Positions 1 to 64,000 of a DNA stretch of 64,000 bases are shown here, piece after piece (the stretch's first letter is position 1; the number at the start of each line of letters is the position of its first letter). Under the pieces are notes generated by a model. It saw only the letters and a program-made list of their open reading frames with translations, did no database searches and had not been told where the DNA came from. The translations under genes and the position numbers were made by a program. The DNA is from Macrolepiota albuminosa (lineage: Eukaryota; Basidiomycota; Agaricomycetes; Agaricales; Agaricaceae): assembly GCA_027475525.1 (NCBI GenBank), contig JAMWFC010000117.1, positions 2,962,183 to 3,026,182 of the forward strand, in the 5' to 3' direction.

Positions 1-329
1 AATGGATCATCTGGATCGCTGTCGCCTATGGTAGGGGTTCGATCCTCATTGCTTTCTCTGGTCACCTTGGCTACTGCAATGGGGGATTATAATGTTTAGC
101 GCAAGGAGGATTTGCTGCTGCCCCTATTTAGTGTTGGGTCGGCTACCCCCATTATTAGGCAACATATGTAGAAGAAATTAAGAAAATTTTATTGATTCAA
201 AATTATGCTTAAGGCATGCGACAACGGTGCAAAACTAAGTTTGAAACATCATTCCAATCATGAGCTCCATCTTAAACTTGATTTCTGCCTTAAGCAATTG
301 AGGCTGTAAGCATGAAGCATACTTACACA
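1..329. other. window edge, no gene recognised
   Basis: No convincing reading frame or RNA gene is visible here. The stretch lies outside the left arm of the inverted duplication: similarity to the right arm stops at about 330. Short ORFs are below what can be supported. Confidence 0.5.
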
Positions 330-943
330 TGAACTCCAAAGGATCAAATTGTAGTAAAGTGGCTACAAGGTGTAACTGACATGCTTGAAAAGGCATTGGG
401 GTGGTGTACCAGATGGAGTGTCTGTAATTACCATACATAGATATACTGCAGAGAGCTATACATACAATGCTCATGTGATAACTAGCTCTTTAATGCAATC
501 AAAAAGATCAATCACCCAGACATAGATTAGCAACATTGAAATGAAAAGCCAAACAAGTACAAAGCAGAACTTGTTTATGGTCTCTATGTGGAATGATCTT
601 TGAAATTGACCCATTGCACATGGTGCACAGTGATCTCTGTGCTTTCGCATGTGGTATACATCGATCTCCCATCTGCTCCTGAGAGTAAGCACTTTTCTAT
701 CAGCTTTAATGAGTCGTCAGCTCCATTCCTTTTTGACGGACTTGGAATTAGTAAACATCGGTTTCGTTTGTACATCAATATCAATTGTGGCTGTCAAGCG
801 CGTTAGTGGTCCAAACATGGAGTTTCAGATGGGAATGGTTTGGATGATCATCTCAATGACAACTCTGATATTTTTATTTGGTACTTAGTGCCTACCTCAC
901 AGCTGTGACGGAGTTCCAGCGCTCATCCTTTGTTCCCTTCGAA

Positions 944-2260
944 ATGTACTGGAGAAATGTCCAGACTCTACTACTTCTCTTATTGCCTTTAATTTATGCT
1001 ACTGTGAGGAATCGAACCATAGACGATACTAAAGGGGACTCGGTCACTGGAGTCAAACCTATATACTTTCCTGACCCATGGCAAGGCCCAGATTGCAGAG
1101 GATGTTCCATACAGCCACCAAAGGAAAAGGCGTTTGACCAAACGTACTCAGCTTTCACATACATGGAAGAGAAATTTCCTTCAATGTCTATACAATTTTC
1201 ATTTCAAGGTATGTTCACTTCATCTTGGACAATGCTAGTTAGATTCACCTCAATTCCAGGCACTGCAGTCTACGTATATTTCATACTTGCTAACCGTGTT
1301 AATGATGGAGTCACCACCGAGACATACTGTGATTTCTTGCTCAATGGTACGAAAGTTGGAGAGTTCCACCATATCCCGACTTCTAGCCCGGACTACGAGT
1401 TCGATGCTCTTGCGTTCAATAAAACCAATCTCCCAAACAACAACCACACATTGACTATATCGACTTCTGGAGTCAACCGGCATTTGTTTACCAGTTTCGA
1501 CTATGCAAAGTATACGTTCGTACATCTCCTGATATTTTGGTAAAATCAAAGTAACTTGAGTTGAATCAGGTTTGACGATACAGTTTTCACGTCGTCAGTG
1601 TCGAGTTCCGTAACTCAGCAACAATTCCCAACAACAACACTGACACCATCTGGAACTTCGCGTTCTGCGCCAACTGGAGTTATTGTGGGAGGATCTCTTG
1701 GTGGCATCCTAATAATCGGCATTATTTTCTTTATCTTCCTATGCCTCCGTAGACGAAGACGAAGCCATCTTTCATCGTCTGTTGGAGGAAACATAGGCAT
1801 AGCATTCACCAACGCAGGCCCATCACCGGCATTGACACAAGGCACGCTCATAGAACCACATACCATTATGACTGCAGCATCCAATACCGGACGGTCGACC
1901 TTGCCACCCGCTTATGACAATATCATTATTTTGGACGATGAGTATGGTTCAGCATCTATTGCGAGCATGCGACAGGCCGATATTGAGGAACGTATAAGAG
2001 GACTAAGACGCGAAATGCAGGCACTCGTTGGAGTAGAGGAAGACTCAAAGGAGAAACTTCCGCCTAGTCGCCCATTATTTTCATTCCGTCGTTCGCGCAG
2101 AGAGAGAGCCTATATGTCCCACATTCAACAGCAAATGAATGTGATGAGAGCACAAATTGAATATCTACAGGCGCATCTTCATTCTGACTGGGCGCATGGT
2201 GTCACGGACGATCCACCTCCAAGTTATTCGATTGTTGTGCCTGGTGGGCGAGATTGTTGA
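944..2260 (+). CDS. single-pass membrane glycoprotein with PPxY tail (copy 1)
   Basis: Spliced model: exons 944-1208, 1260-1515 and 1570-2260, with two GT-AG introns of 51 and 54 nt. The protein starts with a hydrophobic signal peptide. Next comes an ectodomain with the family signature NRTIDDTxGDSxTGxxPIY, a Cys pair, several N-glycosylation sequons and the segment TAVYVYFILAN. A short Ser/Thr stalk, one transmembrane helix (VIVGGSLGGILIIGIIFFIF) and a poly-Arg stop-transfer follow. The cytosolic tail has a predicted coiled coil (IEERIRGLRREMQAL) and two PPxY motifs (PPAY, PPSY). PPxY motifs bind WW domains, so a link to Rsp5/Nedd4-type ubiquitin ligases is possible but inferred. The same design occurs in the next gene downstream, so the two are tandem paralogues. 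Function is unknown; a surface receptor or sensor is plausible. Confidence 0.75.
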
Positions 2261-2885
2261 TTTTTCTTGATTCCACTGCGGATGAACTCTACCAATCTCA
2301 TATAACTATCAGTGGGTCACTGTCAGTACGTATCGGTTGTGCGAGGCAAAGAGTTTGTTGTATCCAGTATCACTCCAATCACAACACACTTGGTAACGTA
2401 TTATATTCATAGGTCCTCCATTCATATCAATTGACGCCAAGATAGCATGATATTGCATATTCAGTAGTGAAGCAAAAATTGATTAATCACAGCAGTACAC
2501 CCCGATCATTGCCATCTTGATGGTAACTTCGAGCCTATATGGAGATGGTGGCTACCATATGTTCGGGGATTCATCGATGCTGAGTTGTGTCACACGACAC
2601 ACGCACATTATACGAGGACTATCTGTCTGACTTCTGGTTGCTCAATGTCTGAAATTGAAACCTGACAAAGATAAACTTCATACGCCACAACTTGAAGCTT
2701 GATTTCTCAGGCTGACATCTCAATCATGATCCGTTTCTATTATCAAGACGTCTGTCTCTTCCATCGGTAAAATGTGATATTTTGTGAGAAATAGTCTGTG
2801 TTGATGTGATTCACATGGTTGGTTACTACTCGCCTTTGCACAAGAATTTCTGCCTCGGCTCTGAACCTCCGCAGCTTAGCCCTCC
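2261..2885. other. intergenic spacer between tandem paralogues
   Basis: No ORF of substance. It is conserved in the right arm (about 12526-13142) at high similarity, as expected for duplicated non-coding DNA. It should contain the 3' UTR of the first glycoprotein gene and the promoter of the second, but no specific motif can be named. Confidence 0.5.
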
Positions 2886-4367
2886 ATGATCCTACCACTC
2901 ATGTTGCAGTTATCCTTTCTCTTACAATGTGCTTGGGTGACTGCATTGCTTTCGAATCGGACGATCGACGATACATATGGTGACTCTGAGACTGGTGCCA
3001 TGCCTATCTATACACCGGACGACGTTTGGGACGACGCATCTTGTTCACCTTCCCACTGCAATGTTCTACCTTCCCCGGTAGATGCCTTCAGATTAAACTA
3101 CCACGCAGCAACCTATGTCGGAGATAGTGCACGGACGGTAACTTTGCATTTCAGAGGTAAAGGTAGTTGCCGATCACACTATTAATGACTCTTGACTGGC
3201 GTGACCATATAGGCACGGCAATCTACGTATTCTTTATTTTGGCGAATAGCGTTCCGGGTGGTTGGACTACAACTCTTTGTGGTTTTGCCCTAGATGATCA
3301 GCCCGTCGAACAATTCAGCCACGAACCTTCCACAAGTCCAGATTATCAGTACAAGGCTCTTGTGTATCACAAGACAGATTTAGCCAACGTCGAGCATATT
3401 CTCAACATATCTGCCAATGACTACCCCACTAAGTCATTCATAAATTTTGATTATGCCATCTATACGTATGTAATTCTTCCCCGAAGGTTGTGTAACTGAT
3501 CTGACCATTTATAGATTCGATGATGGGGTAACAGATACAATCGCGCAACAAAGCTCAACAACAAGTGAACCTGGTGGGACTTTGACACTCGCTACAACTA
3601 CTGTGCCGGCCCCCCAGGTCCTGACAACAACCACTACTACCTTTAATCTGTCCAAGTCCTTAACGCCCTCACCATCTTCAGGGACCATCTCCTCTTCCTC
3701 TTCTTCGCCAAGCCTATCACCCAGTATTAGCACCATAGGTACTACATCGAGGACCTCAGAAACAATTGGGGCAACCTCCCTACCCTTTGCAGCTCCCTCA
3801 ACTTCCAACAACGATAATACGACTGCCTCTCCTGGCAGCAGCAATGGCACCATTAATCAGAATCCGGATTCAAAAGTCTTTATTGGAGCCATCGCTGGAG
3901 GTGTTGTCGGTGGTTTTGTGCTGATTATTGTCATCGTTATTTTTTTATTACGCTGCCGAAGAAGGCGGGAACTTCGAGCGGCTCACGGGTTTACCCCACA
4001 ACAACTGGATGTTACACAATTTACACAACTCTCCCCGACTGAGTCGGACATAGAGACTAGGAGCCAGGAAGCGGTGCCATTTTTTGCGCCCGTCAGGAAA
4101 CAGCAAGAAGCAGTAGTGACGATGCCCGAGCCTCAGAATAATCAATTTCCTGAGGCCTGCGCGACCACAGGTTCGGACGTGAGTCAGGACACTGTCAATG
4201 AGAAGAGAAGCGACCTCGGGACGGACTTTACTGTGTCAGAGGATCACTCCAGCGGATTGAGACACATCTACCAGGCAATGAGGGCGGAAATCTTGTCGTT
4301 ACGAGCGCAGTTGGATGCTACTTCAGGGTTTACAGATGAGTTGCCGCCGGAATATTCAAGGACGTAG
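2886..4367 (+). CDS. single-pass membrane glycoprotein with Ser/Thr stalk and PPxY tail (copy 2)
   Basis: Exons 2886-3156, 3213-3465 and 3515-4367; introns of 56 and 49 nt sit at the same positions and phases as in the upstream paralogue. The protein has a signal peptide, an ectodomain with SNRTIDDTYGDSETGAMPIY, and the segment TAIYVFFILAN. A long Ser/Thr-rich stalk, likely O-glycosylated, follows, then one transmembrane helix after SKVFIGAIAGGVVGG and the basic anchor RCRRRRE. The tail has an acidic middle, a short coiled-coil-like stretch (YQAMRAEILSLRAQL) and a C-terminal PPEY motif. The reciprocal gene in the right arm (11168-12525) is intact and differs mainly by deletions in the stalk. 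Family function is not known to me; the C-terminal PPxY suggests a WW-domain partner. Confidence 0.75.
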
Positions 4368-4667
4368 ATCAAATTTGTACACTTATGGCCGATACATACA
4401 GCAGACTGTATTATATCCGGTGCTTGCTATGATTTAAATTTCATATCTGGGGCAATATGTCGGCTGTCAAACATTGGCTGGCCTGTTTCTCAATTGCGTG
4501 ATCTTACCGAGGAGTTCCTTGAAGGACCAGGCGAGCAATGAGTGAAGTATTCGAGCCTCAACAGCATTAGCCACGATTTTTCAACCTATGATTATTGAAT
4601 TCTCTCGCGCCCGTCACGTGGTATACCCGACCCCCGATCCGATTGAGGCAACAAACCATCCACCACC

Positions 4668-5089
4668 ATGTCGCGAAGCAATGGGCGACCGGAGCCCGAG
4701 GTTATTATGAATGCGCGTTTCGAATTGTTTGAAGTAAAATTATAACCTTACGAGAAAACTTTTCCTGCTACAGTTCGTCGACGGTTTCTCATATTCCAAA
4801 GGCAAAATGGAGGAAGCTTTTCGCGCAGGCGGTCTTCTCGACAAGGCGCCTAATAAAGCGACGAAGGACCCGGCTATTGCTGCGCTCAAGCGCGATGATG
4901 TGGACTTGATTGTTCGTTTTGTTTTTGTAACGAAGCTATTCAATTTGGCTGATATTCTCTATGTATATGTAGATTCATGAGTTCGAGATTCCAAGATCAC
5001 AGGCAGAGAAAGTCCTGGCAGAAAACAATGGAGACCTGGGCAAAACACTTCTTGCACTTGTTACTCCAGAGTCTAGGTCTACTGCATGA
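4668..5089 (+). CDS. HYPK-like UBA protein, probable NatA regulator
   Basis: Three exons: 4668-4733, 4774-4911 and 4973-5089, giving 106 aa; introns are 40 and 61 nt. After a short N-terminus comes FVDGFSYSKGKMEEAFRAGG. The C-terminal half has the UBA fold pattern DDVDLI-IHEFEIPRSQAEKVLAENNGDL-KTLLALVTP, typical of Huntingtin-interacting protein K. HYPK proteins bind the Naa15/Naa10 N-terminal acetyltransferase on the ribosome and act as chaperone-like inhibitors. The ATG at 4668 is in a CACCATG context. The 3' end faces MRP51 tail to tail with a 118-bp gap. A second copy in the right arm is a pseudogene, so this is the only working copy in the window. Confidence 0.85.
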
Positions 5090-5207
5090 ACTTCGATTTT
5101 CAGCACGAAGACAGCACGAAGACAGCCATACCCTTGTGGATGAAAGTAGATTTCAAGGGCGTAACATTCAATAGTGCTTTAATTATATATTCGATGTAAA
5201 CTAATGA

Positions 5208-6701
5208 TCACAAGTCGTGATCGGCAACGGTCCCTTTCTTCACCGTCATTGAAAGCGTGCTCAGTAAGTCTTCGGGATTTTGAGTCCTGTCGCCGGAAAA
5301 CGTTTTCGTTTTCTGCGCCAGGCGAGGGGGATTGAAAGTGATTAAACGGGGTTTCGAGTGACCTGAATCCATCGCCATATATTCTTGGCTACCAGGAGGA
5401 TGGGGGTTGCTCCATCCCATCTTGTTAGTGTCTCCTTTGATGAGCGAGAGAGATAATTTGATGGCCTTGAGGCCCTGAGGCTTATTGCCAACAGTTCGGG
5501 GAAGTTCGCTGATCGAGATGGGCTTGAATGGATCTAATTTTATATTCAAGACGCTCTCCTTGATATTCTCTTGCCTGACACCTTTCTCCGAGTTCTTGAC
5601 GAGAAGCATCTGCTTGCCAACGACAACAGAACCTGGAACATGGGAGATAATCCCACCAAAGCTGACGATGTGATTTGCCACCTCATTGTTATTGAGTGTT
5701 AGTTGATCGTCGTCCTGGAGGTAGAAGCCTGGTTTGCTCCGTGTCCAGAATAAGGTTTCCAATGCCGTGGGTCTCGCGTACACCAATGCACCGTTCGGGT
5801 GCGGTCGCGGTTCTATTTTTTGGCCATTATAGTCCGCGAACTGCTTTTGCATCTGCGACTGTAAGAATAGACGGTAGCTGTGACTGTCCGCATGAGTCGC
5901 GAGCGAATAAAGATCTTTTTCCTCGATTTCTTCATGCGCTTCCACGAATTCTCGGAAAGCTTGACGCTGTGCACGCAAAGAACGCAGGTAACGCTTGAAC
6001 TCGCGTGTCGACATGGCTTGGACGTTATGTGTGACGAAACCCTCCCGCGGGGTTTCATCGCTCGGCGACTCTTCCGCTTCCGCTTCCCCCTCCTCTCCCA
6101 CTTCCCTCTGTGTACCGTATGCACCTGGACCGCGTTTCCCTAGAGCTCCTAGTTCCACCGTTTCAGGTTGCACCTCCTCAGGTTGCTCAGATTGCAACGT
6201 CTGGGATTGCACCCGCCGTGGTGACACTAACTCCGGTTTCTCCCCAGGACAAAAGTCGGAGTCAAATGGTGGCTCGGTCCTGGCTAAACCCAAAGACTTG
6301 AACCACGGCGACCCAACTTTCACCTCTGCCCTCCCTCCCATTTCCTCTATTCGGCGGATGAATCGAACTTGGTTCTCGGCGTGGTTCCATTCGGTGAAGT
6401 GAGCATGATGTTCAAAAGAGGTGAGTGAGATGAACGCGTTTTTCCTACGTAGGGATATTGGCCTCTTTAGGCCCCAGTCGCCGCGGTGGGCGTTGGCTGG
6501 AGGAGCCTGGTAGGTCTGTCGGATGGCGGGGTCATAGGAAGCAAATTTGGAGCGTCGAAAGAGCTCTGCAAATGGTGGTGGACGGATAGCGGCCTTGGGA
6601 GCTGCCGCTGCTGCTTGCGCTGACAACGCCATCCAGTCCGTGCTTTCTGAATTTTTGAGCCTGCCTGTCGTGAAGAAATTTCCGATCTCCGCCCGGGACA
6701 T
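5208..6701 (-). CDS. MRP51: mitochondrial small-subunit ribosomal protein, Mrp51 family
   Basis: Single-exon ORF of 497 aa. The N-terminal part has the family hallmark HRGDWGLKRPI followed by an FISLTSFEHHAHFTEWNHAENQVRFI block, matching the Mrp51/bS1m family of fungal mitoribosomes. Ala/Pro-rich and acidic linkers separate conserved segments. The middle holds MSTREFKRYLRSLRAQRQAF. The C-terminal third holds a GGIISHVPGSVVVG segment and the motif MAMDSGHSKPRLITFN, typical of the family C-terminus. It lies in the single-copy spacer of the inverted duplication. The protein would be imported into the matrix and support translation of mitochondrial mRNAs. Assignment rests on motif recognition only. 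Confidence 0.85.
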   Translation of the reverse strand: MSRAEIGNFFTTGRLKNSESTDWMALSAQAAAAAPKAAIRPPPFAELFRRSKFASYDPAIRQTYQAPPANAHRGDWGLKRPISLRRKNAFISLTSFEHHAHFTEWNHAENQVRFIRRIEEMGGRAEVKVGSPWFKSLGLARTEPPFDSDFCPGEKPELVSPRRVQSQTLQSEQPEEVQPETVELGALGKRGPGAYGTQREVGEEGEAEAEESPSDETPREGFVTHNVQAMSTREFKRYLRSLRAQRQAFREFVEAHEEIEEKDLYSLATHADSHSYRLFLQSQMQKQFADYNGQKIEPRPHPNGALVYARPTALETLFWTRSKPGFYLQDDDQLTLNNNEVANHIVSFGGIISHVPGSVVVGKQMLLVKNSEKGVRQENIKESVLNIKLDPFKPISISELPRTVGNKPQGLKAIKLSLSLIKGDTNKMGWSNPHPPGSQEYMAMDSGHSKPRLITFNPPRLAQKTKTFSGDRTQNPEDLLSTLSMTVKKGTVADHDL

Positions 6702-7699
6702 CCCGTGATCAGGTTTTATAAATCATTGCAGTGATTTTTTTTTCGAAATAAACCTCACGACGTTCAAATTACTATCCCGTCCTCCGCCGTTCCAGGCAGC
6801 ACACTCGTGTGTACAAGGATGGATGGTCCAGACAAGCGTCGAAGAACAGCTCTGTAACAGGAGGAGATTCTCAAAAACAATCTAGGCCGATTGCTCCTCC
6901 CTCTGGTTGAGGGGCCAGGACGCCAGATCACCTGGAGCTTTCTCACATTTTTCCCTATTCATTTCTTCACCTCGTACTAGTCCCGTCAATTTCCTCGAAT
7001 ATAAATGCGGTTCCCTCAATTTGGCTATCCAATTACTAAGTTGTGAGTTTTGATCTTCCATGTATGCAGGGTTGTGTGCGCGCCGATGAGGAAAATCCTG
7101 GTAAAGGAACGCACCCCATTTCGCTACCGTGAGAACCCCGGAATTTCCAGGGCTTCGTGTCTCCTGCTGTGAACCAGCGTGGATTCAGACGCGATGGATG
7201 GGTGCGCATGGAGAGATAAAGGCGAGGCTGAGGCAGCACACAACCCATGCAAACCGTACATAGTGCTCATGTGCCTTTTGCAGACACAATGGCGAACAAC
7301 ACTAGTTGATGGTGGATGTATGTGTTTTGGACTCGAGTACACCTTAGATGAGGATTTGAGGGGTCTATGCTATGTACATTGCCATAGTAGTCAACGGGAG
7401 TTTCATAAACGAAGCTTTGATGGGATGCACGTGGGAATGTATTGAATACTTTTCCGGCTGAATAGATTTTTGTGACAAGTGGGACCCTGGTCGAACCCTG
7501 TTTCCTACGTCCTTCAGCTTCCTTTCCCTCCACAGCGTCCTCCGCTGTACATTCTACTGGTTTTCGTTCCCTTATTCTACATAACGACCGGTATGCCTCC
7601 CTGTGCCAATTTACCTCTTAAGCTCATATTATCGGCTCCTACGCTGTCGTTTCACCAGATATTTATTATCGAACATCGACCAGGTCATAGCAATCACTC
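6702..7699. other. intergenic region, divergent promoters
   Basis: About 1 kb between the divergently transcribed MRP51 and the nucleotide-sugar transporter. Only short ORFs without family resemblance are present. It must hold both promoters and 5' UTRs. I see no tRNA-like cloverleaf or repeat. Confidence 0.5.
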
Positions 7700-9365
7700 A
7701 TGGCACACCCCAGACCCATGCCACGCCATTCGGCCACCAACGTGTCTGTATCAAATCCGCCATCTCCCGACATGCACTATCGGACGCTCCCGATAGTACG
7801 TTCGTCGTCGCTTGGTGTCTCTGTTCCGCCCAGCCACCAGTCTTCGCCCCGACTGTCACCTTTGTTGCCCTCTGCCACGTTTCCGTTGGCAGATAAAGGT
7901 TTCTCGGTCAGCTCTCCGACCTCAATAGATGGGCCGAAAATCTGTGGTATCCCAATCAAATATGTTTCGTGCGTTTTCTTCCGTCCTCTTTCCCTAAAAG
8001 ATCCTTACAATTTCAAATAGGCTGGTGACCTTGGCCGTACAAAATGCAGCGCTTTCTATCGTGATGCACTATTCCCGTGTCTCTATCCCGCCTTCGCTGG
8101 CATACTCGCCCGCTGCTGCCGTCTTCCTCAATGAGATACTAAAAGGCACAATATCGTTTCTTATCGCCCTTTCAAGAACACGAGAAATTGTCGAGATACC
8201 TTGGCATCGCAAGTCCTTATGGGGCATACTTTGTTCTCTTCCTTATCCGGGAACACGTCCCTTCTTGACTGTGTGTGGTGAGATTTTCAGCAGAGATTGT
8301 TGGAAGCTGTCCATCCCTGCTCTTCTCTACGTCGTGCAGAATTCGCTGCAGTTTGTCGCTATCAGCAATCTTCCAGTGGCGACTTTCCAAGTGACGTACC
8401 AGATGAAAATCTTGACCACCGCTGCCTTTTCTGTTGCGCTTCTTCGCAAGAAACTTAGTCCCACAAAGTGGCTTTCGCTATTCTTCCTCGCTATAGGGGT
8501 CGCGATTGTCCAAATACAGACCTCTGGTGGGGACTCGAGGCCCAAGTCCACGACAGTCGGCAGTGCACATGAATACCAGCATGTACACATCATGAACCCG
8601 ATGAAGGGTTTCGGAGCCGTCACCGCGGCATGTTTCACCTCGGGCTTAGCAGGAGTGTATTTCGAGATGGTGTTAAAAAACTCGCGCGCAGACCTTTGGG
8701 TGCGAAACGTTCAACTCTCCCTCTTCTCCCTCATCCCCGCGCTCCTGCCGATCATCTACGCGGAGAAGCCTGTAGATTCTCAAGGCTTCTTGTTCGACCT
8801 CTTCCGTAACTTCGGTGCTTGGGCCTGGGCTACCGTTTCCATCCAGGTCTTCGGCGGCCTCATCACCGCGGTCGTTATCAAGTACTCCGATAACATCCTA
8901 AAAGGTTTTGCCACAAGTCTGTCTATCGTCCTTTCCTTCCTTGCCTCCGTCTTCCTCTTTGACTTCCACATCACCTTCTCCTTCGTCGTCGGTGCCTCTA
9001 CCGTCCTCACCGCGACATGGATGTACAACCAGCCCGCCAACAAGGAACCCATCATTACCCTCACCCGAACGTCCGAGAAAGGTATCTTCCCCGGGAGTCC
9101 CGTCGCCCCTGACGAGCCCATCCTCGGCCAGTTCTCTCGCAAGAAATCCTCAACTTCACTGGCTATCGCTTCCGCTCTGGGCATTAAGGCTCCTAATTCT
9201 CACCTGAACGGGGATGGATTTGGGGAGATGCTGGAAACTGCGCGGTACAATCAAGCACCTTATGGCTCCCCCTATGCCTCCCGGACGCCATCACGCTTAC
9301 CCTCCCGCGCTCCGACACCAATCGAACCGAGCCCGTTACATTCGGACGACACCAGCAACCCTTGA
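7700..9365 (+). CDS. nucleotide-sugar (UDP-galactose/UDP-GlcNAc type) transporter
   Basis: Two exons, 7700-7968 and 8021-9365, joined by a 52-nt GT-AG intron; about 537 aa. The join gives the diagnostic first helix KYVSLVTLAVQNAALSIVMH. Later family marks are DCWKLSIPALLYVVQNSLQF, NLPVATFQVTYQMKILTTA, the loop GSAHEYQ before a GFGAVTAACFTSGLAGVYFE helix, and the last helices AVVIKYSDNILKGFATSLSI. These are hallmarks of the Golgi SLC35A/NST family, which exchanges luminal UMP for cytosolic UDP-sugar. The first about 80 residues are a Ser/Pro-rich extension and the C-terminal 100 residues are a disordered Ser/Pro tail. The upstream start is not certain; the ATG at 7700 is the first that leaves a long extension in frame. 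Confidence 0.88.
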
Positions 9366-10151
9366 TAGTGCGTGAGCAACCCTGCCTACCGTTGCTACCC
9401 TTGTGATGTGACGTGGACATGATCATGATGCAATGTGACGTGACGCCCTTTCATGACGATGGTCTGAATCTACTCTACATTATTCCTCCCCCATTATCTG
9501 TTCAATGTTCAATGACGCTGTCTTTTTCGCGTCTTGTTCCAACCTTTAGTGGCCGGTTTCCTTTATATGCTATTTTGATTGATATCGACCCTCCTCCAGA
9601 TCCTGCATTGCAAAACTACCCCCCATTCCGCCCGTGACCCCTTACCTTTACTTCATCACGCATATAATCTTTTTTTTGTCTTTTTATGCACATATACCCT
9701 GGGTCTCGTACCCAATGACTTTGACTCTTGCAGCTTTTCCAAGGTGATGCTTATACGTACATCAATTTTGCACAGACAACACATCCAGGACCATTTCCAC
9801 ACTGCGCGCTGAACTTTTTTCTCTTGTTTATTGGGTTACGCGTCAAGGTTATGTTTTGCCTGCCTGATGAACAGCTTTGTGTTAATCTAGGTGTTGAATG
9901 ACGTTTTGTTTTCTTTTAGCTTGCGAGAGTAGTGGATGAAATGTAGATTCGGAACTTGTGATCATTGGATGATTTCAGATGTAATTATGCCGCACGAAAG
10001 CTCTTGTCTATTCTAGGGATGATTAGGCTCGTCTCGTCAACTTCTGGCTGTGATCAGCAGCGTTCAGAAGTAGATAAGACATTTACGTTCAACTTCCAAG
10101 ATATAAGTATATCAATGACGACAAGTCTTGAGGAACCCTTGCCATCATGGG
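9366..10151. other. intergenic, transporter 3' flank
   Basis: No supported gene. It holds the 3' UTR of the transporter and unique sequence up to the inner end of the right duplication arm. Confidence 0.5.
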
Positions 10152-10827
10152 GAAGAGATGAAGTAACAAGTGCAAAAAGTGTTTTGCCCAGGTCTCCATT
10201 GTTTTCTGCCAGGACTTTCTCTGCCTGTCATCTTGCAATCTCGAACTCATGAATCTAGAGTATACAGCCAAATTGAATAGCTTCATTACAAAAAAAAAAT
10301 GAACAATCAAGTCCACATCATCGCGCTTGAGCGCAGCAATAGCTGTCAGAGATGGAGACTCATAGGTCAATGTCACGTGTCCACGGCTGCGCCCCATTCA
10401 ATATGTTTTTTCTTTTGTTATGCCTCAGTTCGTTACTATCCCAATAACGCAACTGAGGTATGTCTATTACAATTCACTACTTACCTACATCCGTAACTTA
10501 CTTCACTACGCCTAGCACGCTACGGCGTTTATTAGGTGATTAATATATAAGTTCGTTACTATCCCAATAACGCAACTGAGCACGCTACGGCGTTTATTAG
10601 GAATAGATCTCTCTGACAATAGCCGGGTCCTTCGTCGCTTTATTAGGCGCCTTGTCGAGAAGACCGCCTGTACGAAAAGCTTCCTCCATTTTGCCTTTGG
10701 AATATGAGAAACCGTCGACGAACTGTAGCAGGAAAAGTTTATCGTAAGGTTATAATTTTACTTCAAACAATTCGAAACGCGCATTCATAATAACCTCGGG
10801 CTCCGGTCGCCCATTGCTTCGCGACAT
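10152..10827 (-). pseudogene. HYPK-like pseudogene (duplicate copy)
   Basis: Reverse-complement copy of the HYPK gene. The start codon, exon 1, intron 1 and the first half of exon 2 are nearly identical to the left copy. Exon 2 is split by the 275-bp insertion at 10344-10618. In the third exon the residues equivalent to IPRSQ read IAR-stop, because a C-to-G change turned TCA into TGA. The real C-terminus is missing because the duplication ends inside it. The promoter side has lost about 26 bp. Several independent lesions make this a clear pseudogene. Confidence 0.88.
10344..10618. mobile_element. 275-bp solo LTR (TG...CA, 5-bp TSD)
   Basis: The insertion begins TGTCAGAGA and ends TCTCTGACA, a perfect 9-bp inverted terminal repeat that starts TG and ends CA. 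It is flanked by the 5-bp direct repeat ATAGC (10339-10343 and 10619-10623), and the uninterrupted sequence at the left HYPK copy has a single ATAGC. These are the marks of an LTR left by recombination of a retrotransposon. Inside, a 30-bp stretch (GTTCGTTACTATCCC...) and a 21-bp stretch (CACGCTACGGCG...) each occur twice. It is unrelated to the LTRs at 27685 and 37307 by eye. A short TRIM-like element is the alternative. Confidence 0.8.
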
Positions 10828-11167
10828 GGTGGTAAATGGTTTGTTGCCTCAATCGGATCGCGAGAGAATTGCCAAGATTTTCAGGACGAACTCAATAGAA
10901 TCGTGACTGTTGAGGCTCAAATACTCATTCGCTCGCCTGGTCCTTCAAGGAATTCCTCGGTAAGATCACGCAATTGAGAAACAGACCGCCCAATATTTGA
11001 CAGCTGACATGTTGTCCCCAATCCCGTCCATGTCCAAATAGATGGAAAACAAACCTCGACAAATGATACCTTTTGAGATTTAAATAATGTCTCAAGGCAA
11101 GCACCGGATATAATACAGTCTTGGTTGCTGTATGTATAGCCATAAATCATAAGTGTACAAATTTAAT

Positions 11168-12525
11168 CTACCTGCTTGAATATTCCGGCGGCAACTCATC
11201 TGTAGAAGTAGCATCCAACTGCGCTCGTAGCGACATGATTTCCGCCCTCATTGCCTGGTAGATGTGTCTCAATCTGCTGGAGTGATCCTTTGACACAGTA
11301 AAGTCCGTCCCGAAGTCACTTATCTTCTCATTGACAATGTCCTGACTCACGTCCGAACCTGCGGTCGCGCAGGCCTCAGAAAGTCGATTATTCTGAGGCT
11401 CAGGCATCGTCACTACTGCTTCTTGCTGTTTCCTGACAGGCGCAAAAAATGGCAACGCTTCCTGGCTCCTGGTCTCTATGTCCGACTCAGTCGGGGAGAG
11501 TTGTGTAAATTGTGTAACATCCAGTTGTTGTGGGGTAAACCCGTGAGCCGCTCGAAGTTCCCGCCTTCTTCGGCAGCGTAATAGAAAAATAACGATGAAA
11601 ATAATCAGCACAAAACCACCGACAACACCTCCAGCGATGGCTCCAATAAAGACTTTTGAAACCGTATTATCGTTGTTGGAAGTTGAGGGAGCTGCAGAGG
11701 GTAGGGAGGATGCCCCAATTGTTTCCGATGTCCTCGATGTAGGTGAGGGCGTTAAGGACTTGGATGGATTAAAGGTAGTAGTGCTTGTTGTCGGGACCTG
11801 GGGGGGCAGCACAGTAGTTGTAGCGAGTGTCAAAGTCCCACCAGATTCACTTGTTGTTGAGCTTTGTTGCGCGATTGTATCTGTTACCCCATCATCGAAT
11901 CTATAAATGGTCAGATCAGTTACACAACCTTCGGGGAAGAATTACATACGTATAGATGGCATAATCAAAATTTATGAATGACTTAGTGGGGTAGTCATTG
12001 GCAGATATGTTGAGAATATGCTCGACGTTGGCTAAATCTGTCTTGTGATACACAAGAGCCTGGTACTGATAATCTGGGCTTGTGGAAGGCTCGTAGCTGA
12101 ATTGTTCGACGGACTGATCATCTAGGGCAAAACCACAAAGAGTGGTAGTCCAAGCATTCGGAACGCTATTCGCCAAAATGAAGAATACGTAGATTGCTGT
12201 GCCTATATGTCACGCCAGTCAACAGTCATTAATAGTGTGATCGGCAACTACTTTTACCTCTGAAATGCAAAGTTACCGTCCGTGCACTATCTCCGACATA
12301 GGTTGCTGCGTGGTAGTTTTGTTTGAAGGCATTTACCGGGGAAGGCAGAATTGCGCAGTGGGAAGGTGGACAAGATGCGTCGTCCCAAACGTCCGGTGTA
12401 TAGATAGGCATGGCACCAGTCTCAGAGTCACCATATGTATCGTCGATCGTCCGATTCGAAATCAATGCAGTCACCCAAGCACATTGTAAGAAAAGGGATA
12501 ACTGCAACATAAGTCGTAGGATCAT
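11168..12525 (-). CDS. single-pass membrane glycoprotein, duplicate of the gene at 2886
   Basis: Exons (minus strand) 12525-12258, 12203-11950 and 11900-11168, with the same intron positions as the left copy. Signal peptide, NRTIDDTYGD ectodomain signature, TAIYVFFILAN segment, Ser/Thr stalk, transmembrane helix, RCRRRRE anchor and C-terminal PPEY are all kept. The stalk is shorter than in the left copy by in-frame deletions, and scattered substitutions are seen. The frame is open throughout, so it is probably still expressed or only recently released from selection. It is the only one of the three duplicated genes in this arm without a disabling lesion. Confidence 0.72.
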
Positions 12526-13142
12526 GGAGGGCTAAGCTGGGGAGGTTCAGAGCCGAGGCAGAAATTCCTGCGCAAAGGCGAGTAATTAACCATGTGAATC
12601 ACATCAACACGGAATATTCCTCACAAAATATCACATTTTACCGATGGAAGAGACAGCAGTTTTGATATTAGAAATGGATCATGATGAGATGTCAGCGTAA
12701 GAAATCAAGCTTAATCAAGCTTCAAGTTGTGGCGTATGAAGTTTATCTTTGTAAGGTTTCAATTTCAGACAGTGAACAACCAGAAGTCAGACAGATAGTC
12801 CTCGTATAATGTGCGTGTGTCGTGTGACACAACTCAGCATCGATGAATCCCCGAACATATGGTAGCCACCACCTCCATATAACCTAGGCTCGAAGTTACC
12901 ATCAAGATGGCAACTGATCGGGGTGTACTGCTGTGATTAATCAATTTTTGCTTCACTACTGAATATGCAATATCATGCTACCTTGGCGTGAATTGATATG
13001 AATGGAGGACCTATGAATATAATACGTTACCAAGTGTGTTGTGATTGGAGTGATACTGGATACAACAAACTCTTTGCCTCGCACAACCGACTGATAGTTA
13101 TATGAGATTGGTAGAGTTCATCCGCAGTGGAATCAAGAAAAA

Positions 13143-13831
13143 TTAACAATCTCGCCCACCAGGCACAACAACCGAATAACTTGGAGGTGGATCGTCTGTG
13201 ACACCATGCGCCCAGTCAGAATGAAGCTGCGCCTGCAGATATTCAATTTGCGCTCTTATCACATTCATTTGCTGTTGAATTTGGGACATATAGGCTCTCT
13301 CTGCGCGAACGACGGAATGAAAATAATGGGCGACTAGGCGGAAGTTTCTCCTTTGAGTCTTCCTCTACTCCAACGAGTGCCTGCATTTCGCGTCTTAGTC
13401 CTCTTATACGTTCCTCAATATCGGCCTGTCGCATGCTCGCAATAGATGCTGAACCAGTCTCATCGTCCAAAATAGTGATATTGTCATAAGCGGGTGGCAA
13501 GGTCGCCCGTCCGGTATTGGATGCTGCAGTCATAATGGTGTGTGGTTCTATGAGTGTGCCTTGTGTCAATGCCGGTGATGGGCCTGCGTTGGTGAATGCT
13601 ATGCCTATGTTTCCTCCAACAGACGGTGAAAGATGCCTTCGTCTTCGTCTACGGAGGCATAGGAAGATAAAGATAATAATGCCGATTATTAGGATGTCAC
13701 CAAGAGATCCTCCCACAATAACTCCAGTTGGCGCAGAACGCGAAGTTCCAGATGGTGTTGGTGTTGTTGTTGGGAATTGTTGCTGAGTTACGGAACTCGA
13801 CACGGACGACGTGAAAACTGTATCGTCAAAC
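13143..13831 (-). pseudogene. truncated membrane glycoprotein pseudogene, duplicate of the gene at 944
   Basis: Only the third exon remains: stalk, transmembrane helix, poly-Arg anchor and tail. The signal peptide and ectodomain exons are gone through the 945-bp deletion just upstream. In addition, an (AG)5 run in the left copy is (AG)4 here, near 13309, a 2-bp loss that shifts the frame before the coiled-coil end and the PPSY motif. The reading frame therefore ends early in a foreign tail. Confidence 0.85.
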
Positions 13832-14214
13832 CTGATTCAACTCAAGTAAGATCATCCCACATAGAGACCAGATCCAACCAGACAATAAACAAGTTTTGCT
13901 TTGTACTTGTTTGGCTTTTCATTTCCAATGTTGCTAATCTATGTGATCTTTTTGATTGCATTAAAGAGCTAGTTATCACATGAGCATTGTATGTATAGCT
14001 CTCTGCAGTATGTCTATGTATGGTAATTACAGACACTCCATCTGGTACTCCATCCCAATGCCTTTTAAAGCATGTCAGTTACACCTTGTAGCCACTTTAC
14101 TACAATTTGATCCTTTGAAGTTTATGCTACTTCCCATATTGAGTTCCAGACTAACATGCCATTCCATTGATTGTACTCAGCTGTATTTGGCAATCTTTGC
14201 TAGCTGTTAAGGGC

Positions 14215-17200
14215 ATTTCATGCCCTGCAGCCCTAGGTACATAGCAGTCTAGCACTGCAAGCTCTTTGCAGCTTATCAGTAGCTTCCAGGTGGTATCACC
14301 TAAGCTCCATCTCACCTTGAATTTGAGGTGTCCATTGACTGTCTACTGATGGCCTATGAGGTCATCCACAAACCATTCCTGGTCATCATCGGTTCCAAAG
14401 TCATAAGGTTCCAGCATTGCCCAATTAGGGAAGAGCACATCACTATTGGCCAGATATGGTCATAACAGCAATACATGGAACTTGGGCACTATTATGCATG
14501 CCTGAAGCACAGGAGGCAGTTCCAGCATGTAATTAGACATGCTAGGTTCAGCTTTAAGAACCTTATACAGTTCAATCTACTTGGAACACAACTTGCTCAC
14601 TCTGCCTTTTAGCAGGTTCAAATTCTTTATTGAAAGATAGACTAAGCTCCCTTTCTTGATATCTGGTTCATCTTGCCTGCAATTATTTGCATGTCTCATT
14701 TGCTATATGCATGATTCTATGATCACATTGTGTGTGTCTGCTAGGTTTCTCAGCACATTGTGCACAAACTGTTTAACACCTACATGGATAACTTTGTCAG
14801 TGCAAAGTTTGCAAATCATTGATGGCATGTAGCCACTATTGAGTTTGAAGGGTGAGTACCCAGTGGTTTCTGAAATGCTCATGTTAATTGTGAATTTGAT
14901 GAATGGACATTTATCCACCCAGTCCTTCTGGTCAAGATACACAAAAGCTCAGAGTATCTGCACAATATTTCTATTTGCACATTCTGTCTGTCCATCTATT
15001 TGCAGATGAAAGGATGTTGACATAAGCAGTTTTGCTCCAAGCAGGTTGTGCAGTTCCTTCCACCATTTAGAAGTAAATTTAAAGTCTCAATCACTGACAA
15101 TCGAGCTGGGCAATCCATGGAGGTGCACTATCTCTTTGAGATAAATCCATGACAAGTCTGAGGCTGTCATGGTCATCTTCACAGAAATGAAATGGACCAT
15201 ACTGGTCATTTGACAAATCACTATGCACAGGTAGTTAAAGTTCTTCAACTCAGAGGATGGACTGATAAAGTTCATCCTGATAGAGTCCCAGAGTTTGATA
15301 GGAATTGGAAGCAAATGAAACTTCCCTGGCAGCTTCAAGGTTGATACTTTTGACTGTTGATATGACTCGCATGTAGAGCAGAACTGGCTTGTCTCTTTGG
15401 CCATTTGTGGCTATCAATATCAGTGATGCATATAATTCAATGTTTTCTGAGTTCTGAAGTGGCCTACTACTTTGTAGGCCTGGTCCAGGATAGTCATAAT
15501 CAACAACCACTCCCAGGAAATGCAGATGATCTTGGACTCAGTAAGTCTGGTTAAATAAACAAGCTGATGCTCTACTGTAAAGTGCAGATGTGCCTTTGTA
15601 TGATTTAAAATCTCCATGAAGATATTATTGTGTCTGTATCCTTGCTGTATATATGTGCAAAACTGCACATTATCTCTTTCAGTTGGTGTAGGATGACAAT
15701 TATGCATTTTCAATGCATGTTATAGCCTTATCTCCTTACAGCTAGGATGCACTTCCTGCCTCACTTCTTGCTGTGCTTGGGCAGCCTCATGGTCTACTAG
15801 CACATGAGCCTCAATATCTCAAGCTTCCTGTTGTTCTTGCAGTTGCTTGCTGCAATGCATTTCCTATGCTCGTATGGTGCATATTTTGACTATGTGTTCC
15901 TTTATTTTATAGAACCTATGCAAGAGCAAGTTTTTGCTCTCAGAATCTATTTTCTTGTCTGCTTGAACATAGTCATGTGCATCATGAACATCATCTCAAG
16001 TGTCACTCTTAAAATATTAAGATAAACAGTCTGCAACTTTGTTCAGTTAACCCTTTACATAGGTGATATCAAACTAATACCATGACATGTAATCAATCCA
16101 GCAATATTGTCATGAAGATAAGTGCACTTGAGTCTTGAAAAAACTCAAGTGCTTCATGATTTGTAATAATATGGATCTTATATCCCATTAGCTTATTCTT
16201 TTATTTTGGAGGGCTTTGAGGATTGCAAGTATTTCTAACTCATGTATTGCATAATTTTGCTGTGCAGCAGTGAACTTATGGGATATAAATTCTGCAGGTT
16301 GACATGTTTGCCAAGTCTTTTCTTGGCCAAACATGGCCCCTACACCTGTTTTAAACACATCACATATGAGCCAGATAGGCTTATTAATATGTAGATCAAT
16401 TGGCCATATAATTGGCATTTTCATACATATGCACTTGATCATTTCAAAGCAATGCTGATGCAGTGGTCTTCAATGAAAAGAAGACCCATTCTGAGTTATG
16501 GCCATCAATGGCCTAGTATAAGCAGTGATGTCTGGTAAAAAGTCACCAATATAATTCACTAGTCCAACAAAACACTGTATGTTATTATATATGTGTGGAG
16601 TATGCCAGTTTTGAATATGATTGAGTTTATCAGTATTTGGGTGTATACCTTTTTTGTCAGTGACATGACATAAACAATCCTTACTGGATACATACAACTC
16701 GCACTTTTTCTATTTGAGGTAGAGGCTTGCCTTCTTGAGTCATTCAAATATGACTTGTTAGTGCTGCTCATGCTCTTTAATAGTTTAAAAAGATAAATAT
16801 ATCGTCTAGATAAATGTGCATGAACTTCCCAATCATGTCTTGAAAAATGGAGGTCATTAACCTCTGAAATGTAGCTGGCACATTATAATTGCTAATTTGC
16901 ATTATATTGCTCACAAATGTCCTTATTAGAAACAAAAAAAGCATCTTTGATATATCTTTTTTGTATATGCAAACTTGTTCATATGCATTTGTGAGGTCAA
17001 TTTTTTATCTATGCTTTACTTTTGCAACATTTTTGCATATAACTTCCTGATCTAGGAAAGAAGTTACATTTTTGACTATATTATTATTGCGCTGCCATGC
17101 ATTCAATGCTGTCCATAATGTCTCATTCTTTTTGAAAATACATAGTAATGATGCAGCTTGCACTACTGGTCATAGTTTCCACCACTTTGTATTTATATAC

Positions 17201-18101
17201 TTGTTTTCTTCTTACAGAGCTGGTTTTGTAGTGCTCATATATAGCAAGGCAAATGAGATTTGTATTGCTTATTCTCATTAATAAGATTAATCTCATGATT
17301 CACTTTTCTCTAAGAAGAAAGTTCCTCTTTTGTCCCATTGATAATATTAACAAACTCATGTTGCTATTGCTGGCATAATTGAGGAATGTCTTCTTCTATA
17401 AGGCTCATAGCCTTACTTTTCCCCTTTGACATGCATGATATATGTGGTTGAACTTTTGGTTCAAATTGCTCCTACAAGGCATATATGTAATTGTCTATGA
17501 AATCTCCAGGATTCAATGTTATGACTAGTTGCATCCTTGCTGTTCTCATTGTCTTGGACAACAATTACACACTTTTTACCTTCAGCAATATACTATCAAA
17601 CATAATATCCAAGGGTTTGGAAATCTCATCCTCCTATGCATGATAGTATATCTTTTCAATCTGAGTCAATTGCACCCTTTCTACAGTATGTGTCACCATT
17701 GATGCTACCAATTCATTCTACTTCTGTGGCATGCATGTGTTATACATCCATTGAATTTCTGCTCATATTACAGGCCAATCTCATAGCAATTGTGTACTCT
17801 CCACAGTTCTCACTATACTATACACTTCATCCTTCACAAGATCTTCTATCTTCATCCAAGAGCTAGTTAGCTGGTACTCCAGCAACTCTGCCACATATTT
17901 GTCACACATCTTCCTCTGTTGGATAGCCTGATCTGGCTTTCTAATGTTGTCCACAGCCTTGTCTGGCTGCTTCCCCTTCTCCAGAGTTTTTTGAAACTCT
18001 TCTTTTGGCATCAGAATTGCCAGCAAGTTTGCTAGTAAACTATCTAGTAGGACTTCTTTGTTCTCTACCTCCTGCACTGTTACTCTCTTACAACTATTTA
18101 G
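14215..18101 (-). pseudogene. pol remnant of element A: RT, RNase H, integrase, chromodomain
   Basis: Recognisable pieces: a linker with AILMPKEEF just after the readthrough stop; RT active site YLDDIFIF near 16800; RNase H-like WLICDVFKTGVGAMFGQ and FTAAQQNYAIHELEILAI near 16420-16200; integrase core CSTCESYQQSK, then LWDSIRMNFI and CIVICQMTSMVHFISV near 15390-15190; KDWVDKCPFIKFTINMSISETTGYSPF near 14920. The last part, EWFVDDLIGHQ, then LKFKVRWSLGDTTW and CKELAVLDCY (about 14370-14220), fits a chromodomain, which in this class steers integration to heterochromatin. Stops and frameshifts break the frame repeatedly, so nothing functional remains. Confidence 0.78.
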
Positions 18102-20632
18102 TCAGTTGCATCTGTCATGACATTTTTCTGTTGTGCAATAGCACCATAGGCAGCTATCTGTATTATGCAATATTACTTTCTCTGTCTTTATAGGTGTACC
18201 ATTCACAACAACCATATTGTTTACAAAGTCTAGGAACACCCTATTCTTACACATAAATGGTGTATTAATAATCATATTATAGCAATCAAAATTTGCTATA
18301 TTTATATATTCCTTAGTTAATGTTTCTGATGTCTTTACCTTTACCTCAGCACCAAATTGCACTATGGCATGACTCCTTATGGTCCTCAATTGGAGCATCA
18401 ATAACTCCTTTAGCTCATGAATGTGTATCATTGATAGGCTTCTACTCAGACTGAGTGCATCAAGAGACATTATAGGTTGGCTGATACTTGACATATAGGA
18501 GACTCTAGCGACCAGATTGGATACAAAACAGCTCTGGCTTGGGCACTCTATTGCAGGTCTTACCTATCTTCCTTAATTACTATTTACCAGCCCTTCAGCA
18601 CACTCTATCTACTGACTTCAAAGATTTGGGAGGCTTGGGACTTATAGCGCTAGCATGACAAAGGGAAGTAGACTCTGACCAAATCCTAATCACTTCCAGA
18701 AAGGGTTAACACTAGGCACTGCCAATTGTCAAGACACCTCAATCAGAAGTCTAAAGAATTAATGATGACAAGACAGGATACACTCAGACCCAACATTTAA
18801 ATCTATCAGAAGATGGTAAAATATTTAGTGCTGGGATTAGCATTCATGAAGTCTGTCAAGGATTTTCCAACCATACTTCAGAATGGCCTAGTCAATCGGA
18901 ATTACAATAGAGTAAGCAGACTTGTACCATTTGTCTAAGAAGTTTTAGAGTTGCTATTGGTCACCATCATCTATATGCTGTCAGTTACTATTAACAGGTC
19001 ACCATTAGCTGGGACCACAAGAAGAGGTGCTAATTGATAGCACCACAGATGGATTTGTCTTAGAAATGCAGAGCATATAATATAAAAGATAGCTACTGCC
19101 CATGTATATAGCAACAAATCGTAACCTCTTGAGTACTCAGTTACATTTAGCATTTAAATCATGCTAGCTCTGCCTGACTTTATCTCTAAGTTAGGCACTA
19201 GCTTTGTCTATCTTGTCTTTATTGTTTACAGTGCCACCTATGGGCACATTACGCTGCACTATTTGTCTTCTTCTCTATATCCTTGCCTAAACTATGGCGC
19301 TTATAGTTTGCTAGGTAGCACCTGAGGTACTATCATCTAGCACATCATTCTATCACATTTGCTTGAGCATACTAGGACCCTGTCAGGACTCCTCACAACT
19401 ATGCATGTCAGGTGTTGGAGACAGCATTGTACTGCGTATACGTCCAGCACACCCAACCCTAGTTGGCATTATCATTGTATTAACATGAGCAAACTGAGGC
19501 ATTATGCCTATAGTGGTACTTTCTGAGTTCCACAATATTTAGGCTGGATGTCCATTGACATCTACACAGGTTACCAGACACTCCTTCTTTTTGGGAGTAT
19601 ATCGTGGCCATTGCAACTTATTAGTTGCTTTTTGCAGAGTTATGTGTCTTATTCAGACACACTGGTCTTTCTAGCACTTTGTTAGTACAAACAAGTGCTC
19701 ATCCTCATTATCACAAGTGTAGTAGTCACTGTCATAAACATTCACTGTGATATATTCATTGCCATCAATGTGGACACTTTCAGCATCATCCACTTCTGAG
19801 CTGTCAGCCACTTTTTGTGGCTCCTCCTCAACTTCTTCAATGACTTCTTCTTCTTTATTATCGCTGATGACATTGCTCAGAGCTGTGGCCATATAGGCTA
19901 CACAAATTTGTGCCTTGGGAGGGGCAGGGCATTCCTTAGTGAAATGCCCAACCCTTTTATAGTTGTAGCATTTAAGAGAGTCTCCTACTGGCTTTTTCTG
20001 AGTTGCTCCTGCAACCACATTAGATTTGTCTACTATACGCACTCTAGATGCTGGACCTTCTCTAGCTGCTACCTGATTTTGACTCAAATAGAGTCAACTA
20101 TCTTTTGCTGGCAGATATCCAGCAAGTTTTGGTTTAGGCTGCTGGCCTACAGAAATTGTCTTGCAAATAACAAATTGTAGATTGTAATTTTTTTCCATCT
20201 TTGACTATTTGGCCAGAAAGGTTTCTATCTTCACTGCTTGATGACTCACTGGTTCTCAGCATGAACTATGCTGCTCATAATGATTTGCAGTTCATGTTGA
20301 CTGCTTATATCTAATGGCATATGCCAAAAACTTGGTCACTATATTGACCTCTGGAGACAAATTGTCATTGCATATTAACACCCTTCTCATATCTGCTGGT
20401 ATTCCATCCAGAAATGTTTTTTTAATTGTGTATTTGTCTGGATAGACAGCCATATTCTGCATATGATCTATCAGATCATCATAGAATATTTGAACACTAG
20501 TTTTAGCATTGTATACTGTCTTTTTAAAGGCATTACAAGCTTCCTGCATTGTTGCAGCATTGACAAAGTGATTATACAGTCCTATCAGGACCTCTTTGAA
20601 CATCCAAGGCAATTTATCTATAATATATGGGA
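18102..20632 (-). pseudogene. gag-protease remnant of element A (3' portion)
   Basis: At 20612-20292 the frame reads LYNHFVNAATMQEACNAF and IPADMRRVLI, closely matching the young element at 30000-30200. A CCHC knuckle (CYNYKRVGHFTKEC) lies near 19960-19920, followed by an acidic stretch. The protease active site reads LWNSESTT in place of LWDSGSTT near 19520, so the catalytic Asp is lost, and a stop stands just before it. The solo LTR at 18429-19474 splits the protease domain, which resumes with QLRTIRSHAIVQFGAEV. The frame closes with C-N-stop, where the stop is UGA followed by CUA, as in the young element. Confidence 0.8.
18429..19474 (+). mobile_element. solo LTR of family B inside element A protease
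   Basis: A segment of about 1.04 kb that runs from TGATAGGCTTCTACT to GGCATTATCA and interrupts the element A protease frame. TGTAT stands on both sides (18424-18428 and 19475-19479), consistent with a 5-bp target duplication. The same sequence occurs in the other orientation at 37307-38310, beside the gag gene of element B, so it is the LTR of family B. The first three bases differ (CAT here, TGC there), so the exact left edge is uncertain. It is CpG-poor and diverged from the B copy, so it is old. Confidence 0.7.
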
Positions 20633-20735
20633 CGACGCCTGGGAAAAACTAATGCTGACCAAGGCTGACCAAGAACCTTCCTTTTAGGGAAATAACATAA
20701 GAGTTGGCTCATTTCAGTATTAGAAATGCTTAGAG

Positions 20736-20889
20736 AATTCCCAGAAAATCACTGAAAAATCAGGAAAATTTCAAGAACTAATGATGCACCAAGTTAAGTT
20801 TTTTTTGGGATTAATTCCCAGAAAATCACTGAAAAATCAGGAAAATTTCAAGAACTAATGATGCACCAAGTTAAGTTTTTTTTGGGATT
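20736..20889. repeat. 77-bp perfect tandem duplication at the satellite block edge (probable assembly artefact)
   Basis: Copies at 20736-20812 and 20813-20889. Three further 77-bp offsets lie in the same block (about 22330, 23604 and 23694). Confidence 0.8.
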
Positions 20890-21132
20890 TATAAAATGCT
20901 CAGGAAATGTGAAGAATTCCAGAAAATCTCAATTGGTCTGTTTTTCAGAAGATGTTAGTAGAAAATGCTCAAAGATTCCAGGAAAATAACTCAAAAATCA
21001 GAGAAAATTCAGAGGCTACTGATACACTACTTTTCAGTTTTGTTTTGAGATTTATAAATGCTTAAAAATTTGAAATATTCAAGAAAAATTCAATTTAGCT
21101 TACAATAATGCTCTGAGAGTTGAGGCAAACTA

Positions 21133-22290
21133 GGATTGAGCACTGAGTGGTGGAAAACCGAGGCCTTAACCGAACGAAGTGAGGTTGAGGCTGGGATTAA
21201 GCATTGAGTTGTGAAAACCGAGGCCTTAACCGAACGAAGTGAGGTTGAGGCTGGGATTAAGCATTGAGTTGTGAAAACCGAGGCCTTAACCGAACGAAGT
21301 GAGGTTGAGGCTGGGATTAAGCATTGAGTTGTGAAAACCGAGGCCTTAACCGAACGAAGTGAGGTTGAGGCTGGGATTAAGCATTGAGTTGTGAAAACCG
21401 AGGCCTTAACCGAACGAAGTGAGGTTGAGGCTGGGATTAAGCATTGAGTTGTGAAAACCGAGGCCTTAACCGAACGAAGTGAGGTTGAGGCTGGGATTAA
21501 GCATTGAGTTGTGAAAACCGAGGCCTTAACCGAACGAAGTGAGGTTGAGGCTGGGATTAAGCATTGAGTTGTGAAAACCGAGGCCTTAACCGAACGAAGT
21601 GAGGTTGAGGCTGGGATTAAGCATTGAGTTGTGAAAACCGAGGCCTTAACCGAACGAAGTGAGGTTGAGGCTGGGATTAAGCATTGAGTTGTGAAAACCG
21701 AGGCCTTAACCGAACGAAGTGAGGTTGAGGCTGGGATTAAGCATTGAGTTGTGAAAACCGAGGCCTTAACCGAACGAAGTGAGGTTGAGGCTGGGATTAA
21801 GCATTGAGTTGTGAAAACCGAGGCCTTAACCGAACGAAGTGAGGTTGAGGCTGGGATTAAGCATTGAGTTGTGAAAACCGAGGCCTTAACCGAACGAAGT
21901 GAGGTTGAGGCTGGGATTAAGCATTGAGTTGTGAAAACCGAGGCCTTAACCGAACGAAGTGAGGTTGAGGCTGGGATTAAGCATTGAGTTGTGAAAACCG
22001 AGGCCTTAACCGAACGAAGTGAGGTTGAGGCTGGGATTAAGCATTGAGTTGTGAAAACCGAGGCCTTAACCGAACGAAGTGAGGTTGAGGCTGGGATTAA
22101 GCATTGAGTTGTGAAAACCGAGGCCTTAACCGAACGAAGTGAGGTTGAGGCTGGGATTAAGCATTGAGTTGTGAAAACCGAGGCCTTAACCGAACGGAGG
22201 CCTTAACCGAACGAAGTGAGGTTGAGGCTGGGATTAAGCATTGAGTTGTGAAAACCGAGGCCTTAACCGAACGAAGTGAGGTTAGGGTGG
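21133..22290 (+). repeat. 60-bp tandem array (about 18 units)
   Basis: Perfect 60-bp periodicity: sixteen consecutive lines of the sequence from 21181 are identical. The first unit is diverged, and the end has a short 17-bp slip. Each unit holds GGCCTTAACC, an 11-nt loop GAACGAAGTGA and GGTTGAGGC, giving a potential hairpin stem of about 9-10 bp. No spacers, so it is not a CRISPR array. Confidence 0.93.
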
Positions 22291-22455
22291 AGGCTTAGTT
22301 GGGGGGGGTTTGGGGGCAAAGCCCCCAACGAGCTACGAAATTCGTGCCGAAGGCACGAATCGTAGCTCGTCTATATTGGGGGGGGTTTGGGGGCGAAGCC
22401 CCCAACGAGCTACGAAATTCGTGCCGAAGGCACGAATCGTAGCTCGTCTATAGTA
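22290..22455. repeat. GC-rich double-hairpin tail of module 1
   Basis: Two adjacent hairpins: GGGGGC-AAA/GAA-GCCCCC, and ACGAGCTACGAAATTCGTGCC paired with GGCACGAATCGTAGCTCGT around a GAA loop (2-nt bulge). The unit appears twice at 77-bp spacing, which is probably an assembly duplication. The same tail closes module 2 at 23740-23890. Confidence 0.85.
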
Positions 22456-22815
22456 TATGCGACGACTTTTGTGGGAATTTGATGTGATGACTAAAAATTT
22501 GTCAGCTGAGTCATCAATGACTAAGGCTGACAAATAGTTGTCTTTTTGGTCTGTTTTCAATAAATGTTGGTAGATAATGCTTAGAAAATTCAGATAAAAT
22601 CACCGAAAAATCAGAAAAAATTCGAGGCCTACTGATACACTGACTTGAGTTTTTCTGAGATTTATAAATGCTTAAAGAAATCTGAAAAATTCAAGAAAAA
22701 TTCAATTTAGCTTACAATAATGCTCTGAGAGTTGAGGCAAACTGGGGATTAAGCATTGAGTTGCAATTACCGAACGAAGTGAGGTTGAGGCCAGGAATGA
22801 GCACTGAGTTGTGAA

Positions 22816-23620
22816 ATGCGGAGGGAGGCCTTAACCGAACGAAGTGAGGTTGAGGCCGGGAATAAGCACTGAGTTGTGAGATGCGGAGGCCTTAACCGAA
22901 CGAAGTGAGGTTGAGGCCGGGAATAAGCACTGAGTTGTGAGATGCGGAGGCCTTAACCGAACGAAGTGAGGTTGAGGCCGGGAATAAGCACTGAGTTGTG
23001 AGATGCGGAGGCCTTAACCGAACGAAGTGAGGTTGAGGCCGGGAATAAGCACTGAGTTGTGAGATGCGGAGGCCTTAACCGAACGAAGTGAGGTTGAGGC
23101 CGGGAATAAGCACTGAGTTGTGAGATGCGGAGGCCTTAACCGAACGAAGTGAGGTTGAGGCCGGGAATAAGCACTGAGTTGTGAGATGCGGAGGCCTTAA
23201 CCGAACGAAGTGAGGTTGAGGCCGGGAATAAGCACTGAGTTGTGAGATGCGGAGGCCTTAACCGAACGAAGTGAGGTTGAGGCCGGGAATAAGCACTGAG
23301 TTGTGAGATGCGGAGGCCTTAACCGAACGAAGTGAGGTTGAGGCCGGGAATAAGCACTGAGTTGTGAGATGCGGAGGCCTTAACCGAACGAAGTGAGGTT
23401 GAGGCCGGGAATAAGCACTGAGTTGTGAGATGCGGAGGCCTTAACCGAACGAAGTGAGGTTGAGGCCGGGAATAAGCACTGAGTTGTGAGATGCGGAGGC
23501 CTTAACCGAACGAAGTGAGGTTGAGGCCGGGAATAAGCACTGAGTTGTGAGATGCGGAGGCCTTAACCGAACGAAGTGAGGTTGAGGCCGGGAATAAGCA
23601 CTGAGTTCTCTATACATACT
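22816..23620 (+). repeat. 61-bp tandem array (about 13 units)
   Basis: Period of 61 bp, shown by the one-base shift per 60-base line. The unit is a relative of the 60-bp repeat: it shares GGCCTTAACCGAACGAAGTG and the hairpin, but has GGGAATAAGCACTGAG in place of GGGATTAAGCATTGAG and ends GAGATGC. Units within the array are essentially identical, while the two arrays differ from each other, which indicates local homogenisation. Confidence 0.92.
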
Positions 23621-23739
23621 TGGAGCCCATGCGGAGGCCTTAACCGAACGAAGTGAGGTTGAGGCCGGGAATAAGCACTGAGTTCTCTATACATACTTGG
23701 AGCCCTAACCAAACGAAGTGAGGTTAGGGTGGAGGCTTA

Positions 23740-23890
23740 GTTGGGGGGGGTTTGGGGGCGAAGCCCCCAATACTTGGAGCCCTAACCAAACGAAGTGAGG
23801 TTAGGGTGGAGGCTTAGTTGGGGGGGGTTTGGGGGCGAAGCCCCCAATGAGCTACGAAATTCGTGCCGAAGGCACGAATCGTAGCTCGTT
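23740..23890. repeat. GC-rich double-hairpin tail of module 2
   Basis: Same pair of hairpins as at 22290-22455, preceded by CCTAACC...GGTTAGG, a cleaner version of the hairpin in the repeat unit. Part of it is repeated at 77-bp spacing (23694/23771). Confidence 0.8.
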
Positions 23891-23939
23891 GCAATTAATG
23901 TAAAGGATATGGTGGCAGAATCAATTTTGAGCCTCTCTT

Positions 23940-24160
23940 TCTATAAATTTATCCATGGCCCAGCCCTCCAACTGGAAGAACCTGTGTCCTCCAGCATATG
24001 CATGTATGTAATTGCCATCAGATTTGTGGGGACTTACCTTTGCAAGGAACTTAAATCTAACTTCAAGGGAGTCATTCACCAGTCAAGTAAAGCAGTCATG
24101 CATATGATCCATATAGATCCATACTGCCTCATCCATTCCAGATGTGTTTTCATGCAGATC
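23940..24160 (-). pseudogene. gag N-terminal remnant of element A
   Basis: On the minus strand the frame reads GMDEAVWIYMDHMHDCF, a stop, then LVNDSLEV, KVSPHKSDGNYI and YAGGHRFFQLEGWAMD. This follows the young element gag (GMNEATRAYTDSMHRRL ... YKGGTKFSELEDWTMD) residue by residue. It proves that the satellite block between here and 20632 lies inside gag. The plus-strand ORF over this stretch is a shadow. Confidence 0.78.
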
Positions 24161-24499
24161 ATGAGGAGCAGGCATAGAAAATGCTTAGAGGCTGCAAAAC
24201 AGATGTTTGTTGGCCATTCTTTCTGGCCATGGTATAAGCTGTTGCCTCACCTTTTGATCTGCTGGTGGTCCACCAGACTGTCTGTTATGACAATTACTAT
24301 TGTCTTAATTGTTCTGTCTACAATCATGGCCTCCACTGTTGTTACTGCAACAATTCTGCTCTCTCCTGTCATAGTGATCACTACTACTGTCACTACCTTC
24401 TGGATCCCTATCCAGTTCAGCAGTTTGAGCAGTGAACTGTTGCTACATCTCATTGACAGGCATCGTACCTTTGCACCCTACAAAAACTATCCCTTGGTT

Positions 24500-26468
24500 G
24501 TCAATTAATGGCTTGTCATGATTGCACAAATTCCAATTGCACATTCTTTAATAATTAATGCACTCATTCCAATTGTCTACCAGATGGACATATTGTACTA
24601 TGCGCTATGGTCACATTTGTTCCTCAAGAATGTGGACCTTGTCCACCCTCTTCTTTGATGGTGACCTGCTTTTGAAATGTCTTAACCTTTTGAGCAGCAA
24701 TTGGCACTTCTGGCTCTGCTAGAGTCATTGTCACTGTTTCCACCTCAAATAATGCCTGTTAAGGCACTCTGCTTACATTCTGCTGATGATTTGCGGCATT
24801 TTAACATCTAATATAGTCTTGCTATGACTTATTTGTTTAAAAAAGTGCATTCAATAGTTTCATTGCATTTGCAATCAATAGTGCTCATTGGCACATGCTT
24901 ATTTTGCATTTTACTGAATTGGCTAGCATGGCCATTGAGACTGCTGACCCTTATGCTGTCTTGCATTTGAGATATTCAACAACTTTGAGTTTGAAGATAC
25001 ACACAAATAATTTGATATATTCTGTTGAATCTGCATGAGGTACATCATGGCTCCTAGCAGCTAGTAATTGTAAATGCTTCACTTCATAAAGCTGCAAACA
25101 CTTTCATGTTGATTCTTTGATAACCAATAGATATTAGTCCAGCACCAGTTGTAACTAGATAGACAAGATCAAATGTGACCTTTTACTCTCCTCATTATCT
25201 GAGGAGTCTAGTTTGGATTCTAAATCCAGAACTTTCCTGAGGCCTTCATGCCTCACCTTTGGCTGCCTGCTGATCCCTCCAGGCAACTTTTAGTCTTTAG
25301 ATACCAATGGCACCTGCCTCAGCTGTACAACATTGTTATTCTTACTACTGACCTTTATTGCTGGTCCTTACTGCCATCCATATGTCATCAACAACAACTG
25401 TCCTGGTCCAGCAGCAGTATCTGCCACATACTGCAAATGCTGCTTAGTTGAGGCAGTCTAAAATAAGGTGCTGTGTGCAAAAGTGCTGCCTTGCATTAGC
25501 TCCAAATACTGCATGAGGTCTGGTTAACCTTTTGACTAAGCTAATGAGCTTTCAGGCAATACCAGGTACATCAGTGAAGGCATCTGGCTTCTTGGTAGCA
25601 ACACTCCTCTAGTTTACTACCAGGCCTTACTATGGACATCATCTGTAACATGAATAGTCCACCCAGCATTTCAATCACAAGATAACTTTTCATCCTGCTT
25701 TAGCAGGGGCTGGTACATAGACACAGCTGGCATTTTTACAGCTTAGGAGACAGGTGGGTCATCTGTATCTGGAAAAGGAGGCTCCAGATCAAGAGAGCTA
25801 GTGATAGAAGCATGTTGTCAATATAATGCCAACAGAAGTCAAGAGTTTTGATAAGTTGCCTAGTCAGTAACAAGCCTAGAGTCTCAAGCTGATAGCAGAA
25901 GATTTAAAAAAATGTAACCATTGGTTATGAGCTAGAACCTTCTTGTGTGGATTACACAGTGCTAAATCAGACCACTGTATCAGGTTTGACTAAAACTAGA
26001 GTGAATACAAAATGTTGTTTTTATATAATACTCTACTGTTTAGTAACAGCATTGTTGATGTATGTAACTAGTGTGATAATCCATTACACTTGCCCAGTCC
26101 AATGATTATAGTCCAAAATAAGCACTTTATTTCCATAATCCTCATCACTCATTTCCTTGATGGCACTAGAAAACACTCGCAAGGATTATCAGTAATGTAG
26201 GGTTGTCACCTTAGTCCAGGCTTCTGGAATTTCTCTTAGAGAAATGTTGGTATTATTCTTCTAATTCCAGAATTCAGATTGCTAATTGTTAGCATTGTTT
26301 TGTCTTCAGAAGTCGTCTTAACTATTAATCTTGCTAATACATTAAATGGCCTTTTTAATAGTAAATTGTATGCAGGTAGTTGAAGAATGTGGATTTGAAG
26401 ATAGAAAGAACATAAGGTTGCCAATAGTACAGGGAACATTCCAAGCCATTTCCAAAGATTGATCAATA
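24500..26468 (-). mobile_element. decayed LTR-retroelement DNA, including the protease end of element B
   Basis: CpG-poor, AT-rich DNA without intact genes. The part next to the Tc1 element (26466-26236, minus strand) continues the element B protease: IDQSLEMAWNVPCTIG, then, after frameshifts, PAYNLLLKRPFNVLARLIV. The rest probably holds further element B sequence and the 5' end of element A, but the border between them cannot be placed by eye. Confidence 0.55.
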
Positions 26469-27684
26469 CAGTGGCTCAAAAAACTGTCCCAATGTTTTAT
26501 ACTTTTTGAAAGATGACATTGGCATGAAGGATGGAAAGTATGTAAAATCCTGATTAAATCATGTAAAATACTATGGCATCGTAGCTACAGAATGAATCTA
26601 GGTTTATGTAATCAAGATCAAAACTGATGGAGCAATAGCCATTTTAAAATATTCACTCATTGGGACAGTTTTTTGAGCATCTCTAATTTTTCAGGTTTAT
26701 CCTTATTTTACTCAGAAATAAAGAGTAAGTTGCATGTGGGAATATAACCAAAGTCATGTGACCATGTTTAGATATATTTGGGAGTAGTTCAAGCTGGTTG
26801 AACCACATCTTGACCTTCAACCACTATCATAAAACCTATTCCTTCTGCACAACACTCTACTGTTGCTTCTCTTCTTGCTCAAGGGTATTCTCTGGTCAGA
26901 TTGGAGCTCAAACTGGTCTAGGGAAGTCTACTACTGGGAGGATTGGTAGAGAGTTGGAGATGGACAAGGAAAACCATCCTGGAGGCCATCCTGCTAAGCT
27001 TACTCCATGTGATAAACAGGCTATTGTTTGACAAATCTCAACTAGGAGACTTGATACAGCTGTCCAGGCCACTAATTTTATCAACAACATCATTTCCAAC
27101 CCTGTCTCTTTCAAGACTGTCTGGAATGTGTTGAAGGAGGAGGGGTATTGGTCTGCTACCAAGAGAAAAGTTCCTATGCTCAAAGCTAAACATTGACAAC
27201 TACAGCTTAAATGGGCTCAGAAGCATCAGAACTGGACTATAGAGGACTGGAAAAGGGTGTTGTGGACAGATGAGACAAAGATTAATAGGATTGGGTCAGA
27301 TGGGAAGCAGTATGTGTGGAAGCTACAAGAAGAAGACATTTCAAGACCGAACAACTACACCTACTGTGAAGCATGGAGGAGGGAATAATCTCATGGTATG
27401 GGGCTGTATGAGTTGGAATGGGGTAGAAAAGCTTGTAGAGGTGGTGGGGATTATGAATGCAGAGCAGTACTGTGAAATTTTAGATGATGGAGCAAAGGAG
27501 AACTTTGAGAAGTTGGAGATGGAGGAGGGTGCCTACTACTTTCAACAGGACAATAACTCCAAACACAACTCCAAGAGGGCTGACAAGTGGTTTGAGGACA
27601 ACAACTTTAATGTCCTTTGGTGGCTAGCCCAATCCCCTGATCTCAACCCTATTGAACATCTCTGGAAGTACCTCAAAGAGCAAC

Positions 27685-27949
27685 TGTAACAGGGGGACCT
27701 CTTCGAGGTCCCTATTCATTATTTCACCATATCCGCACCCTTAGGGGTGTGGGAAGCATATCGTATTAGAGGACATAATTACAGTAGTAATTATTTCTCT
27801 AATTAATTTACTTTAATTAATGTACTTTAAATTATAGTGTATTTACTCGTATTTGGGTAGATACTTTTTTACTTACACTACGTACAGAGAAATCTACCGA
27901 TTTGGCAGATTCTGTGTCTTGTGTGAGTAAGCCAGTAATATCTCTTACA
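27685..27949 (+). repeat. 5' LTR of the young element
   Basis: 265 bp, starts TG and ends CA, identical by eye to the copy at 34280-34544. The sequence right after it (CTTTTTTGAATCG) does not begin with the TGG usual for a tRNA primer site, so the priming mode is unclear. Confidence 0.95.
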
Positions 27950-27958
27950 CTTTTTTGA

Positions 27959-28027
27959 ATCGTCAAACGACGATAATCTGTACGCGAACATACAAGAATT
28001 ATACATTCTAGAACTTAGTTCTAGAAT
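27959..28027 (+). promoter_or_regulatory. leader hairpins between LTR and gag
   Basis: Two perfect hairpins: ATCGTC-AAAC-GACGAT (27959-27974) and ATTCTAGAAC-TTA-GTTCTAGAAT (28005-28027, 10-bp stem). Retroelement leaders often carry packaging or dimerisation structures here; that role is inferred only from position and symmetry. Confidence 0.5.
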
Positions 28028-28093
28028 CTCGATTGACAGCGACATCAACCATCAAGCTTCTTGAGCGCCGAACGCAAGCCGATTGATAGTGGA

Positions 28094-31000
28094 ATGGATC
28101 ACGAACCTCTGCCACCAGAACGGAACGACAATGTCGCCCCGGTGCAGAAGGACGAGAATGCCACACCAGTGGCAGCACACACTCAAGATCAGCAGGTGGC
28201 AAATTGGGAAGAGGCTGAGGTCGAGCTGACCCCAGCCCGAACAGATATGCCGGGGAGCTTGCTCATGACAGAGCAGAGACGTCCAGTCCAGCGTAGAGTT
28301 GGAAGAGAGGTTGGGGTGGCTAGTGAGTCACCGCCGATCATACAGGTACCTCAAAGGGCACCGGCCAGCGTAGAGTTGGAAGAGAGGTTGGGGTGGCTAG
28401 TGAGTCACCGCCGATCATACAGGTACCTCAAAGGGCACCGGTGCGATTCTCGGGCTTAAGGACGTTGGGCGGGGGTGTGGCCACACACGAAGAAAAAAAA
28501 CCATCCCCGTTTAGGGCAGGGGCTCCTGGAATGGCAGGAGAGGCTTGGACAAGTTCGGAAGGTAGACGAGAGGACGCTGTCCATGAGACACCATGGAGGA
28601 ATATACCGGAATCGACGCCATTGAGTCGACGACCTGGAGGGCAGCGGCCAGCAGTACCGGTGCAGACTACGGGGACAAGAAGACGTCAGCCCACAGTGGC
28701 TGATGATACGTCTGATGAAGACGAGAACGGACGCTATGAAGCGACCCTCGACGTTCAAATAGCTATGCTCTGGGCAAGGTTCCCAGAGATAAGTAAATTG
28801 TCGACGAGGGCTAGGTTGAAGTTGTATGTGAACAAGCACATGCAATTGATAGAGGCTAGAGGCGAGGCGCTTCCAGAAGTGGGAACAGATGAGTATATTT
28901 CGGCATATATGCAGATCTTGGACCTGGAAGCTCAAAGCTACCTTGACCGTAAAAGTCGCCGAGGGTCGGCTGCATCCACCCCAGCGGAGGCGGAGCTAAT
29001 CCCTACGATTCCCGCAGGGAGAGGGAGTTCTCCTCACATTGAGGAGGCGTTTAGCAACATATTTGCCCCACAACAGGCGGGGGAGACTCAGGAGCAATAC
29101 CAGACGCGAGTAGCGGCTGGGCAGAGGCAGCAGCGGTTCGTAGGGTACCGACCTACAGCTATGTCCGTGGCCGAGACGGTGACGTCCAGACCGGCTACAC
29201 ATGTACTGTTGGAAACAGTACCGGAGGAAGTGTTGTCACCTCAGGTGAAACGAGAAGCGGAGGACCCAGTGGTGCCGGCTAGGGTACCACTTGCCGACAC
29301 GTTTCAGGACCGAGTCGCATTCCAAAGAATGCGGATCCAGGATTTACGGGGGCAAGGCTACTCTCGTATTGATGATCAGGGAATCAGTTTCAATGGGTCC
29401 CAACCCATTGATGAAATGAGGCGAGAATTTGTGGAACGTGCGCAGAACAGTCGTCGAAGTAAGCACGGGAGCGATATCAGCAGTCGAGAGGAGCCGCGGG
29501 AGTTGGGGCCGGATAGACGGAATGGAGGGCAGGGCCCTCGGGACGACAGATCTCACAGCCCCAGAGGACTGATGACTCGGTCTGTGCGAGCCTTCTCGAC
29601 GTTCGTCCCTGCTGAGGGACGCAACAAGACACCTGGGATGAATGAGGCCACCAGAGCCTACACTGATAGCATGCATCGACGGTTGGTGAGCATAATCGAT
29701 GACGCGGTTGGGATTGCGTTGCAATTACCCGAAGGGATCAAACCACGGAGGGCTGATCCAAAGCATATTCTGCCCTATAAGGGGGGAACAAAGTTCAGCG
29801 AGCTGGAGGATTGGACCATGGATGTATGCTACCATCTGGCAGCATGTCTGTACGGTGGAGATCGTATGGACAAGGAGCGAGTGTTTGTGCTGCCCGAGTT
29901 TTTGGAAGGTCCGGCAAAGAGGTGGTTTCGTCATCACGTTCTTCACCATAATCGGGCGAGGCAGCACTGGACGTTCAAAGATGTGATCCTTGAACTGTAC
30001 AATCGATTTGTAAGTGCATCCACAATGCAGGATGCACGAGAGGCGTTTTACTCGGCAGTGTACACCGAGGCCCTCGGAGTACAAGGGTTCTATGATACCC
30101 TTGTTGACCATGCTCAAAATATGGCCATTTACCCCGATGCATGGACAGTGTGCGAGACCTTTCTCAAGGGCATCCCCGCTGAGATGAGGCGAGTGCTAAT
30201 CCGGGATGACGGATTATCTCCAGAAATAAATGAAGTTGAGGAATTCGTAGCGCATGCCATACATTACGAACAGGCGTTGAAGACGGCACGCCACTTTGAT
30301 CTGCATAGCTCGCGAGTAAAAGCTGCGGGGCCGATGGAGGCACGCCAGTCACGAATGATCGGCACTTTCCTGGTCAGGAAAGCGGACATGGAACGTAACC
30401 GAAACCCTAGGTTCGTATTGAGACGAACGTTGTCGAGGCCTCATCGACCTAAGCCGATTGAGCCAAAACTTGTGGCTGAAGAGCGTGGTCACCATCCGCC
30501 AAAACCTGAGGCCAATCGTGACCCGCGGAAAGAGCGGGGAACAGGCCCGGGTGGGACGGGTGAAAAACGCATAGTAACATGCTATGCGTGCGGTGAGAAA
30601 GGACATTTCGCGAGTACTTGCCCTAAAAGGGGGCAAATAGCGGGCAAACCACGAGCATATGTACGCGCTGCGCACACTGAGGCAGAGGAGTCTGCGAATG
30701 ACGCAGATGAGGAGCTAGACGTGGAGGAGGAGGATGAGAGCTCCCAGTCTGGCGAGGAAGGCCCAGTTGATGACGAGGTAGGGACAGTGATGATCGATGG
30801 GGATGAGTATGTGGAAGTGGATGTGTACGACTCGGAGCTCTACGCTAGTTCCGCAGAACAAGAGTTCTTGATGGCGTTAACGGACTTTCCTGAGGATGAG
30901 GAAAGCATGCAGCTGGGCGCGGGTCGAGTAAAGGTTCACAAAGTGAAACTTAGAAAGGCAGCGCGCAAGTTGACCCGGCCGCAACTGCGCCGTGAGGATA

Positions 31001-31440
31001 AGGAATGCTTGGCTACCTACGTCAAGGTTGGAGGTCACGAAGCATGGACTTTGTGGGATTCGGGAAGTACAACCACTGGAGTAACGCCCCAGTTCTGCCA
31101 GGTCCATGACTTGGCGGTGCATCAGCTGGAGCGGCCCATAACTTTGCAACTTGGTACTGTCGGCAGTCGCGCTGCAGTACAGTTTGGAGCAAACCTCAAG
31201 CTAACCGTCCCAGGGTCAACAAGCGTTGAATACATGGACGTGGCGAACTTCGACCGGTACGACATGATTGTAGGGACGCTGTACATGCGCAAGCATCAGG
31301 TGGTACTTGACTTCTGTAATAACAAGGTTATTGTGGCGGGTACTGAGATTCCAGCAGTACGGGTCGCAGTGGAGGAAGCTGGGGAGAGAGTTCGCCGCCA
31401 ACGCGCGACGGAGAGGAAGAGAGCGGTGGGCACCAACTGA
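28094..31440 (+). CDS. Gag-protease polyprotein of the young LTR element
   Basis: First ATG after the leader is at 28094. The written sequence changes frame at 28288-28441, a 77-bp perfect duplication that is most likely an assembly error; without it one frame of 1089 codons runs to the stop at 31438. Contents: a disordered N-terminus, a capsid-like part (FSELEDWTMDVCYHLAACL, LYNRFVSASTMQDAREAFY, IPAEMRRVLI), a CCHC knuckle CYACGEKGHFASTC (about 30580), an acidic stretch, and an aspartic protease with LWDSGSTTTG (about 31050) and the second-half motif YDMIVGT (about 31260). The stop is UGA followed by CUA. The zinc knuckle would bind the RNA, and the protease would mature the particle. Confidence 0.88.
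28288..28441. repeat. 77-bp perfect tandem duplication in gag (probable assembly artefact)
   Basis: Copies at 28288-28364 and 28365-28441; flanking bases differ on both sides, so the unit is exactly 77 bp. It shifts the gag frame. Confidence 0.88.
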
Positions 31441-31443
31441 CTA
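31438..31443 (+). promoter_or_regulatory. UGA-CUA stop-readthrough context
   Basis: The Gag-PR frame ends AAC TGA CTA, and the same frame stays open afterwards. UGA followed by CUA is the best established leaky stop context in eukaryotes. The diverged element A has AAC TGA CTA at the same place (18107-18099, minus strand), again with an open frame downstream. Confidence 0.75.
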
Positions 31444-34145
31444 CGCTCGGTGGTGCGACCGGCTACCGTGGAGGATGAGCCAGAGGAGGTAAACCCTATC
31501 GGAGGCTTACCCGAGGAGTGTGGAGCGATCTTGATGTCCACGGAAGAATGGGCTAAGCATCAGAGTGTGCAACGGGAGGAACTCACCGCAGGTGCGGTGG
31601 GTGGTCAGGATGTGCATTGCACTCGGCCAGCGCTTGGGGAGAGGTCGCAGGAGGATCGGAGGTCGAGCAGACGAGGCCCACAGGAAGGGTCGCGTCGAGA
31701 GACAAGGCAGTGGTCTCCCGAGCGGGAGACAACTCAGGATAAAGGAAAAGGGAAGGAACGGGCGACAGAAAGAGATCAGTGGCGGGATGAGCCACACGCA
31801 GAGGCGTTGTGGAGGCGTTTATTACAGGCGGGTCACCGCGTGCCGCCTGAGACCGAGTTCCTCCGAGATACAGTGGCCCAAGTAGTGGTCACTGGGTTGT
31901 TAGACGAGATAGCGCTGTTGCAAGAGCGGCAGCATAATACTATTGCAACCTTCAACAAGGCGCTGAAACGTCGGGCGGCCACGCCCGAATCTGCCCTGGA
32001 GTCAGAACCGAAGAGAACCCGGGCAGATCGACCACGGGCGGAGGACAGCGCTCGACCTCGTGAAGGTCGAGTAACGGGGGTGCTGCCGTTGGAGCAGCGG
32101 ATAGAGAGAGAAAGTGGTCCGTCAACGTCGTCGGAGTTGTCCAGACAAGGGTCGGTGAGGAGTGCGATATCTTCGACGCAAGCGCCGAAGAGGAAAGAGA
32201 GAGCAGCGAAGCAGGTGGATGAATTTTTGGTGCAAACGGTGACGTTTGCAGCAGATGTGCCACAAGGAGCGCCGGGAGGAGTGCTGAGGTTTCAGCCCCC
32301 GGTAGAGTATGAACCGCCAGCGGAAAGCTACCCCGAGAAGTGGCTGGACGCCGATCCTCGAACGGAGAACGAGGCAGAAAATGTGGTGCCCTCAGGTGCA
32401 CCAATGGTTGTTGCAGGAGTATCAACGGTAGCCTATCCCCACAGAACGAGGCAGAAAATGTGGTGCCCTCAGGTGCACCAATGGTTGTTGCAGGAGTATC
32501 AACGGTAGCCTATCCCCACGGGGATAGTGAAGACGAGGATGCGAACTATATCAGTTCGAATGAGGCTACTCCTGACGAGGAGGAGTCGAAGCATGAGCGG
32601 GGAGTGCGGGTCGCTCGCAATATGAAGAAGAACAAACGGAGGAAGAATGAACAGGCTGAGTTCGAGCGGAATAAGCAGAGACGAGCCGAGGAAGCTACGG
32701 GGATTATCCCCCCGAGCCTCGGTGTTCGAATATTTGCGGACCACACTGTGGAACGCCTCAACTCGTTCTTCAATGGAGGGTTGGATCGACACTTTTATTA
32801 TTCGTCCGCGAATAATACCGTATATGTGGGATCGGAGGCTCGACAGGCCTACATCCACGAGTCCAGCCATGTGAGTGGGTATGGTGGATCAAAGGGAACC
32901 CTCAGTAAGGTCGTGCCTAGAGGGTTCCCCATGAATCCCCTCCAATTACGCAAGCTGGTGGAACTAGTTCGTAACCGGTACGCGCCAGCCGACGACAGGA
33001 TCGCCGGCTATCAATTGTTTCGAGAGTTCCGCCGAGTGAGCGATGCTTGCGACGTCAGCGCCCGTGACAAGACCATGAAGCTGGTCTTGACCCATAGTGA
33101 TTACAGCCAGGTGGACCCCCCATTTGAGGCGCGATCGGCGGTGATGAGGATGATGCCCCTACCTGTCCCGGATGGGATAGTGCGCACGAAGGAGTGGGGG
33201 AGCCACCGAAACACGACGCTCGCAGGCGTCAGCTTCGAGCAGATTGAGAAGACGCTGGACCTGGAGAAATGGGCCCAGAATGCACTGTACTTCGGGCGAC
33301 CAGGCATGCCAAATGCCATTCCTGGGATCGCATTTGACACCGCATATCGAATGCACTGGAGGACCATCTTTGGCCATGCCCTGATTAGGTCCTTGTCCCC
33401 CCAGGGCAAGGCTCGATCGACGTTTGCCCGGCAAATGGCATTAGTGTTGGCCAAGCCGGGATTGTACCGCGAGGCGGTACAAGACTTTAATACGGCCCAT
33501 CCCAACGAACCGTTCGTTCCAGCTCCATGGAATATCGTGTCCATCATGACGCCCGTCTTCCCGGATGAGGCCGCGAGCACCATTACTGAAGACGACGTGA
33601 TCCGGGTGATGCTTCACAACCGCATCCCCGTGGAGTGGGCTGACCATGCGTATACGTATGGAGTGGTGTTCCTCGAACACCAATTTTTCCATCCTACTCC
33701 GGCCATGCCACGCTACGTTCATGTTGATAATGAGCGTCATGTTCGAATGCATCGTTATGGGGCACCGGCTGCTATACCGGATTGGGATGGTTGGAGAACA
33801 CCAACCACCAAGGACGTTTACCGTCTTCGGGTATTGTTGGCAAAGGAGGAGGACGAGCAGCGCCGGTTTTACGCTAACCACGGGTTGCATTACTACATTG
33901 GGTCAGACCCCAATGTGCATCATCTGTGGAAGAGGCAGGAGCAACATGGGCCCTTGCCCACGAGTTGTCCGACCGCAAGCGCTGGCCCAGCACAGGAGCC
34001 CGACACGTCGGGTCGTCCACTTGCCTTGGCGCCGCCATCAAGGCCGCCATCGGTCGATGAGCGTATGCAGTCCCCCCAGTTGGAGGACTACCCGTCAAGC
34101 CCACAGGAGCCAATTGCATCGCCTATCGCACCTACCATGGACTGA
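31441..34145 (+). CDS. unrecognised readthrough protein in place of pol
   Basis: In frame with gag after the UGA. A 77-bp duplication at 32366-32519 splits it artificially; without it 875 codons are open up to TGA at 34143. The first about 35 residues include GAILMSTEEW, similar to AILMPKEEF at the same place in element A, so this linker is ancestral. Then come a charged, disordered region, a Lys/Arg-rich stretch (MKKNKRRKN, a likely nuclear signal), and a folded-looking part of about 430 residues from GVRIFADHTVERLNSFFNG through NPLQLRKLVELVRNRYAP to YANHGLHYYIGSDPNVHHLW, and a Pro/Ser tail. I do not recognise a family. There is no RT, integrase, protease or chromodomain motif. It may be captured host DNA or a second structural protein. 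Confidence 0.7.
32366..32519. repeat. 77-bp perfect tandem duplication in the readthrough ORF (probable assembly artefact)
   Basis: Copies at 32366-32442 and 32443-32519. Leaving one out joins the frame upstream to the frame downstream. Confidence 0.88.
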
Positions 34146-34259
34146 TAGCGCGGGTCACAGAGTCGAATGTTGCAGACCGTACGGAGCCAATTGCATCGCC
34201 TATCGCACCTACCATGGACTGATAGCGCGGGTCACAGAGTCGAATGTTGCAGACCGTAC
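34106..34259. repeat. 77-bp perfect tandem duplication near the 3' LTR (probable assembly artefact)
   Basis: Copies at 34106-34182 and 34183-34259, spanning the stop codon of the readthrough ORF; the protein end is not changed. Confidence 0.88.
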
Positions 34260-34267
34260 AACGGTCT

Positions 34268-34279
34268 GAAAGGGGGGCA
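34268..34279 (+). promoter_or_regulatory. polypurine tract
   Basis: GAAAGGGGGGCA immediately before the 3' LTR; expected primer site for plus-strand DNA synthesis. Confidence 0.75.
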
Positions 34280-34544
34280 TGTAACAGGGGGACCTCTTCG
34301 AGGTCCCTATTCATTATTTCACCATATCCGCACCCTTAGGGGTGTGGGAAGCATATCGTATTAGAGGACATAATTACAGTAGTAATTATTTCTCTAATTA
34401 ATTTACTTTAATTAATGTACTTTAAATTATAGTGTATTTACTCGTATTTGGGTAGATACTTTTTTACTTACACTACGTACAGAGAAATCTACCGATTTGG
34501 CAGATTCTGTGTCTTGTGTGAGTAAGCCAGTAATATCTCTTACA
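34280..34544 (+). repeat. 3' LTR of the young element
   Basis: 265 bp, identical by eye to the 5' LTR; followed by the GCAAC target duplication and the remaining transposase codons of the host Tc1 element. Confidence 0.95.
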
Positions 34545-34942
34545 GCAACTTAGGCAGTATGAAACATCTCCTTATGGTGTGCATGAATTATGGGAGAGGG
34601 TTGCAAAGGAGTGGGATGAAATACCACCAGAGGTATGCCAAAGACTAATAGAAAGCATGCCTAAAAGGATTCAAGCAGTTATCAAGGCAAATGGAGGACA
34701 TACAAAGTACTAGATACTAAAATTAGAGATGCTCAAAAAACTGTCCCAATGAGTGAATATTTTAAAATGGCTATTGCTCCATCAGTTTTGATCTTGATTA
34801 CATAAACTTACATTCATTTTGTAGCTACGATGCCATAGTATTTTACGTGATTTAATCAGGATTTTAAGTACTTCCCATCCTTCATGCCAATGTCATCTTT
34901 CAAAAAGTATGAAACATTGGGACAGTTTTTTGAGCCACTGTA

Positions 34943-37240
34943 GTGCTGTTAGTGCTCTGCATATTAAGGATAATTACAGGGTCATAAATAATGCCAAGCT
35001 TGTTAGCAATATTGGCAGCTATAGAAATGATCTGTGATCTGCTATCTACAATTGATTCTATCTTGTTTTTTCTATTTATAGTTAACATAATCAATTGAAT
35101 GGCATGGAAGTCTTGAGCTACAGTTAGAATAGTGGAATCATCATCAGATCTTAGCAATTTTAGGTAGGTTTCAACCAGATCAACTAATATAGCTTCTTTT
35201 GGTGATTCAGTCACTTCTACTGTCTTTGTTGCTACAGCTTCTATGGTATATACAAAATCTGGTAGCACATTGTCACATTTGTCTATGGCTGTTACATTGT
35301 TAGCCACATTTTGTCAGGGGATAACTGCTGTGCACATTTAATTTCTGATGTCAGACACCACACTGCATAGTTCTCCAACCAATAGTGTGACTTTGCTTTT
35401 CATAATATGATCAAAGACTTCCTTAGATTTTTCTAAGTCATAGGTTGGTGCTATTAGTTGGTAGCCCCCTATAGGCTTGTCTGATGCTTCAAAGCTTTGA
35501 TTGACTGGTGAGGTGTAGTTACCAGCAAGGCCTGAATAAGAGTGTAGTAGAGATTTGGTCATGGTGGGCATCTTAGTTGTGTCAGATGCATCAGCCTTAG
35601 CACTAAAAGTCAAAGACTTTGCTAGTGCAGAATCTGTTGTAGTGCTTGTAGATCTATATTTCTTTAATGGCTGCTTGCCCTTCTTAATTTCTACATCATC
35701 AAAGACCTGGTTTTTAGCAACTTTAACTCTCTTTCTAGCATTTCAATCCTTTCTTCTTAAAACAAAGTGGGTCGCTCATTAACAGCATTGAATTGAAGTA
35801 CCCCATGAATTAGCACTTGTTGGAAAGTCAATTTTGCTTCAGTCAAGGTTGTGCTGTTTAAATTGCCTGATGCTAGGTTCCCTGGATTGCAATAGTGCCA
35901 TTCATCAATATGTCCTTAGAAAGTCTAATGTTCTGATTGAGATGTTAGCATCCAAGGGTAGGACTATTTTACCATCCATGCCCCAGCATGCTCTCTCTTG
36001 ACATAAATACTGCTCAAGTATAGTGCAGTGGCCTCTAGTCATTGTATGTCCAGCATCTCCACAGAAATGGCAAAGTACTGTCTGCATGTTGTTCCTAGAT
36101 GTTTTAAAGCTAGTTGAGATCAAAGTTTCTAACTTGTTCATAATGTTAGTGACAGCAGTATTAACTGTGTTTTTCAAATCCTCCTTTTTGATGAAGCCTG
36201 TTTAATTGTTGGTCGCACTTGGAGCTGATGACCCTGCCATGGGTACCATTTCTCTGTTATTCACTCTAGTGGATTACTACAATGAGATGTCAGTATCCAT
36301 ACCCTTCAGCATCCACTTGCCTGCCTCAATGACCTGATCTATATCATACAGCTCCTCCAGATGGTATTCAGACATTAAAATTTCCAAGTAATATGCTATC
36401 CTAGTCTATAATGAGGTAGAAATACCTTGCTGAAATAGTCATTGCTCTTCATTTCTATGGAGTTTCCCATTATGTACCAGCCACCTCATAATTTGCTAAA
36501 AGTTGCAATAATAAGTCAATAGCATGCCCAAAGTATAGATTTCAGTCACAAAAATATCTTGGACTAGTTTCTGAATCTCCATTACTGTATAACACATAGC
36601 TTCTTTGGTACCAGAATATAAGCAAATGATCACCATTTTTCATTTTTTGTAGATAAATGGCCTTGGTGTCAAGCCATCTTTTAATCCTTGGAACTTGGTT
36701 AAGCCTGTCCAGAATTCTGCTGTATTATACAAAACATATCTAGCAGCATACTTCTTTATTTGCATGTTGTCTGTGATACAACAGTTGCAGAGCAAGTACT
36801 CCAATTCTCAAAAATACTGTGTTAGCTCATGAGGCTTTGTTTCATTTCATTTTGGCAATAAAAAGTGGTTTCTGAGTGGCATATGCTGGATATTTGCCTG
36901 CTCTATAGAAGCAAGTGTGTCTGTCAAAATGGGAATAGTGGTTGTAGTGCTAATGTCGCTGAGTATTTCTGGTATCAATGTAACAAATACAGATTCAAGT
37001 AATTCCGAGTTTTTAGGTTCTGGCAATAATGACCTAAATAACTCTTCTAAAGATATGAGCAGCATGTAGTTTTCATCTGCTAGATATTCAAACAGTTGAG
37101 AGAATGGGAAAAAGCTTTTGGCTAGGCTATCTGGGACAGCCTTGAGCTTCTGATCTAAAGTCTGCCTTGGTAGTGTGCCCAGTAAATGTGGTGAGTTGAT
37201 GCTAAATAGTTTAAATGTGCTCTCCAAGAGAAGGTGGTGC
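34943..37240 (-). pseudogene. gag-protease remnant of element B
   Basis: Broken frames on the minus strand: gag N-terminal part (FSINSPHLLGTLPRQTL ... YLADENYMLLISLEELF) at 37200-36850, zinc-knuckle part at 36177-35905, and linker and protease at 35613-34943 (YDPVIILNMQSTNST at the end). The Asp-Ser-Arg-Ser tetrad is a likely mutated Asp-Ser-Gly-Ser. No continuous gene survives. Confidence 0.7.
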
Positions 37241-37306
37241 TGTTACTGGGCTCAAGTTTCTGGTGCAATTCTATCTTAACAAAACCCCTTGCAGTGGGCT
37301 CCAAAA

Positions 37307-38310
37307 TGATAACACCAACTGTGGTTGGATGTGCTGGACATTATGCAGTACAACACCATCTCCAGCACCTGGCATGTGCAGTGTGTGAGGAGTTTTGACA
37401 AGGTCTCAATATGCTTGAGCAAATATGATAAGATGATGCACTAGATAATATCACTCCCAATGCTACTTAGCAAACTATAAGCTTTGTAGTTTAAGCAAAG
37501 ATATCACAAAGAGAAAGAATAGCACAATCAAATGTGCCTATAGGTGGCACTATAAATGATAAAGACAATGTAGATGATGCTAGTGCCCAACTTAGTGATG
37601 AAGTTGAGTCAAGCTAGTACAATCTGAACACTAATTGATAGTGCCACAGATGGACTCATTTCTAAAATACAGTAGTGCATAGTATAAAAGATAGCTACTC
37701 AACATATAAATAACAACAAATTGTAACCCATTAGTACCCAGTTACTCTTAGTGCCTCTCCTCATAATTACAACTAATGGTGTTACAGCCTATTGGCCATG
37801 GCAACTCTAAAACTACTTAATATTGTATGAGTCTGCTTACTTTTTAATACAAGTCTGATTGACTAGGCTGCTTCCAGAATATGATTAGAAAATCCTCAAC
37901 AAATGCCATGAGCACTAACTCCAGCACTAAACACTATACCATTTTCTGATAGTTTGAAATGTTGGGCTTTTATATATCCTCATTGTCATTAATTCTTTAT
38001 ACTTCTGATTGAGCTGCCTCAACAAATAGCAGTGCCCCCCTTTTAGAATTGATCAGGATTTGGTCAGAGTCACCTCTCTATTGTTGTGCTAGTGCTGTGA
38101 GTCCTGAGCCTTCTAAGTCCTTGAAGTCAATGAATAGTGGATGACAAGTGGCTGGTAAATAGCAGTTGTGACTGCGAAGTGAAGCCTGTATTGAGGAGCA
38201 AAAACCAGAAGTATCCTGAGTCCAAGAAGGTTGCTTGAGTCTCCAGACTAACAAGTGTCAGTAGGCCTCCAGTGTCTCTTGATGTGCTCAGTCCAAGTAG
38301 AAGCCTATCA
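37307..38310 (-). repeat. 5' LTR of element B
   Basis: About 1.0 kb, read on the minus strand from TGATAGGCTTCTAC to TTATCA. It matches the solo LTR at 18429-19474 over its length, including the stretch with CTCCTCACA, GTACTGC and CCAGCACA. Confidence 0.72.
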
Positions 38311-39790
38311 GCATCATCAGTGTCTCAGTTATAAACACCCCCAAACAAAAAAAAACAAGGAAAAATATAAGACATGACCAGAGAACCATGTAAAGATAAA
38401 AAAAAAAGAGGTGGAAAAAACAAACCCTACATTGGAAAAGGCAGAAACAGAGAGCATCTCAATCAAATACATGTGATCAATGGTGAGACTGTGGATGCTG
38501 TTTGCATACTATAAATCTACTATTAAAGTAGTGGGAATTAATTGAAGTTGATATAAGACTCAGGATTTCTTAGACACATGATTAGTTTTTGGCAGAAACC
38601 CAGGCACATGATCAGTTGTTGGCAGAAAGCTGCTCTAAAGTTAAGCGTTAATGAAAATATATTGATTTGAAAACTAATATATTAGTTTTGTGTGATATGG
38701 TGACACCAAAGTTCTAAGTTGTGGCATACTTTATCCTGAGCAGTCTTCAATACAAATTCACAATGTGGATGCCCAGAATTCTATATTGTTTACCCTTTTA
38801 TTACCCTTTCTGGAGGACACTGAAGCCATGGAATATCCAAAGTATGAAGGCAACTTTTTATGATCTGCTGAGGCCATTCAGAAATATGCTTTTCTTGCCT
38901 TGCAATTTTCTTCAGACAACTTTTTAAAGCCATTGCAGACATATCCTATTATATCTATCAGAATTTCATTTTTATTGGGACAAAGTGACAGTTTCTCAGA
39001 TCCTCAGAGGCTGTGACATCAAAGTCATAACCAATGACAGCCTTTCCTCCTGAATCTTCCACAAGTCAATTCTTCACCTACCAAGAAACTGTGACCTTTT
39101 TGCCTAGTATCTTATCTTTTGTTCTATAGATGGAGCATCTCATAGTTGAGAATTCTGTATAAGCATTGTGGTATTGTTTTAATCAAACCTCTGATAATTT
39201 GTTGAGTGTGATTCCATTCTAGGCAAAACACTACAAATGCATTTTTTCCAAGATGGAACTTTGAAGAATCCTTTGTGCAATAATGATAAGATTGACAAAG
39301 TACTCATGCTTTGGAACTCTCTGCATTCTCCACAGTGTACATTGGTTCTAACATGAACTTCCCTTCAAGTGCTACAGGGAGAGTGCTGGATATTTCAGTA
39401 TACAGTACAGGTGCCAAAGCATTATGACACCAACAGAAAAAGCAAAAAAGAAACATATCCTCCAACTCTTTCTTTGTCACATTTTTGCCTTGGAAAAGAA
39501 GTATTTTCCATTGTCTCAAACCTTTTTTGCCTCAGAAATTGTGCCCCATAAAAAGCATAACTCATTTTTTATCACTGTTTCCTGAGAAAAAAGTATTGGC
39601 TGCCAGCAGTGAAGCTGACATGAGAAGTTGGCAACTTTTTGCCCTAAAAAAGGCATTTTTCCATTGTCTCAAACCTTTTTCCCTTGGGAATATGTACATT
39701 GAAAATGGCATGACACATTTCTTTGTCACTTTTTCTGATGGAAACAGGTTCTGGTGCCAGCAGTGAGAGGTTATCTATCTCCTGGACATA
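38311..39790. other. CpG-poor DNA with MITE-related fragments
   Basis: No gene is supported up to about 39480. From 39480 to 39764 there are two or three diverged, overlapping copies of a repeat with CCATTGTCTCAAACC, TTTGTCAC and a terminal GCCAGCAGTG, related to the MITE at 58407-58615. The AT-rich, CpG-poor composition ends abruptly at about 39785, which marks the edge of the transposon island. Confidence 0.6.
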
Positions 39791-39833
39791 AACGTACCAC
39801 GCGACTGACATATTACGACGTGAAATCCTTCAT

Positions 39834-42265
39834 TTATTCCAAGTAGGATTTGGGAACTGCGACGTTTCTCTGTGGCCGTCCCGTAATACTATACACTATC
39901 TCTCCATCATCCTTGGTCCGACCTTTACTAGTACCCGTCCTCTTAGATTTTCCAAGTTGCCCTAGGGCCGCCATCCTAAGACGAATTACATCATTAACCC
40001 AATCTGAAGCCCTGAGCAACTCGAGACCCTTGGCATGCAAAGTGGCCTCCTCCGTATATCCAAGAAGATCGGGAGAGGTCCTCTCACCGGTCCGCCATAG
40101 TAATATCTGTAGTATAGCCTCAGGGAGAAGGACGTTGAGGCAATACTACTAACAGTCAACAACAAGTGACTTGAGAGAATGGTCAAGTCTCACATCGTTT
40201 TTCTCACTTCGAGAGAGAGCCTCAAACGCTTCACAACCATACTGCCTCAATAGATTAGTATTTACATCTAAGTGAGTAATGCTAGAAGTTCCCTGTTTTT
40301 CCAATGTAATATTAGGCATATACCTAATTGACAGATGATAAAACTCGTACCTCTATGGAAGTTACGAAGGAAGACGGTGGTAGTTCAGCCTCTGACGATA
40401 TCTCAGTCGCCGCTGGTGATAAAGATCGACGAACCGACAATGAGATATGGTCATTGAGCTCGACCTTATCTTGGCTTGAAGGCAAGAAAATGACTTCCTC
40501 GTCCGTAATCATCTGTGCACGCTGTTCATCTCGCAAGCACCATTCAGTCACATAACGCTGGAGAGCGTCCACATCACGCGGGTCCATTTGACCCCTTAGA
40601 CCTGCCTCCTCCACAACACTCTTCCTTTTAGAGCCACCAGAGACAAAATCAATATGTCGTTGCATGGCTGGTGGATAGTTTTCATTGAGTATGGCAGACA
40701 AAACGGGCTTTGCATATGCAAATTGTTCTCGAATGCTGAGGAGCCTAAAATCTTCAACAGAGGGTGGGGGGTGGATAGGGGATGGACTACGGAACTGTTC
40801 GGGTTCTCTGTCCCGCTCTAGAAGGTTATCCTCATCGTCATTTTGCACTTCCACTATAGTGCTGTCCCAGTCGCCGAGCTGCCAAACAAACATGAGAGAG
40901 GGAATTTACGGTAAGAACAGAAACAGCAACCTTGCATGTAACAAAGTTTTCTTCCTCTGCTATATAGAACCAATGCCGAGGGATAGACTGTGTTTTACCG
41001 TCAAGAAACTCGACATGGTACTTGTCTAGTTTGGTCGGTTTATCCGCAGGTAGGTAGCCCAGTACTCTCGCAGGCCAGTATATTGAGTCTGACGCCCTCT
41101 CCAAGGCGAGTATCAGTTCGCCTGGGATGGTAATGGATATATCAGGAGGGCGTGGCGACCATCTCGGGGTTACAACCTTGATAGCATCCAAACTCACACT
41201 CCTTTTCCGTTTCGTTTTACGCTGTGAGGAGGTCGGAGCCGAAACACCCTTGATCGGGCTTGAAGGAGCCGAGGGAGGATATGTTCGGAATTCTTCAGTG
41301 CCTACCTCGGGTAAATCACTGTCATAGCCGTCATCTACCTCTGGGAACGGAGATGGACGCGGTGCCTGATCTTTTGTTGGAGAAGAAACAGATGGTTTCT
41401 TTAACGAAGGGGTTTTCCTCCTGGCTGTGTCGTCCATTTCTGACACGGCAAGACACCATCTGCGCTTCCAGGCCTCCTTATCAACCTTCCGTTTTTTGCG
41501 CGGAGACGCGTGTACATCACTAAGTGAAAAGTGGTTTACGAAGGCAGGCTCCTCAAATCGTATTCGTCCTACAGAATCTAGCCAGGGGATGATATTCAAT
41601 TCACCCGGATTATATATTTCGACGGCTTTCACATCGAAGTCAGAAGGATTTGCTAGGGCGACCCGTAGGGGTCTTGCATTGTGCTTCTGAGAGGTGACCT
41701 ACATTGTTCGCGTTTCTAACAATCAGTGATGTAACAGGTAAAGCGAAAATTTTGGTGAAACCTTGCCAGGCCACCATATCCAATCCTTCTGAGACTTAGT
41801 TTCTCCGAGGTCGCCGGGTTCCAGGACGCGCGCATGATAGTCAATAAGGACCCAAACACGGGTGCCCAGCTTGCTCAAATCCCATGTATCCAGTGAACTG
41901 GACTTTGAAGCCCGTTTACGTGGGCTCGTTGGCGCTTTCTTGATTTGTGATGACGAAGCAATGGGGGTCGGCTCAGGGGATAGCCGAGGGAATTCCTGGA
42001 CATTTCTCCGTCCAAACGGAGACGAACATGGGGTCAGAGGAGAGAGTTCGGAGCCATCTAGTCCAGAGACGGCAATGGGGTGAGCACGAGGCGTGACGGG
42101 CCTTGCCGGCTGCTTAGGGCAACGGCGAGGTCGTGGTGAAATGGTGATTGTAGAAGAAGCCTGGGAAGCTATTGGGCGCGATGTCGTTGGAGACATTGGG
42201 CTCTTCGTTTCATTTGTTTCAGCTGTGGTTGCGTCGGAAATAGTATCGCGTCTGTCACAAGTCAC
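39834..42265 (-). CDS. PWWP/Tudor-like nuclear protein
   Basis: Five exons: about 42265-41762, 41698-40931, 40878-40351, 40292-40194 and 40145-39834; introns of 48-63 nt, and all joins keep frame. The first exon is Ser/Pro-rich, then LGTRVWVLIDYHARVL and DWIWWPGK, continuing VTSQKHNARPLRVALANPSDFDVKAVEIY, a PWWP-like module. A basic Ser-rich linker leads to a second module, ELILALERASDSIYWPARVLGY and KYHVEFLDGKTQSIPRHWFYI, of Tudor/PWWP type. The C-terminus has a helical part, NDYCLNVLLPEAILQILLW, and SDWVNDVIRLRM. Such domains read methylated histones, so a chromatin role is likely but inferred. The true start is unresolved: no ATG opens the first exon cleanly, and a short upstream exon is possible. 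Confidence 0.72.
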
Positions 42266-42635
42266 GCTCCCTCACCCCTTGGACATTACCTTTTACTAGC
42301 TTTTCTCACGCAGATGCCTTCGTGTGCCAAACAAGGTCGATTCGTATGTCAGAACATATGTACCATATGTACCACGGACCGCGTTGAGTCCAGGTGATCT
42401 CAAGCTTTCACTGAGATTATTTTGGATAGCGGGAAACACAAGAAATAATGATACTAACATGAGATTGCTGCGCATTTCCTAAATTAATTGGGTTGTTAGT
42501 GGACGATAAGAGAGTGATAGATAACACATGAGGTAAAAGTAGAGATATCGTGCTTAAATGAAAGAAAGTATGAGTTTGGGAATCATCATACAAGGTCTGT
42601 GCAAATGCGTCCCGTCAAGTAGTACATTATGACTT
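42266..42635. other. intergenic
   Basis: Between two genes on the same strand. It should hold the promoter and possibly a first exon of the PWWP-like gene; nothing specific is recognised. Confidence 0.45.
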
Positions 42636-43970
42636 TTAATGTTGGGAAAGGTTGGATTCGGTTCCACTTATTGAATGTCTGCGTTCAATTCGGCTGCTCG
42701 CTCTGCCAGAAAACCCCTTAGTAAAGCTTAAGAGACGCTTGAAGAGAGTCGGTTTCTTGTTGTATGAGTGAGGCGAGTGTGCTGACCGCGTCGTTGAAGT
42801 AGCCGTACCAATTGACATTTGGGGACTAGGGGGCTGCCAAGCTAAGTCAGTTTATATGATTCATTTGGATAGAAAGGGTAGTAATTAACTCACGAGTACA
42901 TGTATCTTTTGACCCGCAGATGGGAGAACGTAATACGTGCTTCCAGAGACACTACTATCCAGCGAATCCGACGATTCAGCGCGGGAAAGAGGGGGAGGTG
43001 CCATAGAACGGCTCTGTCCATAACCCCAAGTATTGCTACGCCCGTTCCTAGTCGCGCCATGCGGTCCCTCCTGTATGGGAGCGTAATAGGGTGTCATCGC
43101 AGGCTGTACGGCACTCCGTGGATACTGCGAGCCTACGGGCGCAGAGTGACTGTAGGCCATACCGTTCGGTCCCGTCGGCGGAGGATAGTAGAAGATAGTA
43201 GGCGGGGCGTAATGAGGTCGCGATGATGTGTGAGAGGGTGCATAAATGATTGCCGGTGGTTTGTGCAAGTGCGGTGGCGCTCGCGCTTGCGGGTAGGTAT
43301 GCCATGGTGGAGGCTGTGGCGCGTAAGCTAGTGGTTGAGTAGGTACCTGAAGTGGCGGAAGTTGTCTCTGTGCCGTGCGCGAAACCGCGCCTGGGTACGG
43401 CGTACGGATTCCTCGGTTGGATGAGAGTTGTCCAACTGGATCATGACGAACTGGGTGTTCAATTGATCTAGGAAGGGATTTTGACCGGGGTTGATTTAGA
43501 TTGGATGAAGGTTGTGGGTTGGCCGAAGGTAAAACTCTGATCTCCTCAGGAGCCGGGAGCGCTTGATTCTCAATCCCATATGGGCCAGAGTGTGCCAGCG
43601 GAGAACTATGAGACCCTGACCTTGCATCGCGTCGGGAACTTGATGACCTTGCAGGAATCGGAGAAGTTGGTGAGCGCGATCTGCTACCGCTCCGTCTGTG
43701 TCTTGACCCACTTGGCCGAGGGCCTGAGCCCGCGCTAATTGGTATCGGAACCTCATCTCCATTTTCGTAGCGTAAGATCATACGCGGTGGCTCAGAATGC
43801 GAGCTCTCTGCCTCGGATACAGGAGATGACGGCATCCATCCGTCCAGAACGGAAGGTGGTGCTGAGGGAGACAAGAATTCTGTACCGTTGGTTTCAACCC
43901 AGTAAGCTGTCCTTTCGCGAGAAGTCATATAATTGCGAATCGCCTGTGATGAGGTGGTGTACTCTGTCAT
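42636..43970 (-). CDS. Pro/Ser-rich hypothetical protein
   Basis: Two exons, 43970-42894 and 42833-42636, with a 60-nt GT-AG intron; the second exon must start after CTTGGCAG to stay open. Low-complexity protein of about 424 residues: Ser/Arg-rich region (SGSRHRRSGSRSRS), Pro/Tyr-rich middle (YAPQPPPWHTYP, IFYYPPPTGPNG) and a more conserved-looking C-terminus with YNKKPTLFKRLLSFTKGF. No domain is recognised. An intrinsically disordered regulatory or scaffold protein is the most that can be said. The ATG at 43970 gives MTEYTTSSQAIRNYMTSRERTAYW, an ordered-looking N-terminus, so this start is plausible. Confidence 0.7.
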
Positions 43971-44623
43971 TTTGATTCTCTAGGCAAGATGATTGTCGTA
44001 TTGAGGATACCGTCAGCTTATGCTGAGGAAGTAGGCCCGGGATATAAGACGGGAGGAGTCAAAGGAAGCTTCGCAAGGCCTGGGAGTACAAAGGTTTTAT
44101 AGGGTTAAGAAGGATGCGCTCGTGAACGTGCTCTTATGACTAGCATATTGCCGGGGAATCCAAGGATCCAGGCAAGATTATCAAGCAATGGATTAGATCA
44201 CTAGAACGTGTACACCTCGAGGTCAGGGTTAACGTATTCGGAGTTCATCGTACCTGTGCCGTGAGATGCGTAACGGTATATATATATCTACTATGGCCCG
44301 TTCAGACCAAAGCAGCAAAACACTTCACTCAGTACCCAGAAAGATGCTCGGATTGAATAAGCTATGGCATAGAAGCATACATGATCTGGCAGAGGTATAT
44401 AGATGCAAAGCCAATTTTCTAATGCTCCGATCTGTTCAACTTGACGGTTTCAGCCTCGGATGACTGGTGGACATTGGGCGCATATGATGGATGAATCATA
44501 AGTTTCCTTCTGAATTGCGCTACGGCAGTTGCCGAAAGATATGTTGACAGTATTTTTGTCGCGTGGGTAATGAGAATACTCAATATACTACGTACTCCCG
44601 AGTTCTTAATTTGAGAAATCACC
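43971..44623. other. intergenic
   Basis: No gene supported. It holds the promoter side of the Pro/Ser-rich gene and of the plus-strand ORF that begins at 44624. Confidence 0.45.
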
Positions 44624-44921
44624 ATGGCCGGCGTACTCAGTCCTTCTGGCTTCAGACTCGATAGCAGAATGCAACAGTATAGTATCCCAGTGGGACTAAA
44701 CACAACTCGTCTGGATGCCAGTGACCCTGACTCGAAGGCTCCTAGTACTGGCGCCGTGACACAGGCTCAGGCTGGTATAGACTTCAACGACTGTGACTCG
44801 AAGGCCACTCAGGCTGCCAGTGGACCTAGCATGCTTGTGACTGAGAACAAGGCCGACTGCTTTCCAGCGCGAACGCCATATTACGCAAAGTTCTTTACCA
44901 GTCTTCTCGTCAGGGTCGCAG

Positions 44922-45490
44922 CACCTGTAGTTCCCACGCAACCCCTCATATTAGAGGTGGAAATAAATACTAGATCCACGTCTAATATGAGGGGTTTTCC
45001 TTAGTACTACGCATCCACCAATAAATGTCTTTTATTTCATGAAACATAATTTTTCTGCGCTCCAGCCTCCGGGTATTCTGACCGACGCTGCCGGACGTGC
45101 CAAGGCATCACGTGCTGCTGTCAGCGTTGCCATCAACAGCTGTCGGGATGATCGCTTGATCATTGACGTCGGTACCTCCGCTCATCATTCCCTCCGACTT
45201 CCCGCCCCTCCCACCATTGTTGATGACAGTGAGCTCGAAACAAACAAAAATATACATAAAAACCTCGGAAAAATCGGAAATAAGTCCTCTCGGCAACTCG
45301 GCTATCTTTGATCTATGCCGGGCTGTCTCACGCGGTTGCATCCTCCCATCAACGTGTCTCGGCAATGCGTCTCCATCATTGACGACATCAATCACCACTT
45401 CGTCGTCATCGTCACCGACAGTGAGCTCGTATACCTCAAAATTAGACTCAAATTTTGAAATATTTGTATTAATACGATACTGAATAACAC
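44922..45490 (+). repeat. left terminal inverted repeat of the KDZ element
   Basis: Matches 52537-53104 in reverse complement with only a few differences (for example GATGG versus GATGA near 45374). Mirrored ORFs over the repeats are a by-product of the symmetry. Confidence 0.92.
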
Positions 45491-45636
45491 TCATTGCTTG
45501 TTGTTTTGACTTGAATCTTCGAAAAATCGCAATTGTATTTACAAAATGATACTGTTTAATATACTTTGCCGTCATCGTCGCCGACAGCGAGCTCAACATT
45601 TCAATTAAAATGCATCAAAACAAAAAAGAAAATTAT

Positions 45637-48600
45637 CTAGACATCCGTTACAACCTGTAAAACCTTATGAACCATCTCAGCAAGCATGGTATCGTCGTCT
45701 TCGTCATCTTCGTCATCCTCCCCTCCACTTTCAACGTCTCCGTGAACATCAGTGTGTTCATCCATACTGCTGTCCTCACAAGTAGTTGCCTCAGCTCCTC
45801 TGTTACTCCCTTCCAAACAATCATCCTCACAAGCCTCCATATTTCCTCCCATGACCTCCTGTGAGTGATCCAATGAACCAGTGCCGTTCTCCTTGCTTAT
45901 CCCAGGTTGAAGAGTCCCAGTGAAGCCTGGCAGGGATGCAAGTCTGTGGAGCTTGTGTCGATGTTGTTCATTGCATCGTTGAAGCCGTTCACGAAGACAG
46001 CTGATTTGATGAGCAAGGGCTCCGTCAGCCTCCAAGAGCAAATCTTCTTTCTTCTTGAGATAGACCTCCTCATCCTGCATATACGTTATAAATCGACGAA
46101 TTTCGATATTTAGACGCTGAATTTCTTCATGGGCCCGTTCAATCTTGAAATATTCATCTAAAAGCATGCGCGCTGCAGGTGCAGCCCATGGACGTTCACG
46201 AATATCCTGGCGAGTGTCGGAAAGCAGATCAAAATCAGCTAAAAATGCGTATTCAACAACTACATCCCACGACAGCTGTGGGCGGGGTGGGTGAAGAGAG
46301 GCGGCAGCGAGATTGTATTTTTCAAGGGCTGTTCGGATTGCTTGAGAACGTGTCTTGAGCACCATTCCAATATGTTTCCGAAGTTTGTATCCTATCAGCC
46401 AATGTAACTCCTCTGTACAAGAGTTCAATCATATGCTCACTTACCTGTTTGAGACATATTCATCTTTGTAAGTTCAAACATCCGCGCAACTATCAAGCCT
46501 TCGAGAGTGTCCAGGCATCGCTGATACCGCCGCTTGGATACCATATCTGCAGCCTGGGCCCATTCGTTGCTCATTGGTGTCCACCTTTGCGTAATACAGA
46601 GTGTCTTTTCTAAGTGGTGAACAATCTTCAAATCCTTCTCGTATTCTTCTAACGCATGTCGACGTTCTGTTTCTTGTGAAGCCGTGTAGTCGCGAGCACC
46701 ATGGGTCTCAGGAGTAATGACGTTCCAGATGGCTGATGCTTCGTCAAGTTTTTTCCTGCATATTGTAAGCATAGATAGATTACAAACACACCAGTGCTTA
46801 CTGGCTCGCATTGAGGTTGACAAGTTTCTGATAGTACTCCATCTGGAGCGTCTCTTCAAGAGGCTCTCGGGAAAGATTTGTCAAATATTCCTGCTCCTCC
46901 TTCAACCATTGCTGAAATATGCTGATGTCTACAATGTTCCGCTCTCGCATCTGTTTCTCAAGGACGTCTTGACCAGCAATGACCTGGAGTGCTTGTTTGT
47001 AGTTATTAATTAAAAAATCACCTGAGTCTTTAATCAAAGGATATCCGGAACCTGACATGAGGTATTTAAAACATACTAAGGTTCTGATAGGTATCCGTAT
47101 TGTCCATATGTTTGGCAAATTGATAGATTTTCTGCTTGCGATGGAAGATGGATGCATGGCGAGTAGAAGAGGCAAGCGCATTGGACTTTGAAAAGAAACG
47201 TTCACAACCCTCAAGATCCTCTAGACCCAGTCCCACCACATATTTTGCAAGAAAAGAGAGTTGACAGAGTCGGTTATGTGCGTGACCATGGAAGCTCCCT
47301 ACAAGAGATGTGTACTGAAGTTCATGTGCATGGGACCCAAGAGGGCTACGAGCAAGCGTCTTGCGGAACTTACATCCAATATCGTATCCTCCACCGATTC
47401 GATTACCAAAGGCATTCAGCAGTGCCTCTACCATTGCCAAGGGATACTTTGCCCTGTGTCGTGTGAGATCATTGAACAAAGAAATCCACATTCCACTTAC
47501 AATTCTCCACTTTGTATCATATCAGCAATGAGCAGAACAAACCCATGTCGGCACAAGGCAAGGAAAATTCCAGTTTCATCAAAAACCCCCCACATGCGAG
47601 CAGTTATTTCGTCAACCATATTCTTCCATCTTCCCTCACAAGGATCTTTGTTGGAATCATCCTGCTTCTTAGTTGGCAGCATCTCTTCAAGCACTTCTCT
47701 TGCCCAACGGTCAACCCGCTCTCTATTCAAGTAGTAGTCCCCACCCACCTCATGATTGTCCTTGAGCTCCTTCGATGTGGCTGGCTCCTCTTGACCATTT
47801 TCATCAAACATCGGTGCTTCGCGGCGGAGAATACGCTTGAGTGAGTCATTTCCATCCATTGTAATCAGCATGTCAAAAATGAGTTGGTCTTCATCTTCTA
47901 ATTTATACGTGCATGCAGGGCAAGCATGTTTGAGTCTCCAATTAGGTGTATTCCGTTGGAGTGCACTTTGTATCTTGACCTCAACTGCTTCACGTAGCGC
48001 AATATATTGATCATAGGCAATAGAGAACTGATTACTCAAGTTTGGGCGAAAGGGTACCCCCTGGAGATCACATAGACTTTTGACAAAGGGCTGGACAGTG
48101 AAATGGGGGCAACGAAGCTGGCTGACTCGGTACATCTCGACTACGCGGATAGTGAATGCAACAGTTGGCGTTTCTGGGGCTGATGGGATTAAACCTTGCA
48201 GTATCAACGATACAGCCACACCTGTACTTCCTTGAAGGAGTGGTACATATTCTTGATAAGTTTCTTAGATAAATGTCAGATGATAAACTGTGGATGCAGT
48301 CTAAGACTCACCGAATATATCCACAACTTTGACATAATACACATCTTGAACAACCACATCATTAGCAAGAGGGGCAGCGACTCCCTTTCCAGAGACTCCA
48401 AGCGCTTTATTCCAGTCTAAATATGCTTGTACCATTCCATCAAGCTGAGCTGCAAAGGCCTGGTTACGCCGGAGGATTCGATCCTGTCGTGTCCGTCTGT
48501 CTATGCGTTTCTTACTGATCAAACTGTTCAAGGTCAGTACAGCCCACATTCCAAAGCACAGAATCTTACGAGTGCCGCAAATCATTTTCCAGCAGCTCCT

Positions 48601-49010
48601 GAAGTTCTCCTCCGGCATGGCTTAGATGCACTGCTGCCGTACCATCAAGTGCGTCCTCCAAGGTAAGTTGGTTTTCATAGTCCTCGTTGTCATCTAGGCT
48701 GCGATACTCAGGCATATCTCTTATTGTATTGAGGACAAGACGGTCTCGTTCATCCAGAGCTGTGGGCACAAATGACAGTGTTGTCTTAAAGAAAGTTAAA
48801 AATGTGCTTACTTTTGAAATCATTTTCAATTGTTTTTTTGACTCTTTGACGAAAGTCCTGTAGCCCCTGGTGACCAAGCAGCTTACCATAACTCTTTGAT
48901 GCAGATACTTTGCCTTCACCATAGATCCGCAGACGACGAGAGGTAGGGCGCTTGCCTTTGAGGAAACTAGAGCCTGCCATATGACAACCGTGAGTTGAAG
49001 ATATTAGCAC
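45637..49010 (-). CDS. KDZ transposase
   Basis: Eight exons on the minus strand: 49010-48812, 48759-48570, 48514-48312, 48263-47501, 47453-47077, 47021-46802, 46755-46445 and 46391-45637; all GT-AG, all in frame, about 1005 codons (a second Met at 48980 is an alternative start). Recognised family blocks: HACPACTYKLEDEDQLIF with TMDGNDSLKRILRRE, then GDYYLNRERVDRWA, CEGRWKNMVDEITARMWGVFDETGIFLALCRHGFVLLIADM, KYPLAMVEALL, GGGYDIGCKF, SLVGSFHGHAHNRLCQL, GLGLEDLEGCERFFSKSNALASSTRHASIFHR. These carry the DDE-type catalytic core of KDZ elements. The C-terminus is coiled coil followed by an acidic tail. No lesion was found, so it is potentially functional. Confidence 0.92.
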
Positions 49011-49369
49011 ATGATTGCGTCTGCCTTTTTTGAAGTTCTGAGTTAATAAATTTTGAGTTCGACTACAATTGATGCTATTGGCCTTGACAATGCACTACAT
49101 TAAGTAGTCACACCTCGAGCGGAGGTCACTTCCTCACTTTCAATGTAGGGGTGTACTATGGAACAGGATTTCAATGTGGTCAGACAGATATGTTCGTGCA
49201 GGCCTGTTTTGATATCTTGACAACAATTTCAGAGCAGAGGCTCAGTTTAAGGCATAGAACCCATTAAGGTATCAGAATATGTGCGAATTGAAGGCTAAAC
49301 AATGGAATGACAATTTATCATACATGCGAACACAACTAAGGTAGTGTATTTCAAAAAAAAAATGAAACT

Positions 49370-50640
49370 TCATAAATTCCGATCCACTTGATCCTCCATA
49401 TATTTGCGAACAAAGAAAATAGACGCAGCAGCCTCTCCTGAAGTGTGCTTGTAAAGAGAAGGGCTAGGATGGGAACCAGCAGCTATACGAGCTTTTTTCC
49501 TGGATGCAGCTTGGTAAGTTAACAATATGGTTGAGATGTATAAACTACCGACAATCCAAAGTACACACCAGGATGATCACCACGAACAACCACCCACCAA
49601 CACTCCTCATTTGAAGGAGCTCTCAAGGCTGCAAGCTCTGCCAAGAAGTGCTCCATGTCATGGTTGGTATTGTCAAGATGCAGATGATGTTGCGACGCTG
49701 AGTTGTCAAGATGCTGAGGATGCTGTACTGCTGAGACCGTTGATGGCTGATGCCGATAATGTTGTGATTTTGATACTGATAGCGGAGATGATGGAGAGAG
49801 TAAAGATTTCTCTGGAGGACCGACTAAGCCATTGGTCAAAGCATGCTTCCAGGCATCGACTGCATCCTCAACAGAGTAGTACCCTTTGCAAAGGGCATTG
49901 TCGAAGTTACGGATCTGCTTTGCGGCTGCAGGCCTATTGGAAAATGGTTTAATTGACATCAGATATGTATTTACACTTACCAAGTTGAAAAAACGCCTGT
50001 TTGTCGTCCATAGAACACAACGTATGCCTTCTTATCTCGTGCCCTGGAGGAAGTTGGCTTGGTGGGATTGGGTTCTCCATGCAGACACTCTTTGTTTGCA
50101 AGAACTACAGCATCATCAATAGTGAGGTTCTGCATGATAGAAGAGAGGGGTGCATCGTTGTCATCATAAAGGTGTAAGTTACTCTCATCGCTGCGTGTCA
50201 TGCAATGTGGCTCTAAAACTACTGGAGTTTAAAGTCAACATAAAAGCCAGAAAAAAAGAAAGTCCTTACGGCTATCGCTGGCTGTGGCGCAAGGATCAGA
50301 ATCAGAGTCATATAGATCAGATTCATCTGCGTCCTCAACCTTTGGAGGAGGTACTGTTTGTGCTTTAGGGTAAAATCACTGTAAGTAATCCGAGAGAATG
50401 GAGCATGTAAGATATACAAGCGTACCTTTCTTTTTCTGGGAAGACTGAAACTCGGGGCTTGCCAACGCTTTGTACGAACGGTTTAGCGTTGAATTCAACA
50501 GAGACTTGTGTTCAGTTTCTGTGAATGACTTGTGTTGAAAAAGGTGTGACGTGTGAGATATAAAAGTGACATACCTTTCTTCCTCTGGGGAGACAGGAAT
50601 TCAGGACCTGTGAAAAGAGGCTCTTTAGATGTTGCAGCGT
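49370..50640 (-). CDS. KDZ-borne protein with RNase H1-N/viroplasmin-type domains
   Basis: A spliced minus-strand gene lying just upstream of the transposase, same direction. Small 5' exons encode Ser-rich repeats (SPEFLSPQRKK, SPEFQSSQKKK) and an acidic stretch (DADESDLYDSDSDP). The exon at 50201-49980 ends KKAYVVFYGRQTGVFSTW, and the next (49960-49530) starts near AAAKQIRNFDNALCKGYYSVEDAVDAW: together this is an RNase H1 N-terminal (hybrid-binding, Cauli_VI) domain. A second partial copy, WWVVVRGDHPGVYFG, is followed by a last exon with SPSLYKHTSGEAAASIFFVRKYM ending at 49370. The domain binds RNA-DNA hybrids or dsRNA; in a DNA transposon its role is unknown. The start and some splice sites are unresolved. 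Confidence 0.6.
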
Positions 50641-51093
50641 TGACTTAGAAGAATGTTAGCAGAGCAGGATATGTTACGAGGATTGTGTAATGAACTTACT
50701 TCGCATTACAAAGAGCTAGTAGAAAATAAAAGAGTGTGAGGAGAAGAAAAAAGCACAGAGAGGAGGCTGAACGAGGCTGGAGAAATACGGAGACAAGAGG
50801 AGAGTAACAATCATACACAGATCAGCCATTCGCACGATCACATTACTAAACTTGGCAATACACTGACACCCTTGCATCAAATGAAATATATGGCCAAGCA
50901 TATCCTTGGATCTCGCTTATGGAGTTCCATTTTGACGTGTGAATGCGGTGTCAGTAGCACCGGAAAATGGTTTATGTGATTGATAGTTCACACAGTTTCA
51001 TAGCCCAAATTCCACGTAAATTTTTGATTTTTTCTTTTACTACAACCTCGAGTCTGACATTCATTACGCCACACGTTCTGCAAAAAGACTGCG
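50641..51093. promoter_or_regulatory. central divergent promoter region of the KDZ element
   Basis: About 450 bp between the 5' ends of the minus-strand viroplasmin-type gene and the plus-strand accessory gene. No motif is claimed; it is assigned by position, and a short 5' exon of either gene may lie here. Confidence 0.4.
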
Positions 51094-52535
51094 ATGGGAT
51101 CACTTCAAGTGACTATTCCCAATTTCTCGACAACCTGGGCTAGCCGAAACCCTGGGCTCGATGTTCAGCCTATCCGCGTCCGTTTATCTGAAAACAAGTC
51201 TGATGCAGCAGACGCAACTCTAAAATTGAAGGCACTGGAGAAAAGGAAGAATGCAGAAAGACTTGAAGATTACCTGACCGCTTATCTTGACCAGCAACAG
51301 CGTTTTATAGAGGATACTGCAAAGGAATTTGGCGTTGAGCAAGTCGTGATTCAGAAGAAGATTTTGCATGCAACAACTTATGTCAAGCAACGGAAGGTTT
51401 CTCTTCAGAATGCACTTGTTCATCACAAACGCATGGAGGTAAATGAAGGTGAGCAATTTTTATAAGCTGTGCAAGTCAAGATCTTTTCTGAATAAGGCAC
51501 GTCCAGAGGGAGGCAACAAATATACCCTTAAAGAGCTCCAGAAGCTTGTAGAACAGGACACGACACTTCACGATCTTTCAAAAGAGCGCCAGAAGGAACT
51601 TATCGAAGCTCTTGAGAAAGCTCGACAGCTGAAGAACACAGGGGCACGCTCTAATAGACGTTCGGGAGCAATTGATGCCATGAAGAACGTCGATAATATG
51701 ATACAAGAGGTGAGTTGGAAATAAAATTGATTGTTCTTTGCTTTTAATCTGATCAATTAGATGAAAAACTTATATCTACGCACAGGCGTTCGATCATTTG
51801 CATTTTTCACTCGTAGCCACGTAGATGATTGCTTTGACGCCACCTATGCTGCATCCGATTCAACTGCTCTCAAATTCTTCCCTCAGATCCTTCATCTTGA
51901 TGCTGGAAACATCGCAACAAAATTTGAGCTCTTCGCTTGTGCTGAGGAAAAAGGTAAGATATCATACAATTTGTCCACAGCTCCACTTATTGTGCCTGTC
52001 AGCTGGGATCAAGATTCAGAATACAAATACAATACGTATGGAGTGTACTCGCCTTATAGCTGAAGGATTAAGTGAGCTTTACACAAGCAGTCTTGTGGAG
52101 GATCTAATTCTTTCATAAGAGCAAGTGACACATGACAACAAGATCAACATGAATTACCAGAATTACGAAACGGTGATCATCGAATCCCACCACGTCAAGC
52201 TTGTCGGATGGCCTGAGCATGTTCCATTCACTAGCCCATCAAACATCTCTACGAAGGACGAAATCCTCCTTCTTCGCTCTGCACTTCAAGATGGAGATTG
52301 TCACTGGGTGGTCCTTACTCGCGAAGAACGACTTGAGCACCAGAAGAAGCTCGCAGAAGCAAGGAAAGAGGGCATAACAATTGGTAAGAAGCGAAAGGAG
52401 AGGAGTGACAAGGGGAAATTACGAGGGTCAAGGGCAAAGAAGCAACGTAAGACTGGTCATTCATCTCAAATGCCTCCCATGTACAAGAGCAAGGACACGA
52501 TCGACGATTCACTGGATGAAAATGACGAGCAATGA
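51094..52535 (+). CDS. KDZ-associated accessory protein
   Basis: Exons 51094-51438, 51497-51709, 51761-51953, 52003-52089 and 52126-52535 give about 415 codons. The last intron would be only 36 nt; without it an in-frame TAA at 52116 would end the protein early. The N-terminal half is helical and charged. The conserved block starts MKNLYLRTGVRSFAFFTRSHVDDCF, goes on through MNYQNYETVIIESHHVKLVGWPEHVPFTSPSNI, and ends with HWVVLTREERLEHQKKLAEARKEG and a Lys/Arg-rich tail. This family is multicopy and unannotated in mushroom genomes as far as I recall. Head-to-head placement opposite the minus-strand genes suggests a shared central promoter region (50700-51090). Confidence 0.7.
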
Positions 52536-52536
52536 G

Positions 52537-53104
52537 TGTTATTCAGTATCGTATGAATACAAATATTTCAAAATTTGAGTCTAATTTTGAGGTATACGAG
52601 CTCACTGTCGGTGACGATGACGACGAAGTGGTGATTGATGTCGTCAATGATGAAGACGCATTGCCGAGACACGTTGATGGGAGGATGCAACCGCGTGAGA
52701 CAGCCCGGCATAGATCAAAGATAGCCGAGTTGCCGAGAGGACTTATTTCCGATTTTTCCGAGGTTTTTATGTATATTTTTGTTTGTTTCGAGCTCACTGT
52801 CATCAACAATGGTGGGAGGGGCGGGAAGTCGGAGGGAATGATGAGCGGAGGTACCGACGTCAATGATCAAGCGATCATCCCGACAGCTGTTGATGGCAAC
52901 GCTGACAGCAGCACGTGATGCCTTGGCACGTCCGGCAGCGTCGGTCAGAATACCCGGAGGCTGGAGCGCAGAAAAATTATGTTTCATGAAATAAAAGACA
53001 TTTATTGGTGGATGCGTAGTACTAAGGAAAACCCCTCATATTAGACGTGGATCTAGTATTTATTTCCACCTCTAATATGAGGGGTTGCGTGGGAACTACA
53101 GGTG
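52537..53104 (-). repeat. right terminal inverted repeat of the KDZ element
   Basis: Reverse complement of 44922-45490. The accessory gene ends right at its inner edge (stop at 52533-52535). Confidence 0.92.
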
Positions 53105-53345
53105 GGTCGCAGGTCTACCTCTAGTAAGTCTCCTCACTGCAGCCCTGGTGTGTACTCCAACAAGTTCAAAAGTTGAAAGTTCATACCAAAGCTCTGCTGT
53201 AGTAGACGAGAAGTTGTTCGAAATTAGTATATCTTCCCTTCGCTTGAATACTTCAGCCTGGACTTACGCGTACAGTAACAGTCAAGGAATATGTAGCGCT
53301 CCAGGATACCCCTTAGGGAAACCAGTCCGCTTCTCTTGTAAATAA

Positions 53346-55221
53346 CGCCAGAGCATACCCAAGTAATACTTCGAAGAACTCTCGGCCCATCGATTATCGG
53401 AATGACTTGTTCATCACCTATTCATCATCGCCCTATACATAATCGAGTTCTAGAAAATTGACATCAGACTAGCTATATGAAAAGACAGTGTAGCAAATTA
53501 AAAGGCCATCATGACTTCACGTCTAAATCTTCACCATGAGGCGACATCATGGCCGAGCTGGGAAAACACTTCCCGATATACAACAGACCCTTGAAAAATT
53601 CCAGGGAATACGCAAAACAAGTCAAAGAGATTCCGGATTGAGATGTGCCAGCGCGCGAGTAGTGGCACCATGGAGATTAGTGGACAAGGGGGGAAAGTCG
53701 CCTCATTTACTTCTTCTGTAGAAGCACGATTGAGTAATTGTAGGACGATAGGAGAACTATTTCGACGACGGCAAGGCTCCGTCAGAACTGGAAAATGACT
53801 TGAAGTTAAGGGATAGACCAGTACAAAATCGAGCTTGTTGGCGACTTCTTCTATCCTCGAAAAGGTGGCAAGAATCAAACTCAAATTGCATCCGTAGTGT
53901 CTTGCGATAAAGCTAGCTTGAAGCGGTGTTACAGCTTCTGCATATTTAAAGGACGTGAACGAAAGTAGCAATCCTGACTTTGCCCAAGAATTTTTTTTTC
54001 AAGTTTTTACCCGAAGTCCGTTTATGTCGTTGTTTTGGGGAGCCTGTCTTCTGGCAGATGTTTGGTACATCTGTTGTCGGAAGGTTGTGTCACCAGTCGA
54101 GATTTGATCCTATCCGGTCTGGACGCAAACAGAGTAGAGGTCTGTCTGAAGGCAGTCTACTGGGTGTTTCTTAGTTAAGAGCCTGCTTAAATGATATACG
54201 AGGAGTAAGGGGCCATCATTCTCTGGCTGTCTCACCGATATTTTGGGGGGTTGATAAACAGTTGAAAGGGGATGGCAAGTGAGCGAGGGACAGAGAGCAG
54301 GAACTGTTCCAGGAAAATTCGACAACGCTAACGCAGCGTAATTGAAATAAACGTGGATGTAATCACGAGTTGCACTAACAAAATAACAAAAGTCAAAGCA
54401 TTGTACTCAAAGGTGGGATTCTGATAGACGATGAATGAGGGAGCATGGATACCATTCAGAGTGAGATTGCATGCAATCTCGGCTGGACCTGAATAGAGTA
54501 GTCTTGTGATGATAATGGGGAATCTGGAGAATACATGAATGGCAGTCCTGACAAGTCATCACAAGTTGAACTATATGGTAGATATAGAGCTGAATCATAA
54601 TCACCATGGTCCATTTTCAAGGGTAAGACTTTAGTAAGTCAGATTTCTTCTTAAAAGAGCAAATGCCGCGCTTTCCCAGAAATCCCAGAGTACCTAGTGT
54701 CCAGTGACTGGATTGCCGAAGGTAGTTCACAGCCATTACTTAAAAGTACATGACGCATGTGTGACGAGATGTTTCATTGACTGTTGAAGCGGCATGCAGC
54801 CCTCTGCCCGACCGTCCATCGGATCAGACTGCGGATTTTGGGGAAACGAAAGTACTGAACAGAGCGATATATCAGAGGTTCATGGTTACATATCGAAGTC
54901 GAATGATGCATTTGACGCAAGCAGAGTTTTGTATTGCGCAAGTGAAAAATTGAGTAACTTGCCGCGCGCCATTCGTGCCGAGATAAAGAGTGCACCGGAA
55001 CTTCGTCAACAAACTTAAAAGTGATACTCACAAATTTTTTCCGGTATAGTTATGTCCTTGAGCAGATTTTACTTGACATGGTGTGTTTCCAAGGTAGAGG
55101 AATGCAGATATTGTCCAGCCAACTCAAAAGGTTAAGTCCGTCCGGATATCATTAGTTCATTGGTGTAGAAACAATCCTCATACACAGCAACTTCAAAATC
55201 GATGTTGCAATCCTTGGATTA
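53346..55221. other. gene-poor region
   Basis: Short ORFs occur (for example 53531-53971, minus, 146 codons), but none shows domain motifs, signal peptides or spliceable neighbours. CpG is normal, so this is not part of the decayed island. Nothing further is claimed. Confidence 0.45.
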
Positions 55222-55906
55222 TTAAAGGACTAGAGCCACAGTCGCAACAGAAACGATGCAGCCGAGCATGATGTGCGGGAGGGCGACTAAGGCATTGGAA
55301 GATTGTGTAGGGCTGGGGGTCGAAGGTGTATTCTTGGAAGTCTGAGCAGAAGTCCCCGTCTGAGAGGGCTGTGACGAGACGTCGGTGGGTGTTGCAGTGG
55401 GCGAACTAAGAACAGCAGTCGTGCCAGCTTGGACATTGATGAAATCGACGGTATCTGTTTCCGTTACAGGCTCGCCACTAACGGTCGCAGAACAAATGGC
55501 AAGACCGTTGGACAGCGTGCATTCATTGCCCATGGTGAACAAACCGGACGGATCGACGTAGGTAAAAGACACGTCGTTTGCACCTTCTACCATGGTAGCT
55601 TCAGATTTGAAAAATTCAGAGACATTTCTATATAATAAAAAAAAGATGGCCGTACCAGTGCCGGGGAATGAAGGCTCATCGAAGGTGCCAGTGAGGGCTC
55701 CTTGGTGCAATGCCCATGTTGTGCGACCTTGTGCATCAACCCCCAAGATGTCTGCACTAATGGGCTGAGGATCGAAGCCAGGAATGTAAAGAGAAGTTTG
55801 TGCCGCAGCAACTAGACGTACATGAGTAAGGTGGTAGGTAACCTCACAGAATGCAGAATAACGTACCTGCAACGAACGCGGCCAAAGCAAGTTGAAGGGT
55901 AAGCAT
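55222..55906 (-). CDS. GPI-anchored cell-surface protein
   Basis: Three exons: 55906-55867, 55811-55656 and 55598-55222, with GT-AG introns of 55 and 57 nt. The first exon gives the signal peptide MLTLQLALAAFVA, continuing VAAAQTSLYIPGFDPQ after the join. The mature part has FTMGNECTLSNGLAICSATV with two Cys likely in a disulphide. A Ser/Thr-rich stretch (SSPTATPTDVSSQPSQTG) follows, then a hydrophobic C-terminus (IMLGCIVSVATVALVL) ending at the stop, typical of a GPI attachment signal. It resembles the many small secreted Ser-rich GPI proteins of basidiomycete cell walls; no enzymatic motif. The start region is duplicated upstream by a 77-bp assembly artefact (55874-56027). Confidence 0.78.
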
Positions 55907-56027
55907 TACTTAGTTCGAGAACACTCAAGAACAAACTGGGCGAAAAAAACGAACGCGGCCAAAGCAAGTTGAAGGGTAAGCATTACTTAGTTCGAGAACA
56001 CTCAAGAACAAACTGGGCGAAAAAATG
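55874..56027. repeat. 77-bp perfect tandem duplication (probable assembly artefact)
   Basis: Two copies of a 77-bp segment (55874-55950 and 55951-56027) containing the start codon region of the GPI gene. Same length as the other duplications in the window. Confidence 0.85.
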
Positions 56028-58400
56028 CGTAAAATGTGCACACATCCCCTGTGGTTGATCAAAGAGCCGACGGGGACTTCTAGGATCAGTTGTGTACAAT
56101 AAATCAATTCGCCTTCAATATGCGTGATCCGTACTCGTCCGCTATGTACATATGTATTATTGGCAAATGACCCGCCTTCGATCGTCGTTGTGTAGAAAGG
56201 CTCGGGAAGTTTGAATACATACAGGACTCCTCTTCGCGGAGAAAAAACTTCAGCACGAATGAGGTCACGTCGAGCTGTTCTCAAATTTGTCTTTGAAAGT
56301 CCTATGATCGTTGTGGTTACGTACGGAAGGGTCGACAAATTCTTTGCTTGGGGGAGGGGAATCCGAGGTCATCCAGTAGAATACGACACTGTCTGCGAGG
56401 TGTCATTCACACAAGTGTGTGAAAGCCTTCAACATGAAATTCTTGTTCCTGATGTTCTCGCTACCGATGATATCGTTTCTCGCTTTTGATACGACTTGTC
56501 AACAGAGTTCCGATTTCCTTTCTCTTGATTTCCCCCTTCTGAAATACTGCCCCATTTGGGCTTCACTACAATGAGCCATCACTTCAGACAACTGGGTATA
56601 ACACAACTTGGCCTCTGGAACATCTGGAACGTTGTAGAAGGTATACTCTTAAATCTTCCGATATTACCGAGTGGTACTATTTCTTATATTTCCCCATTAT
56701 ACTAACATGTGGCATATCAATGCATATGCTGATTCAATAATATTTGGTTCCCTGGCCTCTTAGGCAGACTCGTCCCTGAACAACCAATTCTTGTGCTCCA
56801 AACTGTGGCAGCTTTTTTTTCCACCCCGATTGTATCGAAAAACTAGTGACTCGATGACCGTCCAGATCGCAGCTAGAAAACTCCTGCTAGCAAGGACTCA
56901 TTATAAACGCCAATCGCGAAGTACCTCACAATACCGCCGATGCTTTCACTTCGGTAGAAATGTCAACCCTTGGAGTAATTATCGCAGTACCCTGGAAACT
57001 CAAAACTGAAAGCTCCGCAGCAGGTGTGAGGCCCGATTCGGGGTCACAATGGTAGCCCATGATAGCCTCAAAAGTTCTTGAGCTCCGCGAGTTTTCCAGC
57101 AATCTCATCAACCTATGAGAATAGGTGGAGGGGAAAGTGTATGCCCGATGATCGCGAAACAAGTACACCAAAATCGATATGTAAATCAAGACCACACAGG
57201 CTTGTAGACCTCCCACTTCGCAAAGATAAGACAGTACACATGAATACAAACGACTTCCTCCACGTGCTATGAACACAGATTATCCTGGGCAGGCCGTAAC
57301 AACAGAGGCAGATAGAGTCTCAGGGCAGTTACCCCGAGTCTGCCTGAGGGGGAGAGGATAGATGCGATCCAATGAGCACAGTTCCAAAGCTCGTGCAGAC
57401 GATGAATTCGCGCAGAGACCCGGACAACTCCTTGAGTCACAGGTCATTTAACCTCAACGTTTAACCTTGGTATAACGATAACAATGCTTCTGTAGTCTGT
57501 TTGAGGAGTCTGGGAAGACACAATCTCCAGCGAGATCGGATGGTCGCATTGATGCCATGAAATGAATGAATGAAGTTTGTTAATCTAGGCCACTGGGAAA
57601 GTCTTTCAAGTCGTGTAATGAGGAACGAAGCACCTTGACTCTGGAGACTGATCGATATCAGCAACCTCACCTCCATTGGTAAGAAAATGACAAAAAAACT
57701 CGTATCATTCTAATCAGCCGTAAGATTCCAAGCACGTATCGTAGACAAGCCTGGGAGCTTCAAGAACGAAGAACGAGAAGAAAAAAAAGAGACATGTCAA
57801 TGTTCGGCGGCAGTAGAAGCCCTCTTAAGGTTCCGCGTAAAATGAATGAACAGTCCTAGTCTTCTTGTCTTGGCAAATGGCACGACACAGTTTGTGAACG
57901 AAGCGAATAACGTACACGTACACGGTTCAGTTATCCCATAAAAACAAAGAGAGACATTTACGCCGGGGATAACAGCGAAGAAGTACCAGCTTGCCTGCCT
58001 GCCTGGGTGACATTTTGCCCAGCTTGGAAAAAAATCAAGAAGCAGGAAGGTGAGTGAAGGGTCACCCTCAAAGTCGCGGGTTGAACGGCAAATGGGCGAC
58101 TGATGGGGTACTTCTGGGTAAACGGTCCGGTTCTGAGCGTCTGAGCCTTGGTTCTTCCACCGGTTGGCAGATTGAACGAGGAACGCGCGTCTGATGAATG
58201 TATCTGCCAAAAAGAGTCTTGGGGAGGGGGAGTTCGACGAAGGGGGTCACCGAAAACAAAAACAAATAATAACCGAGGTAATTCCGGTTTCTTCGAGGGA
58301 AGAAGTGATGGAAGAAGACTTCACACAACTGTAAGCACATTTTTCCACAGTAAGAAGCTGGTCATCAAAAAACAAAAAAAAAAAAGCCATATCCATAATT
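56028..58400. other. gene-poor region
   Basis: Several ORFs of 60-140 codons on both strands, none with a recognisable family, signal peptide or consistent splicing. A minus-strand ORF at 56926-57276 has one hydrophobic segment but is not otherwise supported. No repeats stand out. Confidence 0.4.
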
Positions 58401-58406
58401 CATAAT

Positions 58407-58615
58407 CACTGCTGGCACTAGAACCTGTTTCCATCAGAAAAAGTGACAAAGAAATGTGTCATGCCATTTCCAATATACATATATCTAGGGGAAAAAGGTT
58501 TGAAACCGTAGAAAAGAAAAATGCCTTTTCTAAGGCGAATAGTTGCCAAAAAAAATGGCATGACACATTTCTTTGTCACTTCCTCTGGTGGAAACAGGTT
58601 CTGGCACCAGCAGTG
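58407..58615. mobile_element. MITE with 60-bp terminal inverted repeats
   Basis: 209 bp, starting CACTGCTGGCAC and ending in its reverse complement. The inverted repeats extend about 60 bp (AACCTGTTTCC, GTGACAAAGAAATGTG and GTCATGCCATTT mirrored). It is flanked by AAT on both sides (58404-58406, 58616-58618), a probable 3-bp target duplication. No coding capacity. Diverged relatives lie at 39480-39764. The transposase family that moves it cannot be named from this window. Confidence 0.78.
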
Positions 58616-58618
58616 AAT

Positions 58619-59462
58619 CCATGATCCATTTCCCCATGCCAAGACACCCCCCCCCCAAAAAAAAAGACTGCCGCTATACACAATTTTTTTTTTCTTTTTG
58701 AAATTAAATACAACATACAACGAATGTAAAGCGCCGAGCCCCACACAAAGTTGCGTAAAAGCAGTTTTCTGTGGGTGGGCTGCCCTCACGTAGATGTACC
58801 CATAGCCATAGCTTATCTTTTTACGATTGTAATAAATGGCACCTTAAAGTGCTTTTGATGGGTTGCTGGGGGCTAACTTTGTAAACCGCCCCTGATAGAA
58901 CCACCAAAAAAAAAATTAAAGAACAAAAGAAAAAAAAAAAACTCCAAAATTTCAAAATTTCAAATTCACCACAAAAAAAAAAAATCCCACACGCATCAAT
59001 CCTCGTAGCTCGAAAAACGTTTCATCATCATAATCATCATAAACACGAAAAGCTATATAGAAACAACCAAACAATTATCCAGCCAAGAAACAAGAAAAGA
59101 GACAAAAAGGCAAAGGTCAAAGAGACCCACGATAACTAGTCATACTAAACGACCAGACCAAAGACAGTAAAGAGTAAGTAGATCGAGCATGTATCCGATG
59201 GGTGAGCAGGGGGAGCACGTAATACAAATTAAGAAAATCAAAAAAAAAAAGAATCGAGCATCGAGCATCAAGCATCGAGGCAAACAACCAAAGAGCGAAG
59301 GGAGTGGGGAGTGGGGAGTGAAGAGTAAGGAGGGACTAGGGAGTATGGAGGGAGCGAAGTAAAAAAAAAAAAAGAAAGACGACTCAACATCTCATTGGTA
59401 TCCAACAAAAATCAAAACCCAAAACCCAAAAAAACCCAACAAAAAAACCCCACCACCTCTCC
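58619..59462. other. A-rich low-complexity DNA
   Basis: Long A runs and simple AAG/GAGTAAGG-type sequence, downstream of the minus-strand transcription factor gene; it probably includes its 3' UTR. No gene. Confidence 0.5.
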
Positions 59463-62400
59463 TCACCGCTCAACCTTGACCAAATCCTGAATCTGCTTAT
59501 GCCTAAACGCAGCATTAATACTCGACTGCGTGATATCCTGTCCTTTTCAACCTTGACCAAATCCTGAATCTGCTTATGCCTAAACGCAGCATTAATACTC
59601 GACTGCGTGATATCCTGTCCTTTCCTCTGCGCGGGGGTATTCGCGCCGCTCTGCGTCGGCGACATCCCAAAGCGGGCGTGATCAGCCCGCTGCCGCCCGC
59701 TCCGAAGAGGAAGCCGCCGGTGAGCCCGTCCATGCTGTTATACCCTGCACACACACACAACTTCACATGAGCACCAAACGACGCCGCGTAGGAATGGGGA
59801 TGGGAAATGGGGTTCAAAGAGCGAGAGTACGAGCAAGAGGACGAGTTAGAATGGGGGAGCGAGTAAGAGTGGGGGAGCTCAGACACGGGGAGCTCGACGT
59901 GGCGAAACACAAGAACGGGGAAGGAAGCGAACAGGACAAGAACCAAACGCACCAGGAACAATAACACTATCCCAAAACCCACTGCCCAGAATATGATCCA
60001 TCGTCAACGACCCCATGCTCTCCTCGGGCGGGTTAGGCGCCATCGTCGGCGGGAACGTCGACATATCCGCCACCGGCCCCATCTCGCTCTCGAACCCAAA
60101 CGGGTTCAGCGCGTACCCGGGCTCCAGCCCAAACACGCTGTATATCGCGTTCGCCACCGCGTTCGCAGTCGTCGGGCTCGTCGCAGCGCGTACCCGGGCT
60201 CCAGCCCAAACACGCTGTATATCGCGTTCGCCACCGCGTTCGCAGTCGTCGGGCTCGTCGTCCCCGTGCCGTCCGGTGCACCGCCACCATTACTATTACT
60301 ACCACCACCACCACCACTACCACCGGCGACGCCGACGCCGACGGCAGCAGAAGCAACAACGACAGCTCCAGGGTCCTGCGACTGAGCCTGCTGACTCTGA
60401 TGAAACGCCGAAGCATCCAGACTCTGCTGCTGCACACGACAGCTCCAGGGTCCTGCGACTGAGCCTGCTGACTCTGATGAAACGCCGAAGCATCCAGACT
60501 CTGCTGCTGCACTGCACTTGCGTCTGCGCCTGCACGTGCCCGTCGCCTCACCCGCGCCCACACCACACCACTACTCTTCGCATTTATAAGCGCGCGCAAG
60601 AAATGCGCGTACAGCGCCGGCGTGTGCTGCGGGTTCGCCGCACAGCTCTCCAGGGTATCAGCAACGTCCGCGACGAGCGACAGCGTGCGCTGCTCGTCGT
60701 CCAGGAACGGATGGAACTCGGGGCGCACGAGCTACACGAAGTACGCGGGTGAGTAAAAGTAAAAGAGTAAAAGAGAAACTGCGGCTCGAACAAAACGGAC
60801 CTTGAGCAAAGTCAACAGCGCATACGAAGTCATGACGCAATGCGTGTCGGGTGCATACTTCATAAACTCCAACGGCCCGAGATGATCACGCACGAGCAGC
60901 GCACACGCCATCGCCGACGAATGACACTGCGCAAAAAAGTGCCCCAGGTCAATCGGGGACCGCTCCAGTGCGTTTTGCAGCCCAAACGAGTTGACGACGA
61001 GGACAGAGTAGTTGTAATAAAACTGTGCTATGGGGACCGCTCCAGTGCGTTTTGCAGCCCAAACGAGTTGACGACGAGGACAGAGTAGTTGTAATAAAAC
61101 TGTGCTATTAGTTTTTTGTATTCCGAGACTTTGGGCTCCAGTGCTAGATAAAGATAGAGATAAAGATAAAGATAAAGATAGATAGATTTTTTTCTTTTCA
61201 CGGGGGGGAAACGTACCGGCCCAATTGCGATGCACGATCCAGGTTCCTTCCACGCTAACAACTGTGCTTCAAAACTCTTGATAATGAGCATATAATCAGA
61301 ATGAATCTGGAGCCCAGACGGCGTGTCCATCCCCGAATACAAAAAATCCAAACACCGCGAAAGCACGCGTTGCAGTTCCTGCCATGCCACAGTCACGGCG
61401 TGTCCATCCCCGAATACAAAAAATCCAAACACCGCGAAAGCACGCGTTGCAGTTCCTGCCATGCCACAGTCAGTGCGGATCATAAAAAAGCCCCCACCAC
61501 GCTCGTTCGGAACTCACGCATAAGCGCACAACGACGAATCCGAAGGCACAGCGATGGACGAAAAACACCACTTGTTCGAGCTACGTATAATCGCGCTGCC
61601 ACAAAACACGTATTCAACAACACATCGGGGCATTCCGCACGACGGAAAAAGAAAACTCACTCTTCCTTGATCGAATGCGGTTTGCCCATCTGCGCACTAA
61701 AGCTCCTATCAAGACAAAAACACAAAATCCACGTCCTCTCTCGATTATGGACCTCGAGATCGCGCGCACGGCCTTCCTCCGTCGCGATGCTCGTCATGGT
61801 CGTCTTGCGGTGCAAATTCAAGTCGGTCGCCATGCTACGATTAATTAGGCAATTAGCGTCGCGATGCTCGTCATGGTCGTCTTGCGGTGCAAATTCAAGT
61901 CGGTCGCCATGCTACGATTAATTAGGCAATTAGCGACGACGGCGAAACATCAAGGGGGGAGGAAACACGCACCGGATGGCCATGCCAAGGAGTAACCAAG
62001 TCTTGTCCTGCTCGTACCTCTCGACGGCGCCGCACCCCCAGAGCACCAAGAGGAGGTACGCCTGGACGATCTCGAGGCTCTTGTACCCCTGTGCGGGCAC
62101 GCTGAACGCCATCTTCTTTGCGAGCTCGGTGAGCCGGGGGTGCAGCTCGGGTTTGGAAGGTACCCCTGTGCGGGCACGCTGAACGCCATCTTCTTTGCGA
62201 GCTCGGTGAGCCGGGGGTGCAGCTCGGGTTTGGAAGAGTAGTATTTTGCGGCGATGGAGCAGACTGTGTGTGGTTAGCGGTGGGTCGGAGGGGGATGAGG
62301 GACGTACGTACTGGTTGTGAGGAGAAAGGGAGAGCGGGAACATACGAGGGATGGGGTGTGGAAGGATCGGTCGAGGAGGTTGCAGTGCATCTGTGACGAG

Positions 62401-63632
62401 GTTAGATGGAGCGTGGGGATTAAGAGAGACGTACGGCGATCTTGTCGAAGAATCTGGAGAGGTGTGAGTAGGAGAAATAGTGATAGTCAAACACGCACAT
62501 TTCGAATAAAGCAACGACGTCTTCTGTACTTACAAAACTCAGCATCTCGGGCTGGATCTGGCGTTCGATATACAATCGGCGCAGAGGCAATATCGTCATT
62601 GGGCCTGGAAGGAGGTGAGGCGAGAAAAACGAGCAGAAAAGACAAATACCGGGTTTGAAATAATTGTCGCTGGCGACGCCCATCTGTGGCTTTTCTGCAG
62701 ACTCGGAGTCGTCGCGTGCCTGGAGGAGACACTTGTTGGGGTTGAGGGCCCTGCGGTTTGCGAGACTGGCCTCTGCGAGGAGACCAAGGGGATTGAGTGC
62801 ATTGTCTGGGAGAGAATGGAGTTTTGGACTGCCTGGCTGGGAGTGGGAGTGGTGGTAGGAAGCGGCGGGGGGCGGGGAGGGGGACGAGGCGAGGAGGGCA
62901 GAGGTGCCTGCAGCCTGTGCGGAGGGGGACGGGGAGCGGGAGACCATGGCGGAGGCGATGCCAGGGTTGCCGACGGAGCGGAGGACGGTGTCGAGGGCCT
63001 TTTCCATTTTGCGGAGGGAACGGGTGAGGAGTTCGTTTTTCCTAATGGGGAAAGTAAAAAAGGGTCTGCGTCTGGGGAAGAGAGAGGACGGACTTGGAGG
63101 AGCGTTTGCCGCGGTTGGATTCCTCGAAGATGCACTCGTGGTTGCCGGTGGCACAGCGTTTGCAGGGCCCGCCGAGCTCGGCGCCGACGCATTTCATCTT
63201 GAGACGCCTGCATACGGTGCAAGCGCTGCAAAGAGCTGATGAGATTAATTAAGCGAGGTGACAAGGGACACACCGGGAGCCTCGGGTGGGTTTGGGCTTG
63301 GGGTCGTCGACGGGCTCGTCGTCGTTGTCCTTTCTGGACTTTTTGCGGGGGTCCGAGTCGACGACAGAGGGGGGGCGCTTGTTGTTGAAGGCGGGGTAGA
63401 GGTGCTCGGTGGGGGGAGTGCCGAGCTCGTCGGAGCCAGCCGAGGAGGGGGACGAGTAGGGGGGCAGGGGGAGGTTCTGGACAGGCTGGTGGTGGTAGTA
63501 GTAGGGGGGATAGAGGGCGAGGGCGGGGTCGATGGGGGGCGGGGGCGGGGGCTGCATGGGGGACTGGTAGCACGGGAGGTCAGCGTACGGCTGGGCATAG
63601 GAGTCTGAGAAGGCATACGACGCAGCAGCCAT
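59463..63632 (-). CDS. Zn2Cys6 fungal-specific transcription factor
   Basis: Multi-exon minus-strand gene from ATG 63632 to TGA 59463. After a Pro/Tyr-rich N-terminus, a splice inside GSR leads to the binuclear cluster RACTVCRRLKMKCVG ... CKRCATGNHEC (C-x2-C-x6-C-x8-C-x2-C-x6-C, about 63220-63130), then ESNRGKRSSK and the linker NELLTRSLRKMEKALDTVLRS. The fungal_trans-type middle region includes LRRLYIERQIQPEMLSFVS, FFDKIAMHCNLLD, KMAFSVPAQGYKSLEIVQAYLLLVLWG and LLGMAIRMATDLNLH. The C-terminal part has LQNALERSPIDLGHFFAQCHSSAMACALLV and a Gly/Ser-rich acidic tail ending HKQIQDLVKVER. It would bind DNA in the nucleus as a regulator, resembling the acu-15-like group of basidiomycetes (weak recollection). 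Seven 77-bp artefacts break its frame in the written sequence. Confidence 0.82.
59471..62236. repeat. seven 77-bp perfect tandem duplications in the transcription factor gene (probable assembly artefacts)
   Basis: Pairs begin at about 59471/59548, 60107/60184, 60361/60438, 60955/61032, 61321/61398, 61781/61858 and 62083/62160. Each offset is exactly 77, and the copies are perfect. 77 is not a multiple of three, so each shifts the frame. Confidence 0.9.
61141..61192 (+). repeat. GATAAA-type microsatellite in an intron
   Basis: Short run of GATAAA/GATAGA units, ending in a T-rich stretch near an exon of the transcription factor gene; intronic by position. Confidence 0.7.
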
Positions 63633-64000
63633 CGCGGCCGCGTCTGCCTGCACTCGACTTTTAACATACCTTGGTCAACGATCACACTGTGAGAACAATC
63701 CGATTGCGTTTTTTTACAAATCTTCGGCTGGATCATCTCGGTCCGTCATCAGATCTCGAAATTCACTCGTGTCTCTTTCAATAGCCCACCGTTTCCCCAC
63801 ATTCTTTCCACGGTGCCGCATTACTGGGAACCGATCTGATGTTTGCTACAAAACCTCCGAGATGTTCAGAACATCATGTGATCCAGCGACGCCCCAAACC
63901 ACTTCTTCGCCACATAAGATAATTAAAATTTATTTTTCTTATCTTGTAAATATTACCCCGCGAAGCAGAGATGCTCTTGGGGGAAATCTCCGGTCTCCAT
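63633..64000. other. upstream region of the transcription factor gene
   Basis: Promoter side of the minus-strand regulator. Short ORFs only; no specific element is recognised. Confidence 0.4.

What the first reader, a model, noticed from the sequence alone, without database searches (positions are those of the whole stretch)
31438..31443. Gag-protease stop is UGA-CUA, followed by an open frame: probable programmed readthrough
Seen: the Gag-PR frame ends AAC TGA CTA and stays open in the same frame beyond the stop; it is open for 875 codons when one 77-bp assembly duplication is discounted. Established: UGA followed by CUA is the strongest known readthrough context in eukaryotes, and gammaretroviruses join gag to pol by readthrough. 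Inference: this fungal Ty3/Gypsy lineage controls its Gag to fusion ratio by stop readthrough instead of frameshifting or a single ORF.
Basis: partly seen in the sequence, partly recalled or inferred. Interest (0 to 1): 0.88.

Follow-up and report, generated by a model that had tools for sequence, protein, structure and literature searches.

The report
Mushroom retrotransposon with leaky UGA stop
A mobile element in a mushroom-type fungal genome separates its coat-protein gene from its copying-enzyme gene by one probably leaky stop signal, which related element families in the same genome have kept; the mechanism is known from other fungal elements, and the copy in this window has lost its copying enzyme.

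Summary
The TGA-CTA at 31438-31443 is real and ends a Gag-protease frame in a young Ty3/Gypsy insertion (27685-34544; identical 265-bp LTRs). The frame behind it is open, but it is not pol: it is pol's first ~64 codons joined, by a ~4.3-kb deletion found in this copy alone, to the rest of a third ORF. Full copies in the same 100-Mb genome read Gag-PR (1108-1122 codons), one TGA, then RT-RNaseH-integrase in the same frame (1311-1317 codons), then ORF3. Eleven copies have both frames intact. Five families all keep TGA followed by CT (next base A, A, T, A, C), although synonymous sites are near saturation between the two families compared. In family B the hexamer is the most conserved codon-phase 6-mer of 39; within family A alone it is not exceptional. 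Exceptions are few and lie in interrupted or short copies. Splicing and restart at a downstream Met fit poorly. UGA-CU is the published minimal readthrough signal in a basidiomycete, and Schizosaccharomyces Tj1, Tosmo and Tcry1 have UGA-CU(A/G) at the same boundary. Readthrough is very likely, but known in kind. New here: protease before the stop, a large ORF3, sharing across families. No translation data were available.

The parts
27685..27949 (+). 5' LTR, 265 bp, identical to the 3' LTR
   Evidence: D1, 100%
34280..34544 (+). 3' LTR
27680..27684 (.). target-site duplication GCAAC, left copy
   Evidence: read
34545..34549 (.). target-site duplication GCAAC, right copy
   Evidence: read
28327..31437 (+). 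Gag-protease reading frame as it stands here; its 5' part is disturbed by the 77-bp duplication 28288-28441. 1108 codons between stops in full copies of the same family
30577..30627 (+). CCHC zinc knuckle (PF00098)
   Evidence: E 1.9e-5
31012..31338 (+). aspartyl protease domain (PF08284), wholly upstream of the stop
   Evidence: E 3.7e-5
31438..31443 (+). TGA stop followed by CTA: the proposed readthrough site
31441..31633 (+). first ~64 codons of pol (upstream of RT), in frame with Gag-PR
31634..31636 (+). deletion junction with about 3 unexplained bases; ~4.3 kb of pol and the start of ORF3 missing; seen in no other match
31637..34145 (+). remainder of ORF3 (protein of unknown function), interrupted in the assembly by the 77-bp duplication 32366-32519
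34268..34279 (+). polypurine tract before the 3' LTR
   Evidence: read
28288..28441 (.). 77-bp exact tandem duplication, probable assembly artefact
32366..32519 (.). 77-bp exact tandem duplication, probable assembly artefact
34106..34259 (.). 77-bp exact tandem duplication, probable assembly artefact

Best explanation
The site is the Gag-PR/Pol boundary of a large Ty3/Gypsy family, probably a chromovirus. Most ribosomes stop at UGA and release Gag-protease. A small fraction insert an amino acid at UGA, favoured by the following CU(A), and continue in frame to give Gag-PR-RT-RNaseH-integrase, which sets an excess of Gag over Pol. Shown: one conserved stop in an otherwise continuous frame, conserved context, coding constraint directly behind the stop, domain content on either side. 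Inferred: that readthrough occurs, and its rate. In the window copy the site is a relic of that system: pol is deleted, and readthrough would at most give a Gag-PR-ORF3 fusion.
For: Full copies: Gag-PR 1108 or 1122 codons, TGACTA, then pol 1317 or 1311 codons in the same frame (L049, L052, L053). Pol carries RT, RNaseH, integrase and a weak chromodomain match (L049 and L053). Crossing, 11 copies (5 family A, 6 family B) have both full-length frames and no stop inside the matches; in the 6 B pairs the coordinates leave exactly one codon, and the 5 A pairs share one spacing, that of L049. Family A: 28 of 29 readable sites TGA CTA, one TAA CTA, among 30 loci, the window included. 96 further junctions, picked from 150 matches: family C 20 of 20 TGA CTT; B-type 67 of 76 TGA CTA in frame. 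20 junctions picked from 150 matches of a PR profile: family D 12 of 12 TGA CTA, family E 3 of 3 TGA CTC, 1 rearranged, 4 of another lineage without a stop at this place. Between families A and B fourfold sites are 31% (Gag-PR) and 33% (pol) identical, 27% being expected at saturation from pol composition. Family B hexamer deviates in 2.9% of rows against 13.2% in flanks, the lowest of 39 codon-phase 6-mers; 10.0% in flanks without CpG columns. The 33-34 codons behind the stop have pN below pS in 10 of 10 family pairs. UGA-CU suffices for readthrough in Ustilago maydis (PMC4207609, section 6 read). Tj1 needs its gag stop for integration (PMC4600332, passages).
Against: No RNA, ribosome or protein data. 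Within family A alone the hexamer is not unusually conserved: it is one of 16 runs of five or more near-invariant columns in 360. The ten pN/pS comparisons are not independent, and synonymous sites are near saturation. No RNA structure behind the stop: z from -1.8 to +1.0 in five families. Of 76 B-type junctions nine are not in-frame TGA CTA. Agaricus bisporus and Panaeolus gene models (P0020, P0022, P0016) run past the place where most relatives end. In Candida Tca2 a gag-pol UGA junction did not direct readthrough in S. cerevisiae (PMC2194720, abstract).
Confidence: 0.87

Rival explanations
1. The stop is removed by splicing of a short intron; CTGAC around it would be the branch point.
For: CTGAC, a fungal branch-point-like word (recalled), spans the stop in the A, B, D and E representatives.
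Against: Codon -1 varies: 18 of 28 family A rows have T there and family C has CCA, so CTGAC is lost while TGA-CT stays. No GTRNGT donor in the 73-100 nt upstream of the stop in any of five representatives. Codons behind the stop are constrained in frame.
Confidence: 0.05
2. Pol is made separately, by internal promoter, IRES or re-initiation at the Met about 31 codons behind the stop.
For: An in-frame Met lies at residue 30-32 behind the stop in all five representatives. In families C and E a second adjacent ATG has a purine at -3, and in C the first has too (read). Tca2 has a minor promoter in its gag-pol junction (PMC2194720, abstract).
Against: The codons between stop and that Met are constrained as protein in the same frame. 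Same-frame pol and a fixed UGA-CU would have no reason. The base at -3 of that ATG is T, T and C in families A, B and D (read), a weak start context (recalled).
Confidence: 0.06
3. An ordinary terminator or nonsense mutation kept by copying of one master element; no recoding.
For: Many copies are near-identical and many carry decay stops, often TGA.
Against: Five families share TGA-CT, and between A and B synonymous sites are near saturation; intact frames run on for 1311-1317 codons with RT and integrase.
Confidence: 0.02

Closest known systems
Tj1, Tosmo1-3 and Tcry1 (Schizosaccharomyces Ty3/Gypsy chromoviruses)
   Same: In-frame TGA followed by CT(A/G) at the gag-pol boundary, pol in the same frame, chromodomain (PMC10085805, passages). 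For Tj1, removing the stop left virtually no transposition (PMC4600332, passages).
   Different: There PR lies downstream of the stop, codon -1 is GAA, Gag lacks CCHC, and the full-length Tcry1-1 is annotated at about 5 kb (passages). Here PR and a CCHC knuckle lie upstream, codon -1 varies, and full copies are about 11 kb with an extra ORF3.
Gammaretroviruses (murine leukemia virus)
   Same: One stop between gag and pol in one frame, overcome by readthrough (PMC5009743, passages).
   Different: MLV uses UAG with a downstream pseudoknot and its protease lies behind the stop (recalled). No unusual folding found here.
Alpharetroviruses
   Same: Protease encoded within the gag frame (recalled).
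   Different: They join pol by -1 frameshifting (recalled), not readthrough.
Tca2 of Candida albicans
   Same: UGA between gag and pol (PMC2194720, abstract).
   Different: A Ty1/copia element (recalled) with a potential pseudoknot; its junction alone gave no readthrough in S. cerevisiae.
UGA-CU(A) readthrough of fungal peroxisomal enzymes (Ustilago maydis tpi1 and others)
   Same: Same core UGA CU; the first two bases after the stop mainly set efficiency (PMC4207609 section 6).
   Different: Host genes with short extensions, not retroelements.
Basidiomycete Gypsy families of Novikova et al. 2010
   Same: Fungal Gypsy elements up to more than 13 kb; an additional ORF of unknown function is named in a figure legend (PMC2864245 section 5).
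   Different: 'Stop codon' and 'frameshift' do not occur in its main text; membership in its named clades was not tested here.

Membership tests
Ty3/Gypsy LTR retrotransposon | LTRs, target-site duplication, polypurine tract | tested here: met
Ty3/Gypsy LTR retrotransposon | Domain order Gag, PR, RT, RNaseH, integrase | tested here: met
   In full copies L049 and L053 (the Gag profile itself only below cut-off); in the window copy RT to integrase are absent
Chromovirus | Chromodomain at the C terminus of integrase | tested here: inconclusive
   PF00385 at 1253-1296 of 1317 (E 8e-4) and 1251-1294 of 1311 (E 9.4e-3): right place, but below the curated cut-off in both
Named fungal chromovirus clade (MarY1, Laccy1/2, Tcn, Tf1 and so on) | Position in an RT-integrase tree | not tested
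   No reference sequences were fetched
Readthrough-type retroelement | One stop between gag and pol, pol in the same frame without frameshift | tested here: met
Readthrough-type retroelement | Stop and context conserved beyond neutral expectation | tested here: met
   not exceptional within family A alone
Readthrough-type retroelement | Fusion protein made; stop needed for transposition | not testable with these tools
   needs reporter, proteomics or transposition assay
Gammaretrovirus-like readthrough | Downstream pseudoknot or stable structure | tested here: not met
   z -1.8 to +1.0 over five representatives and three lengths; pseudoknots not modelled
UGA-CUA readthrough motif | UGA CU core, A next | tested here: met
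   Core in five of five families; A next in A, B and D only, T in C, C in E

The most novel reading that the evidence does not exclude
UGA-CU readthrough is the ancestral gag-pol strategy of a mushroom-wide (Agaricales) lineage of large three-ORF Gypsy elements that carry protease before the stop. Every Gag then carries protease and only RT-integrase is rationed. An internally deleted copy such as the window's could make a readthrough-dependent Gag-PR-ORF3 fusion, as a non-autonomous passenger.
Probability: 0.4. Interest if true: 0.55.

Novelty: new variant of a known kind. Interest (0 to 1): 0.45.

Why it matters
Five families in one genome act as a natural mutational scan: UGA-CU is kept while both neighbours drift, in line with the minimal signal measured in Ustilago. 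The lineage carries protease on the Gag side of a readthrough stop, whereas the fission-yeast elements with this signal carry it on the Pol side; that allows a test of what the Gag to Pol ratio must ration. It also warns that gene callers may split or mis-splice such elements.

Tried and rejected
Pfam and PDB searches of ORF3 pieces: nothing above cut-off. ORF3 whole-length search found nothing among a capped candidate list; a region search (also capped) found 5 relatives. Viral contig scan with the PR piece: no relative. RNA structure behind the stop: none. Conservation inside family A alone: not informative. The protein-guided alignment of the five junctions misplaced the stop for some rows, so the context was compared anchored on the stop. 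Literature searches; in those listings (open-licence full texts only, best rows shown) I saw no report of stop readthrough in a basidiomycete Gypsy element. Passages of PMC6980582 and PMC3248453 gave nothing on the gag-pol boundary.

Full report
What is there. At 31435-31443 the window reads AAC TGA CTA; the Gag-protease frame 28327-31440 ends at this TGA and the same frame stays open behind it. The site lies in an LTR element at 27685-34544 with two identical 265-bp LTRs, target-site duplication GCAAC and a polypurine tract. The Gag-PR frame has a CCHC knuckle and an aspartyl protease domain. The element sits inside a transposon with a DDE_3 match and 227-bp inverted arms at 26464-26690 and 34719-34945, Tc1/mariner-like by recall.

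What lies behind the stop. No RT, RNase H or integrase is found there. The other copies match the window up to about 31622-31633 (L030, the most distant, only to 31523). In the four same-family stretches fetched past pol (L047-L050) the match resumes at 31637-31641. A query over the junction finds only left or right halves elsewhere (41 matches, a capped list). The window copy has therefore lost about 4.3 kb, and its open frame is the first ~64 codons of pol joined to ORF3. Whether the deletion is real or an assembly error cannot be told here.

What full copies look like. L049, L052 and L053 read Gag-PR of 1108 or 1122 codons, TGACTA, and pol of 1317 or 1311 codons in the same frame. L047 and L048 have the same order with interrupted pol; L050 and L051 are decayed. 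Pol of L049 and L053 has RT, RNase H, integrase and a chromodomain match below cut-off. ORF3 follows, about 1010-1030 codons between stops. Crossing the PR-piece search (150 matches, capped) with the pol-start search (119 matches), 11 copies have both full-length frames without a stop in either match: 5 of family A and 6 of family B; rows with a stop inside were left out. In the six B pairs the coordinates leave exactly one codon between the frames; the five A pairs share one spacing, that of L049. The hexamer itself was read in all 5 A copies and in 2 of the 6 B copies. Some may be duplicates of one another.

Conservation. Family A: 30 loci, site readable in 29 (L028 not), of which 28 TGA CTA (the window included) and one TAA CTA (L025). 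From I picked 96 of 150 matches, leaving out family A and many near-identical B copies, and fetched them as 191-base junctions. Of these 20 are family C, all TGA CTT, and 76 are B-type: 67 in-frame TGA CTA, one TGA CTG (L075), one TGA TTA (L127), one TAA CTA (L077), one TAA CTG (L087), one TAA TAT (L088), one frame-shifted TGACTA (L085), and three with no stop found at the site (L110, which has TGACTA in another frame, L121, L128) (the script put L140 with family C by a chance word, corrected here and). The six stop-bearing deviants lie in copies whose open frames are interrupted or short. From the PR-profile search (150 matches, capped) I picked 20 junctions: 12 family D, all TGA CTA; 3 family E, all TGA CTC (L153 has a further stop upstream); one rearranged (L165); and 4 of another lineage without a stop at this place: L154 and L159 have none in the stretch, L155 and L163 meet one about 79 and 65 codons on.

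Is it more than chance. Inside family A it is not: 16 runs of five or more columns are as conserved. In family B the hexamer deviates in 2.9% of rows against 13.2% in flanking columns, the lowest of 39 codon-phase 6-mers; without CpG columns the flanks deviate in 10.0%. Between families A and B fourfold third positions are 31% (Gag-PR, 65 of 211) and 33% (pol, 91 of 274) identical, against 27% expected at saturation from pol composition; the other family pairs were not measured over long stretches. Aligned on the stop, the five representatives share T-G-A-C-T and then differ at once.

Mechanism. A same-frame pol behind a single UGA with a fixed CU points to readthrough. Protein constraint starts directly behind the stop: over 33-34 codons pN is below pS in 10 of 10 family pairs, ratio 0.38-0.80, pairs not independent. 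This speaks against a start at the Met 30-32 codons on. Splicing is disfavoured because the branch-like CTGAC is lost where codon -1 ends in T or A while TGA-CT is kept, and no GTRNGT donor lies in the 73-100 nt upstream. No unusual RNA folding was seen behind the stop, so the short context seems to be the signal. In U. maydis UGA followed by CU is sufficient, and UAG or UAA reduce readthrough (PMC4207609, section 6 read).

Beyond this genome. Relatives of the PR-containing part occur in Termitomyces (70% identity), Tricholomella, Lyophyllum, Psilocybe, Panaeolus, Agaricus and Leucocoprinus among 73 hits. Of the first 50 hits, 38 end 3-7 residues behind a shared motif like R-R-x-R-x-x-E/D-K (counted), so the place of the stop is widely conserved. 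Which stop codon it is could not be read from protein records. P0016, P0020 and P0022 run past it, by a continuous frame or a predicted intron. ORF3 gave five relatives in a capped search: three Termitomyces, one metagenome protein, one Lyophyllum shimeji.

Known and new. Tj1, Tosmo1-3 and Tcry1 of fission yeasts have TGA followed by CT(A/G) between gag and pol (PMC10085805, passages), and Tj1 needs its stop (PMC4600332, passages). The same mechanism in a basidiomycete lineage is thus a variant of a known kind. It differs by the protease lying before the stop, a CCHC knuckle, size, and ORF3. Caution comes from Tca2, whose UGA junction did not direct readthrough in yeast (PMC2194720, abstract).

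Noticed in passing
window, 16 sites such as 20736, 28288, 32366, 34106, 55871, 60107, 62083: Two-copy tandem repeats of 77 bp recur through the window, suggesting unmerged overlaps of an assembler with k = 77; they break reading frames in the element and perhaps elsewhere.
   Followed up: partly
31637-34145 and ORF3 of full copies (L041, L045, L170): ORF3, about 1010-1030 codons between stops, sits where env would be, has no Pfam match above cut-off in the pieces scanned and five relatives found (three Termitomyces, one metagenome, one Lyophyllum). Its C-terminal part gave a poor structure model.
   Followed up: partly
26464-34945: The retroelement is inserted in a transposon with a DDE_3 match at 27243-27686 and 227-bp inverted arms, 96% complementary.
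   Followed up: no
L053 8190-8192; L049 8389-8391: Pol ends in TAG with ORF3 on in the same frame in L053 (family B), but in TGA with ORF3 in another frame in L049 (family A); how ORF3 is expressed is open.
   Followed up: no
L154, L155, L159, L163: Another Gypsy-like lineage of the same genome runs on from protease without a stop at this place (two of four meet a later stop), so at least two gag-pol strategies seem to coexist.
   Followed up: partly
21133-23607: Long tandem array with 60-61-bp units next to further 77-bp duplications.
   Followed up: no
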